A stretch of 33,032 nucleotides of DNA from an uncultured Mycoplasmatota bacterium (lineage in GTDB: Bacteria > Bacillota_I > Bacilli_A > RF39 > UBA660), in NCBI GenBank assembly GCA_948466395.1, contig CAOKAG010000013.1, positions 1 through 33,032 of the forward strand, written 5' to 3'. The notes below the pieces were generated by a model. The model saw only the letters and a list, made by a program, of their open reading frames with translations, searched no databases and had not been told where the DNA came from. Position numbers and translations under genes: made by a program. Position 1 is the first letter of the stretch. Every line of letters starts with the position of its first letter. Below are positions 1 through 33,032 of this stretch, piece after piece.

Positions 1-66
1 AGAAAGAATCAATCAAATAGATTAATAATTTCTATAAGATTGATTATACGAGGAGGAACATTTAAT

Positions 67-303
67 ATGGATGCTAGAGAAACATTAAAACTTATTTCAA
101 AGCAATGGTGTAATCTTAATGATTTAATGCTACTTGCTGAAATAGGCAAAAATAATGCAGTTAAACTTAGGAAAGAGATAAAACAAGATTTAATAAATCA
201 AGGCTACACTCTTCCCAATAACAGATTACCAATGATTGAAGTCGTTAATAAGTTAAAAATAAATATTAATTATTTAGAAAAAATGGCGAAAGAAAATTTA
301 TAG
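67..303 (+). CDS. Small putative DNA-binding protein of the integrated element
   Basis: This is a 78-residue soluble protein, mostly predicted helix, whose middle (LMLLAEIGKNNAVKLRKEI) looks like a helix-turn-helix. It is followed by a short proline-containing turn and a second helical segment. Small proteins of this kind sit next to tyrosine integrases as excisionases or recombination directionality factors, or as regulators. That role is inferred from position; I do not recognise the family with certainty (a DUF3173-like protein is another possibility). I chose the ATG at 67 because AGGAGG lies at 51-56; an in-frame TTG at 40 would put that ribosome site inside the gene. It is 11 bases upstream of the RepA-like gene and probably shares its transcript. 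Confidence 0.6.
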   Translation: MDARETLKLISKQWCNLNDLMLLAEIGKNNAVKLRKEIKQDLINQGYTLPNNRLPMIEVVNKLKININYLEKMAKENL

Positions 304-314
304 AAAGGAATTAT

Positions 315-1283
315 ATGAAAACAATAGAAGAATTAAGAAGTAGTATTGTCGATATGAATTATATCATCGAAAATATGATTCGTGAGAATGGTTTATATTG
401 CTTACTTGGAGAAGCCAAAGTTGGTAAATCTGCTATGGCTCTTCAATTAGCAAATTCAGTCTATAATGGCATTCCTTTTCTAGATTTAAAAACTAATAAA
501 ACTCCTGTATTATATTTAAGCACAGAAATGAATCCTAGTGAAACAATAACGCGTATTGAACTAATGAATTGTAAGTTAAATAGCAATGATTTCTTTTATA
601 CTTATCCAGAAGAAAACTCTACACAACTAAGTATTATAAAAGTTGAAAAAGAAATTATGAACTTTTCTGAAAAACATAATGGCAAACTCGTATTTATAGA
701 TATGTTTAATGGAATTAATTTTGGCTATAACTATGATTTAAATAACTATCAAGATATGAGTCAAAATATATTTCCACAGATTAGAAATCTATGTAATAAA
801 TATAATGTTTCAATTATTTTAGTTCATCATTTAAATCGTAAAGGTAAATCTTTAGGTAGTACAGCAATAGATACTTGTGTTGATGGTAAGATTGCATTAA
901 AACAAGATGAAAATATTAAATCAACATTCCATCTAAAATATGAAAGTAGAGATTATCCTAGCAAAGATTATATTTTAAAAAGGGATAATCATCTAATACT
1001 TACGATTGATGAAGATACCGAAGATAAATTAAATGATAACTTGATACAATTCTTAAAATATGCAATTAACAAACAAGAATTTACTTTTAAAATATCAGAG
1101 ATGGTAAGTAAGTTAAATTTAAATATTACTCCACCTGTATTTGGTAAATTACTTGTAAATAACAAAGAAAAGTTAGAAAAATTAGGACTCACTATTAAAT
1201 CTAGAAGAACTGCAACAGATAGAATTTATACTGCTATATATAAGGAACCAATCCTAGAAAGCAATAGTTTCGAGGAGGAATGA
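315..1283 (+). CDS. RepA-like / AAA_25 RecA-fold ATPase of a mobile element
   Basis: This is a 322-residue P-loop ATPase of the RepA/DnaB-helicase type found in plasmids and integrative elements, where such proteins unwind or remodel DNA during element replication. The Walker A motif is GEAKVGKS (about residues 33-40), Walker B is LVFIDM (about 125-130), and a HH-containing motif, ILVHHLNRKGKSLGSTAI, lies near residues 169-186. The C-terminal third may be a winged-helix DNA-binding region. A GAAAGGAAT ribosome site precedes the ATG. The stop TGA lies inside the ribosome-site region of the integrase gene, so the two are tightly coupled. A true plasmid-type initiator is not visible in the window; the rest of the element would lie to the left. 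Confidence 0.8.
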   Translation: MKTIEELRSSIVDMNYIIENMIRENGLYCLLGEAKVGKSAMALQLANSVYNGIPFLDLKTNKTPVLYLSTEMNPSETITRIELMNCKLNSNDFFYTYPEENSTQLSIIKVEKEIMNFSEKHNGKLVFIDMFNGINFGYNYDLNNYQDMSQNIFPQIRNLCNKYNVSIILVHHLNRKGKSLGSTAIDTCVDGKIALKQDENIKSTFHLKYESRDYPSKDYILKRDNHLILTIDEDTEDKLNDNLIQFLKYAINKQEFTFKISEMVSKLNLNITPPVFGKLLVNNKEKLEKLGLTIKSRRTATDRIYTAIYKEPILESNSFEEE

Positions 1284-1285
1284 TT

Positions 1286-2401
1286 ATGGCAGTTAAACAA
1301 TTAGAAAGGCAAGAATGGACTAAAGATGGTCGCAAATGGATATTTTATGACTATGTAAAGAATTTAGATGGAACAAGAAGAAAATATAAGTCAAAGAAGT
1401 TTTTTACAAAACCAGAGGCATTAAAAGCCGAAAGAGAGTTTTTAACAACGAATACTGAACGAGCAGATAAAGATCGTAATATGACTTTTAAAGATTTATA
1501 TACTCTCTTCTATGCTTATAAAGAAGATAAAGTAAAATTTACTACTTTAAAGACTTATAGAGATAGACAAAAATTCTTTAAAAATCTAGAAAATGTTAAA
1601 CTAAAGGATTTTAATATAGAACACTTTGAAAAATGGAAGAAAGAGATTAATTCCTATGGTTATACAACAAATCATAAAAATCATCTATTTAAATTCTTTA
1701 AAGAATTATTAAACTATGCTACTAAATGGTACAATTTTAATTTTACTGCAACTTATAACAAAATGACTAACTTTACTAATCCTAATGAAATACCTAAAGA
1801 AATGTTATTTTTTACTTATGATGAATTTAAGAAATTTATTTCAGTAGAAGATGACATATTATATAAAACTATGTATGAAACTTTATATTATTGTGGATTA
1901 AGACGAGGCGAACTTCGTGGTATTACTTGGAATGATATCGATTTTGAAAATAATTATTTAAGCGTAAATAAAAATGTTGTAGCAACCAGAGGAGATGAAG
2001 ATAAGTCCTATATGGTTACTACTCCTAAAACAAAATCAAGTGTTAGAAATATTCCAGTACCTAAAGTTTTACTAGAAGATTTAAAAGAACTATATAAAGT
2101 TTCTAATAATCATTATGGATTTACTAATAGTTGGTATGTATTTGGAGATACTGAACCTATTACAAATGGTAAGATAAGAACTAGAAAAAATAAAAATTGT
2201 GAGTTAGCAGGAGTTAAACAAATTAGAATACACGATTTTAGACATAGTTGTGCATCACTCTTAATAAATAGTGGTGCCACAATAAATGTAGTTGCAAAAT
2301 ATCTAGGACATACAAAAATAGATGAGACATTAAACACATATTCTCACCTATTTAAAAATCAAATGAATGAAATAATAAACATTATCGACAATTTAAATTA
2401 A
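1286..2401 (+). CDS. int: Tyrosine recombinase (integrase) of an integrative element
   Basis: This site-specific recombinase of 371 residues has the phage/ICE integrase architecture: an N-terminal AP2-like arm-binding region (about 5-55), a SAM-like core-binding domain (about 65-150) and a C-terminal catalytic domain. The catalytic residues are visible: Arg in GLRRGEL (about 206), the beta-hairpin Lys in TPKTKSS (about 250), HDFR (His 316, Arg 319), GH (His 342) and the nucleophile Tyr in NTYSHL (352). All are present, so the enzyme looks active. I chose ATG 1286 over ATG 1280 because AGGAGG at 1273-1278 is only one base from 1280 but seven from 1286. It is the last gene of the element; candidate arm-type repeats begin three bases after its stop. 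Confidence 0.93.
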   Translation: MAVKQLERQEWTKDGRKWIFYDYVKNLDGTRRKYKSKKFFTKPEALKAEREFLTTNTERADKDRNMTFKDLYTLFYAYKEDKVKFTTLKTYRDRQKFFKNLENVKLKDFNIEHFEKWKKEINSYGYTTNHKNHLFKFFKELLNYATKWYNFNFTATYNKMTNFTNPNEIPKEMLFFTYDEFKKFISVEDDILYKTMYETLYYCGLRRGELRGITWNDIDFENNYLSVNKNVVATRGDEDKSYMVTTPKTKSSVRNIPVPKVLLEDLKELYKVSNNHYGFTNSWYVFGDTEPITNGKIRTRKNKNCELAGVKQIRIHDFRHSCASLLINSGATINVVAKYLGHTKIDETLNTYSHLFKNQMNEIINIIDNLN

Positions 2402-2403
2402 AA

Positions 2404-2425
2404 TGGGTACCTATTTGGGTACCTA
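2404..2425 (+). repeat. Two direct repeats just after the integrase gene (candidate arm-type sites)
   Basis: TGGGTACCTA occurs at 2404-2413 and again at 2416-2425, a 12-bp period, with a palindromic GGTACC in each copy. Paired short direct repeats immediately downstream of an integrase gene are typical of binding sites for the integrase N-terminal domain in Gram-positive elements. The repeats are seen directly; the role is inferred. Confidence 0.55.
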
Positions 2426-2508
2426 ATACATATATAAAATGGCTTGGAGCCCTTATAAACAAAGTATCCCAGCCTTTCGACTGGGATTTCAGGGGGTTTT
2501 GGTTGATT

Positions 2509-2534
2509 CACTTCTACATAGAATCGTAAAAGTG
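2509..2534. repeat. Inverted repeat around an 8-bp centre (possible recombinase core site)
   Basis: CACTTCTAC (2509-2517) and GTAAAAGTG (2526-2534) are inverted with one mismatch around ATAGAATC. Two 9-bp arms flanking an 8-bp centre match the geometry of a tyrosine-recombinase core site, whose overlap is usually 6-8 bp. There is no T-run on either side, so it is not a terminator. The assignment as an attachment core is inference. Confidence 0.35.
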
Positions 2535-2544
2535 TTTCGAAAGG

Positions 2545-2568
2545 TTAGCATGATATTTATCATGCTAA
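2545..2568. repeat. Perfect 11-bp inverted repeat
   Basis: TTAGCATGATA (2545-2555), two T bases, then TATCATGCTAA (2558-2568): a perfect palindrome with a 2-base spacer. The spacer is too short for a good RNA hairpin and no T-run follows, so a protein-binding site (operator or recombination site) is likelier than a terminator. Confidence 0.6.
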
Positions 2569-2788
2569 ATCAATCATATAATGAAATAACTTCTTTGTCA
2601 AATAAATTCGTTCAATATTAGAAAAGATTTCCAATACTTTTCTTTTATTAACTAATTTTTACAAAATTTATTTACATCTTTATTGACAATTAATAAAACT
2701 GGTTCTATCATTATTCTACTTTATTTAAGTAATAACCATTTTTATTTTTCAGTAAAAAAATAAAATAATAGACCTTATTTCTCTATAT

Positions 2789-4036
2789 CTAATCTCTATC
2801 TATTCTCATATCTTTTTTGATATAAAATAATGTAACGACTACATAAAGTAAACATTCTACAATCATGTATATTAAGAAAGATAAACTTGCACCAAATAAT
2901 TGATATTTATTTATTAAAATGTAACTTATTATAAAAGCAAATATTAAAGTAACTATTAATATAATTAATTGAGCAAATGTTCTTCTTAAAGATATAATTG
3001 TTGCTGAAAAAATATTGGTTAAAGCATAAAAGATAGAAGCAATGATAATTATAATTAAATTTATTTTTTCTTCATTTAAATTTAAGTTATAAATAAAACT
3101 TAAAACTGGTATTCCTAAAAATGAGGCAATTATAATTACTAATAATCCAAATAATAGTGTTATAACGTTCATTTTTATAATTAACGCTATTAATTCTTTT
3201 GATTTCTTTTCTTCAATCAATTGTACCATTTTATTTAAAAATGGTTGGACTAAATAAGTAGCAATTAACGCCATAAACGTTGCTGGCATTATAATAATAC
3301 CCAGTACTGCTTGCCTTTCATTTGAACCTAACATTTCTAAAATATACTTGGGAATATTTAAAACATAGTTATATAAAAAAGCAAAGCAAAAAGCATAAAA
3401 ACCGTTTTTTAATAATTGGTTAAAATTATTTTTATTAAACTTTTTAAAAATAATAAAATTTTTAGCAATTCGAAAATCAATAAAAAAACAAAAAACAATT
3501 TCAATTATTAAAACAGTTAAGGATGAAAAAATAATATTATGAAAATAATAACTTACTAAAGAAAATGTTACACTTAAGATAATTGTTTTTATAAGAAGCG
3601 ATATTCCACATTTATATAATTGATTATTTCGTTGGATAATAGCATGTAATGTATCCGATAATACATCAATTCCACGAAAAAGGGTAAAGATTATTATTAA
3701 CCAAAATTTATTTTTTTCATAATGCATCAAGGTTACAAATAAAATTGCTATGACTAGCATTACTAAAGTTGTAAAGATTCTATTAAAAATATAATCTGAA
3801 TCGTCAATTGTTTTATCGTTTTCCGTCAATTGATATACTTTTCCTGAATAAGAGCCAATTGTAAAAAAAGTACAAGCAAGAGCAAAAGAAAAAGAAAATT
3901 CCCCAGCTTCTGAAATTCCTATAAGCCTTGTGGTAATGACTAAAAATATCATGGATATAAACCCAAAACTTAAAGAACCCAACATATTCCAAATCATATT
4001 TTTCTTTGTATTGTTTCCATTTCTATTCTTTACCAT
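2789..4036 (-). CDS. Wzx-type polysaccharide flippase
   Basis: This is an integral membrane protein of 415 residues with about 12 hydrophobic segments and short basic loops, the pattern of the Wzx/MATE-like (MVF) superfamily. It probably flips undecaprenyl-linked sugars across the membrane. It is the last gene of the leftward glycan locus and overlaps the upstream GT2 gene by 7 bases. Because the locus also has a Wzm/Wzt exporter, this flippase may serve a separate lipid-linked side-chain donor, like GacK in Group A Streptococcus, rather than the main chain. That role is inferred from context. The C-terminus looks intact despite the nearby mobile element. Confidence 0.82.
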   Translation of the reverse strand: MVKNRNGNNTKKNMIWNMLGSLSFGFISMIFLVITTRLIGISEAGEFSFSFALACTFFTIGSYSGKVYQLTENDKTIDDSDYIFNRIFTTLVMLVIAILFVTLMHYEKNKFWLIIIFTLFRGIDVLSDTLHAIIQRNNQLYKCGISLLIKTIILSVTFSLVSYYFHNIIFSSLTVLIIEIVFCFFIDFRIAKNFIIFKKFNKNNFNQLLKNGFYAFCFAFLYNYVLNIPKYILEMLGSNERQAVLGIIIMPATFMALIATYLVQPFLNKMVQLIEEKKSKELIALIIKMNVITLLFGLLVIIIASFLGIPVLSFIYNLNLNEEKINLIIIIIASIFYALTNIFSATIISLRRTFAQLIILIVTLIFAFIISYILINKYQLFGASLSFLIYMIVECLLYVVVTLFYIKKDMRIDRD

Positions 4037-5070
4037 TTTATATCTATTTTCAACCTATCAATCATAAATTTATAAACTACTAGAAATAATTTAAACATGT
4101 GTAATTTATAAAACATTTTTACAAGCCATAATTTTAAATTTTTACCATTATTTTTTATAATATAGCTTAGTTTCAAATATTTAGATTTTCTCCATAAAGG
4201 AAAATTTTGATTTAAAAACTCGGTATTCCTTTTTAAAATTTGGTTAAAGTTTGCTTCTTTATCGTAGGAAATTCGAAACATTAAAGATATTCCTAAATGT
4301 AAAAAGGCATTCACATCTATGTATTCTAACATTTCCTTATTATTTTTCTCATAAACCTCACGAACTTCTTTTAAGGCATTATATGTTGAATCGATTTTAT
4401 CTTGTTTGATGGTATTTATGATAGAATCTTTTCTCACAAAATAATAAACTAGGCTCTTATTAACGAATGAGACTTGTTTGGCATTAATATATAATAATAA
4501 AATAAACATCATATCATCTAAAATTTTAGGGACATTTTTTAAGTTATGTTGTTTTTTTAAAAGTTCTGCTTTATAAATTTTGTTCCATGGTGCGCCATTC
4601 ATTTCTAATAAATCTTCAGGATGTTCTTTTATATTTATGATTTTGGAATCTTTTTTGCACATTTCTCTAGAATATAATTTATTCGTTTCTAAATCTATTC
4701 TATCAAAACCACAAACAGCAATTTCTGCCTTATTTTTTATGGCTGATTGATAGAGTAATTCGGCATAATCTAAAGCGACGTAATCATCACTATCAACAAA
4801 GCCAATAAATTCTCCAGTGGCCTTTTTTATTCCATCTTTTCTTCCTAGCCAAACGCCTTCATTTTTTTTATCTATAATGACTATTTTTTCTCCATATTTT
4901 TTCTTGTAGTCTTTTAGTATTTTTAAACAATTGTCTGGAGAACCATCATTTATACAAATGATTTCTATTTCCTTTAGCGTTTGATTTACTAAAGAGTCAA
5001 GGCATCGAGGTAAATATTGTTCAACTTTATAACAAGGTACGATTATACTCAATTTAATTTTTTTGGTCAT
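4030..5070 (-). CDS. GT2 family glycosyltransferase (EpsJ/CpsI-like)
   Basis: This cytoplasmic GT-A glycosyltransferase has 346 residues. It opens with IKLSIIVPCYKVEQYLPRCL, carries INDGSPDN (nucleotide-binding Asp, about residues 40-47) and FVDSDDYV (the D-x-D-like metal site, about 90-97), and ends in a basic helical region typical of capsule GT2 enzymes. The sugar donor cannot be read from sequence; the adjacent Glf makes a galactofuranosyltransferase role possible but unproven. It overlaps glf by 17 bases and wzx by 7, so all three are co-translated. Confidence 0.85.
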   Translation of the reverse strand: MTKKIKLSIIVPCYKVEQYLPRCLDSLVNQTLKEIEIICINDGSPDNCLKILKDYKKKYGEKIVIIDKKNEGVWLGRKDGIKKATGEFIGFVDSDDYVALDYAELLYQSAIKNKAEIAVCGFDRIDLETNKLYSREMCKKDSKIINIKEHPEDLLEMNGAPWNKIYKAELLKKQHNLKNVPKILDDMMFILLLYINAKQVSFVNKSLVYYFVRKDSIINTIKQDKIDSTYNALKEVREVYEKNNKEMLEYIDVNAFLHLGISLMFRISYDKEANFNQILKRNTEFLNQNFPLWRKSKYLKLSYIIKNNGKNLKLWLVKMFYKLHMFKLFLVVYKFMIDRLKIDIKW

Positions 5071-6175
5071 CCTCTAACTCTCTTTCTACTACATTTAGAG
5101 CTTCTATGATTACTTTATCCATATCATAATATTTATAATTTCCTAATCTTCCACCAAAAATAACCTTTGATTCTTTTTTGGCTAATTCTAAATATTTATT
5201 ATAGAGTTGATTATTTTTTTCATCATTTATTGGATAGTAAGCTTCTTCTCCTATTTTCCAATCACTTGGATACTCTTTTGTGATTACCGTTCCTTTACAT
5301 TCATTAAATTCAAAATGCTTATGTTCAATAATTCGAGTGTATTTTGTTTGATTATCGGTGTAATTCACGACCGCATTCCCTTGGTAATTATCCGTGTCTT
5401 TTAATACCTCTGTTTCGAACTTTAAACTACGATATTCTAGTGGACCATAACAAAAATCGTAATATTCATCAATCATACCAGTATAAATTATTTTATTGGC
5501 TTTATCGTTAAATTTGGCTCTATTTTTTAAATAATCGTTGTTTAGTAAAACTTCTACATTTTCTAACATTTTATTAATTATTTTATTATAGCCTCCTATT
5601 GGAATTCCTTGATAGTTGTCATTAAAGTAATTATTATCAAATGTAAAGCGGACTGGAAGTCTTTTAATGATAAAGGCTGGGAGCGCTTTACACTCTCTTC
5701 CCCATTGTTTTTCAGTATACCCTTTTATTAATTTCTCATAAATGTCTCTTCCTACTAAACTGATTGCTTGTTCTTCTAAGTTTTGAGGTTCTTTTTTTAA
5801 TTCATTCTTTTGATCTTCTATTTTATTTTTGGCATCATTTGGTGTAAGAACATCGCTCCATAGTTTTGTAAAAGTGTTCATATTAAAAGGCAAATTATAT
5901 AATTCATTTTTATAGTTGGCAATAGGAGCGTTTATATAGTTATTAAATTCACAAAATTGATTCATATATTCCCAAATTTTTTTATTGCTTGTATGAAATA
6001 TGTGTGCACCATATTTATGAACATTTATATTATTGATTTGTTCACAATAAATGTTTCCTCCAACATGATTTCTTTTTTCTATTACTAAACATTTTGCACC
6101 GTTTTTAGTTAGTTCATAAGCTAAAGTGGATCCATAAAGTCCCGCTCCAACTATTAAGTAATCGTACTCTTTCAT
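5054..6175 (-). CDS. glf: UDP-galactopyranose mutase
   Basis: This FAD flavoenzyme interconverts UDP-galactopyranose and UDP-galactofuranose, the donor for galactofuranose in surface glycans. The 373 residues match the usual family length. The N-terminus has YDYLIVGAGLYGSTLAYEL (dinucleotide-binding GxGxxG) and IEKRNHVGGN. The middle has the family stretch GYTEKQWGRECKALP and RLPVRFTFDNNYF. The C-terminus, VIFGGRLGNYKYYDMDKVI, carries the conserved arginine and tyrosine region near the active site. AAAGGA precedes the ATG. Its presence implies that the polymer, or a side chain, contains galactofuranose. Confidence 0.94.
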   Translation of the reverse strand: MKEYDYLIVGAGLYGSTLAYELTKNGAKCLVIEKRNHVGGNIYCEQINNINVHKYGAHIFHTSNKKIWEYMNQFCEFNNYINAPIANYKNELYNLPFNMNTFTKLWSDVLTPNDAKNKIEDQKNELKKEPQNLEEQAISLVGRDIYEKLIKGYTEKQWGRECKALPAFIIKRLPVRFTFDNNYFNDNYQGIPIGGYNKIINKMLENVEVLLNNDYLKNRAKFNDKANKIIYTGMIDEYYDFCYGPLEYRSLKFETEVLKDTDNYQGNAVVNYTDNQTKYTRIIEHKHFEFNECKGTVITKEYPSDWKIGEEAYYPINDEKNNQLYNKYLELAKKESKVIFGGRLGNYKYYDMDKVIIEALNVVERELEDDQKN

Positions 6176-6178
6176 CTT

Positions 6179-6520
6179 TTATTTCCTTTCTATTTTTTCT
6201 TTTAATAATGAAACTTCTTGGACTAATAATTTAATTCGTTGTTTTTGTTCTGAGATTATTAATGTAAGTAATAAGGTAATAAATAAAACAATTCCTAAAA
6301 TGATTCCTATAACTAAGTTTGAAGTTGTTTGAAAACCGATTAGTGAAGTAAATATTTCAATAAAATTTGGAAAGACTCCTACTAAAAGAATTAGTAACGA
6401 AGAGAAAAACCAAAATAATGAGTATTTGATTTGTAATTTTCTTTTACTTATTAAAGCTAATATAATTACCATTAATATTAAAGAAAAAATGACTAAAAAT
6501 ATTCTTAAATTTAAGTTCAT
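6179..6520 (-). CDS. DUF2304 small membrane protein (GacJ-like partner of GT2)
   Basis: This protein of 113 residues has three hydrophobic helices (about 5-24, 32-52, 68-90) and a charged C-terminal coiled segment, matching DUF2304. In Group A Streptococcus the DUF2304 protein GacJ binds the GT2 enzyme GacI and is needed for efficient formation of an undecaprenyl-phosphate sugar. Here the gene lies two bases after the stop of a GT2 gene that has no membrane helices of its own, the same pairing. The partner role is therefore a strong inference from family and position. Confidence 0.8.
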   Translation of the reverse strand: MNLNLRIFLVIFSLILMVIILALISKRKLQIKYSLFWFFSSLLILLVGVFPNFIEIFTSLIGFQTTSNLVIGIILGIVLFITLLLTLIISEQKQRIKLLVQEVSLLKEKIERK

Positions 6521-6522
6521 AT

Positions 6523-7245
6523 TTATTTTCCTTTCCTCATTAATAAGATTGAAAGAATGACATTAATCATATAATAAGCCTTTTTCCATGAGCTAATAGA
6601 TGACTTCCCACCTACTCTTTCTTTCATGTTCACTGGAATTTCTGCTATTTTAAAATGATGATTTATTACCTCTACAGTGGAAATAGGTTCAGGATATTCT
6701 GTTGGATAAGTCAGTGCAAACTGCTTTATTATTTCTTTATCTCCAGCTCGAAAGCCACTGGTCGTATCATATATTTTTATTTTTGTTTTTAATTTGATTG
6801 CTTTAGAAATAATATTTATTCCAATTCTTCTTGCTTTAGTGGATTTAAAAACACTTTTTGTATTATCTACAAATCTAGAACCAATCACAATATTGGCCTT
6901 TTTTTCTAGAATGGGTTTAATTATCTCTTTTATGTAGTTCACATCGTGTTGGCCATCCCCATCAAATTGAATGGCAATATCATAATTATTTTCTAAAGCG
7001 TATTTATAACCGGTTTGAACGGCTCCTCCAATTCCTAAATTTCTAATTAAATCAATTATTGGAATATGATTTTCATGACAAATTTTACTTGTATTGTCCA
7101 AGGAACCATCATTAATTACTATACAATCATAATTGGTTTTATTTTTTTTATTATAGTCTTCTATTGTCTTATATGTCTTTAATATATTTTCTTCTTCATT
7201 AAAAGCTGGAATGATGAGTAATATTTTTACTTTTTGATTTTTCAT
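6523..7245 (-). CDS. GT2 polyprenyl-phosphate sugar transferase (GacI/DPM1-like)
   Basis: This 240-residue dolichol-phosphate-mannose-synthase-like GT2 enzyme should transfer a sugar from a nucleotide donor to undecaprenyl phosphate. Visible motifs are LLIIPAFNEEENI, VINDGSLDNTS, QFDGDGQHD (the metal-binding D-x-D, about residues 93-101), GSRF and TSGFRAGDKE. It stops without the C-terminal helices that GtrB-type enzymes carry; the DUF2304 protein encoded directly downstream probably supplies the membrane anchor. GGGAGG precedes the ATG. The product would feed the DUF2142 protein encoded just upstream. The identity of the sugar is unknown. Confidence 0.87.
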   Translation of the reverse strand: MKNQKVKILLIIPAFNEEENILKTYKTIEDYNKKNKTNYDCIVINDGSLDNTSKICHENHIPIIDLIRNLGIGGAVQTGYKYALENNYDIAIQFDGDGQHDVNYIKEIIKPILEKKANIVIGSRFVDNTKSVFKSTKARRIGINIISKAIKLKTKIKIYDTTSGFRAGDKEIIKQFALTYPTEYPEPISTVEVINHHFKIAEIPVNMKERVGGKSSISSWKKAYYMINVILSILLMRKGK

Positions 7246-7260
7246 GAATACCTCCCAAAT

Positions 7261-9234
7261 TTAGTAAAAGGCTACTAATAATGTTAATATATATTGTACC
7301 ACTATTATATTTATAAATGTATAAATGTTCTTTATCTCTATTTCCTTTTTTTCTTTTTTACTCATACAAAGGAGAAGAATAGGAACTAATAAAGGCATAA
7401 AATATCGACCTTGTACCCCATCTACATAATCTAATCCTGCTTTTGACCAACTAAAGTACATAGAAGCAAATACTGCAGCGATACTCAATAAAATGCTACC
7501 AATAAAAATCCAAGTATTTATTTTCTTTTCTTTTATAATATTATTATGTCGAATTAAATAAATAAAACAAATAACGTAAGCATAAATATAAAGATCAGAC
7601 AATTTAAAACTAAACCATCCAAAATAGCCCACTAAACTTCTTAAATAAAATAGACCATTTTTTTGGATCGTATTAAAAGCGATTGAAAAGATCAGACTAG
7701 GCTGTTCTAAAATTCGTTGCATATTTTCTGAGTTTCCTATAACGTTGGGTAAAGTTCCATTGTTAAATACCATCCCAATTAATTTTCCACCTAAAAACAT
7801 TCCTATAAGCAAACTACAACAATAAAGATATTTATATTTCTTTCTTTTAAACTTTTCGTCGGGAATGAATAATAATAAGAGCATGATAGGCAAATAAATC
7901 ATTTTAATTTCTGTTATAAAAATGCCACAAATTAATAATATAATCGAATAAAGCCCCCATTTTATTTTACTTGAATACATCATTTTTACTATTATTGCAA
8001 TTGATAAAAGTGTACTCGCATTTATAAAAACATCATAAGAATAAGAACTTTGCTGTTGAATAAACATAGGTATAGTGGCTACCACAAGTAATAATTCTTT
8101 ATATTTTGGAATAATTTTAATGGCTAAAAAGATTATTATAATTGATAAAATAGTATTTATCATTCTGCCACTGTAAAAAATAATTAAAGGCGAATTTGTA
8201 AAAATGTCCGCTATCTTAATTCCTATAGAAGATGCAAAATATCCGGTTCTAGAAGAAACATAATTGTATTTTTCATAGGTTTTGTCTACTTTATTCTCTG
8301 TATCTTTAAAACAATTCCACATTTCTTCATAGTTTGAGACTTTATTTGTTTTTTCGATATCCGAGTAATTCAAACATTCTATATTACTAGGTGTTATTAT
8401 TTCTCCATTTTTTATATTTTCATAAAGCGTTTTATTTTTATCTATTTGTGTCATTCGATAGGAACTGTAAAAATGAACAGGTTCATCTGGTATTTGATAG
8501 GGTGGGTAAATAAAAGTTATCCAAAATAAATACGTTATTGAAATTATTAACCAAAATTTTTCAGGTTTTATTTCTTTTTTATTAATTATATAGTTTCCTA
8601 TAAAAAATAAAATTATAAATAGCATTAAAACTAAATTTCTACCACTATTTAACGGTATATTTTTTGTTATGAACATTGAAGGCTCATTTGTTTCATTATT
8701 TTTAAATATGGTAATAGCATTATCACTATCTGTATAAATCGGAACAATTTTTACGGTGTATTCTTTCATGGTTTCTTTTTCAATTTCTTTCAAGGGAAAA
8801 CATTGTACTTTTCCATCTTTAAGAATTTTTGAATTAAATTTTTTTTCATATATTAAACTTTCATTATGATAGACTTCGTACTTATATTTAGAATTTGTTT
8901 TTCGACCATAAGTAGCAAAAGTAAAACAAATATTATCTGGGTTTGCCTCAGTTTCTATATTGTTTAATTTAAATTCGACGGCTTCTGTAAGTATAGGACC
9001 AATGTTATCATTCATTATAGGTTGACTATATAAAACGGTTCCTAAAATATTTTGATTAAAATGAAGAATCGTTCCTATACTTAATAAAAATAATAGAAAA
9101 AGAAAAATATTTTGCGGCAAAAATTTAAATAATAGTTTTGGATATTTTTTATTTATGAAAGTGTTCCATTTTTGCATTATATTTTGAATTATTAGAATGA
9201 TTTCTTTTTTCATTTTATTATATCTTTTTTTCAT
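7261..9234 (-). CDS. DUF2142 polytopic membrane protein, probable GT-C glycosyltransferase
   Basis: This protein of 657 residues has one N-terminal helix (about 41-60), an extracytoplasmic beta-rich domain (about 65-195), then about ten further membrane helices. The second block opens with YPPYQIPDEPVHFY (Asp250, Glu251, His254), the DUF2142 signature; an acidic pair in the first outer loop is typical of GT-C enzymes, which take lipid-phosphate sugars. With the adjacent GT2 and DUF2304 pair it could add side-chain sugars outside the cell, as GacL does, though GacL belongs to another membrane family. Extracytoplasmic cysteines occur in pairs (103/145, 287/308). A promoter lies just upstream at 9278-9306. 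Confidence 0.75.
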   Translation of the reverse strand: MKKRYNKMKKEIILIIQNIMQKWNTFINKKYPKLLFKFLPQNIFLFLLFLLSIGTILHFNQNILGTVLYSQPIMNDNIGPILTEAVEFKLNNIETEANPDNICFTFATYGRKTNSKYKYEVYHNESLIYEKKFNSKILKDGKVQCFPLKEIEKETMKEYTVKIVPIYTDSDNAITIFKNNETNEPSMFITKNIPLNSGRNLVLMLFIILFFIGNYIINKKEIKPEKFWLIISITYLFWITFIYPPYQIPDEPVHFYSSYRMTQIDKNKTLYENIKNGEIITPSNIECLNYSDIEKTNKVSNYEEMWNCFKDTENKVDKTYEKYNYVSSRTGYFASSIGIKIADIFTNSPLIIFYSGRMINTILSIIIIFLAIKIIPKYKELLLVVATIPMFIQQQSSYSYDVFINASTLLSIAIIVKMMYSSKIKWGLYSIILLICGIFITEIKMIYLPIMLLLLFIPDEKFKRKKYKYLYCCSLLIGMFLGGKLIGMVFNNGTLPNVIGNSENMQRILEQPSLIFSIAFNTIQKNGLFYLRSLVGYFGWFSFKLSDLYIYAYVICFIYLIRHNNIIKEKKINTWIFIGSILLSIAAVFASMYFSWSKAGLDYVDGVQGRYFMPLLVPILLLCMSKKEKKEIEIKNIYTFINIIVVQYILTLLVAFY

Positions 9235-9277
9235 CTTTTTAAATCCTTTTCTATTACTAGCCTATTGCTTTAAACTT

Positions 9278-9306
9278 ATTATAAATGAATCTTCTTTTTT
9301 ATTCAA
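9278..9306 (-). promoter_or_regulatory. Internal promoter before the DUF2142 gene
   Basis: On the minus strand TTGAAT (9301-9306) is separated by exactly 17 bases from TATAAT (9278-9283), lying between the end of the RgpF-like gene and the DUF2142 start. The -35 hexamer overlaps the region at the RgpF-like stop codon. This would allow the downstream six genes to be expressed separately from the backbone genes. Confidence 0.6.
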
Positions 9307-9308
9307 TA

Positions 9309-11021
9309 TCAAACCTTTTTCGACCTTTTTTGCAAACTAGATTTTATCTTTTTTAAAAAATTATAAATATGAAGTTTTTTTGTCAGTTTTATTAAATAGA
9401 CACGCAGGCTATTCTTTCCTTGCATTAAACAAATGGTATGTTTTATATTATATAAATAATCATTTAGCGTCCTTCCTATTATATGATTTTCTTTTAGTTG
9501 GTTAAAAGTTTTATGAATGACATATTCGCTATTTATTAATTGAGTATCGATTTCATTTTCATTATGTATTTTAGCTACGACTAAGTTTTTATTATCTAAA
9601 TCCTTCATATATTTTTGTATAAAATCTTTTTGTTCTATTAACTTCCAATTAAATAATTCACTTTTTATCCAACATGCATTTTCATTAGCTGGAATAGTCG
9701 TTTCTGGTTTCGAATGGATACTAAAGTATTCTCCATGAAAACAGACTGGTAAGATTAACATTCCAAGATAGACTTTTCTTTTAAACAAATCAAGAATTCC
9801 ATTAATGTAATCTGAATTAGCAAAACCATTTTGTTTAATTGCGTTCCAATTGTTTTCATAAACTAAAGGAATAGGTATATTATAAAAATAATCATCTTTA
9901 ATTATTCCAATATATTGATAATTCTTCCAATTAAATGTTTCTTTTGAAGTTTGTTTTATCTTTATTTTTTCTAATTCTTTTTTTATTTTTTTATTCGTTG
10001 TCATAACTTGAATATTAAGGTCATCGTTTGCAAGAATAAAATCACTATAATAACTTAAATATTTTTCGTTTTCTAAAATTAATAAAATGGTATAGCTTAT
10101 GGAAGAAACTTTTTTCTCTTGAACGATATAATTTAAATTTAACCCATAATAAATTTCCCATGGTGTATAAAGTCTCGTGATGTTTTTCCAAATTAAATTG
10201 GTGTTATACAAATGTTTTTTTTCAAGGTACTCTAAACTTTTTTTTGTATCGTCTCCATTTGTTAAATAAAAAGCATCTTTTTTTTCAAAAACAAAATTTT
10301 TTCTTTTAATAAAAGGACAATTATAATTTTTAATTAAATCGTACGATGCATAGGCATAATAGTTATAATTTTCTTCAATATGTTTACTATGATATTTTTC
10401 TAAATTGGTATAAATATCCCATTTATATCCAGCTTTTTCTAAATAATGTGTAAATGTAATTTCATGTTTTGTAACTACATTTTCAAAGGTTTGCATTTTT
10501 TTTATATCGTATTTTTCCCAGTATTGATTAAAGGCTTCACTATTTAGTACATTATTTCGGAAAGCAATAAAAAAAGTTTGAATATGACTGGCGATAGATT
10601 TGTCAGATAGATTTTCAAAGCCATTTGGACTTTCATAATTAGCGGTTAAACCCCAAAAATCGATGTCTTTTTCTTCCATTGCTTTTACTATATCTTTAAA
10701 TGGAAGAAATGGACCATAAAAAGTATCATTTAATAACACTAATTCATCAAAAGATTTTATATAATTTTGGTACTCTGAATATACTTCTTTAAAGGCTCCA
10801 GCATCGAGTCCTCTATTTTCTCTTATTTTGAGTTTATTAGTAAATTTTGCTAACTTTTTTTGTTCTTCCTCATTTAAAGCGGAATTGGAAACGATAATGA
10901 TCTCCTCTGTTGCTTCTTTTAGAGATTCTAACATAAATAAAACATAGTCATCGACCATTCCATCTCGATCATAGAAAACAACTATTCCTAATCTTTTTAT
11001 TATTTTTTTTGTTAATTTCAT
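9309..11021 (-). CDS. RgpF-like rhamnan synthesis glycosyltransferase
   Basis: This protein of about 570 residues is of the rhamnan-synthesis F family, which in streptococci extends the rhamnose backbone of the wall polysaccharide. The family core is visible: IVVFYDRDGMVDDYVLFMLE, RENRGLDAGAFKE, LVLLNDTFYGPF and DFWGLTANYE in the first 150 residues, then FIAFRNNVL. A second, less conserved half follows. I start it at ATG 11021, behind AAGGAG; a longer frame to 11114 would overlap the upstream GT2 gene by 73 bases and has no ribosome site. Rhamnose as the substrate is inferred from the family only. Confidence 0.84.
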   Translation of the reverse strand: MKLTKKIIKRLGIVVFYDRDGMVDDYVLFMLESLKEATEEIIIVSNSALNEEEQKKLAKFTNKLKIRENRGLDAGAFKEVYSEYQNYIKSFDELVLLNDTFYGPFLPFKDIVKAMEEKDIDFWGLTANYESPNGFENLSDKSIASHIQTFFIAFRNNVLNSEAFNQYWEKYDIKKMQTFENVVTKHEITFTHYLEKAGYKWDIYTNLEKYHSKHIEENYNYYAYASYDLIKNYNCPFIKRKNFVFEKKDAFYLTNGDDTKKSLEYLEKKHLYNTNLIWKNITRLYTPWEIYYGLNLNYIVQEKKVSSISYTILLILENEKYLSYYSDFILANDDLNIQVMTTNKKIKKELEKIKIKQTSKETFNWKNYQYIGIIKDDYFYNIPIPLVYENNWNAIKQNGFANSDYINGILDLFKRKVYLGMLILPVCFHGEYFSIHSKPETTIPANENACWIKSELFNWKLIEQKDFIQKYMKDLDNKNLVVAKIHNENEIDTQLINSEYVIHKTFNQLKENHIIGRTLNDYLYNIKHTICLMQGKNSLRVYLIKLTKKLHIYNFLKKIKSSLQKRSKKV

Positions 11022-11041
11022 AACACTTCTCCTTGTATTGT

Positions 11042-11890
11042 TTAAACTGTTTTGCCTAAAAAGTGCGTTAATTTTCCTTTTACGCCTTTTTTGAAATGAA
11101 TATAGCCTAAACAAAAACCATAAATTTTAGAAAATTTGTGTTTTTCAAATAAAATAACTTTTAACATCGTTTTATAATTACTAATTAAAAATTTACAAAA
11201 TTGATAGTCCGTATTTTTATAATTTTCATAAATGTAATGGTAATTTCTATTCATATAATAACGTCTTAATCCATTATGATTGGTACAAAGTTTGTTTCCA
11301 ACATAAAAAATATCTCCTAGGTCATGATTTATTTCTAAATCATTAAGACGCATGATTTTATAATGATTTTTTTTCAAGCGTAATCCATATTCAATGTCGA
11401 TTCCATCAATAAAGAAATCTTCTTGAAATCCATTTAAGGAAGACCATATTTCTAAATTTAAAAGATTTCCAGATGTCATCACATCTTGAGGATAATCCAC
11501 CTTTTCTTTTGGTTTTTCAATTTTTAATTTTGTTTTGTGCCAAGGAGTAATAATTCCAATTTTGGAAGTCTCCTCTTTTGAGGCTGTTTCTTTTAGTTTC
11601 TTGACAATTTTTATTGTTATTTCTGTATCTTGATCTAATGTTAATAACCACTTATATTTTTCACTAAGGGCTAGATTGGCTGCTAAATTAAGGGCTTTTG
11701 CCACTCCAATATTGTCAAAATTATAATAGACTATTTTTTTATGATTAGGTAATTCTTTTTGGTTGTTTTTATTTGGAGTATTGTCTATTACATATAACCT
11801 ATCCACTTCTGAAAGGTAATTTTCTATATTTTTAAAATTTTCTTTTTGAGGATAAAATAAAGTGACCATTGCTGCTATTTTTAAAGCCAT
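11042..11890 (-). CDS. GT2 glycosyltransferase, WbbL/rhamnosyltransferase-like
   Basis: This 282-residue GT-A enzyme has an N-terminal AAMVTLFYPQKENFKNI and YVIDNTPN, the metal motif LLTLDQDTEI (about residues 82-91), and FFIDGIDIEYGLRLKK followed by NHDLGD, the acceptor-side pattern shared by WbbL, RfbN and RgpB rhamnosyltransferases. GGAGG precedes the ATG and the permease gene ends two bases upstream. It lies between the exporter and the RgpF-like gene, in keeping with a role in backbone assembly. The exact linkage is unknown. Confidence 0.85.
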   Translation of the reverse strand: MALKIAAMVTLFYPQKENFKNIENYLSEVDRLYVIDNTPNKNNQKELPNHKKIVYYNFDNIGVAKALNLAANLALSEKYKWLLTLDQDTEITIKIVKKLKETASKEETSKIGIITPWHKTKLKIEKPKEKVDYPQDVMTSGNLLNLEIWSSLNGFQEDFFIDGIDIEYGLRLKKNHYKIMRLNDLEINHDLGDIFYVGNKLCTNHNGLRRYYMNRNYHYIYENYKNTDYQFCKFLISNYKTMLKVILFEKHKFSKIYGFCLGYIHFKKGVKGKLTHFLGKTV

Positions 11891-11892
11891 TT

Positions 11893-12672
11893 TTATACCT
11901 CCTCAGCAAATCCTTTTTGAAGTTTATTAAATATTTTGAAGCCAAGATATAAAAGAATTAGACTCGCCCCTAGCGTTATGAAAAGGGATTTTAACTCTGG
12001 CATGGTTTGGTAATATAAAATATTACGATAACTGTTTATTATAGAAGCCATTGGATTTAAATTTATTAACCATTCTATATGACTTCCCGCAAACATATTG
12101 GCTGAATAAATAATTGGTGTTGCATAAAATAACATATTGATAAAGAAATTAATAATGTATTCAGCATCACGAACATAGATTTCTAGAGCACTGGTGATTA
12201 ATATTATTCCTAATTGAAAGATATATTGTGTTAGTAGAATTAGAGGAAGATATAAAATATTTAAACTAAATCCTATTCCTGAAAAGATAAGAAAAAAAGC
12301 AATAATGATACAAGAAATTAAAAAGTTAATTAGTCCACTTGTATTCACCGCAATGGGTAATATTTCTCTAGGAAAGTAGACTTTTTTTATAATGCCAGCA
12401 TTATTTAAAATTACTGTTGTTCCTTGAATTATCGTTGAAGTAAAATAGGTCCAAGGAAGAATACCAATGATAATAAATGTTACATAATGCGGTTCTGTAT
12501 TTTTTAAAATAAAAGGGAAGACTAAAGCGTAGACTAAAGCGGTTAATAAAGGATTAATAAATGACCATAGAATTCCTAAAAAAGAAGCTTTGTATTTTCC
12601 TCGAATCTCTTTTTTAACATTACTTTTTAATAGCAAACGATAGCTATAAAGATTATGAACTAATTCTTTCAT
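11893..12672 (-). CDS. ABC-2 polysaccharide exporter permease (Wzm/TagG/RgpC-like)
   Basis: This integral membrane protein of about 259 residues has six predicted helices of the ABC-2 type. It carries the family stretches KKEIRGKYKASFLGILWSF near the N-terminus, PREILPIAVN in the middle and NLNPMASIINSYRNILYY near residue 210. With the adjacent ATPase it should export a completed lipid-linked glycan. Two starts are possible: GTG at 12681, overlapping the ATPase gene, and ATG at 12672, two bases after the ATPase stop. I prefer the ATG, with AAAGGTG ten bases upstream. The order and spacing match rgpC-rgpD-like pairs. Confidence 0.9.
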   Translation of the reverse strand: MKELVHNLYSYRLLLKSNVKKEIRGKYKASFLGILWSFINPLLTALVYALVFPFILKNTEPHYVTFIIIGILPWTYFTSTIIQGTTVILNNAGIIKKVYFPREILPIAVNTSGLINFLISCIIIAFFLIFSGIGFSLNILYLPLILLTQYIFQLGIILITSALEIYVRDAEYIINFFINMLFYATPIIYSANMFAGSHIEWLINLNPMASIINSYRNILYYQTMPELKSLFITLGASLILLYLGFKIFNKLQKGFAEEV

Positions 12673-12673
12673 C

Positions 12674-13411
12674 TTAACCACACACCTTTATATATTCTTC
12701 AATTACTTTTTCTGTTTTCGCATCTAATCTTATTTTACCTTCATTTATCCAAATAGCACGTGTACATAAACTTTTAATTGAATCTAAACTATGGCTTACA
12801 ATAACAATTGTTTTTTCACTTTCTTTTAATTCTTGTAATTTTTTAAAACATTTTTCTTGAAAGTGTTGATCTCCAACAGAAAGAATTTCGTCGATTAATA
12901 ATATCTCAGCATCTACATTAATTGCTATGGAAAAAGCAAGACGCATATATTGACCACTTGAATAGGTTCTTACTGGACTATCGATTAATTCTCCTAATTC
13001 AGAAAAAGAAATGATGTCTTCTAACCTAGCATTGATTTCTTTTTCGGTTAGCCCAAAAATGGAAGCATTAAAATAAATATTTTCTCTTCCTGTAAAATCT
13101 GGATGAAAACCAGCTCCTAATTCGAGTAATGAGGTAATTTTGCCAGTGGTTTTGATTGTGCCTTTTGTAGGATAAATAATTTTGGTCATCATTTTTAGAA
13201 GCGTTGATTTTCCACTTCCATTTACACCAATTAAAGCCACTGTCTCTCCTTTTTTGATTTCTAAAGAAATATTATTCAAAATTATTCGAACATCCGCTTT
13301 TTTCTTATTCCAAAAAACTAATCTTTCTTTTAATGTAGAGGGTTTATCATAGAACAATTTAAACGATTTGGTCACATTTTTCACTTCTATGGCTTTTTCT
13401 ATTTCTTTCAT
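12674..13411 (-). CDS. ABC polysaccharide exporter ATPase (Wzt/TagH/RgpD-like)
   Basis: The ATPase has 245 residues, with Walker A GVNGSGKST (about 62-70), the Q-loop region LLELGAGFHPDFTGREN, the signature YSSGQYMRLAFSIA (about 150-163), Walker B ILLIDEIL and the switch His in IVVSHS. FHPDFTGRENIYFN is typical of the polysaccharide and teichoic-acid exporter subgroup. It ends about 15 residues after the nucleotide-binding domain and lacks the C-terminal carbohydrate-binding domain found in Wzt proteins that recognise a capped chain end. AAGGTG precedes the ATG. Confidence 0.93.
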   Translation of the reverse strand: MKEIEKAIEVKNVTKSFKLFYDKPSTLKERLVFWNKKKADVRIILNNISLEIKKGETVALIGVNGSGKSTLLKMMTKIIYPTKGTIKTTGKITSLLELGAGFHPDFTGRENIYFNASIFGLTEKEINARLEDIISFSELGELIDSPVRTYSSGQYMRLAFSIAINVDAEILLIDEILSVGDQHFQEKCFKKLQELKESEKTIVIVSHSLDSIKSLCTRAIWINEGKIRLDAKTEKVIEEYIKVCG

Positions 13412-13414
13412 ACT

Positions 13415-14374
13415 TCACCTTCTTTTTATCTTATTTTTGAAATCGGCTATTTTAGAGATAAAACGATATCTTTTACTTGTATAAACTTTATGTAATTCAT
13501 TTTTTAACCTTTCAATTTCTTCCTCTTGCCTCACTTTTTCTTTTTTTAATTCGCTAAACTCGTTTATAAAATTATTAAAATCATTTATTTTTTTTGGACG
13601 ATGTACATATTTAATGCTTTCTTTTGATTTTTCAAGCGTTAATTCAAAAAGATTTTGAATGATTGCAAAGTGCTCTTTTCTAAAATAGTCTAGTTCATTG
13701 ATATAATTTGACTTAAAAGTGGTTTTTCCAAAATAATTTACACTTAAGGCGATTTCATAGGTTTTATTTATATTTTCTATCATCTGAAAAAAAGAAGTGT
13801 TGGTAAAAAAACGAAGATGGGTACTGTCTAATAATCCAACATGGTTATAGTTAAATTCGTTATTAAACAGATTTTTAATCATCTCTATATGATTTACATT
13901 AGGAATACTGATTAACATTTTTCCTTCTGGTTTTAGTTTCTTGGTAAAATTATAAATTACTTCGTAAGGTTTTTCTAAATGTTCTAATACATCTGCAAAA
14001 ATAATAAAATCATACTTTTTTTGATTTGAAAAAAACTTTTGATAAGAAATGGATGCCTCTTCCGTTACTGAAAATTGAAATACCTCATTATAAATAGTTG
14101 ATTTCTTAGCTATTTCATAAGAAATCTTGTCTCTTTCTATTCCATCAATATTTTCTGTTTTATTTTCTTTTAATAGTCTTCCTATTATTCCTGATGCACA
14201 ACCCACATCTAAAACAGAGGCATTTTTAGTTACTCTTTTTGCTAAAAGGGCATGACTATCGTTTTTGTTGTTTATATCAAAATTATAATCTACTGGTTCA
14301 TATTTATTTAATTCTTCGTTTAATCCTAATTGATTGTATTTAGCTGGTCCTAATAAAAAATCTTCCTTTTCCAT
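13415..14374 (-). CDS. SAM-dependent methyltransferase with C-terminal coiled coil
   Basis: This protein of 319 residues has a class I methyltransferase fold: VLDVGCASGIIGRLL (motif I, about 55-69), FIIFADVLEHLEKPYE (motif IV, about 125-140) and MLISIPNVNH. The last 60 residues form a charged heptad-type helix (FSELKKEKVRQEEEIERLKN) ending in a basic KRYRFISKIADFKNKIKRR. It probably methylates a sugar of the growing glycan. The layout, a methyltransferase plus coiled coil beside an ABC exporter, recalls WbdD, which caps O-antigen chains and sets their length; no kinase domain is seen here. The capping role is inference. Confidence 0.8.
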   Translation of the reverse strand: MEKEDFLLGPAKYNQLGLNEELNKYEPVDYNFDINNKNDSHALLAKRVTKNASVLDVGCASGIIGRLLKENKTENIDGIERDKISYEIAKKSTIYNEVFQFSVTEEASISYQKFFSNQKKYDFIIFADVLEHLEKPYEVIYNFTKKLKPEGKMLISIPNVNHIEMIKNLFNNEFNYNHVGLLDSTHLRFFTNTSFFQMIENINKTYEIALSVNYFGKTTFKSNYINELDYFRKEHFAIIQNLFELTLEKSKESIKYVHRPKKINDFNNFINEFSELKKEKVRQEEEIERLKNELHKVYTSKRYRFISKIADFKNKIKRR

Positions 14375-14387
14375 AAATTATCCCTTC

Positions 14388-15542
14388 TCATAAAATTTTC
14401 TTATATTTTTCTACTATTAATTTCCAAGTGTATTCTTTTTTTATTCTATCTTTGGCTAACTCACCATATTTTTGTCTTGTTTTTTCATCAAATTGTTCTA
14501 CTTTTTCTATTATTTTTTTTAAGTCGCCTTCTTTTTTACTAAAATAAAGACCAGCCATCATGCCTACTTCAACATTGTAAACCGCATTAAATAAAATGTT
14601 TACTTTAGTGGTGGCTAAGGCTTCAAGTAGACTAGGATTGGTTCCACCCGCGCTGTGTCCATGTAAATAGGCATAGGCGTTTTCTCTTAGGTAGATAAGA
14701 GCTTCTTTATCGTAAATGGCACCTACAAATTTAATTCTTTTGTCTGTATCAAATTTAGTTTTTTCTTTTAATTCTTTATAAAATTTATTTTCTTCTATGT
14801 TGGATATTATGACTAAATCTTTTTTAGTTTTACTTTTCATGAATTCTCTTATCATGAGTTCGTAGTTATTTTCTGGGACAAAGCGACCGACAATTAAATA
14901 ATAGTTATTGACTTTTAATTTATACCTTTTGAACAGCTTATTTACAGTTTCATTTTGTAAACCTTGTTGATTTAAATACGCTCCATAAGGTATAAAATGG
15001 GTTTCTTTATGAAATTTTTTATATCGATTATCAATATAATTTTGAATGGCTTTGGCATCACAAATAATTTTATCACTCTGTTTAACCATACAATATTCAC
15101 TTATTTTAAAACATTGCTTAATCAAACCATTCCATTTCTCTCTTGTCCACTCTAATCCATCTGGATTTAAATAAATCTTAGCTCCCATTTTCTTAAGAGG
15201 ACGGATTAGAGTTTTATAAAATGGACCAACGCGACAACCTAAAACATATATCGTGACGTTTTTTAGCTTATTTTCTTCAATGTATTTTTTCATATATTTT
15301 AAAGCTAGTATGGCATAATTAAACATGGTGACAAACCCTAAATTGGGTGAATAAATTTGGAGACAAGACACGTTGTTTTTTTCAATTATTTTTTTCTTTT
15401 TGACTTTTTCATTAGTAATTTCTGGTACATGAAATTTTACCTTTTTATCCTGATAGTTGTCAATTAAGTTGGTAACAAATGTTTCCCAGCCTCCATAATT
15501 GTAATGGTACCCTCTAGCACCAATGATAATAATATTTTTCAT
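14388..15542 (-). CDS. DUF1972-family glycosyltransferase (Cps2T/RgpA-like)
   Basis: This GT-B enzyme of 384 residues has the DUF1972 N-terminal domain: IIIIGARGYHYNYGGWETF at residues 4-22, and KIYLNPDGLEWTREKW near 125-140. The C-terminal nucleotide-sugar domain has YLIVGRFVPENNYELMI and HGHSAGGTNPSLLEALA with its glutamate near residue 305. The best-known members are rhamnosyltransferases that add the first rhamnose to the lipid-linked acceptor. AGGAGG precedes the ATG. It is placed between a WbbL-like GT2 and the methyltransferase in one tight operon. Confidence 0.87.
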   Translation of the reverse strand: MKNIIIIGARGYHYNYGGWETFVTNLIDNYQDKKVKFHVPEITNEKVKKKKIIEKNNVSCLQIYSPNLGFVTMFNYAILALKYMKKYIEENKLKNVTIYVLGCRVGPFYKTLIRPLKKMGAKIYLNPDGLEWTREKWNGLIKQCFKISEYCMVKQSDKIICDAKAIQNYIDNRYKKFHKETHFIPYGAYLNQQGLQNETVNKLFKRYKLKVNNYYLIVGRFVPENNYELMIREFMKSKTKKDLVIISNIEENKFYKELKEKTKFDTDKRIKFVGAIYDKEALIYLRENAYAYLHGHSAGGTNPSLLEALATTKVNILFNAVYNVEVGMMAGLYFSKKEGDLKKIIEKVEQFDEKTRQKYGELAKDRIKKEYTWKLIVEKYKKIL

Positions 15543-15543
15543 G

Positions 15544-16392
15544 TTACCTCCTGAATAAAAGTGTCATTTTTAATGTTCCTAAATATAGGTAATAAAAGAG
15601 ACGCAAAATAAACAATTTAAACCTACCCATCTTATTTATCTCTCTTTCATAATAGTATTGACTTTCTTTTAAGTATTTAAACTTATTTATTTTTTTTACG
15701 CTTTTATCTACACTTTGGGATAATTCATGAATGACCCTACTATTATTATCTATATAAGTATTTAGATGTAAATCTTTTAATTTTTTTCCCATAATGATTT
15801 CTTCATAATAAAGAAACGTATGTTCATCAAACAGACCTATAGCTTCTAAGGCTTCTTTTTTGATGATAAAAAAACAGCCTTTGACTACTTCTACTTGAGT
15901 CAATTCTTTTTGATAGTCCTCGTCTTGATAAGCTAAAAGATTCATTTCATATCTTCTAAAAAATGGCATATTTGCTACAAGTTCTGAAAAAAACGTAGGA
16001 AGACGCCAGCCTCGCGAAATGGCATTCGGTTCTTTTACTACTGGAGCAATGACCGCTAGGTCTTTCTTTTTTAAATGCTTTAAAAGATGGCTTATGGTTT
16101 CTTCTTCTACAATAATGTCTGGATTAGAAATAATGATATTTTGTACCTTGAAATTTTCTAAAACATATTTCATTCCAACATTATTTCCAGCGGCATAGCC
16201 TCTATTTTTTAAAGCAGAGACTATTTTTATTTTTTCGTTTTCAAAGGGTTTTAATTTTTTTAAAGAATCATCAGTACTTTTATTGTCTACAACAATAATG
16301 TAATCTAGTATTTTATAATTTTTTATTTTTTTTAGTATTTTCATGGTGTTGTCACTATCGTTGTAATTTAAAATTATTATTGCATTTTTCAT
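15544..16392 (-). CDS. GT2 glycosyltransferase, WbbL-like rhamnosyltransferase
   Basis: This GT-A enzyme of 282 residues has AIIILNYNDSDNTMKIL, VVDNKSTDDSL, NRGYAAGNNVGMKY, the metal motif SNPDIIV (about 94-100), VEVVKGCFFIIKKEAL and GLFDEHTFLYYEEIIMGKKL, the standard WbbL/RfbF pattern. A short hydrophobic helix near the C-terminus may tether it to the membrane. It is the first gene of its transcription unit: AAAGAGGG precedes the ATG and an extended -10 lies 18 bases upstream, after a terminator for the preceding gene. Confidence 0.87.
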   Translation of the reverse strand: MKNAIIILNYNDSDNTMKILKKIKNYKILDYIIVVDNKSTDDSLKKLKPFENEKIKIVSALKNRGYAAGNNVGMKYVLENFKVQNIIISNPDIIVEEETISHLLKHLKKKDLAVIAPVVKEPNAISRGWRLPTFFSELVANMPFFRRYEMNLLAYQDEDYQKELTQVEVVKGCFFIIKKEALEAIGLFDEHTFLYYEEIIMGKKLKDLHLNTYIDNNSRVIHELSQSVDKSVKKINKFKYLKESQYYYEREINKMGRFKLFILRLFYYLYLGTLKMTLLFRR

Positions 16393-16409
16393 ACATGACC
16401 CTCTTTATC

Positions 16410-16418
16410 ATTTTATCA
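16410..16418 (-). promoter_or_regulatory. Extended -10 promoter for the rhamnan-type backbone operon
   Basis: The minus strand reads TGATAAAAT, an extended -10 (TGn plus TAAAAT), about 18 bases upstream of the GT2 start. No good -35 is seen, which is acceptable for extended -10 promoters. It directly follows the terminator at 16457-16488. Confidence 0.5.
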
Positions 16419-16456
16419 TAAAGTAAAAAGAAATGGGAAAAAATGTAATTTTACTC

Positions 16457-16488
16457 AAAAAAAAGACCTCTTTTTTTAAGATTGTCTT
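16457..16488 (-). terminator. Intrinsic terminator after the polymerase/GT4 fusion gene
   Basis: On the minus strand AAGAC (16484-16488) pairs with GTCTT (16463-16467), with an inner TCTT/AAGA pairing, followed by a run of T bases (complement of A at 16457-16462). It begins six bases after the stop of the gene at 16495, separating that unit from the backbone operon. Confidence 0.55.
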
Positions 16489-16494
16489 CTTTAT

Positions 16495-18585
16495 TTATTT
16501 TGTAAATATCTTTAAAAATAGCGCTTTTGTATTTTCTAAACTGTAGCTTTGTGCTGTTTTACGTCCTTCTTTGATTAATTTACTTTTTTCTTTTTCGCTC
16601 ATATTTAAAGCTTCTATTATTTTATCTGCTACTTCTAAATCATCTAATGGATTAAAGGTAAGACTGTTTTCGTTATTTTTTAAGTAATCGCTAGGACCAT
16701 ACTTATTGCTACCAATGACTAAGGTTTCACAAGCCATCGCTTCTAATCCAGTAAGACCTAAACTTTCGCTTTTTCTTCTTGTGGGATAAATCAAAGCTTC
16801 GACACTATTATAGATAGAAACGAGTTCTTGTTGGTCAACTAGAGGTTTTCTAATGATGCTTTTTTCAAGCTTATTTTTTTTTATTAAATCATTTAGTCGA
16901 TTCTCTTCTCGACCGCTTCCGACAAGAATAAATTTTAGGTTCTTTAGTTTTTCCCTTTTTTTCAAATGATTCATCGCTTTTATTAAAGTATCGTAACCCT
17001 TGTCTTTTTCAATGCGTCCTACAAAGGCAAAGTACTTTATTTTGCTATCCAGATTCAATTTTTTTTGAGCTTCTTTTTTTGGTATTTTATGAAATTTTAT
17101 GACATCGACTCCACCTGATGGGTACACAACTAGTTTATTTTTTGGCACGTTGTATTTTCTTAATAAAATGTTTTTAAAATAAAAGGAAGGGGCTACCACA
17201 ACGTCCGCTAGTTTTATTGAAAGCCGACTAATAAATAAATAGCGCTCGTCTTCTTTTTGATCTGGGACTATATCGTTACCATGTGTATTCATGACCAACT
17301 TTGTTTCTTTAGAAAAAAAATAAGGAAGAAGAACACCGATAGGTGAATGAGAAGCGAAGTGGACATAAATGTAATTGTAATTATTAAAAATGGCTTTAAA
17401 AAAGGATAACGATACGAGTTTTAAATAAGAAATGAATTTATTTATAAAGCTGTCTTGTTTATACATGACGACTAAATCTACTTTATAGTCCTTGTCGATA
17501 AGTAAATCATAGGTGTTTTTAACAAATATTCCATAATGCGGGTATTTAAGACTTGGATACATATTCGATACGAGAAGAACATCTTTGTCTTCTTTCTTTT
17601 TATCTATTTTAAGAAATAAAAAAGATAATAAAAGAATTAAAAAAGGATTGGTTAGGGTATTTTTTGTCACGAAAGATAAAATTAAGAAACAACTTAAAGC
17701 GAGTTTATTATTTTTAAATCCTTTGATTTTTATAAAGATATAAATAAGAAGGAAAGAATAAACTAAACACCCGATTCCTCCCAAAGAAGCAAAAAGATTC
17801 AAGGCATCATTGCTATTCTGGAAAGAAAAATGACCCCCTAATAAAATAGAACTAGAAGATAAGTCTAATTCGCTAAAAAGATTGGAAAAAGCTTTTTCTT
17901 TGATTAATGACCTTCCCTCTATAGGTGGTATCGACAAAGCTATAATTCCTAGGAGCATAGCTAGAAAGACTAAACTTTTTAATTCGTTCTTTTTTATACT
18001 TTTTAGTATTTTTTTATAATTGATGAAACAGAAAAGAACAATTATTGTTAACAAACTCAACGTATAAAGGGTATTTTTAGCTCTTAAAGTTGTTAAAAAA
18101 ATTAAAACAAAAAGCATCATTTTTAAAAGATAACTATGGCTTTTAAAAGCGTAAGTTAAAATAAAGGGTAAAAAAATTAAATTTAATCGATTCAGTTCGT
18201 CACTGTTTTGTAAAAATAAGGAAAGAATAAAAAAGAAGACAAAGAGAAACGTTATTTGATGATGATTTGTTTTTTTAGGAAGATTTGAAAAAAATAGGAT
18301 AAACAAAGGAAGAGAAAAAATGGTTAAAACTTGAGAAACGTTTATAAAAAAAGACCCTTTTATTGTAAATAAGTAAAGGAATTCTATTAAAAAATAACCT
18401 ATTAATAAAAAAATCACTTTCTGATGACTTGTCTTTTTTAATAAATAAATCAGTGCAATTAAGAAACAAATGGTGTTAATAACTAAAGAAAAATGATTGT
18501 TTTTAAAAAATAGCGGTGTGCATAAGTGGATGAATGAGAGGGAAAAGATTCCTAAAGTTAATAAGTTATTTTTTATCCATTTCAT
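16495..18585 (-). CDS. Fusion of an O-antigen polymerase/ligase-like membrane domain and a GT4 glycosyltransferase
   Basis: The protein has 696 residues in two parts. Residues 1-328 contain about ten membrane helices and an outer loop with GGHFSFQNSNDALNLFASLGGIG, resembling the late periplasmic loop of Wzy/WaaL proteins (His, then a short conserved A-x-x-G-x-x-G helix). Residues 335-696 are a GT-B, GT4-type transferase: LLVSNMYPSLKYPHYGIF, VVYPSGGVDVIKF, FAFVGRIEKDKGYDTLI and ESLGLTGLEAM (E-x7-E). The frame is continuous with no internal ribosome site visible, so I read it as a real fusion. Its ATG overlaps the gtrA stop as ATGA. The GT4 half would be cytoplasmic. Confidence 0.82.
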   Translation of the reverse strand: MKWIKNNLLTLGIFSLSFIHLCTPLFFKNNHFSLVINTICFLIALIYLLKKTSHQKVIFLLIGYFLIEFLYLFTIKGSFFINVSQVLTIFSLPLFILFFSNLPKKTNHHQITFLFVFFFILSLFLQNSDELNRLNLIFLPFILTYAFKSHSYLLKMMLFVLIFLTTLRAKNTLYTLSLLTIIVLFCFINYKKILKSIKKNELKSLVFLAMLLGIIALSIPPIEGRSLIKEKAFSNLFSELDLSSSSILLGGHFSFQNSNDALNLFASLGGIGCLVYSFLLIYIFIKIKGFKNNKLALSCFLILSFVTKNTLTNPFLILLLSFLFLKIDKKKEDKDVLLVSNMYPSLKYPHYGIFVKNTYDLLIDKDYKVDLVVMYKQDSFINKFISYLKLVSLSFFKAIFNNYNYIYVHFASHSPIGVLLPYFFSKETKLVMNTHGNDIVPDQKEDERYLFISRLSIKLADVVVAPSFYFKNILLRKYNVPKNKLVVYPSGGVDVIKFHKIPKKEAQKKLNLDSKIKYFAFVGRIEKDKGYDTLIKAMNHLKKREKLKNLKFILVGSGREENRLNDLIKKNKLEKSIIRKPLVDQQELVSIYNSVEALIYPTRRKSESLGLTGLEAMACETLVIGSNKYGPSDYLKNNENSLTFNPLDDLEVADKIIEALNMSEKEKSKLIKEGRKTAQSYSLENTKALFLKIFTK

Positions 18586-19007
18586 TTCTTATTTTCTCCT
18601 TTAAAAACAAATCCTTTACTTAAGACATAATTAGCAACGATCACAAAAACTTGGCTGATTAATTTCCCTACTCCATCGTTGTAGTGCATAAACGTTACAA
18701 TAAAAAACATGATTCCCATATCCATTAAAAGCGTTGCCATTCGTGAGGTAAAAAAACTTAAAATCTCTTTTATATAATTTTTTGATTGACTTTTAAATAC
18801 AAAAATACGATTGGTGATGTAAGCAAACGTTACTGACAAAAACCATGAGATGAGATTAGCGATTTGAATTTCAAACGCATTTTCTGGATTTAAAAAGGTA
18901 TGTGTACAAATAAAATAGGTACTTAAACTTACAAGGGTTGTTAATATCCCCACAATAAGATAACTAATGATTTCTCGATTTTGAGCGATGATTTTTTTTA
19001 TTTGCAT
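18582..19007 (-). CDS. GtrA-family membrane protein
   Basis: This protein of 141 residues has four membrane helices, including YLIVGILTTLVSLSTYFI (about 15-32) and ISWFLSVTFAYITNRIFVFKS (about 50-70), the GtrA signature. GtrA proteins are proposed to flip polyprenyl-phosphate-linked sugars for glycan decoration. AAGGAG sits seven bases before the ATG, which supports the start even though it overlaps tagO by 44 bases. The stop overlaps the next ATG as ATGA, so translation is coupled. Confidence 0.87.
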   Translation of the reverse strand: MQIKKIIAQNREIISYLIVGILTTLVSLSTYFICTHTFLNPENAFEIQIANLISWFLSVTFAYITNRIFVFKSQSKNYIKEILSFFTSRMATLLMDMGIMFFIVTFMHYNDGVGKLISQVFVIVANYVLSKGFVFKGENKK

Positions 19008-20052
19008 CTTTGGACTCCTTACTTCTTTTAAATAATATATCGGTTTTTAAAACGATGAATAAAAAAACGATCATTAAACCAATATAGATAAATATAGCGT
19101 AATAGGTATCTCCCAGAGCATAGAAAATAGAAACAGCAGCAAAGAGGATATCGATGGCATAGATAATTAAAAGGGATGAGCGCGTCGAGAATTTCATTTT
19201 AAGAAGTTGATGATGAAAATGTTCTTTGTCTGGTGTGTTAAAGGGGTTTTGACCTTTTAAAATTCTTCTGATTATAGAAAAAAAGACATCAATTAGAGGA
19301 GTTGCTAATATTAAAAGAGGAATAATTAAAGAAGTAAAGGTAGCGGTTTTATACCCTAAGAGAGCAATGACAGCAATAATAAATCCTAAAAAGTTACTTC
19401 CTGTATCTCCAACATAAATTCTAGCAGGAGGAAAATTGTAGACTAAGAATCCCCAAGTTGACCCTAACATAATTAAAGATAAAGTGGTGTCTAATCCTTC
19501 TTTGGCGTTCATAATAAAAGCTATGATAGCGATGGTTAAAAAGTAAATAGAACTAATCCCTGATGATAAGCCATCCAATCCATCCGATAAATTTATAGCG
19601 TTAATAATTGAAACAATAATGATCATAGTGATCAGATAATTCCATGGAGCTAAAAAAGTGATGTTTACTCCTAAAATACTTACGTAATCTAAAGTAATTC
19701 CTCCATAAAAAGCTATAATGGCGGCGGCAGCTAATTGAACAACTAATTGATATTTGGCTTTAATGGGGTTAATATCATCTATCATTCCCATAAGAATTAA
19801 TAGAAAGCTTCCTATTAAAATCGAAAGCATTTGCACACTACTTCTTGCATAAAGCATATAGCCAAGCATAAAAGATAAGAAAATAGCAAGTCCTCCCATA
19901 GTTGGCATGGGAATTTTATTTAAACGTCTTTTATTCGGATAATCTAGGGCTTTAACGTGTCGCGCTACTTTTTCAACCATTGGTGTTAAGATTAAACTAC
20001 TCAAAAAAGTTATAAATACGATTATAAATATGTCGTGACCATTCACATACAT
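18964..20052 (-). CDS. tagO: Undecaprenyl-phosphate sugar-1-phosphate transferase (TagO/WecA family)
   Basis: This polytopic enzyme of about 362 residues is of the MraY/WecA superfamily. It transfers a sugar-1-phosphate, usually GlcNAc-1-phosphate, from UDP-sugar to undecaprenyl phosphate and so starts wall glycans. Visible motifs are DYPNKRRLNKIPMPTMGGLA, MGMIDDI (catalytic Asp pair), NLSDGLDGLSSG, GDTGSNFLGF and the HFHHQLL histidine loop. I start it at ATG 20052, with GGAAG eight bases upstream; an earlier ATG at 20073 overlaps the predicted -10 hexamer. It leads the unit with gtrA and the polymerase/GT4 fusion. Confidence 0.91.
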   Translation of the reverse strand: MYVNGHDIFIIVFITFLSSLILTPMVEKVARHVKALDYPNKRRLNKIPMPTMGGLAIFLSFMLGYMLYARSSVQMLSILIGSFLLILMGMIDDINPIKAKYQLVVQLAAAAIIAFYGGITLDYVSILGVNITFLAPWNYLITMIIIVSIINAINLSDGLDGLSSGISSIYFLTIAIIAFIMNAKEGLDTTLSLIMLGSTWGFLVYNFPPARIYVGDTGSNFLGFIIAVIALLGYKTATFTSLIIPLLILATPLIDVFFSIIRRILKGQNPFNTPDKEHFHHQLLKMKFSTRSSLLIIYAIDILFAAVSIFYALGDTYYAIFIYIGLMIVFLFIVLKTDILFKRSKESKDANKKNHRSKSRNH

Positions 20053-20071
20053 CAAAACCACTTCCAATTTC

Positions 20072-20100
20072 ATTTTATCAAAAGCACTTTATAAAGTCTA
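20072..20100 (-). promoter_or_regulatory. Promoter of the tagO unit
   Basis: The minus strand has TAGACT (20095-20100), a 17-base spacer and TAAAAT (20072-20077), 20 bases before the preferred tagO ATG. The -10 overlaps an upstream in-frame ATG, which argues against that ATG being the start. Confidence 0.45.
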
Positions 20101-20127
20101 TATTATTTCTTTTTATAGTATGGGGCT

Positions 20128-20148
20128 AAAAAAAGAAAATCATTCTTT
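20128..20148 (-). terminator. Weak AT-rich terminator after the GT8 gene
   Basis: On the minus strand AAAGAA pairs with TTCTTT around a 5-base loop and continues into a T-run. The stem has only two G-C pairs, so termination is probably partial. Confidence 0.35.
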
Positions 20149-20178
20149 AATTAAACTTTAAAATAATCCATTATGATT

Positions 20179-21144
20179 TTATTTCTTAATTATTTTTCTT
20201 ATTTTGTCATGAGTTTCATCACTTAAATAAGATTTGACAGCCAAACTTAAAACTGAAGCTATTGGAAGGTTAGCTAAAAAGAATGAATTCTTTTTCTTAA
20301 TAAAAGCATTGTCCCACTTTTTTCTATAAAACTTATACTCATCGTTAAAAGGATGTATTTTATTTTCTTCCCAAACTCTTGTGCTTAAATAACTTATATG
20401 ATGGTAAATTTTAGGATTTTTTAATGCTAACATGGCTTCTTTATACTCATAAAAAAAGTCTTTTTTTTCATAAAATTTTTTACTAAGGTGAGGATATTTT
20501 CTTGTTAAAGCAATTAAGGGTAAAATATTATAATTGATTGGTAAAGTACCAATTTTTTCTTTTAATGTTAAATTGATTAAATCTTGATCTGGATAAATTA
20601 ATTTTTCATGGAGATTTTTTATGGTATCATACATCTCTGCAAGACAATCGTCGCTTTCCCACTTTTCTGAATTAAAAAGTAACACTCCACTATTATAATA
20701 TTTGTTCACTTTGCCTTTTAAATGTTTAGGAGTGACTATCTCTTTTACGGCAGATACAGCATGATCATTGTTCATTTGAAATAATTCATTTATAGGGTTT
20801 ACTATTATTGTGTCGCAATCTAAATAAAGAATTTTTTCAACATGTGGAATCATTTCATGATAAAATAAACGAGCATTTGATATATTACCGTCTCTCCATT
20901 TTGGAATATTAAATTTTTCTATCAAATATGCTATTTTCATAAAATCATAGGTTTGAATGTCTACATTAGGGTAACGTGTTAGGATTTGATTTAATAATTT
21001 ATCTTCTTTTGTTTTTAAGCCCGTATGAATGATGTGAATCTTAAAAGTATTTTCTAAATTGTTTTCAATAAGTGAATATATAGAAGTTAACATATGGGGA
21101 AAATAATTTTGATCAGTTGTATATAATATATTATTTTTATTCAT
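20179..21144 (-). CDS. GT8 family glycosyltransferase (LgtC/GspA-like)
   Basis: This retaining GT-A enzyme of 321 residues has NNILYTTDQNYFPHMLTSIYS at the N-terminus, the metal-binding D-x-D in LYLDCDTIIV (about 107-111), YYNSGVLLFNSEKW (about 168-181), PDQDLINLTL, and the late His in IYHHISYLSTRVW. It is expected to transfer glucose or galactose to a glycan or protein acceptor; the substrate cannot be told. It stands as its own unit: an extended -10 upstream, AAGGAG before the ATG, a strong terminator for the preceding gene just before it and a weak one after it. Confidence 0.88.
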   Translation of the reverse strand: MNKNNILYTTDQNYFPHMLTSIYSLIENNLENTFKIHIIHTGLKTKEDKLLNQILTRYPNVDIQTYDFMKIAYLIEKFNIPKWRDGNISNARLFYHEMIPHVEKILYLDCDTIIVNPINELFQMNNDHAVSAVKEIVTPKHLKGKVNKYYNSGVLLFNSEKWESDDCLAEMYDTIKNLHEKLIYPDQDLINLTLKEKIGTLPINYNILPLIALTRKYPHLSKKFYEKKDFFYEYKEAMLALKNPKIYHHISYLSTRVWEENKIHPFNDEYKFYRKKWDNAFIKKKNSFFLANLPIASVLSLAVKSYLSDETHDKIRKIIKK

Positions 21145-21170
21145 AAGTTCTCCTTAAAAATTTTTGAAGT

Positions 21171-21179
21171 ATTATAACA
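21171..21179 (-). promoter_or_regulatory. Extended -10 promoter of the GT8 gene
   Basis: The minus strand reads TGTTATAAT, an extended -10, about 26 bases before the GT8 ATG. No -35 is evident. The identical nine bases precede tsaE and tsaB. Confidence 0.5.
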
Positions 21180-21199
21180 TATTACACCTCTATTTTTAT

Positions 21200-21233
21200 A
21201 AAAAAAAATATTACTTTTCTTCCGTAATATTTT
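21200..21233 (-). terminator. Strong terminator overlapping the stop codon of the membrane-anchored beta-sandwich gene
   Basis: On the minus strand AAAATATTAC (21224-21233) pairs perfectly with GTAATATTTT (21205-21214) around a 9-base loop and runs into further T bases. The stop codon TAA (21211-21213) is inside the 3' arm, so the last codons form the hairpin. Confidence 0.75.
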
Positions 21234-22539
21234 CTTCTTTCTTCTCTTCTTTAATTGCTTTCTCTTCTAATTCTTTTTTCTTAGCATGTTTGGCTTTGGC
21301 TTTGTTGATAATTTTTTTGTATTTACTACTTTTTCGAATCAAATAAATGATGATTAAAAGGAAAAACACGACTGTTCCAGCAAAAGCAATGGCTGAATAA
21401 TAATAGGTTTTCTTTTCTTTTTCTAATGCTTCTATTTCTTCTTTATTCCAGATTTGAAAAGATTCTTCTTTAGTATCGTAACTGTAATAGTTGTATTCTC
21501 CTGTTTCTAGATTTAAAGCGTAAATGATAGCAAAGCGACTGTTCTCTTGAAATTTATAAGCGGAAACGTTTTGATCATTGATGGTCAGCGTGACTTTTTT
21601 ATAATTTTCAATTTCTTCTTTGAAATCCGTAATGTAAAGCGTTAAATTGCTGTTTTTGTACTCGTGATAGAATTGATAGCTTTGTTCTTCTTCGTTATAA
21701 ATCGCTAGAAAAATATCTCCAGAAGCATTTTTAATCCCTATTAAAGTCATTTTAGAAACATCATTATAAAATGCTGGAATATCAAACTCGTTTATTTTAA
21801 TTGTTTTTTCTTCAAATAAGTTGGGTTGGGTTAAGCTTTTAGGATTTTTAATAATCGTATATTTCTCGTTATTGATAGTCATTTCTATAGGATTTTGATC
21901 TTCGACAATGACATTGACTGTGTATTCCATCGTTTTTCCAGTTTCACTCGTTACTAGGATTTTAAATGTGTTTATGCCTTCTGTTACTTCATATTCTCCG
22001 GTTCCTGTTAATGAAGCATGTGATTCATTTACTTTCGCGTCTAATTTAATTTTGTCTACGGTTGAGGGAACTTGGACTTTATAGTTTAAGGTTTCTTTAT
22101 CAAATTTAGGACTCAGTTCATATCCTTCAACGGATAAAGATGCTAAACTGGCATCGCTTGATTTTTCACGTGGTGGCACGACTGTTGTCTTTTTGGTAAC
22201 TGAAACGTTGGTTGTTGCTCCATCTTCATTCGTTATGTCTCCTGTTGCTGTAAAAGAAATGACACCTAGGCTTGTTGCTTTACAAGTCACACTTAATGTT
22301 TTTGTCGCATTTTTTCCATTACTGGTAGCATCCGCAAAACTTGTGGTACACCCACTGGTTGACCCCGCTGAAGTTATTTTGACGTTCCAAGCGGCTGTTG
22401 CTTTTAACGTAAGGGTGGCTGTCACTGTATTTCCGTTTTCAACTGATGAGGGTGCATACATAGAGTAAGTAGCTGCGGCATGGGTAATAACAGGACATAA
22501 TGCCATTATGATTAATAGACTTACTATTTTCTTTTTCAT
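21211..22539 (-). CDS. Secreted, membrane-anchored protein with cohesin/Ig-like and cadherin-like beta-sandwich domains
   Basis: This protein of 442 residues has a signal peptide (1-22), a first beta-sandwich domain (about 23-118) whose opening TYSMYAPSSVENGNTVTATL recalls cohesin or bacterial Ig-like folds, a clear cadherin-like beta-sandwich domain of the PF12733 type (about 128-212, with LSPKFDKETLNYKVQVPS and GINTFKILVTSE), an unassigned region (213-375), one membrane helix (about 379-402) and a lysine/glutamate-rich cytoplasmic tail. Two cysteines (64, 86) fall in the first domain. It lies 8 bases after a dockerin-bearing wall hydrolase, so it could be the docking partner. Binding is a hypothesis; the cohesin label is uncertain. 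Confidence 0.75.
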   Translation of the reverse strand: MKKKIVSLLIIMALCPVITHAAATYSMYAPSSVENGNTVTATLTLKATAAWNVKITSAGSTSGCTTSFADATSNGKNATKTLSVTCKATSLGVISFTATGDITNEDGATTNVSVTKKTTVVPPREKSSDASLASLSVEGYELSPKFDKETLNYKVQVPSTVDKIKLDAKVNESHASLTGTGEYEVTEGINTFKILVTSETGKTMEYTVNVIVEDQNPIEMTINNEKYTIIKNPKSLTQPNLFEEKTIKINEFDIPAFYNDVSKMTLIGIKNASGDIFLAIYNEEEQSYQFYHEYKNSNLTLYITDFKEEIENYKKVTLTINDQNVSAYKFQENSRFAIIYALNLETGEYNYYSYDTKEESFQIWNKEEIEALEKEKKTYYYSAIAFAGTVVFFLLIIIYLIRKSSKYKKIINKAKAKHAKKKELEEKAIKEEKKEENITEEK

Positions 22540-22547
22540 TTTTACCT

Positions 22548-24278
22548 CTATTCTTGAATTATATTATTGGTTCCTAAAAGATGTTGTCTTAATTTTAGAA
22601 GATCCGCTGAGTTGACATTGTTATTCACTAATTTTGCTGCTTCTAAATACGCTCCTGATAATTTAGCGGTTCCTTGTAAATGTTTTCTCATGGCTAATAA
22701 ATCCGCTGAGTTAATCTTACCGTCTCCTGTTAAGTCTCCTAAAATAACAGCGGTGCTATTCTCTTCTTTTAAATTAAACGTTGTTCCTGTTGAAATAATG
22801 TCTGTTGTACTATTAATTGCTATCTCTTTGTTTTGAAGTTTATTTTTAAGACTAGCAATGGATTCTCCTACATTAAATCCTTTAGCAAAATTATTAGTAT
22901 TTTTAATTCCTATTGCTTCTAAGTTTGCACTTAGAGTAAGGGGTTTATCGTAGATGGTATCGTTTGCACAAAGGGTACAAAAGCCTCCACTTGCCCATTT
23001 TAATCCTTCTTTATAAGGAACACTAGCACTACTTTTAGCACCAATATTATAAAAATTAAATAAGCCAGAATACTCTATTCCACCATATTCAAATTTGTTT
23101 CCAGTGGTAGCGGCTCCTCCTCCTGTTCCTGATTCTTGACGAGCTAATGAAGCTAAGTAAAGGGCACTGACATTCGATGTTTTTCCAGCTTCAATAAAAA
23201 TTGAGGCGTAAGACTGATTGTCTAAAATAGAAATCCCACTCATAAAAGTATTATTTAAAATAGATTGAACTAAGCTTTCTGTATGATTTTCTGAATATTC
23301 AAGACTTTCAAATTGAAAAATGTACTTTTCAGTTAAAAAGTTTCTCGGATCCATATAATAAGCGGTGGCTTCAAAATTAGGATAATACCAACCTTTATCG
23401 TTCCCAAATTGAACAGGACTTCCATCATCATTTAATTCGTAACATCCATTTGGTCCTTGAATGGCTCCTACTATTTTTTCTGTATTTACAGCAAAAGTAA
23501 AATCTTCATTCGTGTTTAAAGCTTTAAATTTCCAATTCGGATGAAGGGTATGTAATCTTCGTAAGTAGGGTTTATAGGATTCTGGGAACGCTTTTATTTT
23601 TTCTTCAAAGTCAGGATCGGTTATCGCGTCTTGTCTTTCTACAGTAGTTATGTTTCCTCCTGGACGATCGTATTTTTCTTGCATGTTATTAAAAATTGGT
23701 AAACTAAATTCAAAAGGTAAATCCAAAAAACCATTTTTATTGTAAGCGTTATAGGTTGTGATTGATTCACTTGATGGCGCGGTAATATTTGCCATGTACT
23801 GATGATTGTACATATTGTTTGTACTGGGATTCACATTGTATTTTTTTAAATAACTCGTAAATTGACCTTGAGCGATATAGGAACCACTGATGTAAATTCC
23901 TCCTCCGACAATGGATTTTTTGGGACTTGTCCAAGGTCGCTGGTATACATCATGATTACCGATTTTTACTCCTGCCGCACAGACATAACCTGTATACCCT
24001 TTATAAGTCGCTTTATAAAAACCGGTTGTGCATCCTGATGTTGGAGCGGTTCTTTCTGTTCCTAACAATGTAATGATGTCTCCTGTAGAAAAATGAACTA
24101 ATTTTTGATTGTTTAACGTATCTGTTGTGGGTCTCGTTCTTAAATATTGCGTTTCATTTAAGATGGTTCCCATGATTAATTCTTCGGCATGTACGTTTGC
24201 TTTAAAAGGAAAGAGTGAAGAAAATGATAAAGCAATAATGAGATTTATATTTAAAATTTTTTTTATTGTTTTTTTCAT
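22548..24278 (-). CDS. Secreted endo-beta-N-acetylglucosaminidase with SH3 and dockerin domains
   Basis: This 576-residue wall hydrolase is probably secreted. It has a signal peptide (about 1-31, ending NVHAEE), an SH3-like domain (about 34-106, LRTRPTTDT then TGYVCAAG), an unassigned region carrying LHTLHPNWKFKALNTNEDF (242-260), and a glucosaminidase domain (about 300-470) with DPRNFLTEKYIFQFE and ARQESGTG, where Glu382 is the likely acid. The C-terminus (514-570) is a type I dockerin: the first calcium loop DLTGDGKINSAD is canonical, while the second repeat (NNNVNSADLLKLRQHL) has lost the DG positions. AGGAGGG precedes the ATG. It shares a transcript with the membrane-anchored protein downstream. 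The substrate should be the peptidoglycan glycan strand. Confidence 0.87.
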   Translation of the reverse strand: MKKTIKKILNINLIIALSFSSLFPFKANVHAEELIMGTILNETQYLRTRPTTDTLNNQKLVHFSTGDIITLLGTERTAPTSGCTTGFYKATYKGYTGYVCAAGVKIGNHDVYQRPWTSPKKSIVGGGIYISGSYIAQGQFTSYLKKYNVNPSTNNMYNHQYMANITAPSSESITTYNAYNKNGFLDLPFEFSLPIFNNMQEKYDRPGGNITTVERQDAITDPDFEEKIKAFPESYKPYLRRLHTLHPNWKFKALNTNEDFTFAVNTEKIVGAIQGPNGCYELNDDGSPVQFGNDKGWYYPNFEATAYYMDPRNFLTEKYIFQFESLEYSENHTESLVQSILNNTFMSGISILDNQSYASIFIEAGKTSNVSALYLASLARQESGTGGGAATTGNKFEYGGIEYSGLFNFYNIGAKSSASVPYKEGLKWASGGFCTLCANDTIYDKPLTLSANLEAIGIKNTNNFAKGFNVGESIASLKNKLQNKEIAINSTTDIISTGTTFNLKEENSTAVILGDLTGDGKINSADLLAMRKHLQGTAKLSGAYLEAAKLVNNNVNSADLLKLRQHLLGTNNIIQE

Positions 24279-24303
24279 TTTTCTCCCTCCTATTGTCTTT
24301 ATT

Positions 24304-24331
24304 ATTATATCATTGAAATAGGAAAAAACAA
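24304..24331 (-). promoter_or_regulatory. Promoter of the dockerin hydrolase unit
   Basis: The minus strand has TGATATAAT (24304-24312), an extended consensus -10, with a weak -35 TTGTTT (24326-24331) at 16 bases. It lies 26 bases before the hydrolase ATG. Confidence 0.6.
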
Positions 24332-24339
24332 AATTTATT

Positions 24340-24367
24340 GTCGTTTTTTTGTCAGTCTTTTGTCAAT
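24340..24367. promoter_or_regulatory. Three 11-bp-phased direct repeats upstream of the hydrolase promoter
   Basis: On the plus strand TGTCGT, TGTCAG and TGTCAA begin at 24339, 24350 and 24361, exactly 11 bp apart, so each hexamer is followed by five bases. They start about 9 bp upstream of the -35. The spacing matches sites bound by OmpR-family response regulators; the WalR site is known as TGTWAH-N5-TGTWAH. The regulator's identity is inference. Confidence 0.5.
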
Positions 24368-24381
24368 GCCTTTCTTTCATT

Positions 24382-25566
24382 TTATTCTTCTTTTTTATTT
24401 TTATTTAAAAGAGGTAATAAAGAAATAAATGTTGAAACCATGGGCTTGTTTAAGATATGACCAGAAAATAAAGAAATAAAGAGGAATAAGAATAAGCTAA
24501 GTTGATAGATGCCTTTTAACTTACTTTTTCTAATGCTTAGAATCATAAAAAGAAACCAAATAAGAAATCCGATGATTCCAATAGAATAGAAAATATCTAA
24601 AACGTCAATTTCAATGTCTTTGATTTGATTTATTTTAGTTATTCCTATACCAAAAAGTTTTTCTTTTACCTCTCTTTCTTTATAATAATTATGGATATTT
24701 TTTAAAAAACTTAGTCTCGTTGAAAAAATCACTTTATCAATTGTATCTATTGAAACAAAGTCTTTCATCGAATGAATCTGGTAATAATTTAAAGTGACTT
24801 TGAAATTTTTATATACTGGTGTTTTGGGTATAAGAAGACTACTGGTTAAAAGGAAAAGACCTATGGCAAGAATCATCAGACTCTTTCTTTTTTTAGAGAA
24901 GGATTGAACGTTTTTCTTTAAGCCTTTTAGGATAAAAAGAGTAAAAACAAGACCTATTCCTAAAAATAAAGTTTTTGTTCCTACTAGTACCATTATCATC
25001 ACTAGTTCTAAGAAAAAAAAGAGTTTTAAAAAAAGGTTTTTTTGGGCTAAAATAAAGTTTAAAACAATAGGTAATAACCCTATAAAAAGCGCACTGAGTT
25101 CATTTCCACCATAAAAAAGTCCTAAGTAACCTTCTTTGTTTTCGTATACAATATCAAAACCTATATTAAATATGTAGGGAATAATGATTAAATTCATGTA
25201 GATGAAATAGAGCATAGTTATCAATTTTTCATTTATGCTTTTGTTTTCATAGTGATTAAAAAAAAGAAGTAAAAAAGGTAAGTAAAATAGTTTTATTAAG
25301 TTAAATGCTTCACTAAATAAAGCGTTTGTTGTTGAACTATAAAAATAAAACATCTCTATTATTAAATAAGAAATTAAAGCAAAGACTCCTTTTTTTTCTT
25401 TCTTTTTAATTACTAAATAGAAAAGAACAAATATAAAAAAGGCTCCTCTTATTAAAAGGCCAATTGAGCCTTTCCAATTGTTGTGTATTCCTATAGAAGT
25501 TAGTACATCTAAAAAGGGTTGTAAAATTAAAAAAAGAAGGATACTTTTGTCTATTTTTTTTTGCAT
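24382..25566 (-). CDS. O-antigen ligase/polymerase-like membrane protein
   Basis: This protein of 394 residues has about ten membrane helices. The late extracytoplasmic region LFGIGITKINQIKD followed by VLDIFYSIGIIGFLIWFLFM matches the Wzy/WaaL pattern in which a conserved loop precedes an S-x-G-x-x-G helix. It probably polymerises or ligates lipid-linked glycan outside the membrane. AAGAGGTG precedes the ATG. It is divergent from the LCP gene across 144 bases. No terminator is seen before the dockerin hydrolase promoter, so readthrough is possible. Confidence 0.75.
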   Translation of the reverse strand: MQKKIDKSILLFLILQPFLDVLTSIGIHNNWKGSIGLLIRGAFFIFVLFYLVIKKKEKKGVFALISYLIIEMFYFYSSTTNALFSEAFNLIKLFYLPFLLLFFNHYENKSINEKLITMLYFIYMNLIIIPYIFNIGFDIVYENKEGYLGLFYGGNELSALFIGLLPIVLNFILAQKNLFLKLFFFLELVMIMVLVGTKTLFLGIGLVFTLFILKGLKKNVQSFSKKRKSLMILAIGLFLLTSSLLIPKTPVYKNFKVTLNYYQIHSMKDFVSIDTIDKVIFSTRLSFLKNIHNYYKEREVKEKLFGIGITKINQIKDIEIDVLDIFYSIGIIGFLIWFLFMILSIRKSKLKGIYQLSLFLFLFISLFSGHILNKPMVSTFISLLPLLNKNKKEE

Positions 25567-25582
25567 TTAAAACACCTCTTTT

Positions 25583-25611
25583 ATTTTACCATTAAATCTA
25601 AAATTTGAAAA
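25583..25611 (-). promoter_or_regulatory. Promoter of the O-antigen ligase/polymerase-like gene
   Basis: The minus strand has TTTTCA (25606-25611), a 17-base spacer and TAAAAT (25583-25588), 16 bases before the ATG at 25566. Confidence 0.45.
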
Positions 25612-25624
25612 TGCTTTCGTTATG

Positions 25625-25642
25625 TGTCAATTATACGTCAAT
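25625..25642. promoter_or_regulatory. 11-bp-phased direct repeat between divergent envelope genes
   Basis: GTCAAT at 25626-25631 and GTCAAT at 25637-25642 are exact copies separated by five bases (TGTCAA-N5-CGTCAA if read one base earlier). They lie 12 bp upstream of the LCP -35 and 14 bp from the -35 of the divergent gene. The unit, spacing and orientation are the same as at 24340-24367. Confidence 0.5.
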
Positions 25643-25654
25643 AAAAATCATTAC

Positions 25655-25683
25655 TTGTAATCTACCTTTACTTTTTATATAAT
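25655..25683 (+). promoter_or_regulatory. Promoter of the LCP gene
   Basis: TTGTAA (25655-25660), a 17-base spacer and TATAAT (25678-25683), followed by the AAAGGAAG ribosome site at 25698-25705 and the ATG at 25711. Confidence 0.65.
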
Positions 25684-25710
25684 TGTAGATAATAGAGAAA
25701 GGAAGTAGAC

Positions 25711-27756
25711 ATGAAGGTATTATTTAGAAAATTAAAAAGGACCAATAAATTTGGGAAAGCGATTTACTTACTTCTCAACCTACTTTATATTGTTCTTTAC
25801 GTTTTATTTGTTAAGTCTATATTAAGTTTGGTAGGGATTGAAACAACGATTCGAATGGTTGTACTTGTTTTTTTCTCCCTATGGTTTTTCTTGTATTTAC
25901 TTTTTGGTTTATCCACACTTATTGTAAAAAAATATAAAAAATTTGTTTTTTTAACGATTATTAGTCTCTTGTTATGCCTTGTGATGTTGTTTTCAAGCTT
26001 AGTTATCCATAAACTTTACAGTAAAATAGAAATGTTTACCAATCAAGAATACACCGTTTATACGACCAATTTAATTAGTTTAAAAGAAACAGAATTAAAG
26101 AGTACGAGTAAAATTGGCATGATTGACAATAATGAGGATATTGAAGGTTATGTTTTAGCGAATACTTTAAAGACTAAGGAAAAGATTAAAGGTGAAATTA
26201 AATATTATGACGATTATTACATCATGTTAAATGCTTTATATAATAAAGAAATTGATGCTGTTTTTGTTTCTAGTAATTATGCGATTATTTTTGGAAGTGA
26301 AGCGGCGTTTGAACGTATTGGTGAGGAGACAAAAGTTCTTTATGAATACAGTGAAAAGTTAAAGACCAAGACGATTACTAGTAGTAATAAGAAATTAACT
26401 GAACCCTTTACTATCCTTTTAATGGGTGTTGATTCAGAGATTGATGGTTTAAATGCTAACGCGGCTTTTAATGGCGATACGTTAATGTTAATTACTTTTA
26501 ATCCGAATACGCTAACAGCTACTATGTTTAGTATTCCAAGAGATACTTATGTTCCTATTGCTTGTAATCGAAATCGAAGTCATAAAATTAATTCTTCAGC
26601 GGCTTATGGAACCGAGTGTGTTATTAATACGGTTCAAAATTTAGTGGGAATTGATATTGATTATTATGCTAAGATTAATTTTAATGGAGTTATTGATCTT
26701 GTTAATGCTTTAGGTGGCTTAGATATTGATGTCGAACCTCCTGATTATAAAAATTATATTAAGCAATATGGTGAAGGAAGACTTTGTGAAAGTAATGCCA
26801 ATCGAAGTATGAAAGATTTGGTTTGTATGAATACAGGTCCACAACATTTAAATGGAGAACAAACCCTTGCTTATGCTAGAAATAGACATGGTTATTTAGC
26901 AAGTGACTTAGCCAGAAATAAACATCAACAACAAATAGTTGAAGCGTTGTCTAAAAAGATTATGACCGTTAGTAGTTTTAGTGATTTCGAGAATTTATTA
27001 GACGTGATTGGTAAAAATATTGCTACTAATTTATCTACTACGCAACTCTTATCTTTTTATCAAACTTTAAAAAATATGTTATTTGAAAGTTTAAAAGGAA
27101 ATGATTTTATTACCATTCAAAAAACGTATTTAGAGGTTTATAATTTACCTGTTATGGTCAGTGGCATGCAACTATCTGCTTTAGGTTATTATGAAAAGAG
27201 TTTAAAGGCGATAAAAGACGCGTTGGAAGTTAATTTAGGAATTAAAAAGGAAGAAATGATTAAAACTTTTGAGTATGATTATAATGAAGTTTATGAATCT
27301 CCTGTCATTGGTAAAGGAATAAGAGGCGACAAAAATGAAACAACGGTTCCTAATTTAATTGGTAAGACAGTCAGTCAAGCGGAGGAATGGGCTAATCAAA
27401 ATCAAATTACTTTAATTAAAGAATTTGCTTGTAGTGATGGCATTCCTGGCCTTATTGGAAATCAAAATGTTTTAATTGGAACAAGTGTTAAAAGTATTAC
27501 TAGTATTACAATTACTATTAATGAAGCTTGCGAATCGAATGGACCTAATCAAAAACCTAATGAGGATGAAGATGAAAGTAATAAACCTGATATTGATTTA
27601 CCACCAGGAGGTCCAAATGATGACAAACCCGATCCTAATCCAGATGATTCAGATACAGATCAAGATAATGATAATGGAAATGAAACCGATCCTGATGATA
27701 CAGTTGATAAACCTGAAATTCCTGTTCCAGGCACTCCTACTGAGGAAGAAAGTTAA
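25711..27756 (+). CDS. LytR-CpsA-Psr (LCP) glycan ligase with PASTA-like domain and acidic tail
   Basis: This membrane protein of 681 residues should transfer lipid-linked glycans to peptidoglycan. It has three membrane helices (about 17-39, 47-72, 77-101), an extracytoplasmic domain (about 115-220) that looks like part of a solute-binding-protein fold (YYDDYYIMLNALYNKEIDAVFVS), and then the LCP catalytic domain (about 234-415). Typical LCP motifs are present: LLMGVDS, NGDTLMLI, FSIPRDTYVPI, SHKINSSAAYG, DYYAKINF, LNGEQTLAYARNRHG and DLARNKHQQ, with the phosphate-binding arginines. A single PASTA-like repeat (about 545-605, TVPNLIGKTVSQAEEWA) and an Asp/Pro-rich tail follow. Extracytoplasmic cysteines number six and fall in three near pairs (285/303, 359/372, 574/607). 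A terminator overlaps the stop codon. Confidence 0.9.
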   Translation: MKVLFRKLKRTNKFGKAIYLLLNLLYIVLYVLFVKSILSLVGIETTIRMVVLVFFSLWFFLYLLFGLSTLIVKKYKKFVFLTIISLLLCLVMLFSSLVIHKLYSKIEMFTNQEYTVYTTNLISLKETELKSTSKIGMIDNNEDIEGYVLANTLKTKEKIKGEIKYYDDYYIMLNALYNKEIDAVFVSSNYAIIFGSEAAFERIGEETKVLYEYSEKLKTKTITSSNKKLTEPFTILLMGVDSEIDGLNANAAFNGDTLMLITFNPNTLTATMFSIPRDTYVPIACNRNRSHKINSSAAYGTECVINTVQNLVGIDIDYYAKINFNGVIDLVNALGGLDIDVEPPDYKNYIKQYGEGRLCESNANRSMKDLVCMNTGPQHLNGEQTLAYARNRHGYLASDLARNKHQQQIVEALSKKIMTVSSFSDFENLLDVIGKNIATNLSTTQLLSFYQTLKNMLFESLKGNDFITIQKTYLEVYNLPVMVSGMQLSALGYYEKSLKAIKDALEVNLGIKKEEMIKTFEYDYNEVYESPVIGKGIRGDKNETTVPNLIGKTVSQAEEWANQNQITLIKEFACSDGIPGLIGNQNVLIGTSVKSITSITITINEACESNGPNQKPNEDEDESNKPDIDLPPGGPNDDKPDPNPDDSDTDQDNDNGNETDPDDTVDKPEIPVPGTPTEEES

Positions 27757-27770
27757 TCTTCCTTTTTTTT
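27743..27770 (+). terminator. Terminator overlapping the LCP stop codon
   Basis: AGGAAGA (27743-27749) pairs with TCTTCCT (27757-27763) around a 7-base loop that contains the stop TAA (27754-27756), followed by T at 27764-27770. The 5' arm is coding sequence. Confidence 0.75.
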
Positions 27771-27803
27771 GGAAAAATTGATATGATGTTTAAGAGGGAT
27801 AGA

Positions 27804-28334
27804 ATGAAAAGTTATACAAAAAATCAGTTACAAAGACTTAGAATTGCATTAATTCTAAATAGTGATAAAAGAGTAAAATATATTTTAAAGCATCACATTT
27901 TTAAAAGTGTGGGTGAGCATTTTTTTTTCCAACCCCGCTTTATTCCTTCTGATCCAAAACTCATTAAATTTCACAATAACGTTATTGTAACAAGCAATGT
28001 TACCTTTGTTACGCATGATGTTTTTCATTTAGGTTTAAATCATTTAAATCAAGGAGAATTTCTTTATAAGAATGGCTGTATTGAAATTATGGATAATGTA
28101 TTTATTGGATGCAATACGACTATTCTTCCAAATGTTAAAATAGGCCCCAATGTGGTCATTGGAGCGGGAAGTGTTATTGTTAATGATGTGGCTCCTAATA
28201 CAGTTGTAGCTGGTAATCCAGCACGTGTTATTGGAACATTTGATGCTTATGTTGAAAAAAGAAAAGAAATCAAAGCCCTTTATGATGAAGAAAGTTTATG
28301 GAAAAAGTTTGAGCAAAACAAAAAGGATTTTTAA
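27804..28334 (+). CDS. Left-handed beta-helix O-acetyltransferase (maltose/CatB-like)
   Basis: This protein of 176 residues has a hexapeptide-repeat fold: IGCNTTILPNVKIGPNVVIGAGSVIVNDVAPNTVVAGNPARVIG forms the C-terminal coils, and VTFVTHDVFH carries the likely catalytic His. It probably transfers acetyl from acetyl-CoA to a sugar of the surface glycan. I prefer ATG 27804, with GAGGG five bases upstream; ATGs at 27783 and 27786 have no good ribosome site. It lies just after the LCP terminator and no clear own promoter is seen, so it may depend on readthrough. Confidence 0.84.
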   Translation: MKSYTKNQLQRLRIALILNSDKRVKYILKHHIFKSVGEHFFFQPRFIPSDPKLIKFHNNVIVTSNVTFVTHDVFHLGLNHLNQGEFLYKNGCIEIMDNVFIGCNTTILPNVKIGPNVVIGAGSVIVNDVAPNTVVAGNPARVIGTFDAYVEKRKEIKALYDEESLWKKFEQNKKDF

Positions 28335-28528
28335 ATTCTTTTTTTTATAAACAGAATTTATTTTTAGGTCTTTCAGAAAAAAGATCTAATTCATCATTAT
28401 TTATAGAGAACTCTATTTATAGTAAAAATTTAATATTAAATTATTGGATAAAAATACTATTGCCCTAGCCTAGTATAAGAAGCATTTTTAAGTCGTCAAA
28501 CTACTCTATTCTACATTAAAGTAAAACT

Positions 28529-28882
28529 TTACAAGGCAGAATAGAAATTAATAATATTTTCTCTAAAAATAAATAAAAGAAGAATAAAAAAGATTAATAT
28601 CATAAAGGATTCAGGACTATAATTGTCTTCATGAGTCTTACCTTTAATTATTATCAAGCCGATATCATCTAAAAATATCCCATTACTTATCGATAATAAA
28701 TAGATATTGGTATAAAAATTTGAAATTAAAAAAAGGATAATTGAAAACAGGAATCCAAACATCCAATGGTGTGTTCTAAAATTTTTTATAGTTGGACTGG
28801 GTTTATTAAATTTATACACTACGATTCTTGTGATTAGAATCGTTATCACCGTTATTAAAAAGTATTTGTCATATAAAGTCAT
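28529..28882 (-). CDS. Small three-helix membrane protein with conserved-looking HHW, DD and HED-Y clusters
   Basis: This protein of 117 residues has three hydrophobic helices (about 5-24, 40-62, 90-112). Polar residues cluster at the membrane surface: THHWMFG (His38, His39), FLDD (Asp72, Asp73) and THEDNY (His84, Glu85, Asp86, Tyr88). Such His/Asp sets can bind metal, but I do not recognise the family and assign no function. An extended -10 lies at 28898-28906; the ribosome site (GGTGAT) is weak. It follows tsaD and its terminator. The 194 bases on its other side, up to the acetyltransferase gene, hold no gene that I can see. Confidence 0.65.
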   Translation of the reverse strand: MTLYDKYFLITVITILITRIVVYKFNKPSPTIKNFRTHHWMFGFLFSIILFLISNFYTNIYLLSISNGIFLDDIGLIIIKGKTHEDNYSPESFMILIFFILLLFIFRENIINFYSAL

Positions 28883-28897
28883 CGTATCACCAAGTTC

Positions 28898-28906
28898 ATT
28901 TTAACA
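28898..28906 (-). promoter_or_regulatory. Extended -10 promoter of the small membrane protein gene
   Basis: The minus strand reads TGTTAAAAT 16 bases before the ATG at 28882. No clear -35 is present. Confidence 0.4.
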
Positions 28907-28918
28907 TTATTTTTAGCT

Positions 28919-28947
28919 AAAAAAAAGAACTATTGAATGATAGTACT
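28919..28947 (-). terminator. Terminator overlapping the tsaD stop codon
   Basis: On the minus strand AGTACTAT (28940-28947) pairs with ATAGTTCT (28926-28933), with one mismatch, around a 6-base loop, then a run of eight T bases. The tsaD stop TAG (28930-28932) is inside the 3' arm. Confidence 0.65.
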
Positions 28948-29937
28948 ACTACTTTGAGCATTTAAATCAAAGTCTGAAAATTCTTTTTTTAAAAACAAAG
29001 GATACGCTGCTGCTCCAATCATAGCGGCGTTATCGGTACAATATTTTATTTCTGGGACGCTTAAATGCACTTTATATTTATCCGCTATTTTCTGAATTTC
29101 ATCCCTTAAATAGGTATTCGCGGCGACACCTCCAGCAATAATCATGTTTTTTATTTCTAAGTTTTTTAAGGCTAATTCGACTTTTCTTTTCAGTTCATCA
29201 ATGGCCACTTCTTGAAAGCTACAGGCTAAGTCTTCTTTATTAATTTCTTTTCCTCTTTGATGTTCATTATGAACTAAGTTTATGATGCTTGATTTTAGAC
29301 CACTAAAGCTAAAGTTATACGTATCATCGTTTACGGGTGTGGGTAATTGATAAGAAACTTTTCCAATCTTTGCTAATTTATCTATATTTGGTCCTCCTGG
29401 ATATTTTAGATCTAATACTCTTGCTACTTTATCGTAACATTCTCCAATCGCATCATCTAAAGTACTTCCTAATATTTGGAAATCATAGTCTTTTTTCATA
29501 AGTATTAAGTCCGTGTGTCCTCCACTTACGACAAGAGCTAATAGTGGGAAGTTTAAGGGTTCTTTTAAACTATTGGCGTAAATATGACCAATGGTATGAT
29601 TTACACCGATTAAAGGCTTTTTATACACAAGGGCCAAAGTTTTAGCAAATTCTACTCCAACAATTAAACTTCCTAAAAGGCCTGGGGAATACGTTACTGC
29701 AATCGCATCTATTTGATCCATCTTTAATTTACTTTTTTTCAAGGTTTCTTCTAAGAGAATGGTTATATTTTCTGAATGCATACGAGAAGCAATTTCTGGT
29801 ACGACTCCTCCATATTCAGCATGAGTCTCCATTTGTGTTAAAACGGTGCACGTTTCAACGTCAGAACCATTCTTTATAATCGCAATACTTGTTTCATCGC
29901 AGGACGTTTCTATCGCTAGTATATAATTATCTTTCAT
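28930..29937 (-). CDS. tsaD: tRNA N6-adenosine threonylcarbamoyltransferase
   Basis: This ASKHA-fold enzyme of 335 residues works with TsaB and TsaE to place threonylcarbamoyl on A37 of ANN-decoding tRNAs. Visible are ILAIETSCDETSIAI at the N-terminus, the metal-binding HTIGH (about residues 114-118), LVVSGGHTDL, FSFSGLKSSI, AGGVAANTYLRDEI and YCTDNAAMIGAAAYP. Length and motifs are complete. It overlaps rimI by 11 bases and ends the tsaB-rimI-tsaD unit. Confidence 0.97.
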   Translation of the reverse strand: MKDNYILAIETSCDETSIAIIKNGSDVETCTVLTQMETHAEYGGVVPEIASRMHSENITILLEETLKKSKLKMDQIDAIAVTYSPGLLGSLIVGVEFAKTLALVYKKPLIGVNHTIGHIYANSLKEPLNFPLLALVVSGGHTDLILMKKDYDFQILGSTLDDAIGECYDKVARVLDLKYPGGPNIDKLAKIGKVSYQLPTPVNDDTYNFSFSGLKSSIINLVHNEHQRGKEINKEDLACSFQEVAIDELKRKVELALKNLEIKNMIIAGGVAANTYLRDEIQKIADKYKVHLSVPEIKYCTDNAAMIGAAAYPLFLKKEFSDFDLNAQSSSTIIQ

Positions 29938-30361
29938 TTTTTATTTCCCTCCCCATTAAATAAGCGTCTTCGTTTTCATAATAATTTTTTCGAGTATTAA
30001 TAATTGAAAAGTCAAATTTTTGATAGAGTTTAATAGCTGGTGTATTGCTTTTTCTTACTTCTAAAGTAATCCATTTTATTTCTTCTTTTAATTCTGTAAT
30101 TAAGTTATCCAATAAACAACTGGCAATTTTTTTATTACGATACGCTTCTTTTACAATGATGTCTACAATATCAATTGTATTTTCTAATTCGATGTACATT
30201 AGAAAACCCACAATTTCAGAATCTATTTCATAGACAAGTATTTTTGTATATTTATCGTCTACTATTTTTTCTAAATCATTGGTTTTAGAAAAATTTGGAG
30301 ATAGTTGGTTTCCAAGATCATAAATTGCATTGCTATCTTCTAATTTAAAACATCTAATCAT
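29927..30361 (-). CDS. rimI: GNAT N-acetyltransferase, RimI-like
   Basis: This protein of 144 residues has a GNAT fold: DIIVKEAYRNKKIASCLLDNLI is the acetyl-CoA binding motif A (about 72-93, a Q/R-x-x-G/A variant), and LEVRKSNTPAIKLYQKFDF is motif B. RimI acetylates the N-terminus of ribosomal protein S18 in Escherichia coli and is commonly encoded between tsaB and tsaD, as here. It overlaps tsaB by 4 bases (ATGA) and tsaD by 11. The motif-A glycine is partly altered (NKKIA), so substrate and activity are less certain than the family. Confidence 0.85.
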   Translation of the reverse strand: MIRCFKLEDSNAIYDLGNQLSPNFSKTNDLEKIVDDKYTKILVYEIDSEIVGFLMYIELENTIDIVDIIVKEAYRNKKIASCLLDNLITELKEEIKWITLEVRKSNTPAIKLYQKFDFSIINTRKNYYENEDAYLMGREIKNER

Positions 30362-30924
30362 TTTTGAACCTCTATTTTTTTTACATATAAAGGATTAACT
30401 GAATGAGGGTTTATGGGCTCTATTTTTTTGGCGTATTGAATTAGTTTTACATAATCAATTTCTTTTTGTTCTATACCATTTATTTGATTTTCTAATTCTT
30501 TATATTCACTATTTTTCAGATATTTATAATCTTCAATTAACTCATTTTCTGCATTAAATTTCGCTATAAAGACCCCATTTTTTTCTCTTTCAATTATTAT
30601 AATATCCTCATGTTGAAAAGAAATAGCTTTTAATAATAAACTTGATATGGTTTTTATAGGGATGTCTAAGGTAAATGCTAAGGTTTTAGCTATGGTTACT
30701 CCAATACGAATTCCTGTAAAAGAGCCTGGACCATTGCATACAATTATTTCTTTTATATCGCTGATTTCTATTTTGGCTTCTTTTAAACTTTCAATCATTT
30801 TAGGCATGGTATTTATGCTATGATTATAATTGCATTCTATTTCTTTATGAATGATTTTTTCTTCATCTTTATAAATTATGATTATTATTTTATTGTAATG
30901 AGTATCTAAATATAAGGTATACAT
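30358..30924 (-). CDS. tsaB: tRNA t6A synthesis scaffold protein
   Basis: This protein of 188 residues is the TsaD partner in t6A synthesis. The N-terminus (MYTLYLDTHYNKIIIII) and VCNGPGSFTGIRIGVTIAKTLAF (about 63-85) are characteristic. It is shorter than the usual 220-230 residues, with a reduced C-terminal lobe, as in several low-GC Bacillota. GGAAGAAAAAG precedes the ATG. It opens the tsaB-rimI-tsaD unit. Confidence 0.92.
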   Translation of the reverse strand: MYTLYLDTHYNKIIIIIYKDEEKIIHKEIECNYNHSINTMPKMIESLKEAKIEISDIKEIIVCNGPGSFTGIRIGVTIAKTLAFTLDIPIKTISSLLLKAISFQHEDIIIIEREKNGVFIAKFNAENELIEDYKYLKNSEYKELENQINGIEQKEIDYVKLIQYAKKIEPINPHSVNPLYVKKIEVQK

Positions 30925-30953
30925 CTCTTTTTCTTCCTTTCAAAAGCCGAATT

Positions 30954-30976
30954 AAAAAGACTCTTAAATGAGCCTT
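30954..30976 (-). terminator. Terminator after tsaE
   Basis: On the minus strand AAGGCTC (30970-30976) pairs with GAGTCTT (30957-30963), with one G-T pair, around a 6-base loop, followed by T bases. It begins about 12 bases after the tsaE stop. Confidence 0.55.
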
Positions 30977-30985
30977 ATTATAACA
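30977..30985 (-). promoter_or_regulatory. Extended -10 promoter of tsaB-rimI-tsaD
   Basis: The minus strand reads TGTTATAAT directly abutting the tsaE terminator hairpin. A transcript started here would begin inside the hairpin's 5' arm, so the terminator would act only on readthrough from tsaE. Confidence 0.45.
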
Positions 30986-30988
30986 CAT

Positions 30989-31441
30989 TTAGAGAACACT
31001 ATCACATAAATCTTCGTAGTCTTTACCATGAGGTTCAAAAATTAATCTTCTAGTGTTTTCATCTATCACTTTAAATTTAATATCTAATCTTTCTTCTGGC
31101 AAACAATCACATATTAAGTCTGACCATTCGACAATTGATACACCGCCACGGTTAAAATATTCATCAAAACCTACTGTTTCACAAGCGCCTTCTAGTCGAT
31201 AGACGTCCATGTGAAATAAAGGTAATTCCCCATTTAAATATTCTTTTACTAAATTAAAAGTTGGAGATGTAACGTTTTCATCAATGCCTAACGCTTGAGC
31301 AAATCCTTTAACAAAAACAGTTTTTCCACTGCCAAGTTCCCCTTCTAGGCATAGAACCATATTTGGAAATTTTTCACTTTCAATATTTTGGGCTAATTCC
31401 AATGTATCCGCTTCGCTTCTGGATGTGAATTTGTAGTCCAT
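30989..31441 (-). CDS. tsaE: tRNA t6A synthesis ATPase
   Basis: This P-loop ATPase of 150 residues supports the TsaBD complex. Visible are LEGELGSGKTVFVKGFAQALG (Walker A, about residues 32-52), VTSPTFNLVKEY (switch region), FHMDVYRLE and IVEWSDLI (Walker B-like region). AGGTGAT precedes the ATG. It appears to have its own promoter and terminator and lies just upstream of tsaB. Confidence 0.95.
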   Translation of the reverse strand: MDYKFTSRSEADTLELAQNIESEKFPNMVLCLEGELGSGKTVFVKGFAQALGIDENVTSPTFNLVKEYLNGELPLFHMDVYRLEGACETVGFDEYFNRGGVSIVEWSDLICDCLPEERLDIKFKVIDENTRRLIFEPHGKDYEDLCDSVL

Positions 31442-31459
31442 ATTTTATCACCTAAAAAT

Positions 31460-31489
31460 ATTATAACAAAACAACTTAATTGTATTCAA
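31460..31489 (-). promoter_or_regulatory. Promoter of tsaE
   Basis: The minus strand has TTGAAT (31484-31489), an 18-base spacer and TGTTATAAT (extended -10, hexamer at 31460-31465), about 18 bases before the tsaE ATG. Confidence 0.6.
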
Positions 31490-31516
31490 TGTTTTTATTA
31501 TTAATTGACAATTTTT

Positions 31517-32638
31517 TTAATCTCTTTTATTTAAGTGTTTTAATGTATGAAAAATAGATTTACGTTCAAAATGTTTGCTTGCTTCATTGATTAAATCTTT
31601 TAATAAATCCATCATTAATTTTTTTTGCTTTTCATTTAATTTAGTAAAATCTTTTAGTAAACCTGGTATTTTTCTTAGTTTTAATTTGATTAAATCTTCT
31701 ACAGTTTCGATTTTATTTTTATCTAATAAGTCAAAAAGCGTATTAATAAATTCTTCTCGTTCTTTTTTTCCAATTTTTTGTAACCAATCGGTTAGGGTTT
31801 GTTGAATTTTATTACTGGTTTCATCTACTTTTTCAATAGTAATAAAATGGTCCTTATTTACTTGCCACGATAATGCATCGTGTTGCCAAATTCCTATTGT
31901 ATTACTTTTTACGACTTTGTATTGACCTTTGTGAGTTAAAAGCATGCCTATAATCGATGTTTCAGGCAAAATGTTTGTGATTTTAGGTAGTATGGCTACA
32001 TAGGAGGGCAAAGCTACAAAGTCATCTAAAAAACCTGGACCATCGTTGTTGTAAACTTGTTTAATTCTTTTCTGAATGTTTTTTTTACAAAATGTTGCTG
32101 CATAAACTGCTAGATTTCCCCCTTTAGAATGTCCTCCCATGTAAATTTTGCGATGTTGAAATTTTACGTTATTATTTGTAAAATTTAAGGCTGAAACTTG
32201 AGAAGGAACGGCATTCATATAACTTAAATTAAAATCTTCTTTCCAACCTATTAAATACTTATCCGTACCTTTAAAGGCTATATAAATGGTATTGAAATCT
32301 ATTTCTACAATTAATGCTGAAAATTGCTTAGATTCTGTTTTATTCATCTCATTTACAAATTTAATAATGTTTAAATTTCCAAAGCGAATGGAATTTTGAA
32401 GTTGACGATAAAAATTAATCGGATTGGTTGATAATGAAAATTCTTTTGCAATTTCTTTTTCTGTATACTTTTTTAAATATCCCTCTACAGCATCTTTTAT
32501 TTTTATTTTTTTATTCACAATTCCTTCTAAATTTAAATAAGCCAATTCAGATAAAATCAAGTTATCAACTTCATTAAAGGGATTTACTTTAAAGGTTAAA
32601 TCTCCACGCCATTTTAAGTAATCTTCAATATTTGCCAT
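31517..32638 (-). CDS. Mbeg1-like alpha/beta hydrolase (DUF2974, lipase-like)
   Basis: This predicted cytoplasmic protein has 373 residues. It opens with MANIEDYLKWRGDLTFKVNPFNEVDNLILSELAY-type family sequence and carries FNTIYIAFKGTDKYLIGWKEDF (the lipase-3-like oxyanion strand) and the nucleophile elbow GGHSKGGNLAVYAA (Ser about residue 185). YNNDGPGF and the His in WQHDALSW complete the family pattern. The C-terminal 100 residues are helical and charged. The substrate is unknown. GGAGG lies 7 bases before ATG 32638; a longer frame to 32767 would begin inside 5S rRNA and is rejected. A TATAAT lies at 32669-32674. Confidence 0.87.
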   Translation of the reverse strand: MANIEDYLKWRGDLTFKVNPFNEVDNLILSELAYLNLEGIVNKKIKIKDAVEGYLKKYTEKEIAKEFSLSTNPINFYRQLQNSIRFGNLNIIKFVNEMNKTESKQFSALIVEIDFNTIYIAFKGTDKYLIGWKEDFNLSYMNAVPSQVSALNFTNNNVKFQHRKIYMGGHSKGGNLAVYAATFCKKNIQKRIKQVYNNDGPGFLDDFVALPSYVAILPKITNILPETSIIGMLLTHKGQYKVVKSNTIGIWQHDALSWQVNKDHFITIEKVDETSNKIQQTLTDWLQKIGKKEREEFINTLFDLLDKNKIETVEDLIKLKLRKIPGLLKDFTKLNEKQKKLMMDLLKDLINEASKHFERKSIFHTLKHLNKRD

Positions 32639-32668
32639 ACCTCTGCCTCCTTTTTTTATTTCAGTCTT

Positions 32669-32674
32669 ATTATA
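32669..32674 (-). promoter_or_regulatory. -10 element upstream of the Mbeg1-like gene
   Basis: TATAAT on the minus strand, about 30 bases before the ATG and just after the rRNA terminator; no convincing -35 is seen. Confidence 0.4.
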
Positions 32675-32694
32675 ACGCAAAAAGTAAATTAAAT

Positions 32695-32726
32695 AAAAAA
32701 AAACTCCTATTAATTTTATGAGTTTT
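32695..32726 (-). terminator. rRNA operon terminator
   Basis: On the minus strand AAAACTC (32720-32726) pairs with GAGTTTT (32700-32706), followed by more T bases (complement of A at 32695-32699). It is about 35 bases downstream of 5S rRNA. Confidence 0.65.
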
Positions 32727-32760
32727 AAAGTAAAAAAATATAAAATAACACAAAAAAAAA

Positions 32761-32862
32761 TAGGCAACTCCCTATCTTCGCTTACACTATTGTCGGCGTA
32801 TCAGTGCTTAACTTCTCTGTTCGGTATGGGAAGAGGTGTATCCACTGAGCTATCGTCACCTA
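32761..32862 (-). rRNA. rrf: 5S ribosomal RNA
   Basis: Read on the minus strand, it starts TAGGTGACGATAGC, contains the conserved CCCATACCGAACAGAGAAG and TTAAGCACTG, and ends GGAGTTGCCTA, which pairs with the start. Length is about 102 bases. Ends are set from terminal-stem pairing and may be off by a few bases. Confidence 0.93.
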
Positions 32863-32881
32863 TAAAGGATTTTGTCCTTTA
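32863..32881 (-). other. Hairpin just upstream of 5S rRNA (possible processing stem)
   Basis: TAAAGGA (32863-32869) and TCCTTTA (32875-32881) form a perfect 7-bp dyad with a 5-base loop, directly abutting the 5S 5' end. It could be a maturation signal in the roughly 55-base 23S-5S spacer. No tRNA gene is in the spacer. Confidence 0.4.
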
Positions 32882-32915
32882 AAAACAAGATAATGTATTC
32901 ATCTAATTAAATAAA

Positions 32916-33032
32916 TAAGTTAAATCCTCGATCTATTAGTACTAGTCAGCTCAACGTATCGCTACGCTTCCACCTCTAGCCTATCAACGTTGTAGTCTAC
33001 AACGGATCTTACTTCACGAAGAATGGGAAAAT
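32916..33032 (-). rRNA. rrl: 23S ribosomal RNA, 3' end (partial)
   Basis: Read on the minus strand, this holds the universal 3' end of 23S rRNA: AAGATCC, GTTGATAGGCTAGAGGTGGAAG, then GAGCTGACTAGTACTAATAG and TCGAGGATTTAAC. The gene continues past the window's right edge. The 3' end is placed approximately. Confidence 0.93.

Follow-up and report, generated by a model that had tools for sequence, protein, structure and literature searches.

Does the dockerin of a secreted wall hydrolase find its receptor in the product of the adjacent gene, and would such a pair hold the enzyme at the membrane? This question is raised by a gene pair of an uncultured Mycoplasmatota bacterium, located in a stretch of DNA of 33,032 nucleotides that was analysed as a whole (hereafter the window). 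The initial annotation, made from the sequence alone, had proposed that the dockerin of a peptidoglycan hydrolase is bound by the first domain of a membrane-anchored neighbour, as a minimal anchor unrelated to plant fibre digestion.

Architecture of the two proteins

The two open reading frames, both on the (-) strand, are separated by 8 bp, with the receptor gene downstream of the enzyme gene as first described. Their parts, and one recurrent neighbour, are listed in Table 1.

Table 1. Position of the features in the window, with the basis of each assignment
Feature	Positions	Strand	Basis
Dockerin-bearing, circularly permuted GH73-type glucosaminidase (predicted), 576 aa	22548..24278	(-)	ORF; PDB profile matches to Atl, AtlE and SagB glucosaminidases; partial NCBIfam SagB match
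Enzyme, probable signal peptide, residues 1 to about 32	24183..24278	(-)	Sequence MKKTIKKILNINLIIALSFSSLFPFKANVHA, judged by eye
Enzyme, SH3-like region, about residues 46-104	23967..24143	(-)	Sub-threshold Pfam SH3_3 at 67-104; SH3_3 41.8 bits in relative L082
Enzyme, segment 111-207, C-terminal part of SagB/Atl glucosaminidase, placed first	23658..23948	(-)	Profile columns 120-187 correspond to SagB chain residues 169-232
Enzyme, segment 215-434, N-terminal part and L-domain of SagB/Atl glucosaminidase, candidate catalytic E382	22977..23636	(-)	Profile columns 272-438 correspond to SagB chain residues 13-167
Enzyme, type I dockerin, residues 513-575, one intact calcium loop	22554..22742	(-)	Pfam PF00404; loop ligands
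Membrane-anchored receptor, 442 aa	21211..22539	(-)	ORF; AlphaFold2 model pLDDT 87
Receptor, signal peptide, residues 1-22	22474..22539	(-)	Hydropathy and sequence
Receptor, first domain, residues 23-124, shortened cohesin-related Ig-like, proposed dockerin receptor	22168..22473	(-)	Profile-profile homology to cohesin-like types; co-variation with dockerin; fold
Receptor, cadherin-like beta-sandwich domain, residues 132-211	21907..22146	(-)	Pfam PF12733, 39.9 bits
Receptor, third beta-rich region, membrane-proximal, residues 216-365, without family name	21445..21894	(-)	AlphaFold2 secondary structure, high pLDDT; conserved in receptor alignment
Receptor, single transmembrane helix, residues 383-401	21337..21393	(-)	Hydropathy 2.83; helix also in AlphaFold2 model
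Receptor, cytosolic tail, Lys/Glu-rich, residues 402-442	21214..21336	(-)	Sequence
LytR-CpsA-Psr wall-glycopolymer ligase, divergent, with PASTA domain	25711..27756	(+)	Pfam; recurrent neighbour of pair

The dockerin family of Pfam is matched at enzyme residues 513-568 with 32.4 bits, i.e., above the curated cut-off of 22.9. Both loop-helix repeats are present in tandem. The calcium ligands at loop positions 1, 3, 5 and 12 read D-T-D-D in loop 1 and A-L-N-D in loop 2, thus the C-terminal dockerin with one canonical calcium loop that had been recognised initially is confirmed. Intact ligands in both loops are the usual, though not universal, state of type I dockerins; the second loop is likewise degenerate in 48 of the 57 dockerins of class R (the classes are given below).

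A profile of 19 orthologues of the enzyme, compared with the PDB, matches the glucosaminidases Atl, AtlE and SagB in two pieces and in reversed order. Both structural parts of SagB/Atl are present in the window enzyme and E382 is aligned with the catalytic Glu. In SagB, the two ends of the chain (1-71 and 187-250) together form the R-domain, and the L-domain (72-186) between them carries the catalytic E121 (PMC7170848). Since the C-terminal piece has been moved to the front, the R-domain would be continuous in the permuted enzyme. Of the sequences compared, 78 have the permuted order of the parts and 36 the canonical one; in the tree of the catalytic domain, a clade of 78 rows (95% SH-aLRT) contains the inspected permuted sequences. 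The substrate-binding motif YA(S/T)D is absent in the window enzyme, which reads HQYMAN where SagB reads HQYATD. Judged from these alignments, glucosaminidase activity is likely.

Concerning the receptor, the signal peptide and the hydropathy of residues 383-401 agree with an exported protein with a single membrane helix, and the cadherin-like domain proposed for it is found by Pfam. The first domain is all-beta in the AlphaFold2 model. The sequence of the whole receptor retrieves only designed proteins and weak matches among PDB sequences, and the fold search with the full model is swamped by multi-domain beta proteins. The beta-rich stretch at about 216-365 comes in addition to the domains listed in the initial annotation.

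Relation of the first domain to cohesins

The first domain had been described as cohesin/Ig-like. The window receptor has no match to Pfam Cohesin (PF00963) above the curated cut-off; this family is matched in 5 of 40 members of the receptor family, with 28.0 bits and at the position of the first domain in the case of relative L096. Some first domains also match the profiles of Chagasin (I42) and BatD; these matches were judged to reflect the shared Ig-like fold, both being weaker than Cohesin in L096.

The first domains were compared as types A (that of the window), B and C. Searches of the PDB with the profiles of types A and C give no useful match, while the 14 best matches of the type B profile are all cohesins. 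Profile-profile comparison (hhalign) gives probabilities of 92% (A-B), 95% (A-C) and 97% (B-C). The controls stay low: 0.1-0.5% when the partner is the cadherin-like or the third domain of these proteins, 0.5-5.5% when it is a reversed decoy.

The isolated first domain is folded with confidence (pLDDT 92). The nearest cohesin folds are those of Clostridium perfringens: 2jh2 (Z 10.3 over 102 of 104 residues), 2w1n (Z 10.1) and 2vo8 (Z 9.6). Complement MG domains are tied with them (Z 10.9), thus the fold alone was not used as proof. The profile links to relatives that match cohesins, together with the low-scoring controls, lead to the conclusion that the first domain of the window is, on profile evidence, cohesin-related by descent, i.e., shortened and divergent and not a canonical cohesin. 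Of the initial description, the Ig-like fold stands; the cohesin assignment fails in the direct search with Pfam Cohesin and holds through the profiles of the relatives. These links to cohesin-like sister domains are not those of a non-cohesin Ig family, the outcome that had been named as contrary to the pairing.

Conservation of the pair and co-variation of its two domains

Among 118 relatives, a receptor match is found in 67 genomes and an enzyme match in 64. There are 126 distinct adjacent pairs on the same strand, from gut Bacilli and nearly all from the family of the window genome, with gaps mostly of 8-20 bp; the gene arrangement is beyond chance. The order is receptor then dockerin protein in 7 of the 126 pairs. 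One pair in this reverse order is found on another contig (C16) of the window genome; there, it is an M6-like peptidase that carries the dockerin.

In other families of Bacilli, full-length homologues of the receptor adjoin a dockerin gene wherever the upstream sequence is present. The partners examined there comprise Glucosaminidase (PF01832) in 8 of 10 cases, a GH25 lysozyme in one, and also one metallo-beta-lactamase-fold protein. The examined partners as a whole are mostly peptidoglycan hydrolases, with the M6-like peptidase and the metallo-beta-lactamase-fold protein in addition, which is in line with the view that plant fibre is not concerned.

When the Pfam dockerins of the family are considered, 85 of 123 places have a receptor or a cohesin within 5 kb on the same strand (81 of 104 without two dockerin-rich genomes). 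The other 38 have no recognised partner within this distance and on this strand, and 15 of them belong to the two dockerin-rich genomes. The window genome (1.36 Mb, 90% complete) has three dockerin proteins, one Pfam cohesin and no scaffoldin with repeated cohesins; besides the window pair it has two dockerin-cohesin units. Neither these units nor the permuted order of the enzyme figured in the initial annotation.

It must be asked whether the window dockerin could bind a cohesin encoded elsewhere, such as the Pfam-level one present in its own genome on contig C12 (6518-6862). This is very improbable: the C12 protein bears its own dockerin, a search of 70 genomes recovers it in 20, often by weak matches only, and in several of the genomes that bear the pair, among them G001, G004, G016, G047 and G052, there is a single dockerin and no further Pfam cohesin. 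A distant partner, which had been named initially as a finding adverse to the pairing, is not what these genomes indicate.

The dockerins fall into three main motif classes, i.e., R, Q and Y. The first domains were clustered without reference to the dockerins: cluster 1 has Q in 27/27 cases, cluster 2 has R in 55/57 and cluster 3 has Y in 26/26. At 8 clusters, the adjusted Rand index is 0.88 for first domain vs. dockerin and 0.17 for the rest of the receptor vs. dockerin. The distances of first domain and dockerin have a partial r of 0.70 when the receptor core and the catalytic domain are controlled (n=113; Mantel permutation p-values ignore phylogeny). The catalytic domain, although fused to the dockerin, has a partial r of −0.32 with it when the others are controlled. 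The correlation of first domain and dockerin persists within the classes (0.37-0.44).

Class profiles trained on one set of loci were applied to held-out loci. Dockerin and first-domain classes are concordant in 60/60 held-out pairs of the window's family, and in 16/16 of a second held-out set, mostly from other families, for clearly classed dockerins; five out-of-family dockerins of ambiguous class give mixed matches. On the tree of the catalytic domain, no more than five contrasts are independent and well supported; all five are concordant, and one more shows no difference.

Such a correspondence could also arise as a side effect of DNA exchange, in which the two neighbouring parts are swapped together without binding each other, all the more as the main gene order puts the 3' end of the dockerin about 10 bp plus a signal peptide from the 5' end of the receptor. 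The linkage test makes this improbable. The correlation with the dockerin is 0.37 for the 65 residues directly before it and 0.17 for the signal peptide that lies between, far below the 0.75 of the first domain; the latter is still 0.65 after control for the pre-dockerin sequence, the signal peptide and the core. Moreover, both parts are still matched in the reverse-order operons, where they lie at opposite ends of about 4 kb.

The dockerin type thus follows the first domain of the neighbour, and neither its own catalytic domain nor the flanking DNA. This co-variation is strong and exceeds what linkage or the shared ancestry of the remaining protein parts would give. Conserved adjacency, homology to bona fide cohesin-like domains and co-variation all favour the pairing of dockerin and first domain that had been proposed for the window.

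Proposed tether and related systems

Enzyme and receptor genes are viewed here as one unit. The enzyme would act on peptidoglycan as a secreted glucosaminidase of SagB/Atl type (GH73), and it carries its dockerin at the C-terminus. The receptor would be a single-pass membrane protein, the outermost domain of which, a divergent short cohesin, is lifted off the membrane by two more beta domains. The dockerin would dock into this membrane-distal domain of the neighbour's product, presumably in a calcium-dependent manner, and the glucosaminidase would thereby be held at the membrane face of the wall without diffusing away, which may affect the site where the wall is cut. The specificity would be private to each pair, since a change of dockerin class goes with a change in the class of the receptor domain. 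Other dockerin-tagged enzymes (GH25 lysozyme, M6-like peptidase) would be served by this receptor scaffold too. It appears probable that the wall hydrolase is tethered to the membrane through a cohesin-dockerin pair of its own, the binding being predicted from the sequence comparisons.

The unit might instead show its enzymes outward, against foreign walls or host material, and spare the wall of the cell itself; many of the loci originate in communities of gut and rumen, and an M6-like peptidase is among the partners. This is rather improbable. A membrane helix, with no sortase or S-layer anchor, argues for an enzyme placed under or within the wall, and wall-glycopolymer genes of the LytR-CpsA-Psr type are frequent neighbours, with homologues at 71 of the 126 pair loci.

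Cohesin- and dockerin-like modules reportedly occur outside cellulosomes, as surveyed by Peer et al. in 2009. In C. perfringens, five single-cohesin proteins and their dockerin partners have been described (PMC12997984). Like the window pair, these cohesin (X82)-dockerin complexes of toxins and glycosidases are non-cellulosomal and based on a single cohesin. They differ in that the cohesin is carried by a secreted glycosidase and joins enzymes together, whereas that of the window would be carried by a non-catalytic membrane receptor, beside one dockerin-tagged wall enzyme. The scaffoldins of cellulosomes, amylosomes and mucinolysomes also place enzymes at the cell surface by cohesin-dockerin pairing; in Limousia cSca5, a sortase motif anchors the complex to the wall (PMC12997984). 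However, scaffoldins have multiple cohesins and serve to digest external polymers, while in the window system a single receptor domain is combined with a membrane helix, and most partners are peptidoglycan hydrolases.

The SagB-SpdC peptidoglycan release complex of Staphylococcus aureus is, like the window pair, a GH73 glucosaminidase with a dedicated membrane partner (PMC12272431). By analogy, the receptor could be more a regulator than a tether, i.e., it would set the glycan cut site or free new peptidoglycan from its lipid anchor, the dockerin being the recruiting step. The SagB/Atl-like nature of the enzyme is consistent with this, as are the binding of SagB by the staphylococcal membrane protein, which sets the length of the products (PMC12272431), and the three ordered extracellular domains and cytosolic tail of the receptor, which give room for regulation. 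However, SpdC belongs to the CAAX protease family and is an integral membrane protein, its complex has no dockerin and its SagB is unpermuted; the receptor is unrelated to it, with one helix and extracellular beta domains. Furthermore, the reuse of the scaffold with GH25, the M6-like peptidase and the metallo-beta-lactamase-fold protein points to generic tethering. A mainly regulatory receptor is thus considered unlikely, though less so than the other alternatives above, and an activity-regulating role of the SpdC type would be compatible with the tether.

The occurrence of cohesins and dockerins outside cellulosomes is already known. The literature search, with most subscription papers outside its reach, returned no account of a membrane cohesin that is dedicated to wall hydrolases, and such a pairing thus appears to be new. 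The balance tips slightly towards the view that gut Bacilli have in common with some Clostridia a class of private cohesin receptors, anchored in the membrane and so far undescribed; each would be encoded next to a single dockerin-tagged wall enzyme and would co-evolve with it. The main use of this class would be wall maintenance, not fibre digestion, and its components would include a cohesin type that is shortened and goes with one-calcium dockerins, as well as a glucosaminidase with circular permutation.

The place and timing of cutting by autolysins is an old question, for which most known answers are non-covalent wall binding or multi-pass partners. If the tether is true, a cohesin receptor reserved for each enzyme would give wall-bearing bacteria with small genomes a simple and testable positioning device, and cohesin-dockerin pairing would gain a role beyond cellulosomes. 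Orthogonal protein connectors could be drawn readily from the many natural pairs that co-vary.

Experiments are possible, since a cultured isolate of Clostridia, Vescimonas fastidiosa MM35, carries the pair. The gap is 10 bp in this case, and the two products are annotated as 'dockerin type I domain-containing protein' and 'cadherin-like beta sandwich domain-containing protein'.

Circular permutation of the glucosaminidase

The glucosaminidase of the window is a circular permutant with reference to the arrangement of the GH73 enzymes SagB and Atl. Among the relatives, the permuted order of the two parts is the more frequent (78 permuted vs. 36 usual). At the substrate-binding motif, SagB has YA(S/T)D whereas the permuted enzyme has YMAN; judging from this replacement, its substrate preference may differ.

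Coordinates of the features considered
Feature	Location	Residues
Permuted glucosaminidase	window 22977-23948	
YMAN motif	window 23787-23798	161-164
Receptor paralogue and dockerin protein (window genome, contig C16)	L085:5969-10046	
2868-aa protein (window genome, contig C12)	L084:6431-15037	
Metallo-beta-lactamase-fold protein with dockerin	L271:258-1478	
1846-aa protein and 721-aa neighbour	L145:268-7988	

Receptors and their partners

One receptor has as partner a dockerin-bearing protein of metallo-beta-lactamase fold (locus L271), thus the partners of the receptor family extend beyond glycosidases and peptidases. A second receptor paralogue is localized on C16, with a first domain of another type than that of the window receptor. 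Its gene is overlapped by that of a dockerin protein of 950 aa containing an M6-like peptidase domain, the gene order of this pair being reversed.

Dockerin-rich genomes and long chains

Two relatives contain many dockerin matches, i.e., 10 (G041) and 12 (G065). Since most of these have no adjacent receptor, a different, scaffold-like system is hinted at in both genomes.

The C12 protein combines, in a single chain, a cohesin, a dockerin, an M26-type N-terminal region and two probable membrane helices. The cohesin may clasp the dockerin of its own chain. Long frames resembling this protein are seen in several relatives.

At locus L145, the 1846-aa protein is made of 16 cadherin-like domains in tandem and its C-terminus is weakly dockerin-like (below Pfam Dockerin). 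The adjoining 721-aa protein has four cadherin-like domains and a cohesin match.
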